DNA from: Yinghuangia soli
GTDB taxonomy: Bacteria > Actinomycetota > Actinomycetes > Streptomycetales > Streptomycetaceae
NCBI RefSeq assembly: GCF_021502675.1
Contig: NZ_JAKFHA010000010.1
Coordinates: 62,001 to 126,000, forward strand
Direction: 5' to 3'
DNA: 64,000 nucleotides
Positions 1 to 64,000 of the stretch are shown in pieces. The first letter of the stretch is position 1. Each line of letters starts with the position of its first letter. The translations under genes and the position numbers were made by a program. The notes beneath the pieces were generated by a model, which was given only the letters and a program-made list of their open reading frames with translations, did no database searches and was not told the DNA's origin.

Positions 1-1302
1 GCCGGGCAGCGGGCTGATCATCATCGCGCCGGTCTCGGTCTGCCACCACGTGTCGACGATCGGGGCGCGGTCGCCGCCGATGTTCTTGCGGTACCACATC
101 CACGCCTCGGGGTTGATCGGCTCGCCGACCGAGCCGAGCACGCGCAGCGACGACAGGTCGAACTTGGCGGGGATGTCGTCGCCCCACTTCATGCAGGTGC
201 GGATCGCGGTGGGCGCGGTGTAGAGGATCGTGACGCCGTACTTCTGCACGACCTCCCACCAGCGGCCCTGGTGCGGGGTGTCCGGGGTGCCCTCGTACAT
301 GACCTGGGTGGCGCCGTTGGAGAGCGGCCCGTACACGATGTACGAGTGCCCGGTGACCCAGCCGATGTCCGCGGTGCACCAGTAGACGTCGGTCTCCGGC
401 TTGAGGTCGAAGACCGCGTGGTGGGTGTAGGACGCCTGGGTGAGGTAGCCGCCGGAGGTGTGCAGGATGCCCTTCGGCTTACCCGTGGTGCCGGAGGTGT
501 AGAGGATGAAGAGCGGGTGTTCGGCCTCGAACGCCTCGGGGGTGTGGGTCTCCGGCTGCGCGTCGACGAGCTCGTGCCACCAGACGTCGCGGCCCTCGGT
601 CCAGGCCACGTCCTCGCCGGTGCGGCGGACCACGAGGACGTTGCGCACGTCCGGGCAGGACGCCAGGGCGTCGTCGATCGCGGGCTTGAGCGCGGACGCC
701 TTGCCGCGGCGGTAGCCGCCGTCCGCGGTGATGACCACGCGGGCGTCGGCGTCCTGGATGCGCGACGAGACCGCGTCCGCGGAGAAGCCGCCGAACACGA
801 CCGAGTGCGGGGCGCCGATGCGCGCGCAGGCGAGCATCGAGAAGACCGCCTCGGGGATCATCGGCAGGTAGATCGCCACCCGGTCGCCGGCCTGCACGCC
901 CAGCCCGGTGAGCGCGTTCGCGGCCTTCGACACCTCGCGCTGCAGCTCGGCGTAGGTGATGGTGCGGCTGTCGCCGGGCTCGCCTTCCCAGTGGATCGCG
1001 ACCCGGTCGCCGAGGCCGGCCTCGACATGCCGGTCCACGCAGTTGTACGCGACGTTCAGCTTGCCGTCCGCGAACCACTTGGCGAACGGCGCGTTCGACC
1101 AGTCCAGGGTCTCGGTGGGCGCGGTCGCCCAGTCCAGCCGGGCGGCCTGCTCGGCCCAGAAGCCCAGGCGGTCGGCGGCGGCCTGCTCGTACGCGGCGGC
1201 CGTGACGTTGGCCGAGGCGGCGAGCGCGGCGGGCGGAGCGAAGCGGCGCTCCTCTTTGAGCAGGTTGGACAGTGCCTCGCGGTTCTCGGCTGCGTCACTC
1301 AC
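1..1302 (-). CDS. acs: Acetyl-CoA synthetase, 5' part (3' end outside window)
   Basis: Makes acetyl-CoA from acetate, ATP and CoA through an acetyl-adenylate in the cytosol. The 434 visible codons contain the adenylate-forming P-loop [10 protein letters not shown] near residue 267 and the DTWWQTETG adenylate-binding motif near residue 420, both diagnostic of Acs. The family is about 650 residues, so the C-terminal lid with the regulatory lysine lies beyond the window edge. The GTG start at 1302 is fixed by a GGAGG at 1310-1314, seven bases upstream. It is transcribed away from an untranslated spacer (1303-1529), so it is probably monocistronic or the first gene of its unit. Identification is very secure. 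Confidence 0.97.
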
Positions 1303-1436
1303 GCGTTTTCCTCCGTCGTGCAGACTTTGCGTGACATCTTCTATCGCCTGTAGCGAATCAGTGACCGGGCGGGGCTGACAAGAGGCCATCCGTAATTGGT
1401 TTAGACCTCTTCGGAGGGTGTGCAGGTACCCGGCGA

Positions 1437-1487
1437 CCGGACGGCCGCGGCCCCGGATGAGACGCGCGACACGGTCCGGCCGTCCGG
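1437..1487 (-). terminator. Possible terminator after the lipoprotein gene
   Basis: An 11-bp perfect inverted repeat (CCGGACGGCCG at 1437-1447, CGGCCGTCCGG at 1477-1487) encloses a 29-base loop, 43 bases past the stop of the minus-strand lipoprotein gene. The loop is long and there is no T-run, so termination is only inferred from position. Confidence 0.35.
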
Positions 1488-1529
1488 GTGAACGCGTGAG
1501 TGCGCGCGGGGACGGTCGGGCGGACGCGG

Positions 1530-1973
1530 TCAGCCTGCGGCAGGCGCCTCTGCTGCCTCCGGGTCCTCCATCGGCTCCCCGGGCGGCTGCCCATTGCCGC
1601 CCAGCTCCGGGGCGATCAAGGCGGGGTCCGCACCGAAGCCGAGGAACAGCTCGGCCCAGGTCTTGTCCAGCGCGGTCGGCCCCTTCCCGTCGCAGTACGG
1701 CTTGAGGCCGTTGGCCGTGTAGTGCCGCAGCAGCTCGAAGACCTTGGCGGTGTCGCCTTCCTCGGCGGAGGTGTAGTCGGCGCCCGGGTCCTGCGACTGG
1801 TGCTCCTGGCAGGTTGCGGACGCCGGGGCGGGGGCGAAGGCCCCTCCGCCGCCCGGCTGGGCGGACCCCTTTTTGTCCCCGCCTCCGCCGGAGCAGGCGG
1901 TCAGGACGAAGAGCACGGCGGCGGCGCAGACGGCGAGCCGTCGCCCGGACGTCCGGGTCGTGGTGGTGCGCAT
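1530..1973 (-). CDS. Small secreted lipoprotein of unknown function
   Basis: A 147-residue protein with a lipoprotein signal: basic N-terminus, hydrophobic stretch and lipobox LTAC followed by a Gly/Ser-rich linker. The mature part is short, acidic and Pro/Glu-rich at its end, and I recognise no domain. The ATG at 1973 is preferred because GAGGGGG lies upstream and the signal peptide begins there; the frame is open further upstream but without signal features. It starts 34 bases after the metal exporter gene on the same strand, so it is probably the last gene of the TPR-NicO unit. A role in periplasmic metal handling is only a guess from this context. Confidence 0.7.
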
Positions 1974-2007
1974 GGCGATTCCCCCTCGGGAACTGGGTGC
2001 TCGGCGG

Positions 2008-3735
2008 TCAGCCGAAGGCGGCAGGTGCGGACAGGCCGCGCCAGGCAAGGACCAGCCCGACGGCGACCACGAAAAGGGCGGTGAGGACAGGGGTGCGGCG
2101 CAGGACCGGCCGCGCGGCCTTGGCCAGGAGTGCGGCACGCCCGGAGACGGCCCCGCGCCGCACCCGGTCGCGTACGCGGACCAGCAGCAGTCCGGCGGCG
2201 GTCAGCACCGCGGCCATGCCGAGTCCGTACGCGAGGACCAGCAGCACGCCGAATGCCGTGCGGCCGAGGGCGATGGCGCCGAGCAGCACGACCAGCGCGG
2301 ACGGGCTGGGGACGAGCCCGCCGGCGATGCCCATGCCGACGAGCACGCGGCGGCGCGGGGGTGGGCCGTCGGCCGGGCCGTGGTGGTGCGTGTGGGTGTG
2401 CGCGTGGTCGTGCTCGTGCTCATGCCCCGGCCCGTGGGTGCCCGGGTGGGCATGGGCGTGCGGGTGCGGGTGGCCGTGACCCGTGCCGGGGAAGGCGGTT
2501 GCGGCCGCCGACACAAGCTCGCGACCGGCGTGTTCGTGCCCGTGCCCGTGCCCGTGCCCGTGCCCGTGCTCGTGCGAGTGCCCGTGGCCGTGCTCGTGCG
2601 AGTGCGCGTGGCCGTGTTCGTGGGTGTGTCCGTGCACGAAGCCGGTGCCCCGCAATGCCGCACGCAGCAGCGTCACCCCGACCGCGGCGACCAGGATGCC
2701 GCTCGCGGCACCCAGGTAGGCCAGCACCGACTCGCCGGTGAGCGACGCCGACGCGGTCAACGCCAGCCCCAGCGCCAGCACCCCTGCGGTGTGCGTGAGC
2801 GTCACCGTGGCGCCGACCATGACCGCGTCGCGCACGCCCTGCCGGCGCCCGTCCGCATTGCGCAAGGCCAGGTAGGCGGCCATCACGGTCTTCCCGTGCC
2901 CGGGAAGTGCGGCGTGCGAGGCACCCAGCAGCAGGGCCAGGAGCACCGCGGCCAGCCCGGCGCCGACGGTGATGTCGTCCGCGCCGACGAGGTCGTCGAA
3001 GGTTTCCTGGACCGCGTCGTAGGCATCGGCCACGAAGCCCGGGAGCACCGAGTCCTCCGGCGTCGACACACGCGCCCCGGCCGGGGCGGCGTCGGTGCCG
3101 GGCCGTACGTCCAGCTCGACGGAACGCCGGTCGAGCGGCGACGACAGAAGATCCGTCGGGTAGTTGCGCAGCTCACCGCTCGTGCTGGCCCGCGGCGCCG
3201 CATCCAGTGGCAGGGCGACGCCCTCGCCCACCGCGGTGAACTCCCGCCAGCCGACCCGGTCGGCGAGGTGGTGCGAGGAGACCGCCAGCCGGGCGGGCCG
3301 GTCCAGCGCCGCGGCCGCGCTCAGCCGGCATTCGACGCGCGTGGTCGGCAATCCTCCGCTGCCCGGCTGCTGTTCCGCGCGCACCCCGGTCACGGTCCAC
3401 ACCGAAGCCCGGCCGTCGACGGTGATCCGCAGGTCGCGGGCCACGCGTCCGCAAGAGTCCGCGGCGTACGCGGCCAGCTCGGCGGCCGACGCCGTGCCGT
3501 CCCGGTCGCCGTCGATGCGGTCGCGTTCCTGGCGGGTCGGGATCTCGGCGAGGTCGAGCACCGCGAAGTCGTCGACGCGGTCCGGCCGCACGGTCAGCCC
3601 GTGGTACTGGTTCACGCTCAGGTTGCCCAGCGGGTGGGCTTCGGCGGCCGGTGCCCCGACGCCGGCCTGCGCGACCGCGGTCAGGGCGGCAGCGCCGAGC
3701 ACCGCGCCGATGCGCTGCCTCGTACGCGACTTCAC
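2008..3735 (-). CDS. NicO-family nickel/cobalt-type exporter with His-rich loops
   Basis: A 575-residue membrane protein. A signal peptide (about 1-34, cleavage near AEA-HP) is followed by an extracytoplasmic domain to about residue 230. The NicO core then begins with a helix carrying the signature GASHAALPGHGK. Two cytoplasmic-type loops (about 365-398 and 418-455) are almost pure His/Gly/Glu/Asp, typical of metal-binding loops in RcnA/NicO exporters. Family knowledge points to efflux of Ni or Co; substrate and direction are inferred. The GTG at 3735 has GGAGGT five bases upstream and overlaps the TPR gene's stop as GTGA, so the two are translationally coupled. The N-terminal soluble domain makes it longer than bare NicO proteins. 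Confidence 0.85.
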   Translation of the reverse strand: MKSRTRQRIGAVLGAAALTAVAQAGVGAPAAEAHPLGNLSVNQYHGLTVRPDRVDDFAVLDLAEIPTRQERDRIDGDRDGTASAAELAAYAADSCGRVARDLRITVDGRASVWTVTGVRAEQQPGSGGLPTTRVECRLSAAAALDRPARLAVSSHHLADRVGWREFTAVGEGVALPLDAAPRASTSGELRNYPTDLLSSPLDRRSVELDVRPGTDAAPAGARVSTPEDSVLPGFVADAYDAVQETFDDLVGADDITVGAGLAAVLLALLLGASHAALPGHGKTVMAAYLALRNADGRRQGVRDAVMVGATVTLTHTAGVLALGLALTASASLTGESVLAYLGAASGILVAAVGVTLLRAALRGTGFVHGHTHEHGHAHSHEHGHGHSHEHGHGHGHGHGHEHAGRELVSAAATAFPGTGHGHPHPHAHAHPGTHGPGHEHEHDHAHTHTHHHGPADGPPPRRRVLVGMGIAGGLVPSPSALVVLLGAIALGRTAFGVLLVLAYGLGMAAVLTAAGLLLVRVRDRVRRGAVSGRAALLAKAARPVLRRTPVLTALFVVAVGLVLAWRGLSAPAAFG

Positions 3736-5012
3736 GACGCACCTCCGGGAGTTGCGGCAACCGGGGGCGCGCCCGTGGCGGACAGCGCCCGTTCGATCTC
3801 GGCCAGGTGCCGGACCGGAACCGGGTCGCGCCAGCCGTCCGCGAGGGCGCGGCGCGCATAACCGACGGCTTCTGCATCGCGGCCGTTGCGGTGCAGGGCC
3901 CAGGCGAGCGCGTCGGCGGTGAAGACCGATTGCCGGCGGCCCCACTCGGCCTCGGCACGGCGCAGCGCCTCGGCGGGGTCGCCGTGGTCGGCCTCGAACT
4001 GGGCGCGGGCCAGGTCGTCGCCGGCCCCGTTGGCTTCGAGGAGCGCGAACGACGCTGCAGACAGGTCGTATTGCGCCCGGGCCTCATCCGCTCGGCCGGC
4101 GGATTCGAGCAGTTCGCCGTACTCGGCGAGGAACTGCGGGACCGGCAGGGCAGCGGTCGCGGCCGCGTACTCGGCGAGGGCCTGGTCGCGGGCCGCGCCG
4201 CCGGGCAGCGCGGCCAGTGCGGCGCCGCGCCCGGCCCGCAGCGCGGGGTCGCCGGGAACGGCGGCAAGCCCCGCGTCGAAGTGCCTTACGGCAGCCGCCG
4301 GATCACCCTGCCGACGGGCGAGTTCGGCCAGGTAGCGGTGGCAGTATGCGACCTCGTCCGGTGAAGCGGCCAGGTCCAGGCCGCGCTGCAAGGCGGCCTG
4401 CGCCCCGGCCAGGTCGCCGCGCAGTTCCAGGTCGTATCCGGCCCGCGTGAACGCCGCGACCGAGGGCCGCAGGTCGAGCATCCGCTGGACGGCCGCGGTG
4501 GCCTCGGCCGCGGCGCCGAGTTGGGTGAGCGCATCGGCGAGTGCGCCGTAAGCAGTGGCGCTGTAGGGCTCGGCGGCTGCGGCGCGCGCGGCGAAGTCGC
4601 GGGCGGGGCCGAAGTCGTGACGGGCGTTGGCGAGCGCGGCCTGTGCGGCGAGCGCGGGCGCGTACGCCGCGTCGCCGGGAACCGAGCCGGCCAGCGCCCG
4701 GTCGAGCGCCTGCTGCGCGCGCGGGTAGTAGGTCGGGTCGCCGGTCACCCGCGCCTGCTCGACGTACGCCGCGCCCAAGGTGGCGAGCGCACGGGCATCG
4801 TCGGGCCGGGTACGCAGCTTCTGCTGTGCGGCCGCGATCACGGCGGCGAGCGAGCCGCGCCCGGAGGCGGCGTCCGGTGCGGCCGGCACCGCGGCCGCGG
4901 GTGCCGCCGCGGAACCCCGGTCCGGCAGCGCGACCAGCGCGGGTACGCCGACGAGCAGGGCCGCGGCGGCTGCCAAGGCCGCCGCCAGCCGGGCGGTCGC
5001 GTGCTTGTTCAT
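3732..5012 (-). CDS. Secreted or anchored TPR-repeat protein
   Basis: A 426-residue protein with an N-terminal hydrophobic segment (about 8-30) followed by a long all-helical, Ala-rich array of tetratricopeptide-like repeats (about 55-420), with repeat signatures such as A..LG.AY and A...Y.RAL. TPR arrays bind partner proteins; no catalytic residues are visible. The ATG at 5012 follows a GGGGG tract. Its stop overlaps the start of the NicO gene by four bases (GTGA), and DUF4331 lies 127 bases upstream. This suggests a DUF4331-TPR-NicO module in which the TPR protein is an assembly or scaffold factor outside the membrane. That role is inference. Confidence 0.8.
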   Translation of the reverse strand: MNKHATARLAAALAAAAALLVGVPALVALPDRGSAAAPAAAVPAAPDAASGRGSLAAVIAAAQQKLRTRPDDARALATLGAAYVEQARVTGDPTYYPRAQQALDRALAGSVPGDAAYAPALAAQAALANARHDFGPARDFAARAAAAEPYSATAYGALADALTQLGAAAEATAAVQRMLDLRPSVAAFTRAGYDLELRGDLAGAQAALQRGLDLAASPDEVAYCHRYLAELARRQGDPAAAVRHFDAGLAAVPGDPALRAGRGAALAALPGGAARDQALAEYAAATAALPVPQFLAEYGELLESAGRADEARAQYDLSAASFALLEANGAGDDLARAQFEADHGDPAEALRRAEAEWGRRQSVFTADALAWALHRNGRDAEAVGYARRALADGWRDPVPVRHLAEIERALSATGAPPVAATPGGAS

Positions 5013-5139
5013 GGTGGATCCCCCAGAGCCGACGGGCTGACGGGCGGTCGCCGGACCCGGGGGAGTGCCCCGGGTCCGGTCCAGGACCGCGTGGTCGTAC
5101 ATGCCGTGCCGTACTTGTGCGGGTACCGTCCGGCTGCGC

Positions 5140-6648
5140 TCAGCCCTTCGGCAGGGCGCGGTTGACCGCCCAGTACTCCGGCAATCCCACATAGGGGAAG
5201 GCGGCGCCGAAGTTCTTGTTGTTGACGTCGACCATGTCGCCCTTGGCGAGCGCGGGCACGAGCTTGCCGGTGACCGCGGCGCCTTCCAGGGCCTGGAGTT
5301 CGATGTCCACGACGTCGTCGGAGAGCCGGCGCCCGTTCGGGAATCCGGCCAGGTCGCCGCCCAGCACGCCGAGCCGGTTGGGCTTGGCCGCGGGCGGGAC
5401 GGACATGTTGAGCCGCAGCTCTTCGGCGGGCACGAACTTCTTCGGGTCCACGTCCTTGTTGAGCAGCTGCGAGTTGAGGTCGGCCTTGATGGGTCCGCCG
5501 GCCGCGTTCGCGATGCCGGTCAGGAAGATCTCCACCAGGTCGTCGCGCGGCGTCGCCGGGGCCTTGAGGCCGTAGATCTTCTCGATCAGCTGCGGCACCT
5601 CGGGGTTCTTCACCCGGTCCACCAACTGCGGGACCTTGGCGTCCTGGTCGGGCGTCAGCGCGTTGAAGCGGTCCTTCAGCGCGGCGGGCACCACGACCTC
5701 GTTGACCAGCGGGTTGCCGAGCCGGGAGACCTGGATGTACTTGCCCCAGTCGCGGTTCTTGCCGTCCTCGGTGACGATGTCGAAGCCGCGGCGCTCGGTG
5801 GTGCTCCACACCCCGATGACCGGGTTGCGCGCCGCATCGCCGTTCAGCGCCAGGGTGTTCTTGGGCAGCTGCAGGGCGATGGTGTTGACGTTGTACCCGG
5901 CCACGGTGTCCTGGCCGACCTCGGACAGGTCGCCGCCGTAGAGCAGGTCGAAGACCCGCAGGTCGAGGAAGAAGGGGTCCTCGGTCTGGCCCGCGAAGAC
6001 GCGGCCGCCGCCCGGCACGTCGGTGAGCGCTGCGTCGCGCAGTGCCTGGTAGTTCGGCATCGAGGCCTTGCCCACGTTGGACGGGGCGGCCACTGCGTTG
6101 TCGACGAGCACGCGCGAGCTCTTGCCGGGGCGGATCTCCTCGACCGTGTAGGTCTGCCGGAACAGCAGGTTCTCGTCGTCGAGGGAGGTGACCGGCCCGT
6201 TGTTGTAGAGGAACGTGCTGGTACCGCGCTTGTCCTGGTTCTTGAAGGTGAAGCGGTACGTCACGTCCGGCTTGCCGTCGCCGTCCGCGTCGACGTTGAG
6301 GTTGTAGCGGGCGTCCGCGGCGAACGGGTAGAAGTTCGGCCCGCCGTTCGGCTCCTGGAACGGCACGAAGTTCGCCACCAGGGTGACGGTGTCCGTCCGG
6401 TCCGGGCTGACGAACGCGTAGACGTCGGTGTTGTCCAGCTGCGGGCTGGTCGCGATGAGCGGCGCCTCGCGGTGGCTGGACGCCCCGGCCCGGTCCAGGC
6501 CGGGGAACGCGAGAGTGGCGGTGGCCAGGAAGGCGCCGGCGCCGAGCAGGGCGACGGCCGGCGTGGTCCGGCGGCGCCGGCCCGGGCGCGGGCCCGGGAG
6601 TGCGGTGGCGGCCGCCGCCGTGGAGGCGTGGCCGTTCGTACGGGTCAT
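5140..6648 (-). CDS. DUF4331 secreted protein
   Basis: A 502-residue protein. An Arg-rich N-terminus and hydrophobic segment precede the conserved DUF4331 opening ASSHREAPLI..., followed by the typical NTDVYAF and FYPFAADARYN patches and the terminal GLPEYWAVN region. The family is exported and has no established biochemical role. The start is the ATG at 6648, with only a weak AAGGG upstream. It is on the same strand as the TPR-NicO-lipoprotein genes and 127 bases upstream of them, so co-transcription is likely. An ECF-type sigma factor often accompanies this family, but none is in view. Confidence 0.9.
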   Translation of the reverse strand: MTRTNGHASTAAAATALPGPRPGRRRRTTPAVALLGAGAFLATATLAFPGLDRAGASSHREAPLIATSPQLDNTDVYAFVSPDRTDTVTLVANFVPFQEPNGGPNFYPFAADARYNLNVDADGDGKPDVTYRFTFKNQDKRGTSTFLYNNGPVTSLDDENLLFRQTYTVEEIRPGKSSRVLVDNAVAAPSNVGKASMPNYQALRDAALTDVPGGGRVFAGQTEDPFFLDLRVFDLLYGGDLSEVGQDTVAGYNVNTIALQLPKNTLALNGDAARNPVIGVWSTTERRGFDIVTEDGKNRDWGKYIQVSRLGNPLVNEVVVPAALKDRFNALTPDQDAKVPQLVDRVKNPEVPQLIEKIYGLKAPATPRDDLVEIFLTGIANAAGGPIKADLNSQLLNKDVDPKKFVPAEELRLNMSVPPAAKPNRLGVLGGDLAGFPNGRRLSDDVVDIELQALEGAAVTGKLVPALAKGDMVDVNNKNFGAAFPYVGLPEYWAVNRALPKG

Positions 6649-6862
6649 GGCAGTGCCCTTCGGTCCTGGGACGGCTCCGCGCCCGCCGGTCGGGCGGGCG
6701 CGGATTTGTCGGTGCGGACCGGGTCCCCGGTGCACCGCCACGACGCCTGCAGACGTCTCGTTGTGGCGGTCTGTGTCCACCCCTGTTTCGGAGCGGAACG
6801 CCCGGAGGTTGGGCGGGACTTCGAACTTCTTTCCGGAGCAGCCCAGAGGGGTTCGGAGCAGA

Positions 6863-6891
6863 CCGGTCCAGCCTGGATCAGGCTGGACCGG
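6863..6891 (-). terminator. Hairpin terminator after SulP-CA gene
   Basis: A perfect 13-bp stem (CCGGTCCAGCCTG / CAGGCTGGACCGG) with a 3-base loop starts 11 bases past the stop of the SulP-carbonic anhydrase gene and precedes DUF4331. No T-run follows, as is common in actinomycetes. Confidence 0.75.
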
Positions 6892-6902
6892 ACCGGACCG
6901 GA

Positions 6903-9320
6903 TCAGGCCGGGGCGGCCTCGAATTCCTGCTCCAGGGCGGGCGGACCGGCCTGTTCGGCTTCGTCGCCGCCTGGCGCGTCCACCGGTTCGAAGCGCCCGG
7001 TGGCGGCGTCGTGCACGTACATCTGGGCGGATGCCAGATCGAAGTACAGTCCGAAGAGCCGGAGTTGCCGGTCCTCGACGGCACGGTGCACGACCGGGTG
7101 GCCGAGCAGGTTGTCGAGCTGCTGCAGCACATTGGTGAGGCACAGCTGCTCGACGGGCGGCGGCGCGTAGCCGGACAGGGTGGGGGCCGGGCGCGCGGCG
7201 AACCGGTCCAGGCTGGCGCGCCCGTTGGCCAGCCAGCGCCGCAGGTGCGGGGTGTTGTCCGGGACGCCGTGGGCGCCCTCGCCGCCCGCCGCCGGGGCGG
7301 TGGAGTCGAGCAGCGCCTGCATGGCACCGCACCCGGAGTGCCCGCAGACGGTGATGCTGCGGACGCCGAGCACCGAGACCGCGTACTCGATCGCGGCGCC
7401 CACCGAGTCGTCGCCCGGGTCGGCGACCAGGTGCAGCGGCACGAGGTTGCCGACGTTGCGGACCGTGAACAGGTCGCCGGGGCCGCTCGCGGTGATGAGG
7501 TTCGGCACGATGCGCGAGTCCGCGCAGGTGATGAACAGCTGGGCGGGGTTCTGCCCTTCGAGGGCGAGGCGCTCCAGGAACGGCTGGACCAGGGGTGCGG
7601 TGCGCAGCTGGAACTCCCGGGTGCCGGCCACCAGCGGGTGCGCGGGCGGGCGGCCGCGGCGCGGGTGCAGCCGCTGCCAGTGCCACCACGGGGCGAACCA
7701 GCGTGCGGACGGGGTGGGTCCGACGCGTCCCGAGCCGGGCTGGCCTTCGGCGGCGCGCACGTAGTGGTCGTCGTGGATCTCCTCGATCTCCACCTGGCCG
7801 CCGCCCGCGACGTATCCGGTCCGCCACGAGTGCACGGCCTCGAACGCGGCTTGGTCGAGGTAGTCGACGGTGAGGTCGAGGACCACGTGCTCGCCGGGCG
7901 GCAGGCGGTCCAGGATGCGCGACAGCCGCGGCACCGACAGGAAGCTGAGCGAGCCGTGCACTTCCACGTGCAGCGCGCCGTCGCGCTCGTAGGTGTGCAC
8001 GGTGCTGCGGCCGAGCCGGACGAGCGCCATCACCACGGCGGCGACGACGCCGAGCGCCACGCCTTCGAGGACGCCTGCGAACACGACGCCGGCCACGGTG
8101 GCGACGTACGCCGGGAACTCGCGGTGCCGGTGCACGTGCCGGATGTGCGCGCGGTTGACCATCTGCATGCCGACGACCATGACCAGCGCGGCCAGCGCGG
8201 CCAGCGGGATGCGCTGCACGAACCCGGCCAACAGGCCGGCGAACAGCAGCACCCAGAAGCCGTGCAGCACGGTGGCGGTACGGGTGACCGCCCCGGCCCG
8301 GATGTTGGCGGTGGAGCGGATTGCACCGCCCGACACCGGGAAGCCGCCGGCCAGGCCGGATACGACGTTCCCGAGCCCCTGGGCGGCGAGTTCGCGGTCC
8401 AGGTCGGCGGACCGGCCGGGCCGCATGCGGTCGGTGGCCACCGCGGACAGGAGCGATTCGACGCCGCCGACCACCGCCACGGTGACCACCGCGGTGAGCA
8501 GTCCGGCCCAGCCGTACCCGGTGGGCAGCGCGGGCAACGTCAGGACGGTGCCCGGCAGGTCGACGCGCGCGACCGGCATGTCCAGCAGCACGGCCACCAG
8601 CGTGGCCAGGCCCACCGCGACCAGCGGGGCGGGCAGCCGGCGCAGGGCGCTCGGCCGGGCCGGGAGCAGCGGCCAGGCCAGCAGCACGGCCACGGTCAGC
8701 AGGCCGATGGTCAGTTCGGGCGCGCGCAGCGCGGCGAACTGGCCCGGGAGTTCGCGCAGGTTGTCCAGCGCGGCGCTCTGCGGCGAGCCGCCGAGCACGA
8801 CGTGGAACTGCGCGATGGCGATGACGATGCCGATGCCGGCGAGCATGCCGTGCACGATCGCCGGGGACAGCGCGAGGGCCGCGCGGGCCACCCTGGCGAG
8901 GCCGAGGAGCACCTGGAGGACGCCGGCCAGCACGGTGATCGCGCAGGTGACGCGCCACCCGTAGGTGCCCACCAGGCCGGCCACCACCACGGTCAGGCCG
9001 GCCGCCGGGCCGCTGATCTGCAGCGGGGCGCCGCCCAGGGTGCCGACCAGGATGCCGCCCACGACCGCGGCGATGATGCCCGCGGTGAGCGGGGCGCCGG
9101 CGGCGAGGGCGATGCCCAGGGACATCGGGATGGCGATGAGGGACACGACGAGCGAGGCGCCCAGGTCGTGCCCGAACGCGGCCCGCTTGGCGCGGAACCG
9201 GGGACTGCGGGTGAAGCGGGTGCTTGGAGAACTGCGGGGACTGCGGGGATCGCGGGGGGACGGCTCGGGCGGGGTCGGCCCGGGCGGTCGGGGTGTGGGC
9301 GCGGACGCAGGGAGGGGCAT
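6903..9320 (-). CDS. SulP anion transporter fused to beta-carbonic anhydrase
   Basis: An 805-residue fusion. Residues about 45-430 form a SulP membrane domain with many hydrophobic helices and the conserved QISGPAAGLTV and GGFPVSGGAIRSTANI patches. Residues about 445-545 are a STAS domain. Residues about 580-790 are a beta-carbonic anhydrase with zinc ligands in CADSR (about 598) and CGHSGCGAM (about 658-666). Such fusions are generally read as bicarbonate transporters coupled to CO2 hydration at the membrane; the substrate here is inferred. The ATG at 9320 has GGAGGAG at good spacing. A leading Pro/Ser-rich 45 residues may be cytosolic tail. It appears to be its own transcription unit. Confidence 0.92.
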   Translation of the reverse strand: MPLPASAPTPRPPGPTPPEPSPRDPRSPRSSPSTRFTRSPRFRAKRAAFGHDLGASLVVSLIAIPMSLGIALAAGAPLTAGIIAAVVGGILVGTLGGAPLQISGPAAGLTVVVAGLVGTYGWRVTCAITVLAGVLQVLLGLARVARAALALSPAIVHGMLAGIGIVIAIAQFHVVLGGSPQSAALDNLRELPGQFAALRAPELTIGLLTVAVLLAWPLLPARPSALRRLPAPLVAVGLATLVAVLLDMPVARVDLPGTVLTLPALPTGYGWAGLLTAVVTVAVVGGVESLLSAVATDRMRPGRSADLDRELAAQGLGNVVSGLAGGFPVSGGAIRSTANIRAGAVTRTATVLHGFWVLLFAGLLAGFVQRIPLAALAALVMVVGMQMVNRAHIRHVHRHREFPAYVATVAGVVFAGVLEGVALGVVAAVVMALVRLGRSTVHTYERDGALHVEVHGSLSFLSVPRLSRILDRLPPGEHVVLDLTVDYLDQAAFEAVHSWRTGYVAGGGQVEIEEIHDDHYVRAAEGQPGSGRVGPTPSARWFAPWWHWQRLHPRRGRPPAHPLVAGTREFQLRTAPLVQPFLERLALEGQNPAQLFITCADSRIVPNLITASGPGDLFTVRNVGNLVPLHLVADPGDDSVGAAIEYAVSVLGVRSITVCGHSGCGAMQALLDSTAPAAGGEGAHGVPDNTPHLRRWLANGRASLDRFAARPAPTLSGYAPPPVEQLCLTNVLQQLDNLLGHPVVHRAVEDRQLRLFGLYFDLASAQMYVHDAATGRFEPVDAPGGDEAEQAGPPALEQEFEAAPA

Positions 9321-9757
9321 GGTCCCGTCTCCTCCGGGTGGTCAGCTGACGCCGGCTTTGCGGGCCGGGCGAACAGTTGGTCAGGCGGGGCTGGCGGGTG
9401 GCCGAGTGGGGTGCCTTGTGGGCAGGGGGAGTCGGCGGCGAAAACGCCAAGGTTGCGCTAAGTAGTCTTTACGTTACCTTCAGTTTCTCATCTAGAAACG
9501 GTAAAAAGCCCACTCAAACGGGTGAAAGAAATCCGCGGGGCGTGAGCCGTGACCTTCGGGCGACCGCCGAGTTGTCACCTACAGTGATGTGTCTTGCTTC
9601 ACATGGCCGGTGCGTGAGCAGCACCGAATGCCGGGTATGCGGCGATGGTCGCCGGGTACCGGTGCAACCGGGCGGCGTCGCTGTGCGTGTTTGTGGACAA
9701 GTGGTGGTGCCGCATCCGCCCCGGACCGTCCGGTCCCGTCAACGTTTGAGGTGAACT
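9321..9757. other. 437-base divergent intergenic region
   Basis: Lies between divergently transcribed SulP-CA and the deacetylase-like gene. It contains a locally AT-rich block (about 9450-9535), where promoters for both genes would be expected, and a consensus Streptomyces-type DnaA box. I see no RNA gene or riboswitch fold that I can support. Confidence 0.6.
9692..9700 (-). promoter_or_regulatory. DnaA-box-like site
   Basis: TGTGGACAA here reads TTGTCCACA on the minus strand, an exact match to the DnaA box preferred in streptomycetes. It is single and 58 bases upstream of the deacetylase-like gene, so function is unproven. Confidence 0.35.
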
Positions 9758-11074
9758 GTGCGTTCTGTCCGAGGCGCTGCCGTCCTTGTGGTGGTGGCGG
9801 TCCTGGCCGCCATCGGCTTCGTCGTGTTCGCAAAGAGCGGGGACGACAAGGACTCGGGTGCGTCCGCAGCCAAGAACTCCGGCCCCGGACCGACCGGCAG
9901 TTCCTCCGGTTCACCGTCCCCGAACGGGGACCGCACGGGCACGCCCATCGGCGACGGTTCGACCAGCGACACCGGCCCGCAGCCCAACCAGCCCAAGGCC
10001 GAAAAGCTCAAGCCGGGCGAGAAGCCCCCGCAGTTCGTGATCTTCTCGTGGGACGGCGCCGCCGAGATGGACGGCGTCAACCTCGTCTCGCGCTTCCGCA
10101 AGGTGGCCCGCGAGAGCAACGCGTACATGACGATGTTCCTCTCCGCCATCTACGTGCTGCCCGAGTCGAAGAAGGCGCTCTACACCGGCCCCCGGCACGG
10201 CCCCGGCGCCTCGGACATCGGCTTCCTGTACGACAAGAACGAGCGCGCGACTCTGGTGCAGATGCGCGAGTCGTGGCTCGAGGGCGACGAGATCGGCACC
10301 CACTTCAACGGCCACTTCTGCGGCGCCAAGGGCGGCGGCAGCTGGACCGTGGAGGAGTGGAAGAAGGAGATCGAGCAGGTCTACTCCTTCGTGCAGAACT
10401 GGCGCACCAACTCCGGTTGGAACGACATCCCGTCGCTGCCCTTCGACTACAAGAAGGAGCTCATCGGCGGCCGCGCCCCGTGCCTCGAGGGCCAGAAGAA
10501 CCTGATGGCGGCGTCCAAGGAGTTCGGCTGGCGCTACGACACCAGCGGCCCGGGCGGCAACCAGGTGTGGCCGAAGAAGGTCGACGGGATCTGGGACCTG
10601 CCGCTGCAGTCGCTGCCCTGGCCCGGGTCGGGCAAGACCCAGCTGTCGATGGACTACAACATCCTGATGCAGCAGACCAACGGCAAGAAGGACACCCCGG
10701 CCGCGCAGCTGCCCGCACTCGAGAAGCAGGCCACCGACTTCTTCATCGGCGGCTTCGAGCGCGCGTACACCACCAACCGCGCCCCGCTGGTCATCGGCAA
10801 CCACTTCGAGACGTGGAACGGCGGCATCTACATGAACGCCGTCGAGAACACGATGCGCGCGGTGTGCAAGAAGGACGGCGTGCGCTGCGCGTCGTTCCGG
10901 CAGTACGTGGACTGGCTGGACGCGCAGGACCCGGCCGTGATCGCCAAGCTGCAGGGCCTGGGCGTCGCCCAGGCGCCGGCCGACTGGGCTGCGATCACCG
11001 GCGGCGGCGCGGGCGCCCCGCCGGCCGCCAACGGCTCCGCCGCGTACGTTCCCCCGGTGCGCCGGGAGGGCTGA
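9758..11074 (+). CDS. Membrane-anchored polysaccharide-deacetylase-like protein
   Basis: A 438-residue protein. An N-terminal transmembrane segment (about 5-25) and a Gly/Ser/Pro/Asp-rich linker (to about 85) lead into an extracellular domain. That domain has FSWDG (about 95) and GTHFNGHFCG (about 182-191), which fit motifs 1 and 2 of the NodB fold (Asp plus an H-x3-H metal pair). It is a divergent member of the carbohydrate esterase 4-like group; the second Asp of the usual TFDDG is missing. It probably acts on cell-wall or surface glycans outside the membrane. The GTG at 9758 follows GAGGTGA. It ends in a strong bidirectional terminator. Confidence 0.75.
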   Translation: MRSVRGAAVLVVVAVLAAIGFVVFAKSGDDKDSGASAAKNSGPGPTGSSSGSPSPNGDRTGTPIGDGSTSDTGPQPNQPKAEKLKPGEKPPQFVIFSWDGAAEMDGVNLVSRFRKVARESNAYMTMFLSAIYVLPESKKALYTGPRHGPGASDIGFLYDKNERATLVQMRESWLEGDEIGTHFNGHFCGAKGGGSWTVEEWKKEIEQVYSFVQNWRTNSGWNDIPSLPFDYKKELIGGRAPCLEGQKNLMAASKEFGWRYDTSGPGGNQVWPKKVDGIWDLPLQSLPWPGSGKTQLSMDYNILMQQTNGKKDTPAAQLPALEKQATDFFIGGFERAYTTNRAPLVIGNHFETWNGGIYMNAVENTMRAVCKKDGVRCASFRQYVDWLDAQDPAVIAKLQGLGVAQAPADWAAITGGGAGAPPAANGSAAYVPPVRREG

Positions 11075-11093
11075 GCCGCAACTCGTTGCCCAT

Positions 11094-11127
11094 GAAGGGC
11101 GGGTCCGCAGCAGCGGACCCGCCCTTC
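11094..11127. terminator. Strong bidirectional terminator
   Basis: A 15-bp perfect stem (11094-11108 with 11113-11127) and AGCA loop sit between two convergent genes. The stem starts GAAGGGCGGG and ends TTC, giving a short T-rich exit in both directions. Confidence 0.9.
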
Positions 11128-11144
11128 GCGCGTACCGGTCGTGG

Positions 11145-12128
11145 TCAGGTCCGGGACGCGAGCGCCTGCGGGCCGAGCACGAACCCGGGGTCGACCTGGG
11201 ACGTCAGGTCCACGCCGGTCCGGGAGTTCGCCCAGCTGTGCGCGTTCTTGATGTGGAACTCGGCCATCTGCTCGGTGTAGCGCGTCCAGTCGCGGCGCTC
11301 GTGGGTGGCGTCCACCGCCTCGCGCATGCGCTCCAGCGCGGCCCGGTTGTCCGGTTCCAGATCCGCGAAGTCCGGCGTGCGGCCCTTCTCCAGGTCGCGC
11401 ACGAACTCCGACTGCCCGGTCCAGGTCAGCAGGTCGGCGCCGACGTGCTCGCGCAGGAAGGCGAGGTCGTCGGGGCCCTGCACCTTGTTGCCGACCACGG
11501 CCAGCGAGATGTCCCAGTCCCGGGCGTACTCGCGGTACTGCCGGTAGACGCTGACGCCCTTGCGGGTCGGCTCGGCGATCAGGAACGTCATGTCGAAGCG
11601 GGTGAACAGTCCGGAGGCGAAGGCGTCGGAGCCCGCCGTCATGTCCACCACCACGTACTCGCCCGCGTCGTCCACGAGGTGGTTGAGCATCAGCTCCACC
11701 GCGCCGACCTTGGAGTGGTAGCAGGCCACCCCCAGGTCGTCCTCCTGGAACGGGCCGGTCGCCATGATCCGCATGCCGCTGCAGCAGCTGCCCACCGGCC
11801 GCCGGCACGCGTCATAGATCGGGTTGTCCTCGTCCAGCCGGAGCAGCCGGGAACCCCGGCCGGGCGGCGTGGTCTTGACCATCTCGTCGGCCGAGCCGAT
11901 GCGCGGGTTGTCCCCGCGCAGGTAGTCCTTGATGAGCGTGAGGTGCGCACCGAGCGGCGGGATCGCCGCGGCGCGCTCCTCGGTCAGCCCGAGGGCCACG
12001 CCGAGGTGCTGGTTGATGTCCGCGTCGACGGCGAGCACCGGGAGCCGGGCCGCGCCGAGATGGCGGACGAAGAGGGAGGACAGCGTGGTCTTGCCGCTGC
12101 CGCCCTTGCCGACGAAGGCGATCTTCAC
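11145..12128 (-). CDS. CooC/MinD-type P-loop ATPase with cysteine cluster
   Basis: A 327-residue cytosolic ATPase with a deviant Walker A GKGGSGKTT (residues 7-15), switch I DADINQ and Walker B VVVDMTAGSD. Between them lies a cysteine cluster (C108, C115, C116, C136) in the region where CooC-type metallochaperones bind metal (C-x-C in CooC). This favours a nickel or metal-centre insertion ATPase over a chromosome-partition ParA, although annotation pipelines often call such proteins ParA-like. The GTG at 12128 follows GGAAGG. A Zur/Fur-like box lies about 70 bases upstream. Metal-related function is inferred. Confidence 0.75.
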   Translation of the reverse strand: MKIAFVGKGGSGKTTLSSLFVRHLGAARLPVLAVDADINQHLGVALGLTEERAAAIPPLGAHLTLIKDYLRGDNPRIGSADEMVKTTPPGRGSRLLRLDEDNPIYDACRRPVGSCCSGMRIMATGPFQEDDLGVACYHSKVGAVELMLNHLVDDAGEYVVVDMTAGSDAFASGLFTRFDMTFLIAEPTRKGVSVYRQYREYARDWDISLAVVGNKVQGPDDLAFLREHVGADLLTWTGQSEFVRDLEKGRTPDFADLEPDNRAALERMREAVDATHERRDWTRYTEQMAEFHIKNAHSWANSRTGVDLTSQVDPGFVLGPQALASRT

Positions 12129-12195
12129 GAGGCCGGTCCTTCCGTGCGTGTGCCGTGCGGCCGGGCCGCGGTGGGCCGCCCCGGCTTGTCGGGAG

Positions 12196-12210
12196 TGACA
12201 ATCGTTTTCG
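12196..12210. promoter_or_regulatory. Possible Zur/Fur-family operator
   Basis: TGACAATCGTTTTCG matches the actinobacterial Zur consensus (TGAAAATGATTTTCA) at 11 of 15 positions, keeping TGA, AAT and TTTTC. It lies between the CooC-like ATPase gene and the Fic-like gene, where it could repress either. Confidence 0.45.
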
Positions 12211-12322
12211 ACAAGGATCATCGGTTGCGGTGCGTGTCCGCGTCAAGTCGGACGGTGACTGCTGCCGCCGTATCCGCGGGGGCGCACGCGCGGTCGGGCG
12301 CGCGGCGCGTAGGGTCGGCCGG

Positions 12323-13162
12323 GTGAGCACCGCCACCGCACAGCCGAGCCAGGATCCGTTCGCCGCCGTCGCCGCACTGCCCGGCGTGCCGGAAGCCGTC
12401 GAGTCCGCCCGCAAGGCGGTCGACGGACTTCTCGGGCACCGCACGATGCGCCGCCGCAGCCCCGAGATCACCGCCGAGTCCGCGCTGCGCGGCGCCCGCG
12501 CGAGCGCCGCGCTCGAAGGCGCCGACTGGTCGCTCGAAGAGGTCCGCCGGCGTACCGACTACTCGCAGTCCGACGACCCCGAGGCCCGCATCGTCGGCGG
12601 CGCGCTGCGGCTGTCCGCCGAGTACGGGACGCTCGTCGACGTGTGGCGGCGCAGCCCGATCCAGGTGCTCGCCCGGCTGCACATGGTCGCCGCCGCGGAC
12701 GTGGTCCCGGCCGACGCCCTCGGCCGCCCGCGCCTGGCCGGCGAGGACGTGTCGGTGCGGCCCGACCCGGGCGTGCTGCCCGGACCCGCCGACGTCACCG
12801 CGCGCCTGGACGGCCTGGCCCGGCTGCTGCTGGCGCCCAGCGAGGCACCCGCGGTCGTCGTCGCGGCCCTCGTGCACGGCGAAATCCTCGCGCTGCAGCC
12901 CTTCGTCTGGGGCAACGGCCTGGTGGCCCGCGCCGCCCAGCGCATCGTGCTCATCACGCGCGGGCTCGACCCGAAGTCCGCCGTGGTGCCCGAGGTGGGC
13001 CATCTGGACCTGGGCGCGGACGCGTACGAAAAGGCTTTGCGCGGCTACGTATCCGGCACGCCGGAAGGCGTCGCGGGCTGGATCGGGCACTGCGCGGAGG
13101 CGGTCACGCTCGGCGCGCGCGAGAGCGTCGCGGTCTGCGAGGCGGTCATGCGCGGCATGTGA
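12323..13162 (+). CDS. Degenerate Fic-domain protein
   Basis: A 279-residue protein with the overall layout of actinobacterial Fic/DOC-like proteins. The catalytic loop near residue 190 reads LQPFVWGNGLVARA. Compared with HxFx(D/E)GNGRxxR, the catalytic His is Gln, the acidic residue is Trp and the first Arg is Leu, while GNG is kept. AMP transfer by the usual mechanism is therefore unlikely; a binding or pseudoenzyme role fits better. The start is the GTG at 12323, just before the conserved-looking domain; the frame is open upstream but lacks support. It is divergent from the CooC-like ATPase and followed by a small hairpin. Confidence 0.75.
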   Translation: MSTATAQPSQDPFAAVAALPGVPEAVESARKAVDGLLGHRTMRRRSPEITAESALRGARASAALEGADWSLEEVRRRTDYSQSDDPEARIVGGALRLSAEYGTLVDVWRRSPIQVLARLHMVAAADVVPADALGRPRLAGEDVSVRPDPGVLPGPADVTARLDGLARLLLAPSEAPAVVVAALVHGEILALQPFVWGNGLVARAAQRIVLITRGLDPKSAVVPEVGHLDLGADAYEKALRGYVSGTPEGVAGWIGHCAEAVTLGARESVAVCEAVMRGM

Positions 13163-13568
13163 ACCGGCCGCGGCGGCTGCGGATCTCCGGTTCCCGGGCA
13201 AAGAAATGGGCGGCGCCCACGGGGAGGACGCCGCCACTTGGCACGTACAACGGGGTACCAGTGCGTGCACCGTGATGACGGCCGGCCCGGGGGATGAGCC
13301 CCGGAAGTCCGGCGCGTTCGGCCCCTACGAGGGTCGGTCGCGCGTGGGTTCCCGATGTCCGTGCTCGGTCCGTGTGGCCGTCTGCCTCGTTGGAGTGTCG
13401 CGCCACTCCGTTTCGGAGGCGGTCCCGCGGGCCGTTGATCCCCTTTCTACTTGTTCGCCGTAGTCAGGGGAACCCCTCGCCCAAGATCTTTACCTTTCGG
13501 GTCGAAGGTGATCAATCGGACGTCACAGATGTACGTCTGCGCCCGAACAGCCACGCCAGTACGCCCGA
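13163..13568. other. 406-base convergent intergenic region
   Basis: Lies between the ends of the Fic-like gene and the HAD phosphatase gene. Apart from one hairpin after the Fic-like gene I see nothing coding: a short minus-strand frame at 13146-13406 lacks a ribosome site and protein-like composition. Confidence 0.55.
13209..13235 (+). terminator. Possible terminator of the Fic-like gene
   Basis: A 7-bp stem GGCGGCG/CGCCGCC with a 13-base loop, 46 bases after the stop codon. Position supports termination; the stem is modest. Confidence 0.45.
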
Positions 13569-14399
13569 TCAGCGACGCCGCTTGGCCGCGTACCAGACCA
13601 ACCCCGCGGCTGCCGCACCCGCGCCGATCGCGGTTGCCGCCAGCACCGTGCGGGACGGCACCGGCAACGACGGGACGCGCTGGCGCAGTTGCACGGGGCG
13701 GTTGAAGCTCAGCACCGGCCAGCCGCGCGCGATGGCCTCGCGGCGCAGCCCGCGGTCCGGGTTGACCACGTAGGGGTGGCCGACCGCTTCGAGCATCGGC
13801 AGGTCGGTGACGGAGTCGCTGTACGCGTACGACCTGGCCAGGTTGTAGCCCTCGGTCTCGGCGAGTTCGCGTACCGCCTTGGCCTTGTTCTCGGCGTAGG
13901 CGTAGTACTCGATCTCGCCCGAGTAGCGGCCGTCCTCGACCACCATGCGGGTCGCGACCACCCGGTCGGCGCCCAGCATCTCGCCGATGGGCTCCACCAC
14001 TTCGGCGCCCGACGAGCTGACGATCACCACGTCGCGGCCGGCCGCGTGGTGCTCCTCGATGAGCGAGGCGGCCTCGTCGTAGATGAGCGGGTCGATCAGG
14101 TCGTGCAGGGTCTCGGCGACGATCTCCCGGACCTGCTGGACGTCCCAGCCGCGGCACAGCGCGGACAGGTACTCGCGCATCCGCTCCATCTGGTCGTGGT
14201 CGGCGCCGCCGACGAGAAACACGAACTGGGCGTAGGCGCTCTTGAGCACGGCGCGGCGGTTGATCAGACCGCCTTGGTAGAACGATCTGCTGAAGGCCAG
14301 CGCGCTCGACTTGGCGATGATGGTCTTGTCGAGATCGAAGAAGGCTGCGGTCCGCATCGGTACGTGGTTTTCCACGTAGTCGAGGATAGGGGCAGCCAT
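13569..14399 (-). CDS. HAD-superfamily (SerB-like) phosphatase with C-terminal membrane segment
   Basis: A 276-residue HAD subfamily IB hydrolase. Motif I is FFDLDKTII with nucleophile D22 and general acid D24, motif II is SSSGAEVV, and motif III is the Lys before DSVTDLPML. This set hydrolyses phosphomonoesters with Mg2+. A hydrophobic segment near 250-270, followed by KRRR, suggests membrane attachment. The start at 14399 is chosen because the ENH..MRTAAFF opening is shared by streptomycete homologues as I recall them; no good ribosome site is seen for any candidate. Substrate unknown. It lies next to the ssd-tad operon, divergently, as is usual in streptomycetes. Confidence 0.88.
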   Translation of the reverse strand: MAAPILDYVENHVPMRTAAFFDLDKTIIAKSSALAFSRSFYQGGLINRRAVLKSAYAQFVFLVGGADHDQMERMREYLSALCRGWDVQQVREIVAETLHDLIDPLIYDEAASLIEEHHAAGRDVVIVSSSGAEVVEPIGEMLGADRVVATRMVVEDGRYSGEIEYYAYAENKAKAVRELAETEGYNLARSYAYSDSVTDLPMLEAVGHPYVVNPDRGLRREAIARGWPVLSFNRPVQLRQRVPSLPVPSRTVLAATAIGAGAAAAGLVWYAAKRRR

Positions 14400-14522
14400 T
14401 CGGCGTAAACTCGGGCACGCGGGTTTGCCCGAGAAGCCTCTCGGGTACATCCTGGAAGCCACGGATCGTTCTGCGACCGTGCTAACCCGGTCCGGCTCCT
14501 CCCCCCCCGAGTCGGCCGTGGA

Positions 14523-14557
14523 GACGACCCCCGCTCTCCCCCCCGGCGGGGGTCGTC
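14523..14557. terminator. Orphan 12-bp hairpin
   Basis: Perfect stem GACGACCCCCGC / GCGGGGGTCGTC around an 11-base pyrimidine-rich loop. It is terminator-grade but stands 124 bases upstream of the HAD start and far upstream of ssd, with no recognised gene ending here. It may end a small RNA, attenuate the HAD leader or insulate the divergent genes. Confidence 0.5.
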
Positions 14558-14700
14558 GCTTGTCCGAAGCGTTTTGCCGTCATCGTGCCGCCGTCGTGTC
14601 GGCACCCGGGTCGTACCCCGCGGCAGGGCTGCTCACCCCCCGGCCCTGCGGCCGCCGGGCCGCGCAGCGCCCGTTCGTTCGGGTTTCCGCAGGTTCTTCG

Positions 14701-14790
14701 GGTTCTCCGGCTTCTCCGCGGCTTCTCCAGGTTTCTTCGGGTGTCCTCGGGTCTCTTCGGGTCTCTTCGGGTCTCTTCGGGTCTCTTCCG
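14701..14790. repeat. Decamer tandem array, unit GTCTCTTCGG
   Basis: Nine consecutive 10-base units. Three are exact (14751-14780) and the fourth differs only at its end. The units before them are diverged copies such as GTTTCTTCGG and GTGTCCTCGG. The 10-base phase is strict over the array and the strand bias is strong (plus strand T/C/G-rich). Confidence 0.8.
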
Positions 14791-14926
14791 GGTTCTTTCG
14801 AGTTGTCGCGGCTTCCCGCGTTTTCCGGCAACTTCCCGTGGATTTGCTGGAGTTGCGATTTCCGTGCGGCAGTCCGCCGATTAGCGCCCGATCGCGGGCC
14901 GCCCGTCCCCCGAACGAGTGATTTCG

Positions 14927-14952
14927 TTTTCCACAGGCCGTGGTTATCCACA
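14927..14952 (+). promoter_or_regulatory. Pair of DnaA-box-like sites
   Basis: TTTTCCACA (14927-14935) and TTATCCACA (14944-14952), the latter a perfect bacterial DnaA box, lie in the same orientation 17 bases apart, about 225 bases before the ssd start. Binding is inferred only from the match. Confidence 0.4.
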
Positions 14953-15175
14953 GCCGCGCTCCACTCGCATGGCCGCACCCGGCCGATGCGCGAAGCTTGT
15001 TGCAGACCTTCGGGAGGCCTCCGCCGGATCGTGCCGATGCGCATAGGCCCGCTCCGGGCGGGGTGGCCCATGGGCCTTGTGTCATCACCTGTGTACCCCC
15101 GACCTCCCGAGCCCCTCACGACCATGCCGCCGCGCCCGTGCGCGGTGCTGCCTCCGCACGCCTCGGGAGCCCTTC

Positions 15176-16276
15176 ATGCTGCCTCTGCCGTCCCTGCCCC
15201 GCCCCGGTCACCCGCCGGGCCCGCTCCTCGTCACCGCCGACCCCGAGCTGCTCGACGCACTCCTGCGGTTGTGCGCGGCCGCCGGAGTCGAGCCCGACAT
15301 CTGCGCCGACCTCGGATCGGCGCGCAGCGCCTGGGCGGAGAGCCCGCTGGTGATCCTCGGCGACGACCTCTCCGACGAGGCGCTGCACTGCGGACTCCCG
15401 CGCCGCGCCGACACCTTCCTGCTCAGCACCGACCTCGACGACGCCGAGGTGTGGAAGCGCGCGGGTGCGCTCGGGGCGGCCGAGGTGATCTTCCTGCCGG
15501 ACGGCGAGGTGTGGCTGATCAACCGGTTCGCCGACCTCCTCGAAGGCGGCGGCGCCCTGCTGAGCGTCGCGGTCGCCGGCGGCCGCGGTGGGGCCGGAGC
15601 CAGCACACTGGCCTGCGCCCTGGCCCTGGCGGCGACGCAACGCGGGCTCCGCACCGCGCTCGTGGACGTCGACCCGATGGGCGGCGGCATCGACGTCCTG
15701 CTCGGCGGCGAGACCGCCACCGGCCTCCGCTGGGCCGACCTGCACGGCACCCGCGGCCGGGTCGACGGCAGCGCCCTGTCCGCGGCCTTGCCCCGGCTGC
15801 ACGGCATCACGGTGCTCTCCTGGGACCGCGGCACCCCGACCGCCGTCCCGCAGGACGCCATACGCGCCATCGTCGCCGCCGTGCGCCGCCGCCACGAGGT
15901 CGTCGTGGTCGACATGCCGCGCCACCGCGACCAGGTCGCCGAAGAGGCCCTCGCCCAATGCGACACCGCGCTCCTGGTCGTCCCCTCCGAACTCCGCGCC
16001 ATCGCCGCAGCCGCACAAGTGGCCGCACTGATGCGCCCACTCGTCCCCGACCTGCGCACGGTCGTCCGCAGCCCGTCCCCGGCGGGCCTGTCCACCGCCG
16101 AAGTGGCGGCCGGCACCGGGCTCCCGCTGGCCGGCGAACTACGCCACGAGGCCGGCCTCGCCGAGGCCGTCGAGCGCGGCGAACTCCCGGGCAGCCGCCC
16201 CCGCAGCCCGTTGTCCCGCTTCAGCCGGGAGTTCCTGGCCGAGGAACTGCCGCAACCGGAGAGCGAGGCGGCCTGA
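15176..16276 (+). CDS. ssd: Septum-site-determining / CpaE-like protein
   Basis: A 366-residue protein of the helicase/secretion-neighbourhood CpaE-like (Rv3660c/Ssd) family. A receiver-like N-terminal half (to about 115) is followed by a MinD/ParA-type ATPase fold. The P-loop (134-143) is GGRGGAGAST: both lysines of the deviant Walker A (KGGxGKT) are replaced, so ATP hydrolysis is doubtful. The downstream fold landmarks VDVDPMGGG and VVVVDMPR are kept. CpaE-like proteins localise the Tad secretion machine. The ATG at 15176 follows GGGAG. It is the first gene of the tad operon, 121 bases before tadA. Confidence 0.88.
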   Translation: MLPLPSLPRPGHPPGPLLVTADPELLDALLRLCAAAGVEPDICADLGSARSAWAESPLVILGDDLSDEALHCGLPRRADTFLLSTDLDDAEVWKRAGALGAAEVIFLPDGEVWLINRFADLLEGGGALLSVAVAGGRGGAGASTLACALALAATQRGLRTALVDVDPMGGGIDVLLGGETATGLRWADLHGTRGRVDGSALSAALPRLHGITVLSWDRGTPTAVPQDAIRAIVAAVRRRHEVVVVDMPRHRDQVAEEALAQCDTALLVVPSELRAIAAAAQVAALMRPLVPDLRTVVRSPSPAGLSTAEVAAGTGLPLAGELRHEAGLAEAVERGELPGSRPRSPLSRFSREFLAEELPQPESEAA

Positions 16277-16397
16277 GGGCCGCCGTCACGCGTCGGCGGG
16301 AAGGCTGTCCACCTTGTTCGCTCTTTCCGCTCTTTCCACCTATTCCTCCCCTCCGCCTTGTCCGGCTCGCTTCCGGACGCTCCGAAAAGGAACAGCC

Positions 16398-17819
16398 ATG
16401 CCCACACGTACTCCTGCCGGTCCCGACACTGGCGTCTTCCCGGCCCGTCCGACGATGCCGCCCCTGCCGCCGGCCTTCCGGGCACCCGTCGCGGCCGTTC
16501 CCGGCCCGGCAGTTCCATCCCTGAGGGCGTCCGGCGCCTCGTCCGCGCCTGCCGTGGCCGGCGGCTCTGCGCGGCCCCCGATGCCCTCCGCGCCGCCGAC
16601 ACCCCGGGCACCGGTTCCCGGCGCGCCGCCCGGCCCGGCGGGCCCCCAGGCAAGTCCGCAGGTCGATCCACAGCTTGTGGACGACGTGCGCGCCCACCTC
16701 GCCGCCGACGGCCGCGACCCCACCCACGCCGCGGTCGCCGAAGCCCTGCGGGCCCAAGGGCGCGTGCTCGGCGACGCGACCGTGCTCGCGGTACTCCGCG
16801 CGCTGCATGCGGAGATCGTCGGCGCGGGCCTGCTCGCTCCGCTGCTCGCCGACCCCGACGTCACCGACGTCCTGGTGAACGCCCCCGACGAGGTGTGGGT
16901 GGACCGCGGGGCAGGCCCGCAGCGCGCCGCGGTGGCCTTCCCCGACGACGCCGCCGTGCGCCGCCTCGCCCAGCGCCTCGCCGGCAGCGCCGGCCGCCGC
17001 CTGGACGATGCCGCGCCCTACGTCGACGCGCGGCTCCCGGACGGCGTACGCCTGCACGCCGTCCTCAAGCCCGTCGCGGTACGCGGCACCTGCATCTCGC
17101 TGCGGGTGCCGCGGCGCACCACCATGACCCTGGCCGACCTGGTGTCGTGCGGTGCGCTCCCACCGGACTGCGCCGACCTGCTGCGCGCGATGGTCGCGGC
17201 CCGGGCCGCGTTCCTGGTGACCGGCGGCGCGGGCACCGGCAAGACCACCCTGCTGGGCGCGCTTCTCGGCACCGCACACCCGGCCGAACGCCTCGTGCTG
17301 GTCGAGGACTCCGCAGAGCTGACCCCGCGGCATGCGCACGTGGTCCGCCTGGAGTCGCGGCCCCCGAACATCGAGGGCGCCGGCTCGGTGACCATGCGCG
17401 ACCTGGTCCGCCAGGCGCTCCGCATGCGCCCGGACCGCATCGTCGTCGGCGAGGTCCGCGGCGCGGAGGTCACTGAGTTGCTCGCCTCGCTCAACACGGG
17501 GGCCGAAGGCGGCTGCGGGACGCTTCATGCCAACTCCGCTGCGGACGTGCCCGCCCGGCTGGAGGCCTTGGCGGCACCCGCAGGGTTGACCCGCGACGCG
17601 CTGCACAGCCAACTCGCCGCTGCCCTCGACGTCGTCGTGCATCTCGTCCGAGATCGTGACGGCCTGCGCCGGATCGCCGAGATCCATGTCCTGGAGCGGG
17701 ACGCCCGCGGCTTCGTCCGCCCGGTTCCGGCCGTGCTGATCGACCGCGCCGGACCGCAGCGCACCGGTCCGGGCTTTGCCCGGCTGGCCGCCCTGCTCGC
17801 GGGCTGGTGGCGGCCGTGA
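16398..17819 (+). CDS. tadA: Tad-type secretion ATPase
   Basis: A 473-residue ATPase of the type II/IV secretion superfamily (TadA/CpaF; helicase/secretion-neighbourhood ATPase). It has a Pro/Ala-rich disordered N-terminus (1-95), an N-terminal domain with VTDVLVNAPDEVWVD, Walker A GGAGTGKTT at about 276-284, an acidic box around LVEDSAELTP, and Walker B region RIVVGEVRG at about 346-354. It drives assembly of Flp-type fibres from the inner face of the membrane. The ATG at 16398 has AAGGA seven bases upstream. Its stop overlaps the tadB GTG as GTGA. Confidence 0.92.
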   Translation: MPTRTPAGPDTGVFPARPTMPPLPPAFRAPVAAVPGPAVPSLRASGASSAPAVAGGSARPPMPSAPPTPRAPVPGAPPGPAGPQASPQVDPQLVDDVRAHLAADGRDPTHAAVAEALRAQGRVLGDATVLAVLRALHAEIVGAGLLAPLLADPDVTDVLVNAPDEVWVDRGAGPQRAAVAFPDDAAVRRLAQRLAGSAGRRLDDAAPYVDARLPDGVRLHAVLKPVAVRGTCISLRVPRRTTMTLADLVSCGALPPDCADLLRAMVAARAAFLVTGGAGTGKTTLLGALLGTAHPAERLVLVEDSAELTPRHAHVVRLESRPPNIEGAGSVTMRDLVRQALRMRPDRIVVGEVRGAEVTELLASLNTGAEGGCGTLHANSAADVPARLEALAAPAGLTRDALHSQLAAALDVVVHLVRDRDGLRRIAEIHVLERDARGFVRPVPAVLIDRAGPQRTGPGFARLAALLAGWWRP

Positions 17820-19087
17820 ACGCGCCGACCACACCGGCGGTGCTGATCGCCGCCCCGGTACTGGCCGCCGGAGCGGTCCTGCTGGCCGGCGCACGCAGCG
17901 GGCGCGGCCGCATCCGCGACCTCACTTCGCATCAGCCGGCCGACGATCCTGGCCGGAAGGGAGATTTTGGTGCAGATGGGGCGCAAGTCGAGAACGCGGC
18001 CCGCCACAACAGCGGTTCGTACGGTGACCGTGCCGTCCGCGACCATGCCGACCATGACCGTGCCGACCATGACCGTGCCGACCATGACCGTGCCGACCAT
18101 GACCGTGCCGACCATGACCGTGCCGACCATGACCGTGCCGACCACGGCGGCGGACACGACCTCGGCTTCGGACAAGACCTCGGACACGACCTTCATCCTG
18201 GCCCGCTTGGTCCTCCTGCCGTTCTCGGACCTTCGCGAACTCCCGCTCCTTCGACCTCTTCGCCCTCGACCTCGTCGACCTCATCCATCCCTTCGATGCC
18301 TTCCCCTGCCCAAAGCCTGGGTCCGGGCGGCAGTTCGGGCGCTCTGAATCCGGCGGCGGGGCGCGTCCCTTGGGGCACGCTGCAACGGCTGCCGGCGGTG
18401 CGTGTCGGGCTGCCGGTGCTGGCCGGAGGCGCGATGCTCGGCTTCACGGCATCCTCTCCGGTGCCGGTCCTGGTGGCCCTGCCGGTCGGTGTGTTCCTGG
18501 TCCGGCGGCGGGTCCGAGCGGACGCGCAACGGGAGTTCGCGGCGCTGCGGACCGGGGTGGCCGAGGTGGCCACCGCGATGGTGGGCGAACTCCGCGCCGG
18601 GCAGCAGCCGCCGGAAGCGTTCGCCGCCGCGGTGGAATCCGTCGACGGCCCGGTCCGGGCCAGGCTCGCGGAGGCCGTGGCGGTGGCCCGGATCGGCGGT
18701 GACGTCGCCGCGGCGCTGGACCGCGCCGCGGGACCGCCGGGGATGGACTCCCTGGTCCGGGTCGCGGCCTGCTGGCGGATCGCAGCCGAGCGCGGCGCCG
18801 GATTCGCCGCGGCGTTGGGCCGGGTCGCCGCCGGACTGCGCGCCGAAGAGGCCGGGCACCTCGAAGCGGCCGCCGAGCTGTCCGGCGCCCGCTCCACGGC
18901 CCGATTGCTGGCCCTGCTGCCGGTGTTCGGCATCGTGCTGGGCCAACTCGCCGGCGCCCGGCCGCTGGACGTGCTGCTGCACACCGCACCGGGATTCGTC
19001 TGCCTGGTGGTCGGATTGCTGCTCGTCGCCCTCGGGCTGCTCTGGACCGACCGCATCGCCCGCGGAGGTGGGCCGTGGACGGCGTAG
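17816..19087 (+). CDS. tadB: TadB-like membrane platform protein with repeat insertion
   Basis: A 423-residue inner-membrane protein. An N-terminal hydrophobic segment (about 6-27) is followed by an unusual linker (30-170). This linker contains six exact 15-bp repeats coding DHDRA and a Ser/Thr/Pro-rich tail. Then come two membrane segments (about 190-225), a cytosolic GspF/T2SS-F domain (about 230-350) and C-terminal helices. TadB and TadC form the platform on which TadA works. The GTG start at 17816 overlaps the tadA stop. The linker has lower third-position GC than the rest and looks inserted, but the frame is unbroken through it. Confidence 0.88.
   Translation: MNAPTTPAVLIAAPVLAAGAVLLAGARSGRGRIRDLTSHQPADDPGRKGDFGADGAQVENAARHNSGSYGDRAVRDHADHDRADHDRADHDRADHDRADHDRADHDRADHGGGHDLGFGQDLGHDLHPGPLGPPAVLGPSRTPAPSTSSPSTSSTSSIPSMPSPAQSLGPGGSSGALNPAAGRVPWGTLQRLPAVRVGLPVLAGGAMLGFTASSPVPVLVALPVGVFLVRRRVRADAQREFAALRTGVAEVATAMVGELRAGQQPPEAFAAAVESVDGPVRARLAEAVAVARIGGDVAAALDRAAGPPGMDSLVRVAACWRIAAERGAGFAAALGRVAAGLRAEEAGHLEAAAELSGARSTARLLALLPVFGIVLGQLAGARPLDVLLHTAPGFVCLVVGLLLVALGLLWTDRIARGGGPWTA
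18050..18139. repeat. Six exact 15-bp repeats inside tadB
   Basis: Unit GACCATGACCGTGCC repeated six times without mismatch, preceded by a 9-base partial copy at 18041. In the tadB frame it codes (DHDRA)6. It is open in other frames too, as expected for a 15-base unit without a stop. Confidence 0.97.
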
Positions 19088-19848
19088 CCCTGCCCGGACT
19101 GGCAAGTGCCGGTGTGCTGGCCGGGGGAGCGGTCTGGTTCGCCCTGCCCGGCCCGCCTGGCCGCCGTCGCCTGCTGCGCGGTGCGTGGGGAGCCGGCAAG
19201 CCTGCCGACCTCCCGGTGCCGCAGTCGGTACGCCGGATCCGCACGCCGCAGATACAGCGCCGGGCGGCGGCCGGGGCGGCCGGGGGAGCGGCTGTGCTGA
19301 TCGTCGGCGGTCTGCCGGGGCTCGCCGTCGGCGCCGTTGCCGGGTATCTGGTGGCGCGGAAGCTGCGCGGCGTGGTCTCGGCCGCCGACCGCGAGCGCGA
19401 CCGCCGGATCCTGGCCGATCTGCCCACCGCCGCCGACCTGTTGTCCGCCTGCCTTACGGCCGGGGCAGCTCCGGCCGAGGCGGTGGCTGCGGTCGGCACG
19501 GCGGTCGGCGGACCGCTCGGCGAGGAACTGCGGTCCGCGGCTGCCGCTGTCCGACTGGGCGGCGACCCGTTGCGCTGCTGGGGTGCGCTCGCCGAGCAGC
19601 GCGAACTGGTCCCACTGGCGAGGGCCCTGTCCCGGACCGGCGAGGGCGGTGCGCCGCTCGCCGAGCGGATCGCCGACATCGCCGATGACTGCCGGGAGCG
19701 GAGACGCCGTGAACTCACCGCCACCGCCCGGCGCACGGCCGTACGCGCGACCGTGCCGCTCGGTGTCTGCTTCCTGCCCGCCTTCCTGCTGCTCGGGGTG
19801 ATCCCGGTCGTCATCGGCCTGGCCGCCCCGCTGCTGTCCCACACCTGA
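19075..19848 (+). CDS. tadC: TadC-like membrane platform protein
   Basis: A 257-residue protein with two N-terminal membrane segments, a GspF/T2SS-F cytosolic domain (about 100-210, with the signature ILADLPTAADLLSACLTAGA) and C-terminal helices. It pairs with TadB as the platform of the Tad machine. The GTG at 19075 lies inside the end of tadB (13-base overlap) and follows GGAGGTG. Confidence 0.9.
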   Translation: MDGVALPGLASAGVLAGGAVWFALPGPPGRRRLLRGAWGAGKPADLPVPQSVRRIRTPQIQRRAAAGAAGGAAVLIVGGLPGLAVGAVAGYLVARKLRGVVSAADRERDRRILADLPTAADLLSACLTAGAAPAEAVAAVGTAVGGPLGEELRSAAAAVRLGGDPLRCWGALAEQRELVPLARALSRTGEGGAPLAERIADIADDCRERRRRELTATARRTAVRATVPLGVCFLPAFLLLGVIPVVIGLAAPLLSHT

Positions 19849-19859
19849 GGAGGACCTTC

Positions 19860-20582
19860 ATGTCCGAACACCCCGTCAGCACCGCCACCATCGACAACGC
19901 GGATGCGGCCACGACACCGGGGCTGCCCAATCCGGCTGATACTGCGGCCACTTCGCCCAGTGGGGGCCACACCGAGACCGACGGCGACTCCGTACGCGTC
20001 GACCCGGAAATCGCATCCGGGCAAGCGCCGCCATCGCCACCACCGCCGATCGGGGTGCCGAAGCAGGAACGTGTGCCGAAGCAGGTGCCTGAGACGGTGG
20101 GAGCCCCCTCGGGGCTGCCCGCGGCATGGTCCGCCCGCCTTGGGGGCGGGAGCGTCGAGCCTGCTGAACCTGCCGAGCCCGCCGAGCCACCGCCTCACGC
20201 CGCGCATCGGGCAACTCGTCGCCCCACTGAGCCTGCTGGGCCCTTGGGGCCCGTCGAGACCGTGCCGCGGGATCGAGGGCAGGCCGAGGTGGAGGACCGC
20301 GGGGGAGGAGCCGGGCCGGCTTCGGGCGGGAGTCCGGGCACGGCCCGGCTGACCGGGCTGCCGTGCGTCATCCGGCGCCGCATCATGCACCGGGCCCGAC
20401 CCGTGTGGGAGCGGGTGCGCCGTGCGGCGCGGCGCGAGGACGGCATGTCGACGGCGGAGTACGCGGTGGGCACGATCGCGGCCGTGGCGTTCAGCACCGC
20501 GCTTTACAAGGTGGTGTCGAGCGACATCGTGTCGTCCGGGCTGAGTTCGGTCATCGGCAAGGCGCTCAATGCGACGTTCTGA
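19860..20582 (+). CDS. Flp-like pilin (DUF4244) with long disordered N-terminal extension
   Basis: A 240-residue protein whose last 50 residues are a DUF4244/Flp-type pilin. A prepilin-like junction REDGMSTAEYAVGTIAAVAF begins near residue 192, and the hydrophobic helix runs to the C-terminus. The first 190 residues are disordered, Pro/Ala/Glu/Ser-rich, with a (PAE)n tract. As I know the family, members are usually about 60-120 residues, so this leader is abnormally long; processing at G-M would discard it. The ATG at 19860 has GAGGAGGA at ideal spacing, supporting translation from there. It lies between tadC and the TadE-like gene in the operon. Confidence 0.85.
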   Translation: MSEHPVSTATIDNADAATTPGLPNPADTAATSPSGGHTETDGDSVRVDPEIASGQAPPSPPPPIGVPKQERVPKQVPETVGAPSGLPAAWSARLGGGSVEPAEPAEPAEPPPHAAHRATRRPTEPAGPLGPVETVPRDRGQAEVEDRGGGAGPASGGSPGTARLTGLPCVIRRRIMHRARPVWERVRRAARREDGMSTAEYAVGTIAAVAFSTALYKVVSSDIVSSGLSSVIGKALNATF

Positions 20583-20973
20583 CCGGGGGACGCGGAAGAC
20601 CCGGTGGTCCTGGCTCACCAGGCGGGGCTCGGACGCCGGCTACGTCACAGCGGAAACGGCCGTGGTGCTTCCGGCACTTGTGCTGCTGGTGCTCGGGTTG
20701 GTCGCCGGGATTGCGGCTGCCGCGGCCCAGATTCGGTGCGTCGATGCGGCGCAAGCGGGGGCGCGGGCTGTTGCGCGGGGCGAATCCGTGGATGCGGCGA
20801 ATTCCGCCGCGCACGGGCTCGCCCCGCGCGAGGCGCAGTTCGATGCGGTCGTGCGCGACGGCACGGTCAGATTCCGGGTGACCGCCGGGATTCCGCTTCC
20901 CGGACCGTGGAGGGAATTGCGAATTCCGGTGGAGCATAAGGCCGTTGTTGCCATGGAACCGGCGGGGCCATGA
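20569..20973 (+). CDS. TadE-like pseudopilin
   Basis: A 134-residue protein with an N-terminal basic stretch, then the TadE signature GYVTAETAVVLPAL starting the membrane helix (about 24-52), and a small extracytoplasmic domain. Minor pilin-like subunit of the Tad fibre. The ATG at 20569 overlaps the pilin gene end by 14 bases, and its own stop overlaps the next gene as ATGA, so translation is coupled. Confidence 0.88.
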   Translation: MRRSDRGTRKTRWSWLTRRGSDAGYVTAETAVVLPALVLLVLGLVAGIAAAAAQIRCVDAAQAGARAVARGESVDAANSAAHGLAPREAQFDAVVRDGTVRFRVTAGIPLPGPWRELRIPVEHKAVVAMEPAGP

Positions 20974-21356
20974 GGCTCCGGGGACGCCCCGGAGGAGGGA
21001 AGGAGGTGGGATTCGGCCATCGCGAGCGGGGGTCGGCGACGGTCTGGGCCGCGGTGTGGGCGTTGCTGCCGGTGTGCCTGGCCTGTGTGGTGCTGGCGTT
21101 CGGTGCCGCGGCGGCGGCGCGGCACCGGGCTGCGGTCGCCGCCGATGGCGCGGCGCTGGCCGCCGCCGCGCAGGCCGACGCGGGCCAGGGGCCGGCGTGC
21201 GCGGCGGCCCGCCGGATCGCCGCGGCTCAGGGGGCAGTCCTGGTGTCGTGCACGGTGAGATCGGGGTTCGCGGACGTGGTCGCGGAGACCCGCATGCCGC
21301 TCCTGGCCGGCCAGTCGCGGGTCTCCCGCGTCCCCGCGCGTGCAGGCCCGGGCTGA
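20970..21356 (+). CDS. Helicase/secretion-neighbourhood TadE/TadG-like protein
   Basis: A 128-residue protein with ERGSATVWAAVWALLPVCLA starting a single membrane helix (about 20-45), then AARHRAAVAADGAALAAA, the pattern of the Rv3654c-like TadE/G family that closes this operon in actinobacteria. The ATG at 20970 overlaps the previous stop. The gene ends 36 bases from the convergent helicase gene. Confidence 0.87.
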   Translation: MRLRGRPGGGKEVGFGHRERGSATVWAAVWALLPVCLACVVLAFGAAAAARHRAAVAADGAALAAAAQADAGQGPACAAARRIAAAQGAVLVSCTVRSGFADVVAETRMPLLAGQSRVSRVPARAGPG

Positions 21357-21392
21357 CCGCCGCAATCCCGCGGGCTCAGGCGGGGCGGCAGG

Positions 21393-23756
21393 TCAGGGGC
21401 GTCCTCTCAGCAGTGTCGCCAACAGGCGGATGGCGCCTGTCTTGTCGAGGGGGAAGTTGCCGTTGCCGCACTTCGGGGACTGGACGCAGCTGGGGCAGCC
21501 GGATTCGCATTCGCAGGAGGCGATGGCCTCCATCGTGGCGGTGAGCCAGTGCGCGGCGGTGGCGTATGCGCGTTCGGCGAAGCCGGCGCCGCCGGCGTGG
21601 CCGTCGTAGACGAAGACGGTGGGCAGGGCGGTGTCCGGGTGCAGGGCGGTGGACACGCCGCCGATGTCCCAGCGGTCGCAGGTCGCGAACAGGGGAAGGA
21701 GGCCGATCGAGGCATGTTCGGCGGCGTGTGCGGCGCCGGGCAGGTCGGCCTCCTCCAGGCCGGCTTCGGCGACCTGGTCGGGGGTCACCGTCCACCACAC
21801 CGCGCGGGTGCGCAGCGAGCGTTCGGGCAGATCCAGCTTGTGCTCGCCGAGGACCTGGCCGGTGGCGATCCGGCGGCGCTGGTAGGACACCACGCGGCTG
21901 GTGACCTCGACCGAGCCGAAGCACAGCCGTCCCGGTCCCCAGTCCTCGGCGCGGACTTCCTCCAGGATGCGGATGTCGGTCTTCTCGCGGGCGGTCGTCG
22001 TCCAGTCGGGGGCGGCGCGGCGGACCAGTGCCACGTCGTCCTCCAGGTCGAGCAGCCGCACGATGTACGTCTCGCCCTGGTGCAGGTGCACGGCGCCCTG
22101 GTGGACGGCGCTGTGCGCCGCTGCGGCGTCCACGGTGCCCAGGACGCGCCCGGTGTCCTCCTCGACCACGCGGACGGCCTGGCCTGCCGAGCCGCGGATG
22201 TCGGTGAGGTCGGTGGCGCGTTCGCGGCTGGTCCAGTACCAGCCGGTGGCGCGGCGGCGCAGCAGGCCGCGGCGTTCGAGGCCGGGCAGGAGCTCGGCGG
22301 CGACCGGGCCGAACAGCGGCAGGTCGGCTTCCTCGAGCGGCAGTTCCGCGGCTGCCGCGCAGAGGTGCGGGGCCAGGACGTACGGGTTGTCCGGGTCGAG
22401 CACGGTCGCCTCGACGGGCCGGTCGAAGAGGGCTTCGGGGTGGTGCACCAGGAAGGTGTCCAGCGGGTCGTCGCGGGCCACCAGGACGGCCAGCGCGTCC
22501 TGCCCGGCGCGGCCGGCCCGGCCGGCCTGCTGCCACAGTGAGGCGCGGGTGCCCGGGTAGCCGGCCATCAGGACCGCATCCAGACCGGAGACGTCCACGC
22601 CGAGTTCGAGTGCGGTGGTGGCCGCCACGCCGAGCAAGCTTCCGTCGTGCAGTGCGCGTTCGAGGTCGCGGCGCTCGGCGGCGAGGTAGCCGGAGCGGTA
22701 GGTGGCGACCCGGTCGGCGAGCTTGGCGTCGATGCGTTCGAGCCGGTCGCGGGCGATGACCCGGACCACTTCGGCGCCGCGCCGGGAGCGGACGAAGGCG
22801 ACCGTGCGCACGCCGTCGACGACCAGGTCGGTGAGCAGGTCGGCGGTCTCGGCGGTGGCGGTGCGCCGTACCGGGGCGCCGCGTTCGCCCTTGAGGTCGG
22901 TGAGCGGGGGCTCCCACAGCGCGAAGGTCAGTCCGCCGCGCGGCGAGGCGTCCTCGGTCACCGCCTCCACGTCGCCGGGCGCCGCGCCGATCAGCCGGGC
23001 GGCGGCCGCCGCCGGGTCCGAGACGGTCGCGGAGGCCAGCACGAAGACCGGATCGGCGCCGTATCGGCGGCAGATCCGCCGCAGCCGGCGCAGCACTTGG
23101 GCGACATGCGAGCCGAACACGCCGCGGTACGTGTGGCACTCGTCCACGACAACGTATTTCAAGGTTTTCAGAAAGGCCGACCACGTGCGGTGCGCGGGCA
23201 GCAGCGAGCGGTGCAACATGTCCGGATTGGTCAGCACGTACGAGGCCTGCGCGCGCACCCATTGGCGCAGCTCGGCAGGCGTGTCGCCGTCATAGGCCGC
23301 GGCCCGGACGCGGTCGAGTCCGGTACCGGCCGCGCGCAGCTCGTCGACGGCGCGTACCTGGTCCGCTGCGAGTGCTTTCGCAGGGGACAGATACAGCGCG
23401 GTGGCACCACGGCCGTTCGGTGCCCGGGTACCCTCCAAGAGGGCGGTGAGTACCGGCAGTAGGTAGGCCATGGACTTGCCCGAGGCGGTGCCGGTCGCAA
23501 GTACGACAGACCGGCCCGACGCGGCGGCCGATGCGGCACGTGCCTGGTGTTCCCAAGGGTGGTCGATACCGGCCGCCCGAAAAGCGTCCACGACTTCCGG
23601 GCGCGCCCATTCGGGCCATGCGGCCGGCCGGCCCCCGCGCGGGGGTATACGCCGAACGTGTGTCACTCGATCGGGTCGCCCGTGGGCCGCGAGCAAGCGG
23701 TCCAACAGGTCTTCCTGGGAGTGTGGATTGGGCGACATCGGGCACCAGTCTGGCAT
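21393..23756 (-). CDS. DEAH-box-type superfamily 2 helicase (helicase/secretion neighbourhood)
   Basis: A 787-residue SF2 helicase. Motif I is ATGTASGKS (about 86-94), motif II DECH (VVVDECHTY), motif III SATVSDP, and motif VI QQAGRAGRAGQ. A C-terminal DUF1998-like region ends in a four-cysteine cluster (CECESGCPSC...C), as in MrfA/YprA-type repair helicases. This is the family that gives the neighbourhood its name; a DNA repair role is inferred from relatives, and any link to secretion is only positional. Two starts are possible (23756 and 23738) and neither has a ribosome site; a leaderless transcript is possible. It is divergent from bldG. Confidence 0.9.
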   Translation of the reverse strand: MPDWCPMSPNPHSQEDLLDRLLAAHGRPDRVTHVRRIPPRGGRPAAWPEWARPEVVDAFRAAGIDHPWEHQARAASAAASGRSVVLATGTASGKSMAYLLPVLTALLEGTRAPNGRGATALYLSPAKALAADQVRAVDELRAAGTGLDRVRAAAYDGDTPAELRQWVRAQASYVLTNPDMLHRSLLPAHRTWSAFLKTLKYVVVDECHTYRGVFGSHVAQVLRRLRRICRRYGADPVFVLASATVSDPAAAAARLIGAAPGDVEAVTEDASPRGGLTFALWEPPLTDLKGERGAPVRRTATAETADLLTDLVVDGVRTVAFVRSRRGAEVVRVIARDRLERIDAKLADRVATYRSGYLAAERRDLERALHDGSLLGVAATTALELGVDVSGLDAVLMAGYPGTRASLWQQAGRAGRAGQDALAVLVARDDPLDTFLVHHPEALFDRPVEATVLDPDNPYVLAPHLCAAAAELPLEEADLPLFGPVAAELLPGLERRGLLRRRATGWYWTSRERATDLTDIRGSAGQAVRVVEEDTGRVLGTVDAAAAHSAVHQGAVHLHQGETYIVRLLDLEDDVALVRRAAPDWTTTAREKTDIRILEEVRAEDWGPGRLCFGSVEVTSRVVSYQRRRIATGQVLGEHKLDLPERSLRTRAVWWTVTPDQVAEAGLEEADLPGAAHAAEHASIGLLPLFATCDRWDIGGVSTALHPDTALPTVFVYDGHAGGAGFAERAYATAAHWLTATMEAIASCECESGCPSCVQSPKCGNGNFPLDKTGAIRLLATLLRGRP

Positions 23757-23864
23757 CCAATGTCGTGGGATTCATCGTCCTGTAGCGCCCATAAGTGGTT
23801 GAATGCCTTGGCGGCTGCCGATCCTTGGGGGGCGACCGCTCGATAGCAAGGTGCTGGAGGATCC

Positions 23865-24206
23865 GTGGACCTGTCCCTGTCGACCCGAACCGAGGGCGGC
23901 CGTACGGTCGTCGAGGTGGGCGGCGAGATCGATGTGTACACCGCCCCCAAACTGCGCGAGCAATTGGTGGAACTCGTCAATGACGGGAGCTACCACCTGA
24001 TCGTGGACATGGAGGGTGTGGACTTCCTGGACTCGACGGGTCTGGGCGTCCTGGTCGGCGGCCTGAAGCGCGTGCGTGCGCATGAGGGCTCGCTGCGTCT
24101 GGTGTGCACTCAGGAGCGCATCCTGAAGATCTTCCGTATCACCGGCCTCACCAAGGTGTTCCCCATCCACACCTCGGTGGCGGAGGCCGTCGCCGCGACG
24201 GACTGA
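23865..24206 (+). CDS. bldG: Anti-anti-sigma factor BldG
   Basis: A 113-residue single-domain STAS protein, nearly identical to Streptomyces BldG as I recall it. The phosphorylatable serine is S57 in LDSTGLGVL. BldG controls aerial mycelium and antibiotic production and stress sigma factors by partner switching with several anti-sigma factors. The GTG at 23865 follows GGAGG. The gene for a RsbW-like anti-sigma factor lies 120 bases downstream, as in S. coelicolor, where bldG is expressed both alone and with that gene. Confidence 0.97.
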
Positions 24207-24326
24207 AATCCGGGACGCCCCGTTCGCGCTGCGGACGGGCGTTCCGTCCGCCACCGCTCATCCAGGTAGCGCTTCGCACCGGACAGCCCACCGGTCGGAT
24301 CGTCGGCAAGTACGGCTGGGGGATCT

Positions 24327-24794
24327 ATGGCCATCGTCGAGCTGCGCTTCACGGCGCTGCCCGAACACGTCCGCACGGCGAGGCTCGTTGCCGCTGCCGT
24401 CGCCCGCCGGGCCGGCGTGGCCGAGTCGGTGCTGGACGAAGTGCGCCTCGCCGTGGGCGAAGCCTGCTCGCGCGCGGTCGGCCTGACCCGTCAGGTCGGC
24501 GCGGACGAGCCGGTCACGGTGACTCTCGACGACGGCGAAGGCCGGTTCTCGATCGAGGTGCGCGATGCGGTGCCGCAGCCTGCTGCGGTGGGTGCGGGCG
24601 AGGGCAGTGCCTCCAGCCCGTTCCCCGGCGCCGCCGCGAACGGTGCGAGCCTGGACGTCGCGGAGAGCGAGCTGGGCCTCGCGGTGATCCTCGGACTGGT
24701 GGACGAGCTCGATGTCCGGGCCGGCGCCGAGGGCGGCAGCATCCGGATGTCCTGGCCGTCCGCGAAGGACAAGCCGGGCGACGAACCGGTCTGA
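24327..24794 (+). CDS. RsbW-like anti-sigma factor, presumed BldG partner
   Basis: A 155-residue protein with a HATPase_c_2 (serine kinase anti-sigma) fold: N-box region LDEVRLAVGEACSRAV at about 36-51 and a later GLAVILGLVDEL segment. The ATP-lid region is Ala/Gly/Ser-rich and the glycine-box motifs are degenerate, so kinase activity is uncertain. Its place directly after bldG matches the anti-sigma gene known to interact with BldG in S. coelicolor. The ATG at 24327 follows GGGGGAT. It is followed by a small hairpin. Confidence 0.9.
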   Translation: MAIVELRFTALPEHVRTARLVAAAVARRAGVAESVLDEVRLAVGEACSRAVGLTRQVGADEPVTVTLDDGEGRFSIEVRDAVPQPAAVGAGEGSASSPFPGAAANGASLDVAESELGLAVILGLVDELDVRAGAEGGSIRMSWPSAKDKPGDEPV

Positions 24795-25286
24795 CGCACG
24801 GATTTTCCGACCGGCTGATCCGACCGGCTGATCTCATCGGCCTGCGCCGGTCCGGCCCTACCGGTCCGACCGGTCGGGCGGTGCACGACTTTTCCGGAGC
24901 CGACGGCTCCGAACGGCTGATTCTCTTCCACGGCGGGTGACCCGGTTCCGGGCACCCGCCGTCGTGCTGTCCGGGAACAGCCGCAGGACGGCCGCGGGAC
25001 AGCCGCGGGACAGGCGGGCGCAGCGTGGTCCAGCGGGACTGCGCGGGACGGGCCGCACCCTGATCCGACCCGGTGCATTTCCCGTTTTCGGGTCGGCAAA
25101 ACATGGTTACTCGGGAATGCCCGAAACGCGGCATAGCACGCGTATTTTATGTGTAATTAGATATGATCATGAAGATTTCCATGGTGTGTTCTTGATCATT
25201 TGCATACACTCCCATTCACGTTGTAAAAGATCGTCTAGCGCCCGTCTGAGAAGCCAGTCCGAAACATCCCTCGCGATGGAGGACGC
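24795..25286. other. 492-base intergenic region with AT-rich hppA leader
   Basis: The first part carries a terminator-like hairpin and a run of short CCGGTC-type direct and inverted repeats (about 24805-24880). The second part (about 25135-25245) is strikingly AT-rich for this genome, with TGATCATG and TTGATCAT, and probably contains the hppA promoter(s). No gene seen. Confidence 0.6.
24895..24911 (+). terminator. Small hairpin after the anti-sigma gene
   Basis: 7-bp stem CGGAGCC/GGCTCCG with a 3-base loop, 100 bases after the stop codon. A weak terminator candidate for the bldG transcript. Confidence 0.45.
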
Positions 25287-27680
25287 ATGTCCGGGCTCCA
25301 ACTCACCGAACTCGCCACCGTCTCCGCAGCACCCGGGACAGCAGAAGTGGCCGGGAGCGATCTGACGTACGTCGTGGTGGTCGCGGTCATTGCACTGGCC
25401 GCCCTCGGCGTCGCAGCGGCACTGGTTCGCCAGGTGCTCGCCGCCGACGAGGGCACCGAGAGCATGAAGCGCATCGCCGGAGCGGTCCAGGAAGGCGCCG
25501 CGGCGTACCTGACCCGACAGTTCCGCACCCTGGGGCTCTTCGCCGTCGGGGTGTTCTTCCTGCTGATGCTGCTCCCGGCCGACGGCTGGGACGAACGCAT
25601 CGGCCGCTCGCTGTTCTTCCTCGTCGGCGCGGTCTTCTCCGCCATCACCGGATACACCGGGATGTGGCTGGCCGTGCGCAGCAACGTCCGGGTGGCCGCC
25701 GCCGCGCGCGCCGGCGGTTCCGGACCCGAGGCCTCCCACACCGCGATGCGCATCGCGTTCCGCACCGGCGGTGTGGCCGGCATGTTCACCGTGGGCCTGG
25801 GCCTGTTCGGCGCGGCCCTGGTCGTCATCATCTATCGCGAGGACGCGCCCAAGGTCCTGGAGGGCTTCGGCTTCGGCGCGGCCCTGCTGGCCATGTTCAT
25901 GCGCGTCGGCGGCGGCATCTTCACCAAGGCCGCGGACGTCGGGGCGGACCTGGTCGGCAAGGTCGAGCAGGGCATCCCCGAGGACGACCCGCGCAACGCC
26001 GCGACGATCGCCGACAACGTGGGCGACAACGTCGGCGACTGCGCGGGCATGGCCGCCGACCTCTTCGAGTCGTACGCGGTGACGCTGGTCGCCGCGCTCA
26101 TACTCGGCAAGGCCGCGTTCGGCGATGCCGGCCTGGTGTTCCCGCTGCTCGTCCCGGCGATCGGCGTGATCACCGCGGTGATCGGCATCTACGCGGTGTC
26201 GCCGCGGGCCGGCGACCGCAGCGGGATGACCGCGATCAACCGCGGGTTCTTCCTGTCCGCGGTGATCTCCCTGGTCCTGGTCGGCATCGCGGCATTCGCC
26301 TACCTGCCCGACAAGTTCTCCGAGCTGGAGGGCCTGGCGCCGACCACCACCACCGGCAAGGAGATCCTCGAACACGGCGGCGACCCGCGGGTCTTCGCCC
26401 TGGTGGCGGTGCTCATCGGCATCGTGCTCGCGGCCGTCATCCAGCAGCTGACCGGCTACTTCACCGAGACGTCGCGGCGCCCGGTCAAGGACGTCGTGAA
26501 GACCTCGCTGACCGGTCCGGCCACCGTCATCCTGTCCGGCATCTCGCTGGGCCTGGAGTCCGCGGTGTACGCGGCGGTGCTCATCGGCGTCGCGGTGTAC
26601 GGCGCGTACCTGCTGGGCGGCGGCATCATCATGCTCGCCCTGTTCGCGGTGGCGCTGGCCGGCACCGGCCTGCTCACCACGGTCGGCGTCATCGTCGCGA
26701 TGGACACCTTCGGCCCGGTCTCCGACAACGCGCAGGGCATCGCGGAGATGTCCGGCGATGTCGAGGGCGAGGGCGCGCAGATCCTGACCGACCTGGACGC
26801 GGTGGGCAACACCACCAAGGCCATCACCAAGGGCATCGCCATCGCCACCGCGGTGCTCGCCGCGACGGCGCTGTACGGCTCGTACCGGGACGCCGTGGAG
26901 ACCGCGCAGGCGGAAGTCGGCGCGAGCGCGACGGAGGGCATGTCGAAGTTGGAGGCACTCTCCTTCAGCCTCGACATCTCGCAGCCGAACAACTTGTTCG
27001 GGCTGATCCTGGGCGCCGCAGTGGTGTTCCTGTTCAGCGGCCTGGCCATCAACGCCGTCTCGCGCGCGGCCGGCGCGGTGGTGTTCGAGGTACGGGAGCA
27101 GTTCCGCACCAGGCCCGGGATCATGGACGGCACCGAAACCCCGGAGTACGGCCGGGTCGTGGACATCTGCACCCGCGACTCGCTGCGCGAACTGGCCACG
27201 CCCGGGCTGCTCGCCGTGCTGGCCCCGATCTCGGTCGGGTTCGCGCTCGGCATCGCCCCGCTCGCCGCGTTCCTGGCCGGGGCGATCGGTGCAGGCACGC
27301 TGATGGCGGTCTTCCTGGCGAACTCCGGCGGCGCGTGGGACAACGCCAAGAAGACCATCGAGGACGGCACGTACGGCGGCAAGGGCACCGACGCGCACGC
27401 CGCGACGGTCATCGGCGACACCGTCGGCGACCCGTTCAAGGACACCGCCGGTCCGGCCATCAACCCGCTCCTCAAGGTGATGAACCTGGTCGCGCTGCTC
27501 ATCGCGCCCGCCGTGGTCAAGCTGACCATCGGCGAGAACGCGAGCGGCCCGCTGCGGGCGCTCGTGGCGGTACTGGCGATCGTGGTGATCATCGGCGCGG
27601 TGTGGTTCAGCAAGCGCAAGTCGATCGCGGTCGGTTCGCCGAACCACGAACCGAAGGACGCCCACCCGGTGGGCGGCTGA
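25287..27680 (+). CDS. hppA: Membrane proton-pumping pyrophosphatase
   Basis: A 797-residue H+-translocating pyrophosphatase with about 16 hydrophobic helices. The substrate motif DVGADLVGKVE, the paired acidic motifs DNVGDNVGD and DTVGDPFKDT, and SDNAQGIAEMSGD are all present. The determinant for potassium dependence reads GNTTKA: Lys at this site marks the K+-independent subclass in the known family rule. It hydrolyses cytosolic PPi to pump H+ outwards. The ATG at 25287 follows GGAGG, and a strong terminator follows the gene. It is monocistronic by appearance. Confidence 0.97.
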   Translation: MSGLQLTELATVSAAPGTAEVAGSDLTYVVVVAVIALAALGVAAALVRQVLAADEGTESMKRIAGAVQEGAAAYLTRQFRTLGLFAVGVFFLLMLLPADGWDERIGRSLFFLVGAVFSAITGYTGMWLAVRSNVRVAAAARAGGSGPEASHTAMRIAFRTGGVAGMFTVGLGLFGAALVVIIYREDAPKVLEGFGFGAALLAMFMRVGGGIFTKAADVGADLVGKVEQGIPEDDPRNAATIADNVGDNVGDCAGMAADLFESYAVTLVAALILGKAAFGDAGLVFPLLVPAIGVITAVIGIYAVSPRAGDRSGMTAINRGFFLSAVISLVLVGIAAFAYLPDKFSELEGLAPTTTTGKEILEHGGDPRVFALVAVLIGIVLAAVIQQLTGYFTETSRRPVKDVVKTSLTGPATVILSGISLGLESAVYAAVLIGVAVYGAYLLGGGIIMLALFAVALAGTGLLTTVGVIVAMDTFGPVSDNAQGIAEMSGDVEGEGAQILTDLDAVGNTTKAITKGIAIATAVLAATALYGSYRDAVETAQAEVGASATEGMSKLEALSFSLDISQPNNLFGLILGAAVVFLFSGLAINAVSRAAGAVVFEVREQFRTRPGIMDGTETPEYGRVVDICTRDSLRELATPGLLAVLAPISVGFALGIAPLAAFLAGAIGAGTLMAVFLANSGGAWDNAKKTIEDGTYGGKGTDAHAATVIGDTVGDPFKDTAGPAINPLLKVMNLVALLIAPAVVKLTIGENASGPLRALVAVLAIVVIIGAVWFSKRKSIAVGSPNHEPKDAHPVGG

Positions 27681-27719
27681 GCGCGGGCACGGCCCCGGAT
27701 CCGGCAGGTCCGGGTGGCG

Positions 27720-27754
27720 AAAGGGGGCGACGCGGAGGCCGCGTCGCCCCCTTT
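27720..27754 (+). terminator. Strong terminator after hppA
   Basis: A 16-bp perfect stem (AAAGGGGGCGACGCGG with its complement) around a 3-base loop, followed by TTT at the stem end, 40 bases after the hppA stop. Confidence 0.93.
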
Positions 27755-27823
27755 GCCTGCCGTATGCGAGTCTCGGAGGGCCGTTGCGACGGTCGGACCG
27801 ATGTTGCCCAGCAGCCTGGAGAC

Positions 27824-28594
27824 GTGAGCGTGGCACCGAAGATCCCGGCAAATCTCGCGGTTGCGGCGGCCTGCGCCGCGGTCCTGGCACTGACCGCCGG
27901 GTGCAGCGACGACGGCGACGGGAAGAACAAGAGCCTGGCCGGGTGGGCGGCCAAGGTGTGCACCGCGGACGTCACCGCCAAGATCGACGAGTCGAAGACC
28001 GCGCTCGCCGACATATCCGTGGTGCTGCCCGGCGAGAAGCCCGACGCGCTGCGCACCCGGCTGGCCGAGGACGTCTCCCGGCTCGCGGCCGCCAACACCG
28101 CACTCGCCGACGCGCTCGGCCGGGCCGGCGACCCCGACGTCGACGGCGGCAAGGAGCAGCGCGCCGCGCTCGTCTCCGAGCAGTTGGCGATCGCCACCGG
28201 CTGGCACACCGTCAAGACCCAGCTGGAGGCGCTGCCGACCGCGGACCAGAAGGCGTTCGCCGACGGCCTGCGCGCGCTGCAGCCCAGCATCGCCGGCACG
28301 GTGACCACGTCCAACGCGGCGCTGGAGAAGCTGCACACCGGCGAACTGGGCAAGGCGCTGGCCGCGGTGTCCGGCTGCGTCGCCTCGCTGCCGGCCGCCG
28401 GCGGCGCGTCGTCCGCGCCCGGCACGGCCTCAGGTTCCGCTCCCGCGACCACGGCACCGCCTGCCTCGGCCCCGGCCTCGCCGCCGGCTTCCGAACCGGC
28501 CGGCAGCCCGGCAGCCACCCCGGCCGGCACCCCGGCGGCGACTCCGCCGGCCACTCCGCCCGCCACCACCCCGGCGCCCACTGCCGCGAGCTGA
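27824..28594 (+). CDS. Secreted lipoprotein with helical domain and Pro/Ala/Thr-rich tail
   Basis: A 256-residue lipoprotein: lipobox LTAGC at about residue 27, a helical, Ala/Asp/Lys-rich domain with two cysteines (about 45-185; VCTADV and SGCVAS could form a disulfide), and a C-terminal low-complexity Pro/Ala/Thr/Ser tail of about 65 residues. Unknown function. The GTG at 27824 has GGAG four bases upstream. It sits between hppA and the methyltransferase gene on the same strand, 27 bases before the latter. Confidence 0.8.
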   Translation: MSVAPKIPANLAVAAACAAVLALTAGCSDDGDGKNKSLAGWAAKVCTADVTAKIDESKTALADISVVLPGEKPDALRTRLAEDVSRLAAANTALADALGRAGDPDVDGGKEQRAALVSEQLAIATGWHTVKTQLEALPTADQKAFADGLRALQPSIAGTVTTSNAALEKLHTGELGKALAAVSGCVASLPAAGGASSAPGTASGSAPATTAPPASAPASPPASEPAGSPAATPAGTPAATPPATPPATTPAPTAAS

Positions 28595-28621
28595 TCGGAT
28601 CCGGTCCGCGGACCGGGCAGG

Positions 28622-30115
28622 ATGGTGTCCGTGACCATGCACGACTCCTCTCAGGTGGCCCGGCTGCGCGCGGCGCTGGCCGATGCCGACTACACCGTCG
28701 ACGGATGCCTCGACGCACTCGGCTCGCAGGCGTACGGCGCGTTGTCCCGCAGCGAGACGGTCCCGGCGCTGCGCACGCTGCGCGGCGACGGCGGCCCGCT
28801 CGCGACGCTGATCCGGCTGTTCCTGCTGCAGACTTCGGTGCCGTACGCGCAGGCCCGCGCCGCGCTCCCGTTCGACGAGGCGGTGGCCGGCGAACTGCTC
28901 GTCCGGGACGGCGACGACGTGCGGGCCGTCGTCGACATCCGCCCGTACGGCGAGGCGGACACCGACTGGTGGGTGGTGTCCGACCTGGGCAGCGGCATCG
29001 GCGGCGTGTCCGGTCCGGTACGCACCGACCATGTGCTGGGCATCGGCGGCGCGTCCACCACGCTGGCCGGCATCACCGTGCGCGGCCCGGTCGACCGGGC
29101 GCTGGACCTCGGCACCGGCTGCGGCGTGCAGGCCCTGCACGCGTCGCGGCACGCCCGCGCGGTGACCGCGACCGACGTGAACCGCCGCGCGCTGGACCTG
29201 ACCCGGCTGACGATGGCGCTGTCCGGCGTGTCGAACGTCGGGCTCGCGGAGGGCAGCCTGTTCGAACCGGTGGAGGACGAGGCCTTCGACCTCATCGTCT
29301 CCAACCCGCCCTTCGTCATCTCACCCAAGGGCCGCTTCACCTACCGCGACGGCGGCCTGCCCGGCGACGAGATCTGCCGCCGCCTGGTGGCCCAGGCGCC
29401 GGACCGGCTGAACGACGGCGGTTTCTGCCAATTGCTGGCCAACTGGCAGCACGTCAAGGGCGAGGACTGGCAGGACCGGTTGCGCGATTGGCTGGCGCCG
29501 ACCGGATGCGACGCCTGGGTCGTGCAGCGCGAGGTCCAGGACCCCGCGCAGTACGCCGAGTTGTGGCTGCGCGACGCGGGCGACCACCAGAGCGCCGAGT
29601 ACGCCGCGCGCTACGACGCCTGGCTGGACGCGTTCGAACAGGACGGCGTCGAGGGCGTCGGGTTCGGCTGGATCACCCTGCACAAGTCGGGTTCCGAGCG
29701 GCCGGCCGTGCACGTCGAGGAGTGGCCGCACGCGGTCGAGCAGCCGCTCGGCGACACGATCGCGGAGTGGTTCGGCCGCCAGGACCGGCTGCGGGACCTG
29801 GACGACGCGGCGCTCCTGGAGACCGCGTTCCGGCTGGCCCCCGCGGTGCTGCAGGAGCAGACCGGCCAGCCCGGTGCCGAGGACCCCGAGTACGTGGTGC
29901 TGCGCCAGCAGCGCGGGATGTGCCGGGCGGACCGGGTGGACACCGTGGGGGCCGCGCTGGCCGGGGCCAGCGACGGCCGGCTGACCGCGGGCGCCATCGT
30001 GGACGCGATCGCCGAACTGCTCGGCGAGAACCGCACGGTGCTGCGCGACGCGGTGCCCGGCCCGCTCAGGTCCTTGGTCGCGGACGGCTTCCTGCTGTTC
30101 CCCGGCGCTCCCTGA
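28622..30115 (+). CDS. N5/N6-type SAM-dependent methyltransferase
   Basis: A 497-residue protein. An N-terminal helical region (1-150) precedes a methyltransferase domain with the SAM loop LDLGTGCGVQALHA (about 162-175), acidic TATDVNRRAL and the NPPF motif (VSNPPFVIS, about 226). This is the signature of enzymes that methylate the amide or amino nitrogen of Gln or A/G bases (HemK/PrmC, RsmC-like). A winged C-terminal region follows. The target is unknown. The start is uncertain between 28622, 28631 and 28637; none has a strong ribosome site. The end overlaps the convergent MFS gene by 50 bases. Confidence 0.88.
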   Translation: MVSVTMHDSSQVARLRAALADADYTVDGCLDALGSQAYGALSRSETVPALRTLRGDGGPLATLIRLFLLQTSVPYAQARAALPFDEAVAGELLVRDGDDVRAVVDIRPYGEADTDWWVVSDLGSGIGGVSGPVRTDHVLGIGGASTTLAGITVRGPVDRALDLGTGCGVQALHASRHARAVTATDVNRRALDLTRLTMALSGVSNVGLAEGSLFEPVEDEAFDLIVSNPPFVISPKGRFTYRDGGLPGDEICRRLVAQAPDRLNDGGFCQLLANWQHVKGEDWQDRLRDWLAPTGCDAWVVQREVQDPAQYAELWLRDAGDHQSAEYAARYDAWLDAFEQDGVEGVGFGWITLHKSGSERPAVHVEEWPHAVEQPLGDTIAEWFGRQDRLRDLDDAALLETAFRLAPAVLQEQTGQPGAEDPEYVVLRQQRGMCRADRVDTVGAALAGASDGRLTAGAIVDAIAELLGENRTVLRDAVPGPLRSLVADGFLLFPGAP

Positions 30116-31718
30116 CCGGACGGGCCTTCACCGGGAGCCGCGTGTCGCGCATGGCCGCGGCCGCGGCCAGCCCGAGCAGCACGCACGGCAGCACCACGAG
30201 GTAGACCGCGCTCATGCCCGACGAGTACGCGTCGCGCACCGCGCTCTGCAGGCCGTGCGCGTACTCCCGGATGCGGTCCGGGTGGCTCAGCGCGGCATCC
30301 GCACCGCCCGGCGGCAGCTGCGCCGCCGGGACGCGGTGCTCGGCCAGCGCGCCGGGCAGCGTGTCGGTGAACCGGCGGGCGATGACCGCCCCGAACACCG
30401 CCGTGCTGATGGTCCCGCCGAGCGTCCGGAAGAACGCGATCGAGGACGTCGCGATCCCCAGGTCGCGGCGTTCCACGGTGGCCTGCGCGGCCAGGATCAG
30501 CACCTGCGAGGTGAAGCCGATGCCGAGCCCGGCCAGCACCATCGCGGGCCACAGCGCCGGGGCCGGCGCGGCCAGGACCTGCCAGGCGAGCAGTGCCGCG
30601 GAGGCCGCGGACAGGGCCATGCCGATCATCGGGAAGACCTTGATCCGCCCGGTCCGGGCGATGAGCCGGCCGGACAGCGTCGACCCGGCGAAGTTGGCCG
30701 CGATGAACGGCAGCATCAGCAGCCCGGCCCCGGTGGCCGTGAAGCCGCGGCCGAGCTGGAAGAACTGCGGCAGGAACACCATGGACGCGTACATGGTGGA
30801 GCCCATCAGGAACGCCGCGGAGCACTGCGCGGCGAACGAGCCGTTGCGGAACATCCGCGGCGGCCAGAGCGGTTCGCGGGCCCGCTGCTCCCACAGCCCG
30901 GTCGCGGCCAGCAGCACCGCGGCCGCCGCGCCCAGCGCGTACGAGGTGCCCGAGGTCCACGCGAACTGCCGCCCGCCGAACGACACCAGCAGCAGGATCG
31001 CGCTCACCCCGGCCACCAGCAGCAGCGCGCCGAGGTAGTCGACGGAGACCTCGGACCGGCGCGGCGGCAGCGTCAGGCTGCGCCGGATCACCACGAAGGC
31101 GACCGCGGCGAACGGCAGCATCGAGAAGAAGCACCAGCGCCACCCGACGGTGTCCACGAGCACCCCGCCGAGCAGCGGGCCTAGCGCCGTCGACGAGGCG
31201 AAGGCGGCGCCGATCCAGCCCTGGTAGCGGCCGCGCTCGGCGGGGCTGATGATGTCGCCGATCACCGCCTGGCACAGCGTGATCATGCCGCCCACCCCGG
31301 CGCCCTGCAGCGCCCGGAACGCGATCAGCTGCCAGATGTCGGCGGCCATCCCGGACAGCGCGGTACCCGCGGTGAAGACCCCGATGGCGCTCAGCAGCAG
31401 CGGCTTGCGCCCGTAGAGATCGGACAGTTTTCCCCACAGCGGGGTGGCCGCGCAGTTCGTCAGGAGGTGCCCGGCCACTACCCAGGAGACCTTGTCGACG
31501 CCGCCGAGCTCGCCGGCGATGGTCGGCAGACCGGTGGTGATCACCGTGCTGGCGAGCGCCGCGATGAACATCGAGATGAGCAGCCCGGTGAAGACCGTAC
31601 GGCGCTGAGCTGCGCCGATCTCGGCGGGCCCGGCCGCTGCCGCGGTACCGGGAACGGGTCCTCCGGCTGCCTCGTCGTCCATGCCAGGCCCCGCTTCCGT
31701 GCCGATCTGACGGTCCAT
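30066..31718 (-). CDS. EmrB/QacA-type (14-TM) MFS drug exporter
   Basis: A 550-residue major facilitator of the DHA2 type. After a polar N-terminus (1-40) come 14 likely helices, with motif A GKLSDLYGRKPLL near 95 and motif C-like ALGPLLGGVLVD. It exports drugs or metabolites by proton antiport. The first ATG at 31718 has no ribosome site; an internal ATG at 31682 has GGAAG upstream and is a fair alternative. Its 3' end overlaps the methyltransferase gene, so the two may interfere at the transcript level. Confidence 0.9.
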   Translation of the reverse strand: MDRQIGTEAGPGMDDEAAGGPVPGTAAAAGPAEIGAAQRRTVFTGLLISMFIAALASTVITTGLPTIAGELGGVDKVSWVVAGHLLTNCAATPLWGKLSDLYGRKPLLLSAIGVFTAGTALSGMAADIWQLIAFRALQGAGVGGMITLCQAVIGDIISPAERGRYQGWIGAAFASSTALGPLLGGVLVDTVGWRWCFFSMLPFAAVAFVVIRRSLTLPPRRSEVSVDYLGALLLVAGVSAILLLVSFGGRQFAWTSGTSYALGAAAAVLLAATGLWEQRAREPLWPPRMFRNGSFAAQCSAAFLMGSTMYASMVFLPQFFQLGRGFTATGAGLLMLPFIAANFAGSTLSGRLIARTGRIKVFPMIGMALSAASAALLAWQVLAAPAPALWPAMVLAGLGIGFTSQVLILAAQATVERRDLGIATSSIAFFRTLGGTISTAVFGAVIARRFTDTLPGALAEHRVPAAQLPPGGADAALSHPDRIREYAHGLQSAVRDAYSSGMSAVYLVVLPCVLLGLAAAAAMRDTRLPVKARPVRERRGTAGSRPRPRT

Positions 31719-32011
31719 CAGAGATTACGGCCCGTGGTCGAGGAATCAAGATGTATCGGACAACCATCAAGCGATCGACCGGCCGGGAGACGCCCCTGCG
31801 GCCGTTCGGGAGGCGGAGGGTTAGCGGCCCGGGAAGCGGGAACGGTTGGGTGCGCGTTACCGTTCGAGTGGCATCGGGCCGATCCGTGTCGTATACCGGG
31901 CAGGGCCGGTTTGACATCAGGGGCTGAGGTACGGTCACACTCCGCCACACGACAGCTACAGTCCCCGGACAGGCCCCGGCCGCCACCAGCAACCTGGAGA
32001 GAAGAGCGAAG
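31719..32011. promoter_or_regulatory. Divergent promoter region of MFS gene and topA
   Basis: A 293-base divergent spacer. TTGACA at 31911-31916 is a perfect -35 hexamer pointing at topA, 95 bases from its start. The -10 partner is not clear (TCACAC-like sequence near 31934). No gene is seen. Confidence 0.4.
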
Positions 32012-34867
32012 GTGTCCCCGAGCAGCGAGACCGCGCGCGAAGGCAGTCGACTCGTCATCGTCGAGTCGCCTGCCAAGGCGAAGACGATCAAGGGCTACCT
32101 TGGGCCCGGTTACGTGGTCGAGGCCAGTGTGGGTCACATCCGCGACCTCCCGAACGGCGCCGCCGAGGTGCCCGCCGCGTACGAGGGCCAGTCCTGGGCC
32201 CGGCTCGGGGTCAACGTCGATGCCGACTTCGAGCCCATCTACGTCGTCAACGCGGACAAGAAGCAGCAGGTCGCCAAGCTCAAGAAGCTGCTCAAGGAAG
32301 CCGACGAGCTCTTCCTCGCCACCGACGAGGACCGCGAGGGCGAGGCCATCGCGTGGCACCTGCAGGAAGTCCTGCAGCCCAAGGTCCCGGTCCGCCGCAT
32401 GGTCTTCCACGAGATCACCAAGGACGCCATCCAGTCCGCGGTCGCCAACCCGCGCGAGCTGAACCAGCGCCTGGTCGACGCGCAGGAGACCCGCCGCATC
32501 CTGGACCGCCTGTACGGCTACGAGGTCTCCCCGGTCCTGTGGAAGAAGGTCGGCCCCAAGCTCTCCGCGGGCCGCGTGCAGTCCGTCGCGACCCGCCTGG
32601 TGGTCGAGCGCGAGCGCGACCGCCGCGCCTTCCGCTCCGCGTCCTACTGGGACGTCCTGGGCACCTTCGACACCGGCCGGGCCGGCGACGCCACCGACCC
32701 GCGCACGGTCAACGCCCGCCTGGTCAACCTGGACGGCAAGCGCGTCGCGACCGGCCGCGACTTCGGCTCCGACGGGCAGCTCAAGGGCCGCGACGTCCTG
32801 CACGTCGACGAGGCCGGCGCCCGCGCGCTGGCCGCCGCGCTCGAGTCGGTGCCCTTCGAGGTCCGCGCCGTCGAGCGCAAGCCGTACCGCCGCTCGCCGT
32901 ACGCGCCCTTCCGCACCACCACGCTCCAGCAGGAGGCCTCGCGCAAGCTGGGCTTCGGTGCCAAGGCGACCATGCAGGTGGCCCAGAAGCTGTACGAGAA
33001 CGGCTTCATCACCTACATGCGTACCGACTCCACCACGCTGTCGGACACCGCGGTCGCCGCGGCCCGCGCCCAGGTGCGCGAGCTGTACGGCGCCGAGTAC
33101 CTCCCGGACGCGCCGCGCTCCTACGCCGGCAAGGTCAAGAACGCCCAGGAGGCGCACGAGGCGATCCGCCCCTCCGGCGACCGCTTCCGCACCCCGGCCG
33201 AGACCGGCCTGACCGGCGACCAGTTCCGGCTCTACGAGCTGATCTGGATGCGCACCGTCGCGTCCCAGATGAAGGACGCGGTCGGCCAGTCGGTCACGGT
33301 CCGCATCGGCGGCGTGGCCGCCCCGGCCGAGGGCCTCCCGGGCCGGGACGCCGAGTTCACCGCATCCGGCAAGATCATCACCTTCCACGGCTTCCTCAAG
33401 GCGTACGTCGAGGGCTCCGACGACCCGGACGCCGAGCTCGACGACCGCGAGCGCCGGCTGCCGATGGTCACCGAGGGCGACGCGCTCACCGCGCTGGAGC
33501 TGAACCCCGAGGGCCACGCCACCAAGCCGCCCGCGCGCTACACCGAGGCCTCGCTCATCAAGGAGCTGGAAGAGCGCGAGATCGGCCGCCCGTCGACGTA
33601 CGCGTCGATCATCGGCACGATCCTGGACCGCGGCTACGTGTTCAAGAAGGGCACCGCGCTGGTCCCCTCCTTCATCGCGTTCGCGGTGGTGGGCCTCCTG
33701 GAGAACCACTTCGGCCGGCTGGTCGACTACGACTTCACCGCCAAGATGGAGGACGACCTCGACCAGATCGCCCGCGGCGAGACCGAGGCGGTCCCGTGGC
33801 TGCGCCGGTTCTACTTCGGCGAGGACGCCCCGGGCGGCGCCGAGCACCAGGGCGACCACCTCGAAGGCCTCAAGAACCTGGTGACCGACCTGGGCGCGAT
33901 CGACGCCCGCGAGGTCAACTCGTTCCCGGTCGGCGACGGCATCGTGCTGCGCGTCGGCCGCTACGGGCCCTACGTCGAGCGCGACGACAAGCGCGCCGAC
34001 GTGCCGGCCGACCTGCCGCCGGACGAGCTGACCGTGGAGAAGGCCGAGGAACTGCTCAACAAGCCGAGCGGCGACTTCGTGCTGGGCACCGACCCGGCCA
34101 CCGGCCACCAGATCGTGGCCAAGGACGGCCGCTACGGGCCGTACGTCACCGAGATCCTCCCCGAGCCGGAGCCCGCCCCGGCGGCCGCCGAGCCGGAGCC
34201 CGAGGCCGGCACCGGCCCGGCCGCGGACGGCGCCGCACCCGCCAAGAAGACCGCGGCGAAGAAGACGGCCGCCAAGAAGACCGCGAAGAAGGCCGCCGCC
34301 AAGGGCCCGAAGCCGCGCACCGCCTCGCTGTTCAAGTCGATGGCGCTGGACACGGTGACGCTGGAGGACGCCCTCAAGCTGTTCTCGCTGCCGCGCGTGG
34401 TCGGCGTCGACCCGGCGAGCAACGAGGAGATCACCGCGCAGAACGGCCGCTACGGCCCGTACCTGAAGAAGGGCACCGACTCGCGGTCGCTGACCACCGA
34501 GGACCAGCTCTTCGACATCACCCTCGACGAGGCCCTCGCCATCTACGCCGAGGAGAAGAAGCGCGGCCGGGCAGCCGCCAAGCCGCCGCTCAAGGAGCTC
34601 GGCGCGGACCCGGTCAGCGGCAAGCCGGTCGTGGTCAAGGAAGGCCGCTTCGGCCCGTACGTCACCGACGGCGAGACGAACGCGACCCTGCGCGCGGCCG
34701 ACAGCGTCGAGGAGATCACTCCCGAGCGCGGCTACGAACTGCTCGCCGAGAAGCGCGCCAAGGGCCCCGCGCCCAAGAAGCGCGCGGCCGCCAAGAAGGC
34801 CCCGGCCAAGAAGGCGCCCGCGAAGAAGACCGCCGCGAAGAAGGCCCCGGCCAAGAAGGCGACCTGA
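32012..34867 (+). CDS. topA: DNA topoisomerase I
   Basis: A 951-residue type IA topoisomerase that relaxes negative supercoils. A Toprim domain (VIVESPAKAKTI at about 11-22; DEDREG acidic motif near 108) is followed by the catalytic domains with active-site tyrosine in FITYMRTDSTTLS (about 330). Topo C-terminal repeats of the form GRYGPYV recur (about 650, 705, 810, 875). As usual in actinobacteria, zinc fingers are absent and Lys/Ala-rich tracts occur instead (about 743-768 and the final 30 residues). The GTG at 32012 is preceded by GGAGAGAAGAG. It ends in a strong terminator. Confidence 0.98.
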   Translation: MSPSSETAREGSRLVIVESPAKAKTIKGYLGPGYVVEASVGHIRDLPNGAAEVPAAYEGQSWARLGVNVDADFEPIYVVNADKKQQVAKLKKLLKEADELFLATDEDREGEAIAWHLQEVLQPKVPVRRMVFHEITKDAIQSAVANPRELNQRLVDAQETRRILDRLYGYEVSPVLWKKVGPKLSAGRVQSVATRLVVERERDRRAFRSASYWDVLGTFDTGRAGDATDPRTVNARLVNLDGKRVATGRDFGSDGQLKGRDVLHVDEAGARALAAALESVPFEVRAVERKPYRRSPYAPFRTTTLQQEASRKLGFGAKATMQVAQKLYENGFITYMRTDSTTLSDTAVAAARAQVRELYGAEYLPDAPRSYAGKVKNAQEAHEAIRPSGDRFRTPAETGLTGDQFRLYELIWMRTVASQMKDAVGQSVTVRIGGVAAPAEGLPGRDAEFTASGKIITFHGFLKAYVEGSDDPDAELDDRERRLPMVTEGDALTALELNPEGHATKPPARYTEASLIKELEEREIGRPSTYASIIGTILDRGYVFKKGTALVPSFIAFAVVGLLENHFGRLVDYDFTAKMEDDLDQIARGETEAVPWLRRFYFGEDAPGGAEHQGDHLEGLKNLVTDLGAIDAREVNSFPVGDGIVLRVGRYGPYVERDDKRADVPADLPPDELTVEKAEELLNKPSGDFVLGTDPATGHQIVAKDGRYGPYVTEILPEPEPAPAAAEPEPEAGTGPAADGAAPAKKTAAKKTAAKKTAKKAAAKGPKPRTASLFKSMALDTVTLEDALKLFSLPRVVGVDPASNEEITAQNGRYGPYLKKGTDSRSLTTEDQLFDITLDEALAIYAEEKKRGRAAAKPPLKELGADPVSGKPVVVKEGRFGPYVTDGETNATLRAADSVEEITPERGYELLAEKRAKGPAPKKRAAAKKAPAKKAPAKKTAAKKAPAKKAT

Positions 34868-34873
34868 GTCACA

Positions 34874-34901
34874 CCCCGGAACGGATGCCTCCGTTCCGGG
34901 G
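34874..34901 (+). terminator. Terminator after topA
   Basis: An 11-bp perfect stem CCCCGGAACGG/CCGTTCCGGGG with a 6-base loop, seven bases after the topA stop. Confidence 0.88.
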
Positions 34902-35073
34902 CCGGCCCGGTACCGCGCGAGCGCGGCCGGTCGCCGAAAACGGGAAACACGGGCGGCCGCCGGAAAATCTCCGGCGGCCCGCCCGCGTTTGCCCGCAATG
35001 GCCCGGAGCCGTTCCGGGAAACGCCGGTTCGAACGTCGTTTCCCTTGCCGCGGACCCCGTTAGGGTTGACGGC

Positions 35074-38000
35074 ATGACGCAAGCCGAGCAGCAGGAGGCG
35101 GCCATACCGCCCCGGACCACGGATCCCGTGCAAGGCATCGGGGGCGTCCTCAAGATCGCCCCCTACCGCCGTTTCTGGACGGCCATCGCAGCGTCCGCAC
35201 TCGCGGACTGGCTCGGCCTGCTCGCGCTGACCTCGGCCGCCCTGTGGACGGTGGACGGCGACTACATGGACCACGCGGCCGCCGTGGCCGCGGTGTTCGT
35301 GCTGCGTCTGCTGCCCGCCGCGCTGGTCGCGCCGCTCGCCGGGCAGATCGTCGACCACCTGGACCGCCGCTGGACCATGGCGGTCTGCGACATCGTCCGG
35401 TTCGGGCTGGTCGCCTCGGTGCCGTTCGTCGACGAACTGTGGTGGATCCTGGCCGCGACCGCGCTGGGCGGCATCGCCGGAGCCTTCTGGGGACCGGCCC
35501 GCGATGCCACCGTGCCCAACCTGGTGCCGCGTCAACGCCTGGCCACCGCCGCCCAGTTCAACCTGGTCACCGGCTACGCCGCGGCCCCCGCGGCGGCGCT
35601 CCTGTTCATCCTGCTCGCGCTGGTCACCCGGCTCCTCGCGCCGTCGGTCGACGCCTTCGACCAGCACCCGTCCGACCTCGCGCTGTTCGCCACCGCCGCG
35701 GTCCACCTGGTCTCCGCGTTCTCGGTGTACCTGCTGCGCATGCCCACCCGCGGCCGCGCGGTCAGCACGCGCCGCCCGAACCCGGTGGCCGTGCTCGGCG
35801 ACGCGCCCAAGGTGTTCAAGCACTCGCGGACCACGCGCGGCCTGGTCTTCGGCCTGTTCGCGCTGTTCCTCGCGGGCGGCGTGCTGGTCGGCCTCACCCC
35901 GCTGTACACCGCCGAACTGGGCGCCGGGAACGCCGCGTACGGCATGGTCTTCCTGAGCCTGCTGGCCGGTGTCGCGCTCGGCCTGCTGTGGGGCCCCAAG
36001 GTCGTCCCGGCGTTCAGCCGCCGCCGGCTCTTCGGCCTCGCGGTCGTGGAGGCCGGCCTCGCGCTGCTGCTCATCGGCCTGGTGCCCAACGTCGTGGTCA
36101 CCGTGGTGCTCACCGCCGTCCTCGGCGTGCTGAGCGGCATCGCCTGGGTCACCGGCTACACGCTCTTCGGCCTGGAGGTCGGCGAGGAGCTGCGTCCGCG
36201 CGCGTTCGCCTTCGTGCAGTCCGCGGTACGCGTGATGCTGCTGGTCGGCCTCGCGGCCGGCGCGCTGGCCGCGGGCGCCCTCGGCCTGCACACCTGGATC
36301 GTCGCGGACCGCTACGTCTTCACCTACAACGGCTCCGCGCTGACCCTGATGGGCAGCGGCGTGCTGGTCGCGCTGCTCGGCTGGCTCGCGCTGCGCTCGG
36401 TCGACGACCGCCGCGGCACCCCGCTGCTGCGCGACCTGGTCGACTCGGCCCGCAACGTCGACCACGTGTCCGGCCGCGCGTCCGGCACCCCCGGCTACTT
36501 CATCTCCCTCGAAGGCGGCGAAGGCGTCGGCAAGTCCACCCAGGTCGAGGCGCTCGCCGCGTGGATCCGCAGCAAGGGCCACGAGGTCGTGGTGACCCGC
36601 GAGCCCGGCGCCACCGAGATCGGCAAGCGCCTGCGCGCCATGCTGCTCGACATCGACAACACCGGCATCGACGCGCGCGCCGAGGCGCTGCTGTACGCGG
36701 CGGACCGCGCCGAGCACGTGGCCACCGTCATCCGGCCCGCGCTGGCCCGCGGCGCCATCGTCATCACCGACCGGTACATCGACTCGTCGGTCGCCTACCA
36801 GGGCGCCGGGCGCGAGCTCGGCACCCGGGAGATCGCCCGCGTCTCGCGCTGGGCCAGCGACGGCCTGCAGCCGGACCTGACGATCCTGCTCGACCTGGAC
36901 CCGGCGGTCGGCCACGGCCGCTTCACCGAGGCCCCCGACCGGCTCGAGTCCGAGCCGCAGAGCTTCCACCACACGGTCCGCGGCGCGTTCCTGGACCTGG
37001 CCGCCGCCGACCCGGACCGCTACCTCGTGGTGGACGCAGCGCAGGAGCCGGACGTGGTCACCACCGCCATCCGGCACCGCCTGGACCGCGAGCTCCCGGT
37101 CTCCGAGCAGGAGAAGCGGCAGGCCGAGGAACTGGCCCGCCGCGAGCGCGAGGAAGAGGAGCGCCGCAAGGCCGAGCGGGCCCAGGCCGAGGCCGAGAAG
37201 CAGGCCCTCATCGCCCGGCTGCGTGCCGAGAGCGAGGAGCGCCAGCGCTACGCCGAGCAGACCCGCCTCGCCGAGGAGGCCGCCCGCAAGGCCGAGGAAG
37301 AGCGGCTGCGGGCCGAGGAGGAGGTGCGCCGCCGCGCCGAGGAGCAGGAGCGCCTCGCCGCCGAGGCCGCCCGGCTCGCCGAGGAGGGCAAGCGCCGCGC
37401 CGAGGAGCAGCGGCTGCGCCTCGAGGAAGAGGCCGCCCGCCGCGCCGAGGAGCAGAAGCGCCTGGCCGAGGAGGCCGAGCAGCGCGCCGAGGAGGCCCGG
37501 GTCAAGGCCGAGGAAGAGGAGCGCATCCGGGTCGAGCAGGCCCGGCGCATCGAGGAGGAGTCCGCACTCCGCGCCGAGCGCGACCGCGTCGCCGCGGAGG
37601 AGGAGCGGGCCGCCGAGAAGGAGCGCCGCCGCCGCGCCGAGGAGGAGCGGCAGCGCCGCGAGGAGGAGGCGGCCGCGGACACCGCGCGCCGCCGCGAGGA
37701 GGCCGCGCGGCGCGCCGAAGAGGCGAAGCGCCGTGCCGAGGAGCGCGAGAAGGCCGAGGAGGCCCTGCGGCTCGCCGAGGCCGAGCGCAAGGCCGCGGAA
37801 GAGGACGCCGCCCGCGCGGTGGTCGCCGCAGCGGCCGCCCAGGCCCGGGCCGCGAAGGAGGCCGCGGCGCTGGCCGCCGAGGCCGAGGCCGATCCGGAGG
37901 CCCCGTCCGGGACCCTGCCGGCCGGGCCGTCCGGGAAGTCGGACGCTTCCGGCGCTTCCGGCGCTTCCGGCGCTTCCGGCGCTTCCGGCGCTTCCGGCGC

Positions 38001-38343
38001 CTCCGGCGCCTCCGCGGCCACCGCGACGAAGACCACGCCGGTGGTCTCGCCCGAGCCGGACACCGCCGAGCTGGAGATCGTCCGGCTGCGGTCGGCCGAG
38101 GAGCCGCCCCCCGGTTCCGAGGACGACACCCAGCAGATCCCGAAGATCCGCATCGACGAGACCCGGGTCTTCCCGGCGGTCCGCCCCGATCCGGACGAAG
38201 GCTCGGTGGACGACCCCCCGCCGCACGACGACCCGCTCTCGCTCGCCGACGACCTGCTGGGTCCGTGGGGCTCGGCCCCCGCGGGCGAAGAGGCACCGGC
38301 CCCCGAGGAGCCGCGCCGCAGCCGCTGGCGCCGCAAGCCGTAG
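35074..38343 (+). CDS. tmk: MFS-like membrane domain fused to thymidylate kinase and a charged coiled coil
   Basis: A 1089-residue three-part protein. Residues about 30-450 are an MFS-type membrane domain (12 hydrophobic segments). Residues about 470-675 are thymidylate kinase with P-loop EGGEGVGKST and DRYIDSSVAYQG, which phosphorylates dTMP to dTDP. Residues about 680-940 are a highly charged Ala/Glu/Arg coiled coil, followed by a Gly-Ala-Ser repeat and an acidic, Pro-rich tail ending in basic residues. The same fusion is known from streptomycetes between topA and holB. The ATG at 35074 follows AGGG. The role of the membrane domain is unknown. Confidence 0.93.
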   Translation: MTQAEQQEAAIPPRTTDPVQGIGGVLKIAPYRRFWTAIAASALADWLGLLALTSAALWTVDGDYMDHAAAVAAVFVLRLLPAALVAPLAGQIVDHLDRRWTMAVCDIVRFGLVASVPFVDELWWILAATALGGIAGAFWGPARDATVPNLVPRQRLATAAQFNLVTGYAAAPAAALLFILLALVTRLLAPSVDAFDQHPSDLALFATAAVHLVSAFSVYLLRMPTRGRAVSTRRPNPVAVLGDAPKVFKHSRTTRGLVFGLFALFLAGGVLVGLTPLYTAELGAGNAAYGMVFLSLLAGVALGLLWGPKVVPAFSRRRLFGLAVVEAGLALLLIGLVPNVVVTVVLTAVLGVLSGIAWVTGYTLFGLEVGEELRPRAFAFVQSAVRVMLLVGLAAGALAAGALGLHTWIVADRYVFTYNGSALTLMGSGVLVALLGWLALRSVDDRRGTPLLRDLVDSARNVDHVSGRASGTPGYFISLEGGEGVGKSTQVEALAAWIRSKGHEVVVTREPGATEIGKRLRAMLLDIDNTGIDARAEALLYAADRAEHVATVIRPALARGAIVITDRYIDSSVAYQGAGRELGTREIARVSRWASDGLQPDLTILLDLDPAVGHGRFTEAPDRLESEPQSFHHTVRGAFLDLAAADPDRYLVVDAAQEPDVVTTAIRHRLDRELPVSEQEKRQAEELARREREEEERRKAERAQAEAEKQALIARLRAESEERQRYAEQTRLAEEAARKAEEERLRAEEEVRRRAEEQERLAAEAARLAEEGKRRAEEQRLRLEEEAARRAEEQKRLAEEAEQRAEEARVKAEEEERIRVEQARRIEEESALRAERDRVAAEEERAAEKERRRRAEEERQRREEEAAADTARRREEAARRAEEAKRRAEEREKAEEALRLAEAERKAAEEDAARAVVAAAAAQARAAKEAAALAAEAEADPEAPSGTLPAGPSGKSDASGASGASGASGASGASGASGASAATATKTTPVVSPEPDTAELEIVRLRSAEEPPPGSEDDTQQIPKIRIDETRVFPAVRPDPDEGSVDDPPPHDDPLSLADDLLGPWGSAPAGEEAPAPEEPRRSRWRRKP
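37951..38013. repeat. Seven 9-bp repeats coding Gly-Ala-Ser
   Basis: Five copies of GGCGCTTCC and two of GGCGCCTCC in tandem, in frame within the tmk fusion, linking the coiled coil to the acidic tail. Likely length-variable between strains. Confidence 0.95.
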
Positions 38344-38460
38344 CGGCGGACCCGGACGGCGATCCGTGCCGGGCTCGCGGTGTGCGTTCCTGTCGCCGCG
38401 GCCCGGTACCGTCGTACCCGGGGCAGCCCGCCCCGCGCATCGCCTGAGGAGCACGACGCC

Positions 38461-39648
38461 GTGACAGTGTGGGACGACCTGGTCGGGCAGGACCGCGTCG
38501 TGGGCCAGCTGCGCGCCGCCGCGTCCGCGGCCCGCGCGGCGCTGGCCGGCGAGGTGTCCTCGGGCATGACGCACGCCTGGCTGTTCACCGGGCCGCCCGG
38601 CTCCGGGCGCTCCACCACGGCCCGGGCGTTCGCCGCCGCACTGCACTGCGTCAGCCCCGACCTCGCGCTCGGCGCCGAACCGGGCTGCGGGCACTGCGAC
38701 GGCTGCCACACCACGCTCGCCGGGACGCACGCCGACGTCGACGTGGTCGGCACCGAACTGCTGTCCATCGGCGTCAAGGAGACCCGCGACCTGGTCCGCC
38801 GGGCGGCGATGTCGCCGGCCGGCGGCCGCTGGCAGGTCATCGTCCTGGAGGACGCCGACCGGCTCACCGAAGGCGCCGGCAACGTCCTGCTCAAGGCCAT
38901 CGAGGAACCCGCGCCGCGGACCGTCTGGATGCTGTGCGCGCCGTCCGTCGAGGACGCCCTGCCCACCATCCGCTCGCGCTGCCGGCACATCGCGCTGCGC
39001 ACCCCGCCGGTCGGCGCGGTCGCCGACATGCTCGCGCGGCGCGACGGCATCGACCCGGCGATGGCCGCCTACGCGGCGCGCGCCACCGGCGGCCACATCG
39101 GCCGGGCGCGCCGCCTGGCCACCGACGAGCAGACCCGGCAACGCCGCGCCGACGTGCTCAAACTGCCGCTGCAGCTCGCCGAGATCGGCACCGCGATGGC
39201 GGCCGCGCAGCGCCTCGTCGACGCCGCGGCCGCGGACGCCAAGGAGGTCACCGCCGACCTCGACGCGCGCGAGACCGAGGAACTGCGCAACGCCCTCGGC
39301 GCGTCCACCCCGGGCGGCCGGCTGCCGTCCGGCACCGCGGGTGTGGTCAAGGAACTGGAGAACCGCCAGAAGAAGCGCGCCACGCGCACCCAGCGCGACT
39401 GCCTGGACCTGGCGCTGGTCGACCTCGCGGCGTTCTACCGGGACGTGCTGGCCGTGCAGTTGGGGGCGCCGGTGCCGCTCGACAACGAGCACATGCGCCC
39501 CTCGCTCGAAGGGATCGCGCAGGCCGGGACGCCCGAGTCGACGCTGCGCCGCATCGAGGCGATCCTGGCCTGCCGCCGCGCGATCGACGCGAACGTCGCG
39601 CCGCTGCTGGCCGTCGAGGCGATGGCGCTCACCCTGCGGGCCGGCTGA
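38461..39648 (+). CDS. holB: DNA polymerase III delta prime subunit
   Basis: A 395-residue clamp-loader subunit. It has an AAA+ fold with P-loop-like GPPGSGRST (the usual Lys is Arg, as in non-hydrolysing delta prime), a zinc-finger-type CGHCDGC near 79-85, LEDADRLTEGAGNVLLK (sensor/Walker B region) and the SRC-type motif TIRSRCRH. It works in the clamp-loader complex at the replication fork. The GTG at 38461 follows GAGGAG; it is 117 bases after the tmk fusion, as in other streptomycetes. Confidence 0.93.
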   Translation: MTVWDDLVGQDRVVGQLRAAASAARAALAGEVSSGMTHAWLFTGPPGSGRSTTARAFAAALHCVSPDLALGAEPGCGHCDGCHTTLAGTHADVDVVGTELLSIGVKETRDLVRRAAMSPAGGRWQVIVLEDADRLTEGAGNVLLKAIEEPAPRTVWMLCAPSVEDALPTIRSRCRHIALRTPPVGAVADMLARRDGIDPAMAAYAARATGGHIGRARRLATDEQTRQRRADVLKLPLQLAEIGTAMAAAQRLVDAAAADAKEVTADLDARETEELRNALGASTPGGRLPSGTAGVVKELENRQKKRATRTQRDCLDLALVDLAAFYRDVLAVQLGAPVPLDNEHMRPSLEGIAQAGTPESTLRRIEAILACRRAIDANVAPLLAVEAMALTLRAG

Positions 39649-39829
39649 CGGCGCGCGCGGGCGCGCTGCAAGATCCGGCGGGATCCGTCGTGTTCGGGCC
39701 GCCGAACGGGTGGCGGGCGGGAACCCGGAGCCCCCTTCGAAGCGTCGACATGGGAGAGTTCCCCACGGTGCCCAGCCGCCACGTCGGCCACCGAGACCTC
39801 AGAACTACCTTCAAGGACGGTGCAAGTCG

Positions 39830-41287
39830 GTGCGACCGGTGACGCGGAAGGCGCTCAAAGGCCTGCTCATCGCGGTGACGTTGGGGTTGGCCGTGGCCCT
39901 CGTCCTGCGTGCCCGCCGCGGTGCACCGGGCGAGCCCGCCGCTGTCCCGGCGGATCCGCCGGCCGGCCCGCCCGCGGACGTACCCGTGCACACCTCGGCA
40001 GCGGCTCCGGCACCGGCTGCGCGTGCGCCGCGGCCGGTGGCCGCGGTGGTTCCGGCGCCCGCGCCGGCTCCGGTGCCCGCCCGGGTCGCCCGCCCCGCCG
40101 TCGCCGAGCGGCCCGCGGTGCCACCGGCCGCGGACATCGTCGAGATCGACCCCGACCAGCTGCCGTCCGTCGCCGAGGCCCGCCCCGAACCGGTGCGCGC
40201 GACCCGCGCCCGGCGCCCGCAACTCGTGGTGGGCGGCGTCGCCTTGGCATTCGTCGTCGTCGCGTCCGCGGTCGGGGCGATGGCCTACGACAGCGTCAAG
40301 AGCGACGGCGACGACACCGGGCCGGCCGCGGCGACCGGAAGTTCGTCGCCGAGCGGGCTCCCGTCCGGCGGCCCGAGCACCTCGCTCGGACCGATGCAGC
40401 CGCTGAAGTTCGAGTCGCTGGGCGTGCGTTCGGGCGGTTCGCTGAACCAGGTGACGCTGCCGGGGCGGCGTTCCGGAGTGACCGCCGACGTGTGGGTGTG
40501 GCTCCCGCCGCAGTACCAGCGCGACGACTTTCGCAATAAGCGCTTCCCGGTCCTCGTCGTGCACTCGGCCTACCCCGGGACCGGCGAGAACTCCATGCTG
40601 GCCGACAAGACCACGCTGCTGGCCAAGCTCGCGCAGGGCATCACGGCCGGCACGCTGCCCCCGTTCGTGCTGGTGGCACCGGAGTTGACGCCGTATCCGG
40701 AGTCCGAGGTGCGCGCCCTGCCGAAGCCGGAGACGCTCGACACCGAGTGCAGCGACATCCCGGGCCGCGCCAAGATGGCGACGTTCCACAACGAAGACGT
40801 GCGCGAGGCCGTCGCCGCCACCTACCGCGTCGCCGCCGAGCGCAGCGCGTGGGGCGTGCTCGGCGAGGGCGCGGGCGGGCTGTGCGCGGTGAAGTACGCG
40901 CTGCAGTTCCCGCAGTACTACGCGGCTGCGGCGAGCATCGGCGGCGCCACGGCGCTGAAGTCGCCGCTGTGGGTGGGGTCCGCCGACGTGCGCGAGGCGC
41001 AGCAGCCCGCGAAGCTGGTCGGCGCCCGCCCGGACGTACGCCTGTTCCTGTCCAACGCGGCCAACGACAACGCCGGCAAGCAGGCTTCCGCGGCGCTCAA
41101 GACCGCGGCGAAGGCCCCCACGGTGGTCGAGACGGCGACCGCGTCCGGCGACACCGCCAAGCAACTCCCGGCGGCGCTCGTGTTCTTGGGCCGCAACGTC
41201 ACCGACGCGCCGCCGGGCGGCCCGCCGGCCTCCTCGACGCGCCCGGCGACCGCCACCGCCACCGCGACCCGCAACACCGGCGCCTGA
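39830..41287 (+). CDS. Membrane-anchored esterase-like alpha/beta-hydrolase lacking its nucleophile
   Basis: A 485-residue protein with two hydrophobic segments (about 8-25 and 128-150) separated by a Pro/Ala-rich linker, then an extracytoplasmic esterase-D/antigen-85-like fold (about 195-470). The nucleophile elbow, normally GxSxGG, reads GEGAGG (in GVLGEGAGGLCAVK): the serine is Gly. The flanking pattern for this fold (ALQFPQYYAAAASIGG) is intact, so a non-catalytic role is likely. The start is GTG 39830 (alternative GTG 39839), with AAGGA upstream. It follows holB by 181 bases with no terminator visible. Confidence 0.75.
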   Translation: MRPVTRKALKGLLIAVTLGLAVALVLRARRGAPGEPAAVPADPPAGPPADVPVHTSAAAPAPAARAPRPVAAVVPAPAPAPVPARVARPAVAERPAVPPAADIVEIDPDQLPSVAEARPEPVRATRARRPQLVVGGVALAFVVVASAVGAMAYDSVKSDGDDTGPAAATGSSSPSGLPSGGPSTSLGPMQPLKFESLGVRSGGSLNQVTLPGRRSGVTADVWVWLPPQYQRDDFRNKRFPVLVVHSAYPGTGENSMLADKTTLLAKLAQGITAGTLPPFVLVAPELTPYPESEVRALPKPETLDTECSDIPGRAKMATFHNEDVREAVAATYRVAAERSAWGVLGEGAGGLCAVKYALQFPQYYAAAASIGGATALKSPLWVGSADVREAQQPAKLVGARPDVRLFLSNAANDNAGKQASAALKTAAKAPTVVETATASGDTAKQLPAALVFLGRNVTDAPPGGPPASSTRPATATATATRNTGA

Positions 41288-41320
41288 CGGGGAGTGGGCC
41301 CGGCGTGATAGCCATACCGG

Positions 41321-43069
41321 GTGACCCCTCCAACCGCCGCGACGCCAGGCAGCGTCGACCCCTCCATATCCCGGGCCGACCGGATGCCGTCGGCCACCGG
41401 CCCCTCGGGCCTGGGCCGTCTGCGGCGCGGCCCGTTCCGCTTCGCACTGCCGGCCGTGGCCGCCGCCGCGCTCATGGCGGGCTGCACGTCGGGCAGCGAC
41501 GGTGCGGAATCCGCGGGCAGCGCCTCGTCCGCGCCGCCGGCCTCGCCGCCCGGACCCGGCGGCATACCGCCGGCCGCAACCCCTGAACCGCCCAAGCCCA
41601 AGGGCCAGGACGACCCGGCGCTGCGCGAGTTCTACACCCAGCAGCTCGCCTGGGAGCCGTGCAAGGACGACCCGGAGACGACCGAGAAGGACGAGCGCGA
41701 GTTCCAGTGCGCGACGCTGCGCGTGCCGCTCGACTACGCCGCCCCGGCCGCCCGGTCCATCGAGATCGCGGTCATGCGGCACCCGGCCGGCAAGGCGGAC
41801 GCCCGGATCGGCTCGCTGCTCACCAATCCCGGCGGCCCCGGCGGGTCCGGCGTCGACTGGCTCAAGTACGCGTACGCCCGCTTCGACGGCGGCATCCACG
41901 ACCGCTTCGACGTGGTCTCCTTCGACCCGCGCGGCGTCGGGGCGAGCACGCCGGTGCGCTGCCTGGACGACGCGGTGCGCGACCGCCGCAACGGCGACGA
42001 CGGCCCGGACCCGGCCGACCACGCCGCCACGAAGGCGCACGGCGAGCAGCTCGGCAAGGAGTTTGCCGCGGCCTGCCAGGAGAAGTCCGGCGACCTGCTG
42101 CAGCATGTCGGCACCCGCAACGCCGCCCGCGACATGGACGTGCTGCGCGGCGTGCTCGGCGACGCCAAACTCAACTACCTGGGCTACTCGTACGGCACCT
42201 ACCTCGGCTCGCTGTACACCGAGGAGTTCCCCGACCGCGTGGGCCGCCTCGTCCTCGACGGCGCCGTGGACCCGGCCCAGGACCCGCTGGAGAAGTCGGT
42301 CAACCAGCAGATCGGCTTCGAGCAGTCGTTCACCCGCTTCGCCAAGGACTGCGCGGCGCGCGCCGGCTGCCCGTTCGGCCGGGACGCGGAGAAGGCCCCG
42401 AAGATCGCGTCCGACTTCCTGGACGGACTGCGCACGAAGCCGCTGCGGACCAACGACAGCAAGCGCAAGCTCACCTCGAACCTCGGCTGGACCGGCGCGA
42501 TCAACCTGCTCTACGGCGACGAGGACAAGCAGTGGAAGTGGCTGCGCGAGGCGTTCACGTACGCCATGCGGGACGCCAACGGCGCCGCGCTGCTGTACTA
42601 CGCGGACAACTACAACGGCCGTGACGAGAAGGGCAAGTACGACGGGTCGATGGACGCCCTGCCGGTCATCCGGTGCGCGGACATGATGGCCGAGGCCCCG
42701 ACGCCCGAGCGCATCCAGGAGATGCTGGCCAAGCTCAAGAAGGAAGCCCCGCTCTTCTCGCAGAACACCGTCGCGGAGGACTTCGAGGGGCCGGGCTGCG
42801 AGTACTGGCCGTTCCGCACCACCGAGAAGCCGCACACGGTCAAGGCGCCTGCCTCCAACCCGGTGCTGGTCGTCGGCACCACCGGCGACCCGGCGACGCC
42901 GTACGAGGCCTCCGAGCGGCTCGCCGCGGGCCTGGAGCACGCCACGCTGCTCACCCTTGAGGGCGAAGGGCACGGGGCGTACGGAAAGGGCAGCGACTGC
43001 ATCGACGACGCGGTCGACGCGTACCTGCTGGAAGGCGCGTTGCCGCCCGCCGGGACGCGCTGCACATAG
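41321..43069 (+). CDS. Secreted tripeptidyl-aminopeptidase-type lipoprotein (1 of 3)
   Basis: A 582-residue S33-family alpha/beta hydrolase with a lipobox LMAGC at about residue 49. The catalytic serine is in GYSYGTYLG, the oxyanion region is TNPGGPGGSG, the Asp lies near TGDPATP, and the His is in EGEGHGAYG close to the C-terminus, where a TAP-like C-terminal domain carries C..CT pairs. It resembles the SlpD/SlpE-type tripeptidyl aminopeptidases of streptomycetes, which act on secreted peptides. The GTG at 41321 gives the full frame; an ATG at 41384 is nearer the signal peptide and also possible. First of three tandem paralogues. Confidence 0.9.
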   Translation: MTPPTAATPGSVDPSISRADRMPSATGPSGLGRLRRGPFRFALPAVAAAALMAGCTSGSDGAESAGSASSAPPASPPGPGGIPPAATPEPPKPKGQDDPALREFYTQQLAWEPCKDDPETTEKDEREFQCATLRVPLDYAAPAARSIEIAVMRHPAGKADARIGSLLTNPGGPGGSGVDWLKYAYARFDGGIHDRFDVVSFDPRGVGASTPVRCLDDAVRDRRNGDDGPDPADHAATKAHGEQLGKEFAAACQEKSGDLLQHVGTRNAARDMDVLRGVLGDAKLNYLGYSYGTYLGSLYTEEFPDRVGRLVLDGAVDPAQDPLEKSVNQQIGFEQSFTRFAKDCAARAGCPFGRDAEKAPKIASDFLDGLRTKPLRTNDSKRKLTSNLGWTGAINLLYGDEDKQWKWLREAFTYAMRDANGAALLYYADNYNGRDEKGKYDGSMDALPVIRCADMMAEAPTPERIQEMLAKLKKEAPLFSQNTVAEDFEGPGCEYWPFRTTEKPHTVKAPASNPVLVVGTTGDPATPYEASERLAAGLEHATLLTLEGEGHGAYGKGSDCIDDAVDAYLLEGALPPAGTRCT

Positions 43070-43135
43070 CCGGCCGGGCACGGCGGCGGGACCGCATTGC
43101 CACGTGAACTGCCCGGTCGTGGTAGGCATGGCAGG

Positions 43136-44824
43136 GTGAGGACTCCCAGCCGCCGTGCTCTTTTCCCGCGTCGCGCGATACCCGCCGCCGCGCTCGCCGC
43201 TGCCGCCGTGCTCGTCTCCGGATGCGCCGTGGGCGGTACCGGCGGCGTCGCGGGCAAGGCCCGCGAGTCGGTCGACACGACGCCCGGCGGCACCGCCGCG
43301 CCCGGCTCCGGCGGCCCGTCCGGCCCCGGCCTGGCGATCGCCCCCACGCCCGGCGGCAAGGGCCAGAACGACCCGGCGCTGACGTCCTTCTACACCCAGA
43401 AGCCCGCCTGGAAGGCGTGCCCGGACGACCCGGAGACCGACGGCGACGAGGGCGAGATGCAGTGCGCCAAGGTGCGCGTGCCGCTCGACTACGCCAAGCC
43501 CGAGGGCAAGTCGATCGAGATATCCGCGATGCGCCTGCAGGCCTCCGGCAAGGGCAAGCGAATAGGCACGCTCTTCACCAACCCGGGCGGCCCCGGCGGC
43601 TCCGGGATCGACTACCTCAAGAGCTGGGCCGCCGAGTACGACGCGGACATCCGCAAGAGCTTCGACATCGTGGGCTTCGACCCGCGCGGCGTCGGCGAGA
43701 GCGCCAAGGTCGTCTGCCTCTCCGACGAGCAGCGCGACCGGATGAACGCCGAGGACGGGCCGGACCCCAAGGACACCGCCGCCTCGGACGCGTTCGCCAA
43801 GGCCCAGGACGAGGAGTTCTCGGCCGGCTGCCAGTCCCGGTCCGGCGAGCTGCTGCCGCACGTCGGCACCCGCAACGTGGCGCGCGACATGGACATCCTG
43901 CGCGTGCTGGCCGGCGACCCGAAGCTCAACTACCTGGGCTACTCGTACGGCACCTACCTCGGCGCGCTGTACGCCGAGGAGTTCCCCGACCGGGTGGGCC
44001 GCCTCGTCCTCGACGGCGCCGTGGACCCGGCCGCCGACCCGCTGGACGACTCGATCGGCCAGACCGTCGGCTTCGAGCAGTCCTTCACCCGGTTCGCCAA
44101 GGATTGCGCGAAGCGCCCCTCGTGCCCGCTGGGCACCGACCCGGCCCGCGCCGCGCTGGTCGGCGTCGACTTCCTGGACAGCCTGCGCACCAACCCGCTG
44201 CCGAGCCGCCTCGATGAGCGCAAGCTGACCTCCAGCCTCGGCTGGACCGGGATGATCCGGCTGCTCTACGCGGACGAGGACCAGGGCTGGGAGGCCCTGC
44301 GCAGCGCGTTCGACATGGCCATGAAGCGCGGCGACGGCACCGCGTTCGTGGCGTACGCCGACGACTACAACGGCCGCGACGAGAACGGCCGCTACGACGG
44401 CTCGATGGACGCGCTGCGGGTCATCGGCTGCGCGGACGGCATGGCGGAGGCGCCCAGCCCGGCCCGCGTCCAGCAGGTCCTGGACCAGCTGCGCCGCGAG
44501 GCCCCGCTGTTCTCCCGGGACAGCACCCCGGCCGACTTCTCGGGCCCGGGCTGCCCGTCGTGGCCGTTCCGCACCGCCGAGAAGCCGCACACGGTCAAGG
44601 CGCCGGGCAGCGACCCGATCCTGGTGATCGGCACCACGGGCGACCCGGCGACGCCGTACGCGGCCTCCGAGCGGCTCGCCGCGGGCTTCGAGAACGCCAC
44701 CCTGCTGACCCTCGAAGGCGAGGGCCACACGGCCTACGGCCGCGGCAACGCGTGCATCGATGCGGCGGTCGACGCGTACCTGACCCAGGGCAAGATGCCC
44801 GCCGAGGGCAAACGCTGCAGCTGA
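43136..44824 (+). CDS. Secreted tripeptidyl-aminopeptidase-type lipoprotein (2 of 3)
   Basis: A 562-residue paralogue of the preceding gene with the same layout: signal peptide with lipobox LVSGC, TNPGGPGGSG, catalytic GYSYGTYLG, TGDPATPYAASERLAAG and EGEGHTAYG. The two share long identical stretches (for example the VKAP...TGDPATPY region), which indicates tandem duplication. The GTG at 43136 follows GGCAGG. It lies 66 bases downstream of copy 1 and is probably co-transcribed. Confidence 0.92.
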   Translation: MRTPSRRALFPRRAIPAAALAAAAVLVSGCAVGGTGGVAGKARESVDTTPGGTAAPGSGGPSGPGLAIAPTPGGKGQNDPALTSFYTQKPAWKACPDDPETDGDEGEMQCAKVRVPLDYAKPEGKSIEISAMRLQASGKGKRIGTLFTNPGGPGGSGIDYLKSWAAEYDADIRKSFDIVGFDPRGVGESAKVVCLSDEQRDRMNAEDGPDPKDTAASDAFAKAQDEEFSAGCQSRSGELLPHVGTRNVARDMDILRVLAGDPKLNYLGYSYGTYLGALYAEEFPDRVGRLVLDGAVDPAADPLDDSIGQTVGFEQSFTRFAKDCAKRPSCPLGTDPARAALVGVDFLDSLRTNPLPSRLDERKLTSSLGWTGMIRLLYADEDQGWEALRSAFDMAMKRGDGTAFVAYADDYNGRDENGRYDGSMDALRVIGCADGMAEAPSPARVQQVLDQLRREAPLFSRDSTPADFSGPGCPSWPFRTAEKPHTVKAPGSDPILVIGTTGDPATPYAASERLAAGFENATLLTLEGEGHTAYGRGNACIDAAVDAYLTQGKMPAEGKRCS

Positions 44825-44853
44825 GCGCCCCCCACCTCACCTGACGGCACCCC

Positions 44854-44872
44854 CGCGCGGCCCCTCCGCGCG
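44854..44872 (+). terminator. Small hairpin between peptidase copies 2 and 3
   Basis: 7-bp stem CGCGCGG/CCGCGCG with a 5-base loop, 30 bases after copy 2. It is GC-only and weakly convincing. Confidence 0.4.
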
Positions 44873-45000
44873 ACCCGGCCCGGCACGCGACGCCACCCCG
44901 GTACGCGTCGCCGGGCCGCCGACGGACGGTTTGCCGGATACGCTCCTTTCAAGGTCGGCCCCGCGCGGCCGAGTGCCGGCGACTCGAGGGGCTGGTCCGT

Positions 45001-46539
45001 TTGAGGCATGCGAACCGGGCGGTGCAGGCTCTCACCGGTGCGGTCCTGGCCACCGCGCTCCTGCTGTCCGGATGCAGCGGCGCCGGCGACGTCAAGAAGT
45101 CCCCCGGCGCGTCCGGGACCCCCGCCCCCGGTGCGCCGCCCGCTGCGCTTCCGATGCCCGAGGCCGCGGAGATCGACTGGAAGGCCTGCGAGGGCAGCCA
45201 GTTCGAATGCGGCACTCTCACGGTCCCGGTCGACTACGCCGACCCCGGCGGCGACCGCACCAAGATCGCGCTGATCCGCAAGAAGGCGACCGGCCCGGAC
45301 CGCATCGGCTCGCTGGTGGTCAACCCCGGCGGCCCGGGCGGCTCCGGCGTCGACTTCGCGCGCTACGCCGCCTCGCAGTTCCCGCGGACCGTGCGCGACC
45401 GCTACGACATCGTCGGCTTCGACCCGCGCGGCGTCGGGCACAGCACCCCGGTCAAGTGCCTGTCCGACGACGCGATGGACGAGTACACCCAGCTCGACCA
45501 GACGCCCGACGACGGCAGTGAAGTATCCGCCCTCGTGACCGGCGCCACCGCGTTCGGCAAGGCCTGCCAGGCCGAGACCGGACCGCTGGTCGCGCACGTG
45601 AGCACCGTCGACGCGGCCCGCGACATGGACCAGATCCGCGAGGCCCTCGGCGACGCCAAGCTGTACTACTTCGGCGCTTCGTACGGCACCTTCCTGGGCG
45701 CCACGTACGCCGAGCTCTTCCCGGCCAACGTCGGCCGCTTCGTCCTCGACGGCGCCGTCGACCCCAGTCTCTCCGCGGCCACCGCGAACCGCCTCCAGGC
45801 CGGCGGCTTCGAGACCGCCCTGAACGCCTACGCCGACAACTGCGTGGCCGGCGGCTCCTGCTTCCTCGGCCCCACCCGCGAGGCCGTCCTGGCCCGCATC
45901 CAGGCCCTCCTGGCCGAACTGGACGCCAAGCCCCTCCCCGGCGACGGCACGCGCGACGTCAACGAGGCCATCGCCACCACCGGGATCCTCTCCCCGCTCT
46001 ACTCCCGCGACCAGTGGCCCCAGCTCACCCGCGCCCTCCAGGCCGCCCTGCGCGGCGACGGAGACCTCCTCCTGGACCTCAACGACCAGTACTACGAACG
46101 CAGCTCCGACGGCCACTACGCCAACCTCATGTACGCCAACGCCGCCGTGAACTGCCTCGACCTGCCGCCCGCCGCCACCACCCCCGACCAGGTCCGCGCC
46201 CAGGTCCCCGAGTTCGAGCAGACCTCCCCGACCTTCGGCCGCGCCCTCGCCTGGGCCGGCCTCACCTGCGGCACCTGGCCCGTCCCGGCCACCGGCCGCC
46301 CCCACGAGATCCACGCCCCCGGCGCCGCCCCCATCCTCGTCGTCGGCACCACCCGCGACCCGGCCACCCCGTACGCCTGGTCCCAGGCCCTCGCCGCCCA
46401 GCTCGACTCCGGCACCCTCCTCACCTACGACGGCGACGGCCACACCGCCTACCTGCGCGGCAGCACCTGCATCGACACCGCCGTCGACGCCTACCTCCTC
46501 ACCGGCACCGCACCCCCCGACGGCAAAACCTGTAATTGA
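45001..46539 (+). CDS. Secreted tripeptidyl-aminopeptidase-type lipoprotein (3 of 3)
   Basis: A 512-residue, more diverged third member: lipobox LLSGC at about residue 25, VNPGGPGGSGVDF, catalytic serine in GASYGTFLG, TTRDPATPYAWSQ and DGDGHTAYLRG. The TTG at 45001 is the start, with GAGGGG upstream; no ATG/GTG alternative precedes the signal peptide. The last 500 bases use CCC/CTC/CAC-type codons with unusual regularity. It is the last gene before tRNA-Thr. Confidence 0.9.
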   Translation: MRHANRAVQALTGAVLATALLLSGCSGAGDVKKSPGASGTPAPGAPPAALPMPEAAEIDWKACEGSQFECGTLTVPVDYADPGGDRTKIALIRKKATGPDRIGSLVVNPGGPGGSGVDFARYAASQFPRTVRDRYDIVGFDPRGVGHSTPVKCLSDDAMDEYTQLDQTPDDGSEVSALVTGATAFGKACQAETGPLVAHVSTVDAARDMDQIREALGDAKLYYFGASYGTFLGATYAELFPANVGRFVLDGAVDPSLSAATANRLQAGGFETALNAYADNCVAGGSCFLGPTREAVLARIQALLAELDAKPLPGDGTRDVNEAIATTGILSPLYSRDQWPQLTRALQAALRGDGDLLLDLNDQYYERSSDGHYANLMYANAAVNCLDLPPAATTPDQVRAQVPEFEQTSPTFGRALAWAGLTCGTWPVPATGRPHEIHAPGAAPILVVGTTRDPATPYAWSQALAAQLDSGTLLTYDGDGHTAYLRGSTCIDTAVDAYLLTGTAPPDGKTCN

Positions 46540-46594
46540 CCACCCCGCCGCCTGTGTATGCTTGTCGCCGTCCCCACCACCACGGTGAAGACAT

Positions 46595-46668
46595 GCCGCC
46601 TTAGCTCAGTCGGCCAGAGCGACGCACTCGTAATGCGTAGGTCAAGGGTTCGATTCCCTTAGGCGGCT
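46595..46668 (+). tRNA. tRNA-Thr (anticodon CGT)
   Basis: A 74-base cloverleaf: acceptor stem GCCGCCT/AGGCGGC, anticodon stem ACGCA/TGCGT, loop CTCGTAA with anticodon CGT (reads ACG), T-arm AAGGGTTCGATTCCCTT. CCA is not encoded. Its 3' half is the left att site of the island that follows. Confidence 0.97.
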
Positions 46669-46689
46669 CCCCAAGAAGGCCAGGTCAGA
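46627..46689 (+). repeat. Left attachment repeat (attL)
   Basis: 63 bases identical to 56894-56956. The identity starts at the first base of the anticodon loop, runs through the tRNA 3' end and stops at the terminator loop. Beyond the 4-base loop (TTCG here) another 14 bases match. The site rebuilds an intact tRNA. Confidence 0.95.
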
Positions 46690-46707
46690 TTCGTCTGACC
46701 TGGCCTT
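46676..46707 (+). terminator. tRNA-Thr terminator, TTCG loop
   Basis: 14-bp perfect stem AAGGCCAGGTCAGA / TCTGACCTGGCCTT closed by a TTCG tetraloop, eight bases after the tRNA. Its left arm belongs to the att repeat. Confidence 0.92.
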
Positions 46708-46894
46708 CTGGCTTTCCGTAGCCGACCGCTGCGGCTATGGGCAGCTCCCGCAGCCGTCCTGCGTGAGCGGATGTGTGAGCACTCCGGGCTTTTGTGCCAT
46801 GCACGCCGGCGCACGTCACGGCACAGCCGATCCGGCCTGCCAGGGCCTCCGCAGTCGTGTTGCACCGCACCCGCAGATGCGGAAGGTGCTTTCC

Positions 46895-47295
46895 GTGTGG
46901 CAGGCGACCGTCTCACCCTGTGCCCGGCACCGCGAACAGGATGGTATGTGCGTCGTCGAACTGCGCGGCGAGGTCGACGTGGCCACACGCGGGGCCATCA
47001 CCGAGGTGCTCGACGACCTGACCCGGGCCCCCGTCCGCGCTTGGTCATCGACCTGCGTCCGGTCGCCTTCATGGACACGACCATGCTGAACATCCTCTGC
47101 CGCATCAGGCCCCGGACGCTCCGCCCCGGCGGCCTCCGGCTGGTCAGCACCGATCCCCTGGTGCTTCGCATGCTTGTGGCCACCCGCCTGGACGGCCGGT
47201 TCCCGCTCCACCGGACCTTGGCGGACGCCTTGCTCGCGTCCACGCCACCCGCTGCCTGGCCCTCCCCAGGGACTGTGCCGTGGGATCCCCGGTGA
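46895..47295 (+). pseudogene. STAS anti-sigma antagonist, frameshifted
   Basis: The first part (GTG 46895, GGAAGG eight bases upstream) reads CVVELRGEVDVATRGAITEVLDDLTRAP, then the frame goes wrong at about 47035 in a CCCCC run. The rest of a STAS domain continues in the next frame as PRLVIDLRPVAFMDTTMLNIL..., through to 47295. The shift needs one missing or two extra bases. The usual phospho-acceptor serine position is Thr (DTTMLN). Either a real null allele or a homopolymer base-call error. Confidence 0.75.
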
Positions 47296-47308
47296 CGTGA
47301 CGGCGAGT

Positions 47309-47881
47309 TCAGCCTACGGCGGCCGCGATGGGGAAAGCGCCGTCTCTCGTGGCGCGGAGATGGCCGCCTTCGGCTTCCCAGTCTGTCTCCGAGGGGTCGT
47401 CGGCCCCCTGGAGGTCGGTGGTGCGGGCCTGGCCAGGCGTGCTCATGGCGTGGACCAGCGCAGTGGCGGTGCGCATGTCGCCTGCCGTCGCCGCGGCCGC
47501 CATCATCCGCTGCGCTGTGTCCGCGGCGGTCTCCGGCGGAACGACGAGGAGTTCCCAGCGCCCCGCGCGGTGCGACAGGAGCATGATCTCGTGGAGGTCC
47601 TGCTCGTCGGTGAACCAGCCGACCTTGACCAGGCGCCCGGAGACCGGGACCCGCCGGGGAACGCTCTGCCAGAGCGTGGGGTTCACCGTCGCGCGGGTGA
47701 TCATGCCCATGTCATCCATTGCCCTTGCCAGGGAGGGGAGTTCGAGGGCGAGATCGCGAGAGTAGGGCCACCACGCGCCGTCGAGCCGACCTGCGGCCTG
47801 TCCGGGCGGGGTCAGCGCGATACGCGCGGGGATGGTGTGCAAACGTTCGGTGGTCGCCAGGCGATCGTCGGTCGCGGTCAT
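47309..47881 (-). CDS. DUF5994-type protein
   Basis: A 190-residue cytosolic protein of a family common in actinomycetes (DUF5994 as I recognise it). Landmarks are RLDGAWWPYSRDLALELPSL, the central VKVGWFTDEQDLHEIMLLS and WELLVVPPETA. No catalytic residues are evident. The ATG at 47881 has GGAGG at a long spacing of 12 bases. The same frame is open upstream into a decayed second copy, so a long fused frame exists but is not the gene. Function unknown; homologues often sit beside STAS/ANTAR stress regulators, as here. Confidence 0.75.
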   Translation of the reverse strand: MTATDDRLATTERLHTIPARIALTPPGQAAGRLDGAWWPYSRDLALELPSLARAMDDMGMITRATVNPTLWQSVPRRVPVSGRLVKVGWFTDEQDLHEIMLLSHRAGRWELLVVPPETAADTAQRMMAAAATAGDMRTATALVHAMSTPGQARTTDLQGADDPSETDWEAEGGHLRATRDGAFPIAAAVG

Positions 47882-48056
47882 GATGCGAACCTGCCTCCGG
47901 AAGGGCTTCCGGCATGGTTGCTCGCCGAGCACGACACCGATATCGAAGTCGGCGTACGAAGTGTCCTCGGTACTCCCACAGTACTGCGGCATGGACCGGC
48001 GCGGGCGTTGCGCTGCGCATGAGTGTGAGTGCGGGGCAGAACCGGACTCATGACCG

Positions 48057-48480
48057 TCAGGTCGCAGGGCCGCCCTCGGGATGGATGCCGGCGTCGACGA
48101 GGATCTTCGCGGCCAGTGCAAGGTTCCCAGGTCCAGAGCTCTGGCCATGGCCCGCTGAGCTTGGCGCCGGGTCGCGTGCGGCGGCACGACGAGCAGCGCG
48201 ACGAGGTTCCCGTCGTCCCGCCTGAACAGCACGGTGTCGTCACCGAGCGGAAACCAGTCGACGTGCACGATCCGGCGGGCCGCGAACGGGTGCTCTGGGA
48301 CTGCATCCCATGAGTCCCGGTCCAGGCCGACCCGGCTGATCGGGCCGATGTGTCCGGTCAACGCGGTGACAAGGCCGCGCAGTTGCGAGCCGACGTCGCG
48401 GGACCGCGGCCACTACGCGCCGTCCGGCACGCCCTGGCGACGTCCGATCGCCTGCGGCCTGAGCAGGAGCGTGCCGGGGC
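48057..48480 (-). pseudogene. Decayed second DUF5994 copy
   Basis: A paralogue of the neighbouring gene, in the same direction. The conserved DGAWWP motif reads DGA-stop-WP: TAG at 48413-48415 replaces a Trp codon. Downstream, the frame runs through VHVDWFPLGDDTVLF and LVALLVVPPHA but then shifts near 48125: the expected ending (AAKILVDAGIHPEGGPAT, stop at 48057-48059) is in another frame. Two independent lesions make it a true pseudogene. The 5' end is not definable; no start with a ribosome site is seen. Confidence 0.75.
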
Positions 48481-48526
48481 CGGAGGCAGCCCTGCATCGG
48501 CGGAAGGGCGCGCGAATACGGATCCT

Positions 48527-48561
48527 GATGTGCGGATGCCCCGGAATCAGACTTCCAGGCG
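48527..48561. repeat. 35-bp repeat, copy A (end of DUF1003 gene)
   Basis: Matches 53139-53173 at 32 of 35 positions, same orientation. Here it covers the last codons (RLEV-type end), the stop and the bases just downstream of the DUF1003-like gene. Confidence 0.8.
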
Positions 48562-48924
48562 CGGTCTGGCGTCGATGCGGGCTGCGTCGGCCAGGCGGAT
48601 CCGGCTGAACAGGACGAGCGGTGCCGCGTAGGCGGCTTGCGGCCCCAGGATCAGTGCGAGATCGAGCAGCAGTCCGGGCATCCAGCGGTCCTCGGGGGTC
48701 ACACGGTTGACGACGGCCCAGACGACGGCGACGGCCGTCTGGGCGACGATGAACAGCCAGGAGTCGAAGGCCCTGGCGACGCGACCGGCGAGCCAGGCGC
48801 CCGCTGCTTGAGCGCGGTGGCTGCGCCGATCGCCAGTAGGCCGATCGCTCAAACGGGACTGGGTGTCCGGACGGTTGCGGCGGTCGGGGGCGCGCCTGGG
48901 CGTGCGGCGCAGGGATATCGGCAT
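48547..48924 (-). CDS. DUF1003-like small membrane protein
   Basis: A protein of about 125 residues with two membrane segments in the DUF1003 pattern: FDSWLFIVAQTAVAVVWAVVN, then a polar turn and MPGLLLDLALILGPQAAYAAP, then a basic tail. An Arg-rich N-terminal 50 residues precede. The start is uncertain: ATG 48924 lacks a ribosome site, and the frame is open upstream into the GlsB gene. It is probably the last gene of an Asp23-GlsB-DUF1003 unit. Function unknown. Confidence 0.65.
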   Translation of the reverse strand: MPISLRRTPRRAPDRRNRPDTQSRLSDRPTGDRRSHRAQAAGAWLAGRVARAFDSWLFIVAQTAVAVVWAVVNRVTPEDRWMPGLLLDLALILGPQAAYAAPLVLFSRIRLADAARIDARPRLEV

Positions 48925-48955
48925 CGGGGTGGCGTTCGCGATGGGCGGCGCGATG

Positions 48956-49267
48956 TCACCTTCGCGCGGTTCTCCGCCGCAGGCCCCTGCGGCCGCGGCT
49001 GTGGCCTGAGCCGCGGTTGGTGATTGCGCGGTAGGCCACGAGCAGCAGGATGGATCCGGCGATGGCGCTGACCCAGGTGGAGAGGTTGAAGAAGCCCTGT
49101 GTCCCGTCGACGTCGAAGACCTGGACGGCGATGAAGCCTCCGACCAGGGCACCGGTCATGCCGATGAGTGCGGTGACGATGAGGCCGCCGGGGTCCTGGC
49201 CGGGGACCAGCATCTTGGCGATGATCCCGGCCGCCAAGCCGAGGACGATCCAGGCGATGATGCCCAT
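48956..49267 (-). CDS. GlsB/YeaQ/YmgE-family membrane protein
   Basis: A 103-residue protein with three hydrophobic helices and family marks MGIIAWIVLGLAAGIIAKML, GGLIVTALIGMTGALVGGF and the C-terminal WVSAIAGSILLLVAYRAI, plus an Arg-rich tail. Family members are stress-induced envelope proteins. The ATG at 49267 has AAGGAG upstream. It follows the Asp23 gene by 130 bases on the same strand, a pairing known for general stress proteins. Confidence 0.9.
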   Translation of the reverse strand: MGIIAWIVLGLAAGIIAKMLVPGQDPGGLIVTALIGMTGALVGGFIAVQVFDVDGTQGFFNLSTWVSAIAGSILLLVAYRAITNRGSGHSRGRRGLRRRTARR

Positions 49268-49397
49268 GGCGGTACTCCTTGTGAGCGTTGATGCGTGGTC
49301 TGCGGCGACCGGCTTGCGGGCCGGTCGTGCAGAGCCGCGGACCGCAGAGTTGCGGCCGGCGGCGATCGTGCTTTTCGTCGCCCGCGCGGGAGCGGCG

Positions 49398-49937
49398 TCA
49401 CTCAACGCGCGGTGTGGTGTTCTGCGCCGCGTCGTCGAAGAGGTGGACGTCGTGGACGGCGATGTCCACGGCGACGACTTCCAAGCCGGTCATGCGCTCG
49501 ACCGCGTCGGTGACATGGGCCCGGACTGCGGCTGCGACGTCGGCGATGCTCACTCCGTACTCGACGACCACCGCGAGGTCGACGGCGGTCTGCTTCTCGC
49601 CGACTTCGACCTTCACGCCGCGGGAGGCGTCGGTGCCGGTCCCGGGGACCCGGTCGCGCACTGCGCCGTAGCCGCGGGTGAACCCGCCGCCCATGGCATG
49701 GATGCCGCGGACCTCGCGGGCGGCCATCCCGGCGATCTTCGCCACGACGGAGTCGGCGATGCTGGTCGTGCCGCGGCTCGCGGGCGCCGTGGCGGTCCCG
49801 GCCGGCGAGGATGGTGGCGGCGTCGGTGCGAAGACGCGGGGTTCGACCGGCGCGGACGCGAGGTCGGGTCCCGGCCCGGGCCGGATGTGCGCCTGGGGCT
49901 GCGGCTTGGGCAGGGTCTGGCTGATCGGCTCCGTCAT
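49398..49937 (-). CDS. Asp23/Gls24-family envelope stress protein
   Basis: A 179-residue protein. A Pro-rich N-terminal 65 residues precede an Asp23/Gls24 domain (about 68-170) with SIADSVVAKIAGMAAREVRGI and VKVEVGEKQTAVDLAVVVEYG. The family forms membrane-associated assemblies under stress. The ATG at 49937 follows a strong GAGGAGGTGG. It is the first gene of the minus-strand unit. Confidence 0.93.
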   Translation of the reverse strand: MTEPISQTLPKPQPQAHIRPGPGPDLASAPVEPRVFAPTPPPSSPAGTATAPASRGTTSIADSVVAKIAGMAAREVRGIHAMGGGFTRGYGAVRDRVPGTGTDASRGVKVEVGEKQTAVDLAVVVEYGVSIADVAAAVRAHVTDAVERMTGLEVVAVDIAVHDVHLFDDAAQNTTPRVE

Positions 49938-50659
49938 GCGAAGCCACCTCCTCGGGAGGTTGGCGGATGTGCGGAGGGTGAAGGGCAGCTCCCGCCCTGT
50001 CCGACTCCGCAGCCGGGCCCGGCGGCCCTCCTCGCTGCGCTCACGGCGTTGCGGCCCGTACTCGGGTACGGCCGAGATACCCGGGCGGGTCCGGCGTCTC
50101 GTGATGTGCGGAGTCGGACGAGGCGGGCGCTCTGGCGAACCTCGTGGGCCGCGGGCCCGGCTGTGGTGCGGGGTGGCTGCGTGGCGTGGCGTGGTGTGCG
50201 TTCGGGTTCCTTCCGGGGCGGCCCGCGCAGGTGTTGGCACGTCGGCCGACGTGGGGTGCCGGCCCGGGGCCGGTCGGGCATCCTCAGGACGAGCGCGGAA
50301 CCACCGGCGGCTCTGTTGCCTGCGTACACCACGCGCCTCCTCGGAGCGGACGGTTCGTCTCGCTGCCGGGGGCCAGGGCGTCACTGCCAACGTAGTCCCG
50401 CGCGGGCACCGCGAACAGACCCCGAGTTCGACCGTTACGCGCTGTCGGCCCGCGGGTCAGGAGACGCACCGATTGGAAACTCCGTTCAGGACACCGCCCG
50501 TTGCCTCCTGTTCGATAGGGGTAACCGGGACTAATGTGGGCTTTGCGGCCCCGGCCCCCGGCAGCACGGAACCCCTTTCCGCGCCCCTGGTGGGCGCTCT
50601 GTGCGGGCATCGCTCCTTCGCCCGTCGGCGTCATCCGCACCCGACGACAGGCATCACCG
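49938..50659. other. 722-base divergent region inside the island
   Basis: Separates the Asp23 unit from the plus-strand small-protein genes. It holds a general-stress-type promoter match at 50500-50524 and otherwise no gene I can support; long frames across it are Arg/Pro-rich and lack start signals. Confidence 0.55.
50500..50524 (+). promoter_or_regulatory. SigB-type (general stress) promoter match
   Basis: GTTG, 15-base spacer, GGGTAA closely fits the streptomycete SigB-group consensus (GTTT-N14-16-GGGTAT). It points at the small membrane protein gene at 50660. Confidence 0.5.
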
Positions 50660-51022
50660 ATGTACGTGCTCATCCTCGTGCCCGTGTTCCCCTTCCTCCT
50701 GCTCGGTGCCGTCCTGGGCCTGTCGTGGTGGGAGGACCGGATCCTGCCGTCGGCCGACCGCCCCGACCCGTTCGCCCCGGTGCTGCGGGCGCCGCAGCCA
50801 CCCGCAGCGACCGAGACGCCCCGAGGCGCAACCCACGTGCTACCCGGCCGCGAAGCGGGACCACGACGGCCTGGCACACCGCGAACTCCACTGCACGGGG
50901 CACCCGTTGACAGGCGCCGCGGCCGGGAGTTGACTGAAGGGCACAGCAGGAGGGCGATGACGCGCCGGAGTCTCCGGGCAGCCCGCCCCCTGCCTGCTTC
51001 GCCGGGACCCCGCGGATCGTGA
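50660..51022 (+). CDS. Small membrane protein with Pro-rich tail
   Basis: A 120-residue frame starting MYVLILVPVFPFLLLGAVLG (one membrane helix), then WWEDRILP and a Pro/Arg-rich tail. No recognised domain. The ATG at 50660 lacks a clear ribosome site, but the frame lies 136 bases downstream of the SigB-like promoter. Unknown function; it may be a stress-induced membrane peptide like its neighbours. Confidence 0.5.
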   Translation: MYVLILVPVFPFLLLGAVLGLSWWEDRILPSADRPDPFAPVLRAPQPPAATETPRGATHVLPGREAGPRRPGTPRTPLHGAPVDRRRGRELTEGHSRRAMTRRSLRAARPLPASPGPRGS

Positions 51023-51040
51023 CCGTGTGGAGGCCCGGCC

Positions 51041-51196
51041 GTGCGCTTCTGGATCGCCCTTCTCCTGCTCGCCGCCGTGCTGTTCGGCGCCGGGCTCTTC
51101 ACCTTGCCGTTCTGGTGGATCGTCGGGGCGTTCGCTGTGGTGATCGCCCTGTTCGCCGCGGGGCGCCACGGCCACCGCCGTCGATCCCCACGGTGA
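51041..51196 (+). CDS. 51-residue hydrophobic membrane peptide
   Basis: GTG 51041 to TGA 51194-51196: MRFWIALLLLAAVLFGAG, then a second hydrophobic stretch (FTLPFWWIVGAFAVVIALFAA) and a basic tail GRHGHRRRSPR. The ribosome site GGAGG is seven bases upstream. The 43-base leader with this site is nearly duplicated before the small gene at 56518, and both peptides contain FTLP in a hydrophobic setting, so they are paralogous modules. Function unknown. Confidence 0.65.
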   Translation: MRFWIALLLLAAVLFGAGLFTLPFWWIVGAFAVVIALFAAGRHGHRRRSPR

Positions 51197-51259
51197 ACGC
51201 GTCCGACGCGAAAAGGCCGCGTGCGTACAAGTCCGCAGCACCGACCCGGGAGGACTGCC

Positions 51260-51445
51260 ATGAGCATCGTCGCCAAGCTCAAGAACCGAGCACGCACACT
51301 GCAAAGCCGCTTGCCGCAGAACCACGGGCGCGACCCAGCCGGCCGCGGCACCGGCGGAACAGGCCACACGCAGCGGTCGCCCGGCGGCCGGAACCAGTCC
51401 CTCGCGCGAGCGGTGAGGGCGTTGCGCAGCGCTGTCAGGCGCTGA
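51260..51445 (+). CDS. 61-residue basic peptide
   Basis: ATG 51260 with GGGAGGA upstream. The sequence starts MSIVAKLKNRARTLQSRL and is Arg/Gly/Gln-rich throughout. An amphipathic helical start and high charge recall small stress proteins, but I recognise no family. It sits in the run of small genes between the SigB-like promoter and mIHF. Confidence 0.55.
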   Translation: MSIVAKLKNRARTLQSRLPQNHGRDPAGRGTGGTGHTQRSPGGRNQSLARAVRALRSAVRR

Positions 51446-51555
51446 CCGGACCCTCTGTGTCCGGCGCCGGCCCCCGACCGTCGGGCGCCGGACACAGAGA
51501 CCACCGCGACCGGCGCCGGTCCCGTCCCGGACGACCGAGAGATGAGGGGATTCCC

Positions 51556-51933
51556 ATGGCACTGCCCATGCTCACTGCTGAGGACCGCCGGGCCGCGCTG
51601 GCGAAGGCGGCGGCCGCCCGCCGGGAACGCGCCGTCCTGCTGGCCGACATCAAGGACGGCTCGCTCACCTTGGCCGCCCTGTTCGACCGAGGCGGTCCGG
51701 TGGCCGGCAAGACCCCGGTGCGCCGGGTGCTGGAGGCGCTGCCCGGCGTCGGCAAAGTCCGCGCCGCACGCATCCTGGACCAGATGGACATCCCGGCGAA
51801 CCGCAGGCTCAAGGGCCTCGGCCCGCGCCAGCGTGACCGGCTCCTCGAACTGTTCCCGCCCCGGCCCCGAAGCGTCGCCCGCCGCCGGGAGATGTCCGGA
51901 CCGCGCGGCGCGGCGGCCGCCGCCGTGCGCTGA
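51556..51933 (+). CDS. Actinobacterial integration host factor (mIHF) paralogue
   Basis: A 125-residue DNA-binding protein of the mIHF family. Helical N-terminus, then the helix-two-turn-helix LPGVGKVRAARILDQMDIP (about 75-94) and GLGPRQRDRLLELF. The core housekeeping sIHF of streptomycetes is about 107 residues and located elsewhere, so this is probably an extra, island-borne copy; its basic Ala/Arg tail is extra. The ATG at 51556 follows GAGGGGA. It may organise island DNA or assist recombination. Confidence 0.9.
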   Translation: MALPMLTAEDRRAALAKAAAARRERAVLLADIKDGSLTLAALFDRGGPVAGKTPVRRVLEALPGVGKVRAARILDQMDIPANRRLKGLGPRQRDRLLELFPPRPRSVARRREMSGPRGAAAAAVR

Positions 51934-52070
51934 TGCCTTCGGTGGCGGCCGCAGCCGCTACGGCCGCCGTTGACCCCTGTCCGGCTTCCCACCCCTCCGA
52001 TGCGCCGGGCAGAGTTCCATCAGGACAGCAACCGGCGAACGGCACGGGCAGGGAGGGCGGTTGCGAGGCC

Positions 52071-52250
52071 ATGAGCCGTTGGCAGGCCGAGGACGAACAG
52101 GCAGCCATCGCGGACATGTCGGCCGCCGCTTACCACGATGCTGCCGACGGACACCCGCACTTTCGCGAGGAGGTCCGGCGGTGGTTCGCGGAGGACGCTG
52201 CGCGGCCCGGGTTCGCGGTGGCCGGCTGGGCCGAATGCGCGTACGGCTAA
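52071..52250 (+). CDS. 59-residue acidic protein, uncertain
   Basis: From ATG 52071 (GAGG close upstream) a short acidic, helical sequence with WQAEDEQAAIADMSAAAYHD and FREEVRRWFAEDA. It has protein-like composition but no recognised family. The frame is open for 138 bases upstream without a better start. Could be a fragment of a longer ancestral gene. Confidence 0.4.
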   Translation: MSRWQAEDEQAAIADMSAAAYHDAADGHPHFREEVRRWFAEDAARPGFAVAGWAECAYG

Positions 52251-52441
52251 CGCGCCGACCCCGGCGGGGCACCGTGGCGCGAGTTCCTCGGCGAACTCCC
52301 CCCAGGTCGGGCTGTTCGACACTGTGTCTCCTGCCGGGTCCTGGACACGTCCGTCGGACCCCTCAGCGGCATACGCGGCAGAGTGACGGTCTGGCCGACG
52401 CAGCCTGGTCTGCGCGGGAGGCGTCGCCCTGTGCAGGTCGG

Positions 52442-52609
52442 TCAGCGCACTGGTCGTCGGCCGGAGCGTCGCCAGTGGACAGCGAGGTAGACCAGTGCGG
52501 CGACGAAGACGGCGATGCCGATGAACAGCAGGTAAAGAAGGCCGTCGGCGGCCACGCCGATGATGCCGAGCACGATCGCGATGACAAGCAGGATCAGGAA
52601 GGGATTCAC
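52442..52609 (-). CDS. 55-residue hydrophobic membrane protein
   Basis: GTG 52609 to TGA 52442-52444: VNPFLILLVIAIVLGIIGVA, then LLYLLFIGIAVFVAALVYLA and a basic tail RRSGRRPVR. Two membrane helices. GGGAGG lies 11 bases upstream. It lies 31 bases after the PRC-barrel gene on the same strand, so they are likely co-transcribed. Small hydrophobic proteins of this kind are common in actinomycete stress clusters. Confidence 0.7.
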   Translation of the reverse strand: MNPFLILLVIAIVLGIIGVAADGLLYLLFIGIAVFVAALVYLAVHWRRSGRRPVR

Positions 52610-52640
52610 GGCGCGGATGCCTCCCTCTTCGGTGTGGGGT

Positions 52641-52997
52641 TCAGCGACGGGCGAGCTGGCGCTCGCCGTCCGCTCCCGGTTGGTACGGCAGGTCGTAGTG
52701 CCGGAAGACTGCTTCCTCGTCCTCGGCGGGCAGGACGTCGTCGGTGCCGATCGACGGGCACTGCTTCACCCGCCCCTTGTCGTGCGCGACCCGCACATAG
52801 CCGGGCCCGACGACGGCGTCCGCAAGGGGGACGAAGACGAGGCGGTGGCGGGTGGGCAGCCCTACCTTGACGGTGGCCATGGACGGTTCGTCGGTGCTGG
52901 TGTCGACGTAGACCGCTTCCAGTACCCCGATTTTGTGGCCGCTCGGGTCGACGACATCGTGTGTACGCCACTCGCGGATATCCGCTGCCTGGATCAT
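52641..52997 (-). CDS. PRC-barrel domain protein
   Basis: A 118-residue protein. The N-terminal 85 residues form a PRC-barrel (DVVDPSGHKIGVLEAVYVDTSTDEPSMATV, then LVFVPLADAVVGPGYVRV), followed by a short acidic tail (DEEAVFRHYDLPY). PRC-barrels bind RNA or protein partners; in actinomycetes this subtype is common in stress clusters. The ATG at 52997 has AGGAG six bases upstream. Confidence 0.9.
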   Translation of the reverse strand: MIQAADIREWRTHDVVDPSGHKIGVLEAVYVDTSTDEPSMATVKVGLPTRHRLVFVPLADAVVGPGYVRVAHDKGRVKQCPSIGTDDVLPAEDEEAVFRHYDLPYQPGADGERQLARR

Positions 52998-53138
52998 CCC
53001 GGCTCCTGTCGCGTGGTGGCTGCGTGCGAGCTCTTCCTTTCAGCGTGCCCCCGGACAGCCGGGCACGCCAACCCAGGCAGACGGGCGGCAGCGCCTTCGG
53101 CACAGGAAGTCGTGCGAAGGCGCGCCACAGCACATCCG

Positions 53139-53173
53139 GATGTGCCGATGCCCCGGAATCAGGCTTCCAAGCG
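53139..53173. repeat. 35-bp repeat, copy B
   Basis: Same-orientation near copy of 48527-48561. On the minus strand it still reads RLEA-stop and the following bases, so it looks like the surviving tail of a second, deleted DUF1003-type gene. Confidence 0.75.
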
Positions 53174-53266
53174 CAGTTGCGCCGACCGCTCGTACGTTCT
53201 GACGCGCAAGGTCCGGGTAGCCGAACGAAGAGACTGGGACACAACGCCCACCTGGGTGCGGCTTCC

Positions 53267-53509
53267 GTGCTCGTGCTCATCACCTACGCCACACGCCACG
53301 GCTCGACCCGGTCGATCGCGGACCGGATCGGCGAACGGCCGGCCGAGCACAGCGTCGAAGTCGAGGTCTTGGAGACCTGCCAGGTCGGGCACCTGTGGCA
53401 GTACCGAGCCGTGATCGCGGGCAGCGCGATCCACGACGGCGACTTCCGCGACTGGGCCGAGATCGACGAGTGGGCCCTCGGCATCGCCGAAAAGCTCACG
53501 GTGGAATGA
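53267..53509 (+). pseudogene. Flavodoxin-like protein with internal deletion
   Basis: An 80-residue frame (GTG 53267). It starts like HemG/flavodoxin-type proteins with VLITYATRHGSTRSIADRIGE (FMN phosphate loop) and continues to AVIAGSAIHDGDF. It then jumps straight to the family's C-terminal helix RDWAEIDEWALGIAEKL. About 80 residues of the middle, including most FMN contacts, are missing without a frameshift. It cannot be a normal flavodoxin; a clean in-frame deletion is the simplest reading. No good ribosome site. Confidence 0.7.
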
Positions 53510-53973
53510 CACACCCCGGCCGACAGCGTCGCCCCGGCATCACCCGAGCCTCGAGTCCGAGTCGGACCGCTGACAACACCGCGTCCCCTTGCGGGGTTCC
53601 GGACATGGTCGGGGTGTGGATGGCCGACGGCCGACCCCTACCGGCGCCCTCCACCCTGCGCCGTACGCGATGCATGTCAGGTTGACGGAGTTTGCCGACC
53701 CACGGGACTGCGATGAGGACTAGGCTGCGGAACGGACGTCCCAGACCCCGACGGCACACTGGCACCGATCACGGATGTCCCAGGGAGCGGAAGCTTCGTC
53801 CGATCACCCGGGCATCCCCGAGGGAATCGACCGCGTCCCACCGCCCCGGACTCCGGCTGCCGGACCGGCTCTTCGCCCGCCGAACGAACCACACCACCGT
53901 GGAACTACCCACGCTGGTCCGGGAAACCGGTTCGCGTGCGGTGAGCCCGGTCGGCTCTCGGAACCGAGGCGCC
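53510..53973. other. 464-base intergenic region
   Basis: Upstream region of the STAS-ANTAR gene set. TTGACG at 53682 and TAGGCT at 53721 resemble promoter hexamers but are badly spaced. Nothing coding is supported. Confidence 0.5.
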
Positions 53974-54573
53974 ATGCCCAATCGCCAGACCGTCCCTGTC
54001 CACCTCGCCGTCTTCCGCTGCGACACCGTCACCGGAGCCCTGCTCACCGTCCAGGGCGAGATCGACGTCGACTCCGCGCCGCAGCTGCGCGGCTGCATGA
54101 CGCGCTGCCTGCTCGACGGCTACTCCACCATCGACGTCGACCTGTCCGGCGTGACCTTCTGCGACAGCAGCGGCCTGCACGCCTTCCTCGACACCTCCCG
54201 CGACGCCGCCAGGGCCGGCGGCCACCTGCGGCTGCACAACCTGAGCCCGATCGTTGCCCGGCTCCTCACCCTCACCGGTACCGGCACCATCCTCCTCGGC
54301 CTTCCCGCCCGGCCGACGCCCCCGAAACCCGACGCCGACGCCGACGAGCCTCCCGTCGGCCCCACCGAGGCAGGGCAGGTCATCGTCATCAGCAGCGCCT
54401 CCACCGACCCGCCAGGGCCGGAACGGCCCAGCGCCTGGCGGGTCCTGGGTTGGCTGCGCGGCGACCCGCTGCGGGAGGCGCTCCTCGGCAACCCCCGTGC
54501 GTCGCTCACGTCCGCGTTCGCGAGCCACGCCCAGCGAGCCACGAGCGAAGTGACCCGGTCGTGGTGGGGATAG
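53974..54573 (+). CDS. STAS-domain anti-sigma factor antagonist with C-terminal extension
   Basis: A 199-residue protein. An intact STAS domain (about 8-105) has LTVQGEIDVDSAPQLRG and the phospho-acceptor motif CDSSGLHAF (serine near 65). An acidic Asp/Pro linker and a 60-residue tail ending SWWG are unlike BldG or RsbV. It probably takes part in partner switching with an anti-sigma kinase encoded elsewhere; none is in the island. The ATG at 53974 follows GAGG. Confidence 0.88.
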   Translation: MPNRQTVPVHLAVFRCDTVTGALLTVQGEIDVDSAPQLRGCMTRCLLDGYSTIDVDLSGVTFCDSSGLHAFLDTSRDAARAGGHLRLHNLSPIVARLLTLTGTGTILLGLPARPTPPKPDADADEPPVGPTEAGQVIVISSASTDPPGPERPSAWRVLGWLRGDPLREALLGNPRASLTSAFASHAQRATSEVTRSWWG

Positions 54574-54631
54574 GCGCGGGGACGGGCGCAGGACCGCGCC
54601 GCCCCGACGTCCCGCGAACGCCGCGTGCCGC

Positions 54632-55438
54632 ATGCATTCCTCCGTGCCGGACGTGCGGCAGGTGAACGCCGTCGGCCGCTCGGCGCGGATCCGGGTCCTG
54701 GTCGCGGAGCACGCCGCCCGGCGCGGAGCCCAGGTGGGCGTGCTGGACGTCTGCACCGCCGCCGTTGCCGACCTCCCGGTGCAGGGCGCCGGGGTCTCCG
54801 CGATGTCGCTCTCCAAGTCCAGCCACCCCCTGTGCAGCACCGACGACGTCAGTGAGCAGTTGGAGGAACTGCAGCTCACCCTCGGCGAAGGCCCGTGCGT
54901 GGACGCCTTCGCTCAGGGCACCGCTGTGCTGACAGCAGACCTGCTCGTCGACGACGTCCTGGGCCGCTGGCCGGCGTTCGCACCCGCCGCGGCCCAGGCC
55001 GGCGCGCGGGCGGTCTTCGCCTTCCCGCTGCGGATCGGCGCCACCAGACCCGGTGTCCTGGACCTGTACGCCCACCAGCCCGGCGGCCTGGACCCCGAAC
55101 AACTCGCCGACGCCAAGGTCTTCGCCGACACCGCCACCCTCGTCCTGCTCCAGACCCCCCATACCGGACACAGCACACCGGCGACCCTCGTCGACGGCGG
55201 CACGCTTGACCTCTACTTCGCCGACCTGGGCGGCTACCGCGCCGAGATCGACCAGGCCACCGGCATGCTCACCGAACAACTCGGCGTCGGTATCGACGAG
55301 GCGTTCATCCGGCTGCGCGCCTACGCGTACGCCCACGGACGCCGTCTCGCCGACGTGTCCCGCGACGTCGTGGCCCGCACCCTGCGCTTCACCCCGGACC
55401 CTCCACCGAACAAGGGGACGATGCACGATGACATCTGA
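54632..55438 (+). CDS. GAF-ANTAR regulator 1
   Basis: A 268-residue protein: GAF domain (about 20-185; LGEGPCVDAF, WPAFAPAAAQAGARAVFAFPL) followed by an ANTAR domain (about 205-255; EIDQATGMLTEQLGVGIDEAFIRLR). ANTAR domains bind paired RNA hairpins and prevent termination, here presumably gated by a signal at the GAF domain. The start at ATG 54632 lacks a ribosome site; GTG 54662 is possible. Likely co-transcribed with the second GAF-ANTAR gene 80 bases on. Confidence 0.9.
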   Translation: MHSSVPDVRQVNAVGRSARIRVLVAEHAARRGAQVGVLDVCTAAVADLPVQGAGVSAMSLSKSSHPLCSTDDVSEQLEELQLTLGEGPCVDAFAQGTAVLTADLLVDDVLGRWPAFAPAAAQAGARAVFAFPLRIGATRPGVLDLYAHQPGGLDPEQLADAKVFADTATLVLLQTPHTGHSTPATLVDGGTLDLYFADLGGYRAEIDQATGMLTEQLGVGIDEAFIRLRAYAYAHGRRLADVSRDVVARTLRFTPDPPPNKGTMHDDI

Positions 55439-55518
55439 CACGACGCCGGGAAGCATGGACTCCACCGCATTTCAGCGTCCCCCCGCAACGGGGTCGGCCG
55501 CGATTGAGAGCGCCCCTG

Positions 55519-56283
55519 ATGGATGAACGGCTCCTGCTCCGGACCTTCGTCGAACTCGCCGACAACCTGGTCGCCGACTTCGACCTGATCGACTTCCTCC
55601 GACTGCTCACCGATCGGTGCGTCGGCATGCTCGGCGTCACCGCGGCCGGCGTCCTGCTGGCGGACCCGCAGGGCGACCTGCGGGTCATGGCGGCCTCTGA
55701 CGAACGCGTACGCCTCCTCGAACTGTTCCAGCTGCAGAACGACGAAGGCCCCTGCCTGGAATGCTTCCGCACCGGCGTACCCGTCACGGTCCCCGACCTC
55801 GCGATGCACACTGACCGCTGGCCGCGGTTCGCCGCCGAGGCACGGCACAGCGGATACACCGCCGTCCAGGCCTTCCCCATGCGCCTGCGCGACGAAGTCG
55901 TCGGCGCCCTCAACCTCTTCCGCACCGACGTCGGAGACTTCGACGGGGTCGACACGCAGATCGCCCAGGCCCTCGCCGACGTCGCCACCATCAGCCTCCT
56001 CCAACAACGCTCCGCCGACCGCAGCGACGTGCTCAACGAGCAGCTCCAGGCCGCACTCACCAGCCGCGTCCTGATCGAGCAGGCCAAAGGCAAACTCGCC
56101 GAACGCCACGGCCTCGACATGGAGCAAGCCTTCACCGCGCTGCGCAGCTACGCCCGTTCCCACAACCGCCGCCTCGCCGACCTCGCCCAAGCCTTCGTCG
56201 ACGGCACCGAATCCCTCACCGACCTGGGCACCGACCCGCAGACCACGAGCGTGCGACCCTCGCGCCATCCGCATCCCGCGTGA
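55519..56283 (+). CDS. GAF-ANTAR regulator 2
   Basis: A 254-residue protein with the same order: GAF (about 5-160; NDEGPCLECFRTG, WPRFAAEARHSGYTAVQAFPM) and ANTAR (about 175-230; LIEQAKGKLAERHGLDMEQAFTALR). It is better conserved in the ANTAR core than regulator 1. The ATG at 55519 follows GAGAG. Target RNAs are not identified; the duplicated leaders at 50998 and 56476 are candidates only by proximity. Confidence 0.92.
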   Translation: MDERLLLRTFVELADNLVADFDLIDFLRLLTDRCVGMLGVTAAGVLLADPQGDLRVMAASDERVRLLELFQLQNDEGPCLECFRTGVPVTVPDLAMHTDRWPRFAAEARHSGYTAVQAFPMRLRDEVVGALNLFRTDVGDFDGVDTQIAQALADVATISLLQQRSADRSDVLNEQLQAALTSRVLIEQAKGKLAERHGLDMEQAFTALRSYARSHNRRLADLAQAFVDGTESLTDLGTDPQTTSVRPSRHPHPA

Positions 56284-56475
56284 CGGCGCGCACCGCAACC
56301 GGCCCGCCGCTACGAACGGACGAGATGCGCGGCCCGGTCGGCGAGGGCTGCGGCGATGCCGCCCTAACTCACCAAGCGTGGACGCTCGTTGACATAGGGC
56401 AATCATCGGGCGTTAACTGGCAAATACGGCGCAGGGCGACAAGACCCCGGGTATCCAGGGGAAGCGCCCCGCCGA

Positions 56476-56517
56476 TTCGCCGAGACCCCGCGGACCCGAC
56501 CGTGTGGAGGCCCGGCC
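56476..56517 (+). repeat. Duplicated leader, copy 2 (copy 1 at 50998-51040)
   Basis: 42 bases nearly identical to the 43 bases before the 51041 gene, including the ribosome site GTGGAGGCCCGGCC, and directly abutting the start codon in both cases. The copy 1 leader can pair GCCGGG (51001-51006) with CCCGGC (51034-51039), enclosing the ribosome site. Confidence 0.85.
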
Positions 56518-56703
56518 TTGATCGCCCTGATTCTTCTTGCCTTGCTGGTCCTGATCCTGTTCGTCGCCGGCTTCACCCTCCCGCTGTTCGTCGTCGCAGC
56601 GGCGGTGTCGGTGATCGCCTGGATCCTCGGATCGATCCGCTACCGCCGCGAGCACCGAGACCGCTACCACCAAGGGCGCCGGGAAGGATGGCATCGTTGG
56701 TAG
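56518..56703 (+). CDS. 61-residue hydrophobic membrane peptide (paralogous module)
   Basis: TTG start at 56518 directly after GGAGGCCCGGCC. It reads MIALILLALLVLILFVAGF, then TLPLFVVAAAVSVIAWILG and a His/Arg/Tyr-rich basic tail ending EGWHRW. Same plan as the peptide at 51041: two helices, FTLP-type junction, basic tail, same leader. TTGACA at 56389 could belong to its promoter. Function unknown. Confidence 0.65.
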   Translation: MIALILLALLVLILFVAGFTLPLFVVAAAVSVIAWILGSIRYRREHRDRYHQGRREGWHRW

Positions 56704-56893
56704 TCACCTGAGTGGTCCACGGACCGTGGTGCCATAGCTTGAGGAGCCCGCGTTCTGCGTGAGCGATGCGTGAGCGGATGTGCCGGTACTCGCGCGCACG
56801 GAGGCCGACGGAGGCGCAGGTCCGGGTGTGCAGAGCGGTGAAAACCTGGACAGGGCGGACTCCGCAGGACGCCAGACCATGATTCATCGGGTG

Positions 56894-56956
56894 CTCGTAA
56901 TGCGTAGGTCAAGGGTTCGATTCCCTTAGGCGGCTCCCCAAGAAGGCCAGGTCAGA
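56894..56956 (+). repeat. Right attachment repeat (attR), displaced tRNA-Thr 3' half
   Basis: 63 bases identical to 46627-46689; not preceded by a tRNA 5' half, so this is the displaced original 3' end. The following terminator has an AGCT loop in place of TTCG, after which identity resumes for 14 bases. Confidence 0.95.
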
Positions 56957-56974
56957 AGCTTCTGACCTGGCCTT
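56943..56974 (+). terminator. Displaced tRNA-Thr terminator, AGCT loop
   Basis: The same 14-bp stem as at 46676-46707 but closed by AGCT, so the whole element is one uninterrupted palindrome, followed by TTGG. Probably the ancestral chromosomal terminator. Confidence 0.85.
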
Positions 56975-57104
56975 TTGGTATTTCGCGGGGCGGATGGCCG
57001 GGGTCCGGCGGGCGCCTGGTGCCGGTTGCTCTGTGCGTGTTGCCTCCGGCGTGGCTACCTGCCGGCTGCCGACCGGACCGTTCGGGTCGTGGCATGTTCG
57101 GCGT

Positions 57105-58379
57105 ATGGAGAACGCCCCTGGGGTTCCGCGATCCACCCGGCGCCCGCTGGTGACACTGGTGGTGCCGTTCCTGTCGGAATTCCGGCGGACGTTCTACGAG
57201 ACGCTCGAGCGCGATCTCGACGCGCAGGGGATCAGTCTCGTGGTCGCCCACGGCGACCCGTACAGCCAGGATCAGCGGACGCGGGCGGACGCCATCCGCA
57301 TGGACCGCGCGGTGCGGCTGCCGCAGCGCAGCGTGCGCATCGCGGGCCGGCCGTTCGTCCACAAGCGGCTCGGCACGCTGGCCCGCACCTCCGATGTGCT
57401 GGTGGTCGACCAGGCGTTGCGCAATCTGGAGCTGTACCCGCTCCTCGTACGCCAGCTGGCCGGATCAGGGCCGGCCATCGCCATGTGGGACCACGGCCGC
57501 ACGTACCACCGCCCGCAGTCGGCCGTGGAGCAGTCGCTCAAGTTCGCGCTGACCCGGCAGGCCCGCTGGTTCTTCGCGTATACCGACAGCGGCGTGCGGG
57601 CGGTCACCGACAACGGCTTCCCGGCAGGGCGGGCGACGGCCGTGCAGAACGCGATCGACACCACCGCGCTGGCGCGCGCCTACGAGGGCGTCACCGAGGA
57701 GCAGGTGGCCGAACTGCGGGAACTGCACGGGCTCCAGGCCGGACGGACCGGGCTGTACGTCGGCGCGCTGAGTCCGAACAAGCGCATCCCTTTCCTGCTC
57801 GACGCGGCCGAGGAGATCGCGCGGCGGCTGCCGGGTTTCAAGCTGCTGGTCGCCGGCACCGGGCAGCACAAGCACCTTGTCGCGGAGGCCGCGGCTCGCG
57901 GGCGGGCCGTGGTCTGGGTCGGCCAGGCCTTCGGGGACGACAAGGCGCTGCTCGGGGCCGCCTCGGATGTGCTGCTCATGCCCGCGTCGGTCGGCCTCGG
58001 CGTGGTCGACTCGTTCGTGCTGCGCTGCCCGATGGTGACCACCGGGACGCCCTGGCACGGACCCGAGTTCGACTACCTGGAGCACGGCCGCAATGCCGTG
58101 GTGACCCCCGACGACCCGGAATCGTTCGTCGACGGGGTCGTCGGTCTGCTGAGTGCCCCGGAGCGCTTGGCCGCCCTGCGTGCCGAGTGCGTCCGGGACA
58201 CCCCGCGCTATACGGTCGAGGAGATGAGCCGGCGGTTCACCGAGGGTCTGGTCCGGCTGCTTGCGGAGACGGGTCCGCGAGAGGGCGTACCGCGATCCGC
58301 GCCGGGTTGGTCGCGCATGTACCGTCGTCGAGCCGGAACGCCCAGCCATGGCCGGGGCACACCACGCACCCGTCCTTGA
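57105..58379 (+). CDS. Glycosyltransferase, GT4-like
   Basis: A 424-residue GT-B fold enzyme. Acceptor half (about 15-190) with TLVVPFLSEFRRTFYETLERD; donor half with LYVGALSPNKRIPFLLDAA (about 215-235), LLVAGTGQHK and the late PASVGLGVVDSF, in place of the E-x7-E helix. It should move a sugar from a nucleotide donor to a surface glycan. The ATG at 57105 has no ribosome site. The last 47 codons overlap the convergent MBL-Rieske gene, and the tail there is Arg/Gly-rich and not family-like. First gene after the island. Confidence 0.82.
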   Translation: MENAPGVPRSTRRPLVTLVVPFLSEFRRTFYETLERDLDAQGISLVVAHGDPYSQDQRTRADAIRMDRAVRLPQRSVRIAGRPFVHKRLGTLARTSDVLVVDQALRNLELYPLLVRQLAGSGPAIAMWDHGRTYHRPQSAVEQSLKFALTRQARWFFAYTDSGVRAVTDNGFPAGRATAVQNAIDTTALARAYEGVTEEQVAELRELHGLQAGRTGLYVGALSPNKRIPFLLDAAEEIARRLPGFKLLVAGTGQHKHLVAEAAARGRAVVWVGQAFGDDKALLGAASDVLLMPASVGLGVVDSFVLRCPMVTTGTPWHGPEFDYLEHGRNAVVTPDDPESFVDGVVGLLSAPERLAALRAECVRDTPRYTVEEMSRRFTEGLVRLLAETGPREGVPRSAPGWSRMYRRRAGTPSHGRGTPRTRP

Positions 58380-59817
58380 TCTCGGCCGTCGCCAGGTCGG
58401 CCATCGCATGCGGGCAGTACCGCTGGATCTCGTACCGGCTGCCTTCGTGCTCGACCACCGTGCGCTCGTCGAGTTGCTTGCCGCGCTCGTACCGCGCGTA
58501 CGCGCGGTAGCTCTCCGGGTCGGCGAACCTGAGGAAGACGACGAGGAATTCGTTGTAGCGGTCCGGCTCGCGGCTCGCCTCGAAGCGCAGGCTCAGGAAC
58601 AGTTCCTCCCAGCTGAGCTCCCGGTCCAGCACCAGGTTCAGCAGCCGGTCCTCGACGCGGAGCCGGTAGAAGTAGTCCTCTCCGGCGTGCGGGTAGACCG
58701 AGTCCTGGTACCGGGTGAAGTCGACGATCACGGACTCGGGGCAGGCGCCGACGCTCTCGACGAGCAGCCGGCCGCCGATGCGGTCCCGGAAGAACGCGGA
58801 GGCGGAGACCAGGGGTTGGAAGTACTCGCGGAGCTTTCCGAGCAGCGGTCCGGGGGCTTGGGGAATTTCCGCGAGCGCCTGCGCGATATCCGGTGCCCGG
58901 TCGCGCTGATAGTCGGACAGATAGGCATGCCGGTCCGTGAAGCACGGATGTTCCAAACGGCGTTTGTTGTCCTTGGCGTGATCGACGTGCGGTACGAGTT
59001 CGTCGCCGGGCAGCAGGATGACGGTGCGTTCGGCGAATCCTTCGCGCTCGGCGTACGCGTGGAATTCCGCCTGGGTCGGGAAGATCGAGTCGTCGTCCAG
59101 GTTCAGCGCGGAGAACTCCGGGTCCAGGAAGCACGGCGGGCCCGCCGCGGGCACCAGCCATCGCGCTCCGGAGGCCGCGAACATCTTGTGCACCGCACCG
59201 AACTTGTTCTCTCGCTTGTGCCGGGAAATCCGCCGCTTTTCCTCGGGCGAATAGTCGTACACGTACGGATGCCAGTTCGCGCCGGAGAATTGCATGAACA
59301 GGTAGTCGATGTCGAACGACTCGCGCAGCCAGGCGAGATCCCGTGCGGACAGCTTCATGTCGTTGACGTCCGCGATGGTGGCCTGGGGAGTCCGGATCAC
59401 GAGTGTGCAGTCGTCCCAGATCGGCACCGACTGCACCACCGGCGTCACCGCGAGGTCCGGCCCGAGCGAGTAGGTCTCGTGCGAGTCCAGGACGACGACC
59501 TCGTTGCGGACGCTGCCGGCCAGCTCGCGCTGCAGATAGCCGTCCGTGTAGCGGGGAATCAGGATCTTCGTGTCGGGCCGGAGCGTACGCAGGAACTCCG
59601 GGTCGAAATGGTCCCGGTGCTCGTGCGAGAGGAAGACATAGTCGGCCGCGCGCAGCGGCTCCAGGTCGAGCTGGTCGTTGCGGGGAAACTGGTGCCAGGT
59701 CGACAGGAAGGCGCCGCGCCGGGTGAACCACGGATCGACCACCAGGGACACGTCGGGTGTCTGCACGTAAATGCAGGCGTGTCCGTAGAAGTGCACGGTG
59801 TGGCGCGGTTCGTTCAT
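58237..59817 (-). CDS. Metallo-beta-lactamase fold protein fused to a Rieske [2Fe-2S] domain
   Basis: A 526-residue fusion. The N-terminal MBL-fold domain has HFYGHACIYVQ and the metal motif SHEHRDHFD (HxHxDH, about 63-70). A long middle domain (about 250-440) follows. The C-terminus holds a Rieske centre CPH-x16-CPGH (about 465-488). The same two parts, in varied order, occur in CMP-N-acetylneuraminate hydroxylase-like oxygenases, so an oxidative modification of a nucleotide sugar is plausible in this polysaccharide cluster; the substrate is unknown. The ATG at 59817 follows GAAGGA. It is divergent from the UDP-sugar dehydrogenase. Confidence 0.85.
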   Translation of the reverse strand: MNEPRHTVHFYGHACIYVQTPDVSLVVDPWFTRRGAFLSTWHQFPRNDQLDLEPLRAADYVFLSHEHRDHFDPEFLRTLRPDTKILIPRYTDGYLQRELAGSVRNEVVVLDSHETYSLGPDLAVTPVVQSVPIWDDCTLVIRTPQATIADVNDMKLSARDLAWLRESFDIDYLFMQFSGANWHPYVYDYSPEEKRRISRHKRENKFGAVHKMFAASGARWLVPAAGPPCFLDPEFSALNLDDDSIFPTQAEFHAYAEREGFAERTVILLPGDELVPHVDHAKDNKRRLEHPCFTDRHAYLSDYQRDRAPDIAQALAEIPQAPGPLLGKLREYFQPLVSASAFFRDRIGGRLLVESVGACPESVIVDFTRYQDSVYPHAGEDYFYRLRVEDRLLNLVLDRELSWEELFLSLRFEASREPDRYNEFLVVFLRFADPESYRAYARYERGKQLDERTVVEHEGSRYEIQRYCPHAMADLATAEIKDGCVVCPGHGWAFRLDDGTCATNPARIAVRPLADPSPQAAGPDPR

Positions 59818-59990
59818 GTCCGGATCCTTCGGTCGTCCGAATGGCCACGCCCACCTTCCCGGCAATCGACCGCGGGTCGGCGTGGCTTGCCGCACGACCG
59901 GGAGCGGTTTCACCCGCGCGGAGCAGCGCGCGCCGGGAAATGCGCCACGCGGTTCGCCTACCCTGGCAACACCTTTGGAAAGGGCGGACC

Positions 59991-61250
59991 ATGCGTGTTG
60001 TCGTCGCCGGCCAGGGATATGTCGGTCTTCCATTGGCGGTACGTGCCGCGCAGGTCGGGCACGACGTCATCGGATACGACACCGACGAATCCCGGGTGAA
60101 ACGGCTGATCGCCGGAGAGTCCTATATCGAGGACATTCCGGCGCAGGATCTGAGCGCGGTCACCGCGGCCGGCCGCTACCGGGCGACCTGCGAGCCGGGG
60201 GATCTCGCCGGGTTCGACGTCGCGGTGATCACCGTGCCCACGCCGCTGCGGGAAGGCGCCCCGGACCTCTCCTACGTCGAGGCCTGCGCACGCACCCTGG
60301 GCGGCTTCCTGCGCCCGGGCGCGATTGTCGTGCTGGAGTCCACGACGTTCCCCGGGACCACCGAGGAACTCGTCGGCCCGGTCCTGGCCGAGGTGTCCGG
60401 CTTGGCCGCCGGCCGCGACTTCCGGCTGGGGTTCAGTCCGGAGCGGATCGACCCGGGCAATCCGGTGTGGAACCTGGTCAACACCCCGAAGGTGGTGTCG
60501 GGTGTCGACGCCGCGTCGCTCGCCGCCGTCGACGCCTTCTACTCCTCGCTGGTCGAGCGCACCGTGCCGGTGTCGACGCCGAAGGAGGCCGAGCTGGCCA
60601 AGTTGCTGGAGAACACCTTCCGGCACGTCAACATCGCGCTGGTGAACGAGGTCGCGATGTTCGCCCACGACCTGGGCATCGACGTGTGGGAGGCCATCGA
60701 CGCCTGTGCCACGAAACCGTTCGGATTCATGCGCTTCACGCCGGGGCCGGGGGTCGGCGGCCACTGCCTGCCCATCGACCCGTCGTACCTGTCCTGGCGG
60801 GTGCAGCGGGCCTTGGGCCAGAGCTTCCGCTTCGTGGAGCTGGCGAACGACGTGAACAACCACATGCCCGACTACGTGGTCCGCCGGCTCACGACCGCGC
60901 TCAACGAGCGCCACCAGTGCGTGAAGGGCGCGAAGTTGCTCCTCGTCGGCCTCGCCTACAAGAAGAACACCGGCGACGCGCGCGAATCGCCGTCCGCCCG
61001 GATCGCGCACATGCTGCTCGACCTCGGCGCCGAGGTCGCCGCGGTCGACCCGCACGTCGATGCCGCGCACCGGTTCGACGCCCGGCTCCGGCGTGTCGAC
61101 ATGACCGCGGACATCGTCGCCGCGGCCGACGCCGTCGTCCTGCTCGTCGACCACGACGACACCGAACTGGACATGATCCGCGAGCACGCGTCCTACATCC
61201 TCGACTGCCGCCGCACGCTCGGCCGTGCGGAGCACATCGAGGTCCTCTGA
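59991..61250 (+). CDS. UDP-sugar 6-dehydrogenase (WecC/UDP-N-acetylhexosamine type)
   Basis: A 419-residue NAD-dependent enzyme that oxidises C6 of a UDP-sugar to the acid. NAD-binding GQGYVGLPLAV at 7-17, TVPTPL, ESTTFPGTT, the hinge LAKLLENTFRHVNIALVNE, and the catalytic cysteine in GPGVGGHCLPIDP (about 263). The C-terminal domain has LLVGLAYKKNTGDARESPS. The motifs favour the UDP-ManNAc/GlcNAc dehydrogenase branch over UDP-glucose, but the substrate is not certain. The ATG at 59991 follows GGAAAGGG. Confidence 0.93.
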   Translation: MRVVVAGQGYVGLPLAVRAAQVGHDVIGYDTDESRVKRLIAGESYIEDIPAQDLSAVTAAGRYRATCEPGDLAGFDVAVITVPTPLREGAPDLSYVEACARTLGGFLRPGAIVVLESTTFPGTTEELVGPVLAEVSGLAAGRDFRLGFSPERIDPGNPVWNLVNTPKVVSGVDAASLAAVDAFYSSLVERTVPVSTPKEAELAKLLENTFRHVNIALVNEVAMFAHDLGIDVWEAIDACATKPFGFMRFTPGPGVGGHCLPIDPSYLSWRVQRALGQSFRFVELANDVNNHMPDYVVRRLTTALNERHQCVKGAKLLLVGLAYKKNTGDARESPSARIAHMLLDLGAEVAAVDPHVDAAHRFDARLRRVDMTADIVAAADAVVLLVDHDDTELDMIREHASYILDCRRTLGRAEHIEVL

Positions 61251-61290
61251 ATCCGGGTGCCCCGGCCGGGGAGCCGGCCGAGGGCCGGCG

Positions 61291-62286
61291 TCAGCGGGTG
61301 ACGAACCAGAGCGACGACGGGAAGTGGCCCGCCGCGTCCGGGCGGAGCCGCAGGCCGTCGCGTCCGGGCTGCGGGACGTAGTCGGGGAAGATCTTGCCCA
61401 GGTCCGCAGGGCGTGCGTAGTGCAGATGCGAGAGGCAGGCCAGGATCCGCACTCGGTGATTGTGGGTGAGGTACGCGCGGACCAGTGAGGTCTCGGCCCA
61501 GTGGAACGGCGTGTCCAGTAGGTCCCGTTGATAGTCGTAGGGCAGGTAGATGTCGTGCACGTGCACGACCACACCCGGGGCCAGGCGCGGGAAGACCTCG
61601 AGCACCAGGAAGTTGACGTCGCTGCCGGCCTTGACCACGTGCGAGGAGTCGACGAACAGCACATCGCCGGCTTCGAGTGCGGTGAACGGGTCGGTGCCCA
61701 CCGTCTGCACGGGAGCGCGGTGGAGGTCCACGCGCGGGTCGGCGGCGAGCCAGGCGTGCGGGTACGGCTCGACGCAGGTGACCGCGCCCGGGTGGCCGTC
61801 CGCCGCGTTGCGGTCGAGGGCAGCGAGGGCGAGGCGGGTGGAGACGCCGCTGCCGACTTCGAGGTACCGGCGCGGGCGCAGCGCGCGCAGGATGCCGTGC
61901 AGGGCCTGCGCCTCGACGAAGCCGTAGCCGGGGCCCAGATGCGCGGCCTCCTGGTAGGCGCGGCCGCCCTCGTACTCGGCGGCAAACGGCGTGCAGGTGT
62001 CCCGGAGCCAGGTGGCCTGGGCATCCAAATCGACGTCGATTCCCGGGAGTTCGGAGGCAGGTGCCCAGACGGCGCGGGTCCCGGCCAGGGCGCGCAGGTC
62101 GGGCGCGGACGCGTAGTAGTGCCGGGGCGAGACCAGCACGCCCAGGTGCGACAGGGCCTTGTTGAGGGTGACGGCACCGGCCTTGGCGGCGGTGCGCAGG
62201 CTCGGCTTCCGGCGGGCGGTGTTGTCGGGCATCGCGGTCCTGTTCTCGGAGGGGTTCGGTCGGGCGGTCGCCTGCGGGTCCGTCAT
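61291..62286 (-). CDS. Class I SAM-dependent methyltransferase
   Basis: A 331-residue protein. After a 45-residue N-terminus, the methyltransferase core shows the SAM loop YLEVGSGVSTRLAL (about 155), then CVEPYP and LFVDSSHVVK, HVHDIYLPYDY and a terminal FPSSLWFVTR. This resembles class I enzymes in glycan and cephalosporin-hydroxylase-like groups. The ATG at 62286 overlaps the upstream gene's stop by one base (TGATG), showing translational coupling with the acyltransferase. Confidence 0.85.
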   Translation of the reverse strand: MTDPQATARPNPSENRTAMPDNTARRKPSLRTAAKAGAVTLNKALSHLGVLVSPRHYYASAPDLRALAGTRAVWAPASELPGIDVDLDAQATWLRDTCTPFAAEYEGGRAYQEAAHLGPGYGFVEAQALHGILRALRPRRYLEVGSGVSTRLALAALDRNAADGHPGAVTCVEPYPHAWLAADPRVDLHRAPVQTVGTDPFTALEAGDVLFVDSSHVVKAGSDVNFLVLEVFPRLAPGVVVHVHDIYLPYDYQRDLLDTPFHWAETSLVRAYLTHNHRVRILACLSHLHYARPADLGKIFPDYVPQPGRDGLRLRPDAAGHFPSSLWFVTR

Positions 62287-63383
62287 CAGCGGCGCTCCTT
62301 CCGGGATTTGGCGGTGCGCAGGATCGCGCCGGCCAGGCGGGCGGACGGTCCGCGGGGGAGCAGCCACTGCTCGTCGAAGCGGTCGTCTGCGCCGAACGAG
62401 GCGTACTTGTAGGCCTCGCCGCCGCGCAGGAAGTCGAAGTGCCGGGCGCCTGCCTCGTCGGCGGTCGCCGTGATGGTGCGGTCGAGCAGGACGGTGCCGA
62501 GGCTGAGCCGCGCGAAGGCCGGGTCCCAGCCGCCGTTGTAGTAGGCGAACGTGTCGCCCCACAGGAATCCGTACACCGCGCCGACGGGTTCCCCGCCGCG
62601 CTCCGCGAGCATGGCGGCCGGGCCCCGCCCGGGGGCCGCGCGGGCCATGAGCCGCACGTGGAAGTCCCGCCGGGACAAATCGAAGCCGCTTGGCGTGCCC
62701 AGGTGTTCGCGCCGTACCCGGTGCAGGTGCGCAACCGTGTCGAACACTCCGGCGGTCATGGCCTCCGGAGGGACCCACCGGAAGGTGACGCCGTCGGCCT
62801 CGAGCTGCCGGGTCCGGCGGCGCATGAGGCGGCGGAATCCCGCGGAGCCGGCCTGCCGTCCGCCGCCGACCGCGAGGCGCGGACACGTCTCGCGGGCGAG
62901 CAGGCGGCACCCGGCAGGCAGCAGCGCGGTGTCGGCCTCGGGGTCGAGCGCGGGCAGCCACAGCGCGGCGTTCCGGGTCCGGGCCCGCAGATGGGCGCGC
63001 ACGGCGTCGCGGCGGTGCGCAGCAGCGAGCAGCACGCCGTGGTCGGCGGCGTCGGCGAGGCCCAGTAGGGTCCAGTGCCGGACCGGGAGCGGGATGCGCG
63101 GGTGCAGCCGGCCGCGGGTGCGGAGCAGGGGGAGGACGGCCTCGACGGTGCCGTCCGGTGCGGTCCACACCGCGGTCTCGGCGTGGCGCGCGGCGGCGGC
63201 GCCCAGGTCCTCCCACGCCGCGAGCACCCAGTCCGGCGTGCCGAAGTACGACGCCCCCGGGGTGGCCGCGGCCAGCTCGCGCCAACCGTCCTCGTACGCG
63301 GCGAGCGCGTCCGGGGCACGGTGGACGGCGAACCCGCTGCGGACCGCGGCCCCGTCGCCGGCCGGTGCGGTAAGCGCGGTCAC
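62286..63383 (-). CDS. CelD/FemAB-like GNAT acyltransferase
   Basis: A 365-residue protein of the CelD/BioF2-like GNAT group. It has an N-terminal half with SYFGTPDWVLAAWEDL and a C-terminal GNAT half with LAERGGEPVGAVYGFLWGDTFAYYNGGWDP and HFDFLRGGEAYKYASFG. The family acylates sugars or builds surface glycans. The GTG at 63383 is the most likely start, but no ribosome site is clear. Coupled to the methyltransferase by a 1-base overlap. Confidence 0.85.
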   Translation of the reverse strand: MTALTAPAGDGAAVRSGFAVHRAPDALAAYEDGWRELAAATPGASYFGTPDWVLAAWEDLGAAAARHAETAVWTAPDGTVEAVLPLLRTRGRLHPRIPLPVRHWTLLGLADAADHGVLLAAAHRRDAVRAHLRARTRNAALWLPALDPEADTALLPAGCRLLARETCPRLAVGGGRQAGSAGFRRLMRRRTRQLEADGVTFRWVPPEAMTAGVFDTVAHLHRVRREHLGTPSGFDLSRRDFHVRLMARAAPGRGPAAMLAERGGEPVGAVYGFLWGDTFAYYNGGWDPAFARLSLGTVLLDRTITATADEAGARHFDFLRGGEAYKYASFGADDRFDEQWLLPRGPSARLAGAILRTAKSRKERR

Positions 63384-63621
63384 CGGTCCGCCGCAGGGGT
63401 GATTCCGTGCGTGTCGAGGCCGCGGCGCGGGCGGACGCAGGGGGACCCGCGGGAGTCCGCCAGGAACGACACGCCGTATGGCGTACAGGATCGGCGACAT
63501 GCATGTTCCCCCGCATGTCCGGCATATCGATTCGATGGCACAGGGGTAAATTGCCACGAATCCTCCATCCGGGACGGCAGAAGTACCGCGCCGACGGCTC
63601 AGTCACCCACTAGGAGCATTC

Positions 63622-64000
63622 GTGTTGCACAACCGATTGACGCGGCGCATCGCCGCCAGCCCGCTCGCCCCGCTCGCCGTGCTGCCCGGCCGGATCGCCG
63701 CGGTGGCCCGGCACAACGCCCGCACCGCGGCCCGGACGGCGTCGTGGCTGGTGCGCTCACGCGAACACGTGCACTACACGTACGACCTGGAGCGCCTCAA
63801 CCTCGAACACCTCGCCTGGTTCGTCACCACCGTCACCGGCGTCCCCGCCGCGGACGCGCGCAGGTACCTCGCCGAGATCCGCGAGGACGACGACCTGCGC
63901 CGGGTGGTGGGCGACGGCCTGGCCCGCAGTCCGCGGCGCGCCACCACCGACCCGGTCGTCCGCTACGGCCGCCGGATCGGCTGGTACGCCCTGGTCCGCG
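63622..64000 (+). CDS. Class I SAM methyltransferase, N-terminal part (runs off window)
   Basis: GTG 63622 with TAGGAG six bases upstream. The visible 126 residues (MLHNRLTRRIAASPLAPLAV..., HYTYDLERLNLEHLAWFV, VRYGRRIGWYALVR) match the start of a streptomycete methyltransferase family found in surface-glycan clusters, as I recall it. The SAM-binding core is beyond the window, so the call rests on the N-terminus only. It is divergent from the acyltransferase gene. Confidence 0.65.
   Translation, partial: MLHNRLTRRIAASPLAPLAVLPGRIAAVARHNARTAARTASWLVRSREHVHYTYDLERLNLEHLAWFVTTVTGVPAADARRYLAEIREDDDLRRVVGDGLARSPRRATTDPVVRYGRRIGWYALVR

Follow-up and report, generated by a model that had tools for sequence, protein, structure and literature searches.

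An integrase-less island at the tRNA-Thr(CGT) gene of Yinghuangia soli as a probable decayed integrative element with arm-like repeats

The tRNA-Thr(CGT) gene of Yinghuangia soli (contig NZ_JAKFHA010000010.1, labelled C2) is followed by an island that has perfect att repeats and no recognisable integrase, which raises the question of whether it is a frozen remnant or a satellite of other elements. We analysed a stretch of 64,000 nucleotides around it (referred to as the window, all coordinates being window positions). With a probability of about 0.86, the island is a decayed integrative element, a CIME, that has lost an integrase of the type found in G018 and L059 and whose cargo has partly decayed. 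The target tRNA gene and the att cores lie as follows.

46595..46670, + strand: tRNA-Thr(CGT), the integration target, its 3′ half putatively restored by the element's copy (ARAGORN; Rfam RF00005)
46627..46689, + strand: left att core, 63 bp (exact repeat)
46674..46709, + strand: left terminator hairpin, 16-bp arms and a 4-nt loop (sequence and repeat listing)
56894..56956, + strand: right att core, the displaced original tRNA-Thr 3′ half (exact repeat)
56941..56976, + strand: right terminator hairpin, resembling the hairpins that follow the displaced copies in both congeners

The earlier note on this DNA had described an exact 63-bp direct repeat at tRNA-Thr(CGT) that begins with the first anticodon-loop base, ends in the terminator and encloses about 10.2 kb of stress-regulator cargo. 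All of this was confirmed: 46627-46689 and 56894-56956 are identical and do not extend leftward, ARAGORN and Rfam agree on the tRNA and thereby on the starting point, the repeat stops with the last base of the hairpin's 5′ arm, and the cargo families were recognised by Pfam. Allowing mismatches lengthens the repeat to 92 nt at 92% identity because a similar terminator hairpin stands at both copies. Two exact 63-bp copies far exceed chance, and their identity is unusable as a measure of age since the tRNA half is conserved across species and the copies were possibly identical from the start. The original half now lies 10.3 kb downstream. At Rfam gathering scores, the tRNA is the only structured RNA in the island.

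A displaced tRNA-Thr 3′ half, likewise with its breakpoint in the anticodon stem-loop, was found downstream of the gene in 13 of 20 relatives, a biased rate as these 20 out of 40 were chosen partly for a second partial match. An integrase is present in seven of the 13 (one of them a pseudogene) and absent from six, whose tRNA-Thr islands are without the cargo seen here. The congeners G001 and G002 carry different, integrase-bearing DNA at the locus; the same genes without a second repeat, an arrangement that the earlier note had named as speaking against an island, were not found there. Conserved core genes flank the variable region on both sides, and a strictly empty site was not seen among the relatives examined. 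The tRNA-Thr(CGT) locus is thus an integration hotspot. That the tRNA-Thr 3′ half was simply duplicated, with no integration event, the other refuting case that had been proposed, is already contradicted and can be set aside with near certainty: while the repeat itself, and nothing further, speaks for it, the breakpoint shared by the 13 relatives, the integrases beside seven of them and the arm-like repeats at both ends of the island (see below) do not fit.

The claim that the island encodes no integrase, relaxase or replication gene was upheld by Pfam, PHROGs and tblastn. Relaxase, transfer and replication families were absent from the 18 larger island ORFs (Pfam) and from 10 (PHROGs), and searches with 19 integrases by tblastn gave no convincing integrase fragment in the island. 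The best match was the tRNA region itself, aligned to the tail of an integrase that runs over its own att site, and was rejected as a remnant; the C35 island and L204 likewise gave no convincing match to an integrase remnant. Of 16 Phage_integrase (PF00589) matches in the host genome, none is on contig C2, and the host's best match to the G018-type integrase reaches 38% over part of the query. L014 shares 54% with the tRNA-Thr integrase of G001 but adjoins tRNA-Lys, and the C53 relative (44%), next to tRNA-Ser, is spread across two reading frames. The suggestion that the island depends on an integrase acting in trans is not supported in the present host and was rejected on present data, as no cognate integrase, which a satellite mobilised in trans would find in the genome, was detected in the assembly (96% complete).

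Both island ends carry an arm-like repeat.

46760..46769, + strand: left arm-like repeat, one unit of TGCGTGAGCG, at +90 from the tRNA end
56756..56776, + strand: right arm-like repeat, two units, TGCGTGAGCG-A-TGCGTGAGCG, at -138/-127 from the right core

The right-end pair is the only tandem copy of TGCGTGAGCG in the window, and 893 kb of control DNA held six single copies of the motif and no tandem one. Among the 20 best matches to the G018-type integrase, 19 are adjoined by the motif, which is present as two exact units at 18 of them and as a single unit at L314; the twentieth, L315, shows neither motif nor tRNA within the stretch examined. The closest relatives of the G018 integrase are located at tRNA-Thr(CGT). 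All six measured integrase-bearing tRNA-Thr(CGT) loci have the left arm at +91 or +92, and for the right arm G015 has -136/-125 and G013 about -124. At tRNA-Thr loci with other integrase types (G001, G002, G004, G008, G010, G031 and G034), the motif was found in none of the seven within 300 bp of the tRNA end. The left end of the island has a single unit, whereas nearly all integrase-bearing loci have two. These repeats, putative integrase-binding sites, identify the lost integrase as a member of the G018/L059-type tyrosine integrase family. The former integrase is deduced from the arm-like repeats alone since no convincing fragment of it survives in the island, and the case shows that arm-like repeats, by their fixed offsets, allow an integrase-less island to be matched with the integrase it has lost. 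In the C35 island, an end-to-end repeat of at least 11 bp that could represent its own arm sites was not found.

The repeats also bear on whether the island was ever one element. The DNA between the att copies might be what accretion and deletion at a hotspot left behind, with cargo that came by other routes, and the approximately 50 kb of variable DNA after this tRNA, together with stacked att copies elsewhere (three in G002, and also in G282), would suit such an origin. However, the 63-bp cores are identical, and arm-like repeats at element-like offsets at both ends are hard to get from unrelated ends, which makes this origin improbable.

Arm-bearing tRNA-Thr sites form a decay series in which the integrase is intact in G018, a pseudogene with two stops in G015, a 32-aa remnant in G013, and absent from G009 and the window. 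The cargo of the window island is listed below.

46883..47295, + strand: STAS gene, apparently frameshifted, matching profile positions 41-106 only (Pfam)
47309..48361, - strand: two DUF5994 units fused into a single ORF, with apparent degeneration of the upstream unit (Pfam, two stretches)
48547..49152, - strand: DUF1003 gene, partial, profile positions 3-73 of 103 (Pfam)
48956..49267, - strand: GlsB/YeaQ-type small membrane protein, Transgly_assoc (Pfam)
49398..49937, - strand: Asp23/Gls24 family protein (Pfam)
50660..51022, + strand: hyp50660, small protein with an N-terminal hydrophobic stretch (by eye), recurring in related islands
51041..51196, + strand: 51-aa hydrophobic protein (ORF)
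51556..51933, + strand: mIHF-like protein, H2TH_5 (Pfam)
52071..52301, + strand: remnant that carries an in-frame stop, from a protein of the L204 island (tblastn, E 3e-4)
52442..52609, - strand: 55-aa membrane protein, recurring in related islands
52641..52997, - strand: PRC-barrel protein, recurring in related islands (Pfam)
53270..53509, + strand: flavodoxin fragment, profile positions 1-60 of 145 (Pfam)
53974..54573, + strand: STAS-domain protein that opens the recurrent module (Pfam)
54632..55438, + strand: GAF-ANTAR regulator 1 (Pfam)
55519..56283, + strand: GAF-ANTAR regulator 2 (Pfam)
56518..56703, + strand: 61-aa membrane protein (weak matches only)

Several of these genes look truncated, interrupted or otherwise decayed, a feature that, like the arm-like repeats, the earlier note had passed over. 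By eye, the N-terminal part of the STAS gene at 46883 seems to continue in a different frame; the fused DUF5994 units match DUF5994 sequence at two distinct places on contig C35; and the L204-island protein behind the remnant at 52071, acetyltransferase-like by eye, has a relative in the G271 island. DNA similar to the mIHF-like gene occurs on plasmids, where it is annotated mihF. Ten cargo ORFs compared with PHROGs gave a single match, between the 61-aa membrane protein and a family without an assigned function. The view that the cargo is unlike a phage or ICE backbone holds, but it is not unique, since the module recurs in other tRNA-bounded islands. The proposal of the earlier note that the island lost its integrase and is frozen gains support from the arm-like repeats, the lack of a member of the integrase family in the host assembly, the decay stages in relatives and the decayed cargo.

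Such a history would begin with an integrative element entering tRNA-Thr(CGT) by means of a G018/L059-type tyrosine integrase, its copy replacing the 3′ half of the tRNA and pushing the original half downstream. The integrase and any accompanying transfer genes would later have been lost, and several cargo genes have decayed; what remains is the pair of att cores, with one or more arm-like repeats at either end. The island would not move in the present host, and trans mobilisation after the arrival of a helper element is possible: it could be excised or carried along by a cognate integrase that arrives either in trans or in a tandem arrangement. We infer both this history and this future mobility from sequence, and whether the island is frozen or a satellite becomes testable with a named helper integrase.

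We found the STAS/GAF-ANTAR-pair module near displaced tRNA halves at 16 of 79 loci versus 1 of 36 controls with 30 tRNA types that did not come solely from stress loci (P = 0.02); when stress-locus tRNAs were among the 15 types of the library, the counts were 16 of 79 versus 0 of 36 (P = 0.0025). The two sets of 16 differ slightly, the 79 loci are not independent, and the enrichment varies with the tRNA library. PRC-barrel, DUF5994 and Asp23 genes frequently accompany the STAS gene and the tandem GAF-ANTAR pair. None of the window island's cargo occurs around 20 G018-type integrase loci (1.5-kb flanks) or in a 20-kb stretch of the G018 locus, and no autonomous element carrying this cargo was seen, which counts against the decayed-element reading.

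The stress-regulator islands could instead be dedicated satellites that never needed an integrase of their own and spread through the integrases of elements sharing their tRNA, either in trans or within tandem composites. An intact integrase of its own is missing from each of the eight doubly bounded stress islands found, one of them being a second island in this genome, which thus holds two of much the same size (10.1 and 10.3 kb) at two tRNAs; an integrase-bearing element and an integrase-less stress segment stand in tandem on one tRNA-Pro in G282; and the window island has retained its arm-like repeats. On the other hand, C-terminal integrase fragments persist in G271 and L147, and a frameshifted integrase stands beside the cargo in G243, which points to loss. 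The GAF-ANTAR pair of G252 lies near a tRNA-Thr(CGT) adjoined by an integrase ORF of the G004/G010 type, where 60 kb of sequence showed no further att copy. In L200 and L205, long integrase-like ORFs occur at a distance of 8-9 kb from the pair. Gene order and orientation vary among stress islands, the arm-like repeats belong to an integrase family that normally adjoins them, and the six tRNA-Thr islands without this cargo are integrase-less as well. A dedicated satellite lifestyle is possible, is not needed to explain these observations, and appears unlikely. No shared unfamiliar recombinase emerged as a candidate from the genes common to stress islands (by eye and by Pfam families), and the numbers are too small to separate the rates of integrase loss in stress and other islands.

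The repeated occurrence of the module in tRNA-anchored islands of Streptomycetaceae after loss of mobility genes would fit selection for the cargo. That it marks a recurrent class of stress islands which persist and spread at several tRNA genes without their own integrase, retain att cores (and, in the window at least, arm-like repeats), are moved by the integrases of co-resident elements and are selected for cargo in a satellite or CIME lifestyle, is a doubtful extension of this reading.

The decayed element preferred here agrees with the definition of a CIME in PMC5704250, in the part concerned with these elements, by which integration and transfer genes are absent and attL and attR are kept: the island has its 63-bp cores and arm-like repeats at both ends, and neither integrase nor transfer genes. 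Derivation by deletion from an ICE or IME would be consistent with arm-like repeats that match an integrase family, integrase remnants being seen in relatives only. The island encodes neither the integrase and replication or transfer genes of an autonomous AICE or ICE nor the excision and integration functions of an IME. XSAM1, beside pSAM2 in Streptomyces ambofaciens, is described as a CIME in the relevant part of PMC4891641 and likewise keeps att sites without integration or transfer genes; the window island differs in its size (about 10 kb versus 42 kb), in having no integrase-bearing neighbour now and in that its cis-mobilisation is only predicted. Sections of PMC9513070 report decayed Streptomyces AICEs and ICEs of which the cargo and two direct repeats survive; the insertion sites there include tRNA-Thr, and elements whose integrases differ can accrete at one site. 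Truncated integrases are still present in the remnants that it pictures, whereas the window island has none and its type is deduced from arm-like repeats. CIMEs and decayed AICEs of Streptomyces are thus already published and integrase loss is ordinary at a busy hotspot; the cargo module is less ordinary than the CIME state itself. The G018-type elements (L059, L301-L309, L311 and L314) share with the window the tRNA-Thr(CGT) target, the arm-like repeats and nearly the same offset but carry an integrase; a MobA/VirD2-like relaxase and DUF2637 are further features of the G018 element in the portion covered. Gi-7 of S. coelicolor, at Ser-tRNA GGA, has an 88-bp repeat with four mismatches and, in its table row in PMC1934918, two transposon-related genes and no integrase; both are small tRNA islands with a long perfect or near-perfect repeat, a likeness that concerns the repeat and the gene table.

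The earlier note had described an exact 63-bp direct repeat starting in tRNA-Thr(CGT) at the very base where the anticodon loop begins, and this was borne out: the two copies, whose starts lie 10,267 bp apart, are identical. When mismatches are allowed, the similarity stretches to 92 nt at 92%, because the terminator hairpin continues both copies. Contig C2 of the draft assembly (9.7 Mb, 91 contigs), on which the window occupies 62001-126000, yielded no further att copy. The note's statement that the island carries no integrase also held, with 0 Phage_integrase matches on C2 out of 16 genome-wide (14 above cut-off). Pfam analyses of the island revealed STAS, two GAF-ANTAR, DUF5994, Asp23, GlsB-type, PRC-barrel and H2TH/mIHF-like families and partial matches to DUF1003 and flavodoxin. 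A scan of 10 island ORFs against PHROGs gave a single match, to an uncharacterised family.

Features of the tRNA-Thr(CGT) island (window positions)
46595-46670, tRNA-Thr(CGT), integration target
46760, left arm-like repeat, one unit, +90 from the tRNA end
56756 and 56767, right arm-like repeats, two units, -138 and -127 from the right half
First STAS gene, apparently broken (Pfam profile positions 41-106 only)
DUF1003 gene, apparently broken (Pfam profile 3-73 of 103)
Flavodoxin gene, apparently broken (Pfam profile 1-60 of 145)
Remnant with an in-frame stop, apparently broken (counterpart protein encoded in a related island)

The joined window flanks found a match in all 41 genomes searched (own genome and 40 relatives). 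We compared the tRNA-Thr loci (20 kb each) of 20 of the 40 relatives, picked partly for a second partial flank match; 13 of these 20 contain a displaced tRNA-Thr 3′ half within 20 kb. A tyrosine-integrase ORF adjoins the tRNA in seven of the 13 (G001, G002, G004, G008, G031, G034 and G015, the last a pseudogene), and no Phage_integrase match lies within the bounded segment of the other six (G005, G007, G009, G013, G019 and G024). The window's cargo is absent from all 20 stretches at E 1e-4, and a clean empty tRNA-Thr(CGT) site, the comparison proposed in the earlier note, was found in none of the relatives examined. Core genes common to the window genome and its congeners G001 and G002 restart rightward at ~C2:158,300; the variable DNA that follows the tRNA thus spans about 50 kb, the first 10 kb of it being the island. 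The ~39 kb right of the island (C2 118957-158298; window from 56957 on), also variable relative to the congeners, opens with a glycosyltransferase gene and what looks by eye like a UDP-sugar dehydrogenase type gene. On the 5′ side of the tRNA lie two adjacent alpha/beta hydrolase genes (43097-44824 and 45001-46539), paralogous by eye, the second with a TAP-like domain.

Repeats of TGCGTGAGCG occur at both inner ends of the island. In 893 kb of control sequence (36 arbitrary stretches and other C2 stretches) we counted six single copies and no tandem. At the tRNA-Thr site, G015 and G013 bear the repeats at both ends, and G018 and G009 bear them at the left end as far as their covered stretches reach; no repeat was present near the tRNA at tRNA-Thr loci with other integrase types. 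From their position, spacing and integrase pairing, we infer that the TGCGTGAGCG repeats are putative arm-type binding sites.

G018 has an intact integrase ORF at its tRNA-Thr site. Of 200 family genomes, 83 carry a relative of this integrase at E<=1e-60, and none was found in the window's genome at that threshold. The TGCGTGAGCG repeat adjoins the integrase in 19 of the 20 best-matching loci, with two exact units in 18. Loci at least 71% identical to the G018 integrase, where a tRNA or half was recognised nearby, are all at tRNA-Thr(CGT); those 63-65% identical are at tRNA-Lys(TTT), tRNA-Arg(CCT) or tRNA-Thr(TGT). The first unit lies at +90 to +92 in seven of 10 measured loci (six Thr-CGT, one Lys); the remaining three (Arg-CCT, Thr-TGT) have it at +80 to +82. 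G013 retains a 32-aa integrase fragment with 78% identity. We conclude that a G018-type integrase once drove the window element and has since been lost. Across these loci (L301-L320) one integrase family with a nearly constant arm-like repeat is found at different target tRNAs (Thr-CGT, Thr-TGT, Lys-TTT, Arg-CCT), making them a natural series for the study of target switching.

For the alternative raised in the earlier note, a resident integrase acting in trans, no helper is evident in the host genome. Of its own integrases, L014 (54% to the G001 enzyme) comes nearest to those at tRNA-Thr and adjoins tRNA-Lys(TTT); contig C53 carries a 44% relative of the G002/G008 type, broken across two frames and next to tRNA-Ser. 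The G002 element, which has an integrase, shares exactly the 43 tRNA-derived bases that open the core.

Loss of the integrase with both att copies kept matches the anatomy by which cis-mobilizable elements (CIMEs) are defined in PMC5704250. A CIME is reported to adjoin pSAM2 in S. ambofaciens (PMC4891641), PMC9513070 describes Streptomyces AICEs that decay to cargo plus a pair of repeats, along with accretion and insertion at tRNA-Thr, and a tRNA-Thr gene is the target of pSE211-type AICE integrases (PMC3218068). This integrase-less island type is thus already known. A literature search gave no match, among the titles and abstract openings listed, for the stress module (STAS and the tandem GAF-ANTAR pair) or its setting; we found no description of the cargo or of the arm-repeat assignment.

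GAF-ANTAR 1 relatives (E<=1e-30) occur in 77 of 297 family genomes, about 20 of which, the own genome included, have one at ~60% identity or more. We fetched 79 module loci with GAF-ANTAR 2 as query, from the best 80 of 117 matches, and scanned up to 10 kb on each side of the module. A displaced tRNA 3′ half was present in 16 of the 79 versus 1 of 36 control stretches (0 of 36 under a smaller tRNA library). Five loci contain an integrase-like ORF or fragment (L147, L180, L190, L200 and L205); the L200 and L205 ones are long and carry no element assignment. A directed search, hence a non-random sample, gave eight islands bounded on both sides.

Stress islands bounded on both sides
Island of the window, tRNA-Thr(CGT)
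Own genome, contig C35, 2251-12499 (L126), tRNA-Ser(GGA), 10.1 kb
L204, Gly tRNA
L178, two Met-type halves
G199, tRNA-Thr CGT, 27.4 kb
G282, tRNA-Pro(CGG), distal segment of the tandem at contig C70, 11187-51461 (L229, L230, L114)
G271, Arg tRNA
L147, Arg tRNA

All eight lack an intact integrase of their own, and C-terminal integrase fragments survive in the G271 and L147 islands. The C35 island, whose repeat begins at the anticodon loop of tRNA-Ser(GGA), has no integrase and carries homologous STAS, GAF-ANTAR and DUF5994 genes in an order and orientation unlike those of the window island. At tRNA-Pro(CGG) of G282, an 11.8-kb integrase-bearing element stands in tandem with a 28.4-kb integrase-less stress segment, the integrase belonging to the former; this tandem is likely a CIME composite. 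G252 runs counter to the pattern of the eight: its GAF-ANTAR pair lies near tRNA-Thr(CGT), and an integrase ORF adjoins that tRNA; no second att copy was found there within 60 kb. In L116 of this genome, as in L051 (G008) and L056 (G031), the integrase open frame enters or crosses the tRNA-Thr gene, and att and the integrase gene end may overlap in all three.
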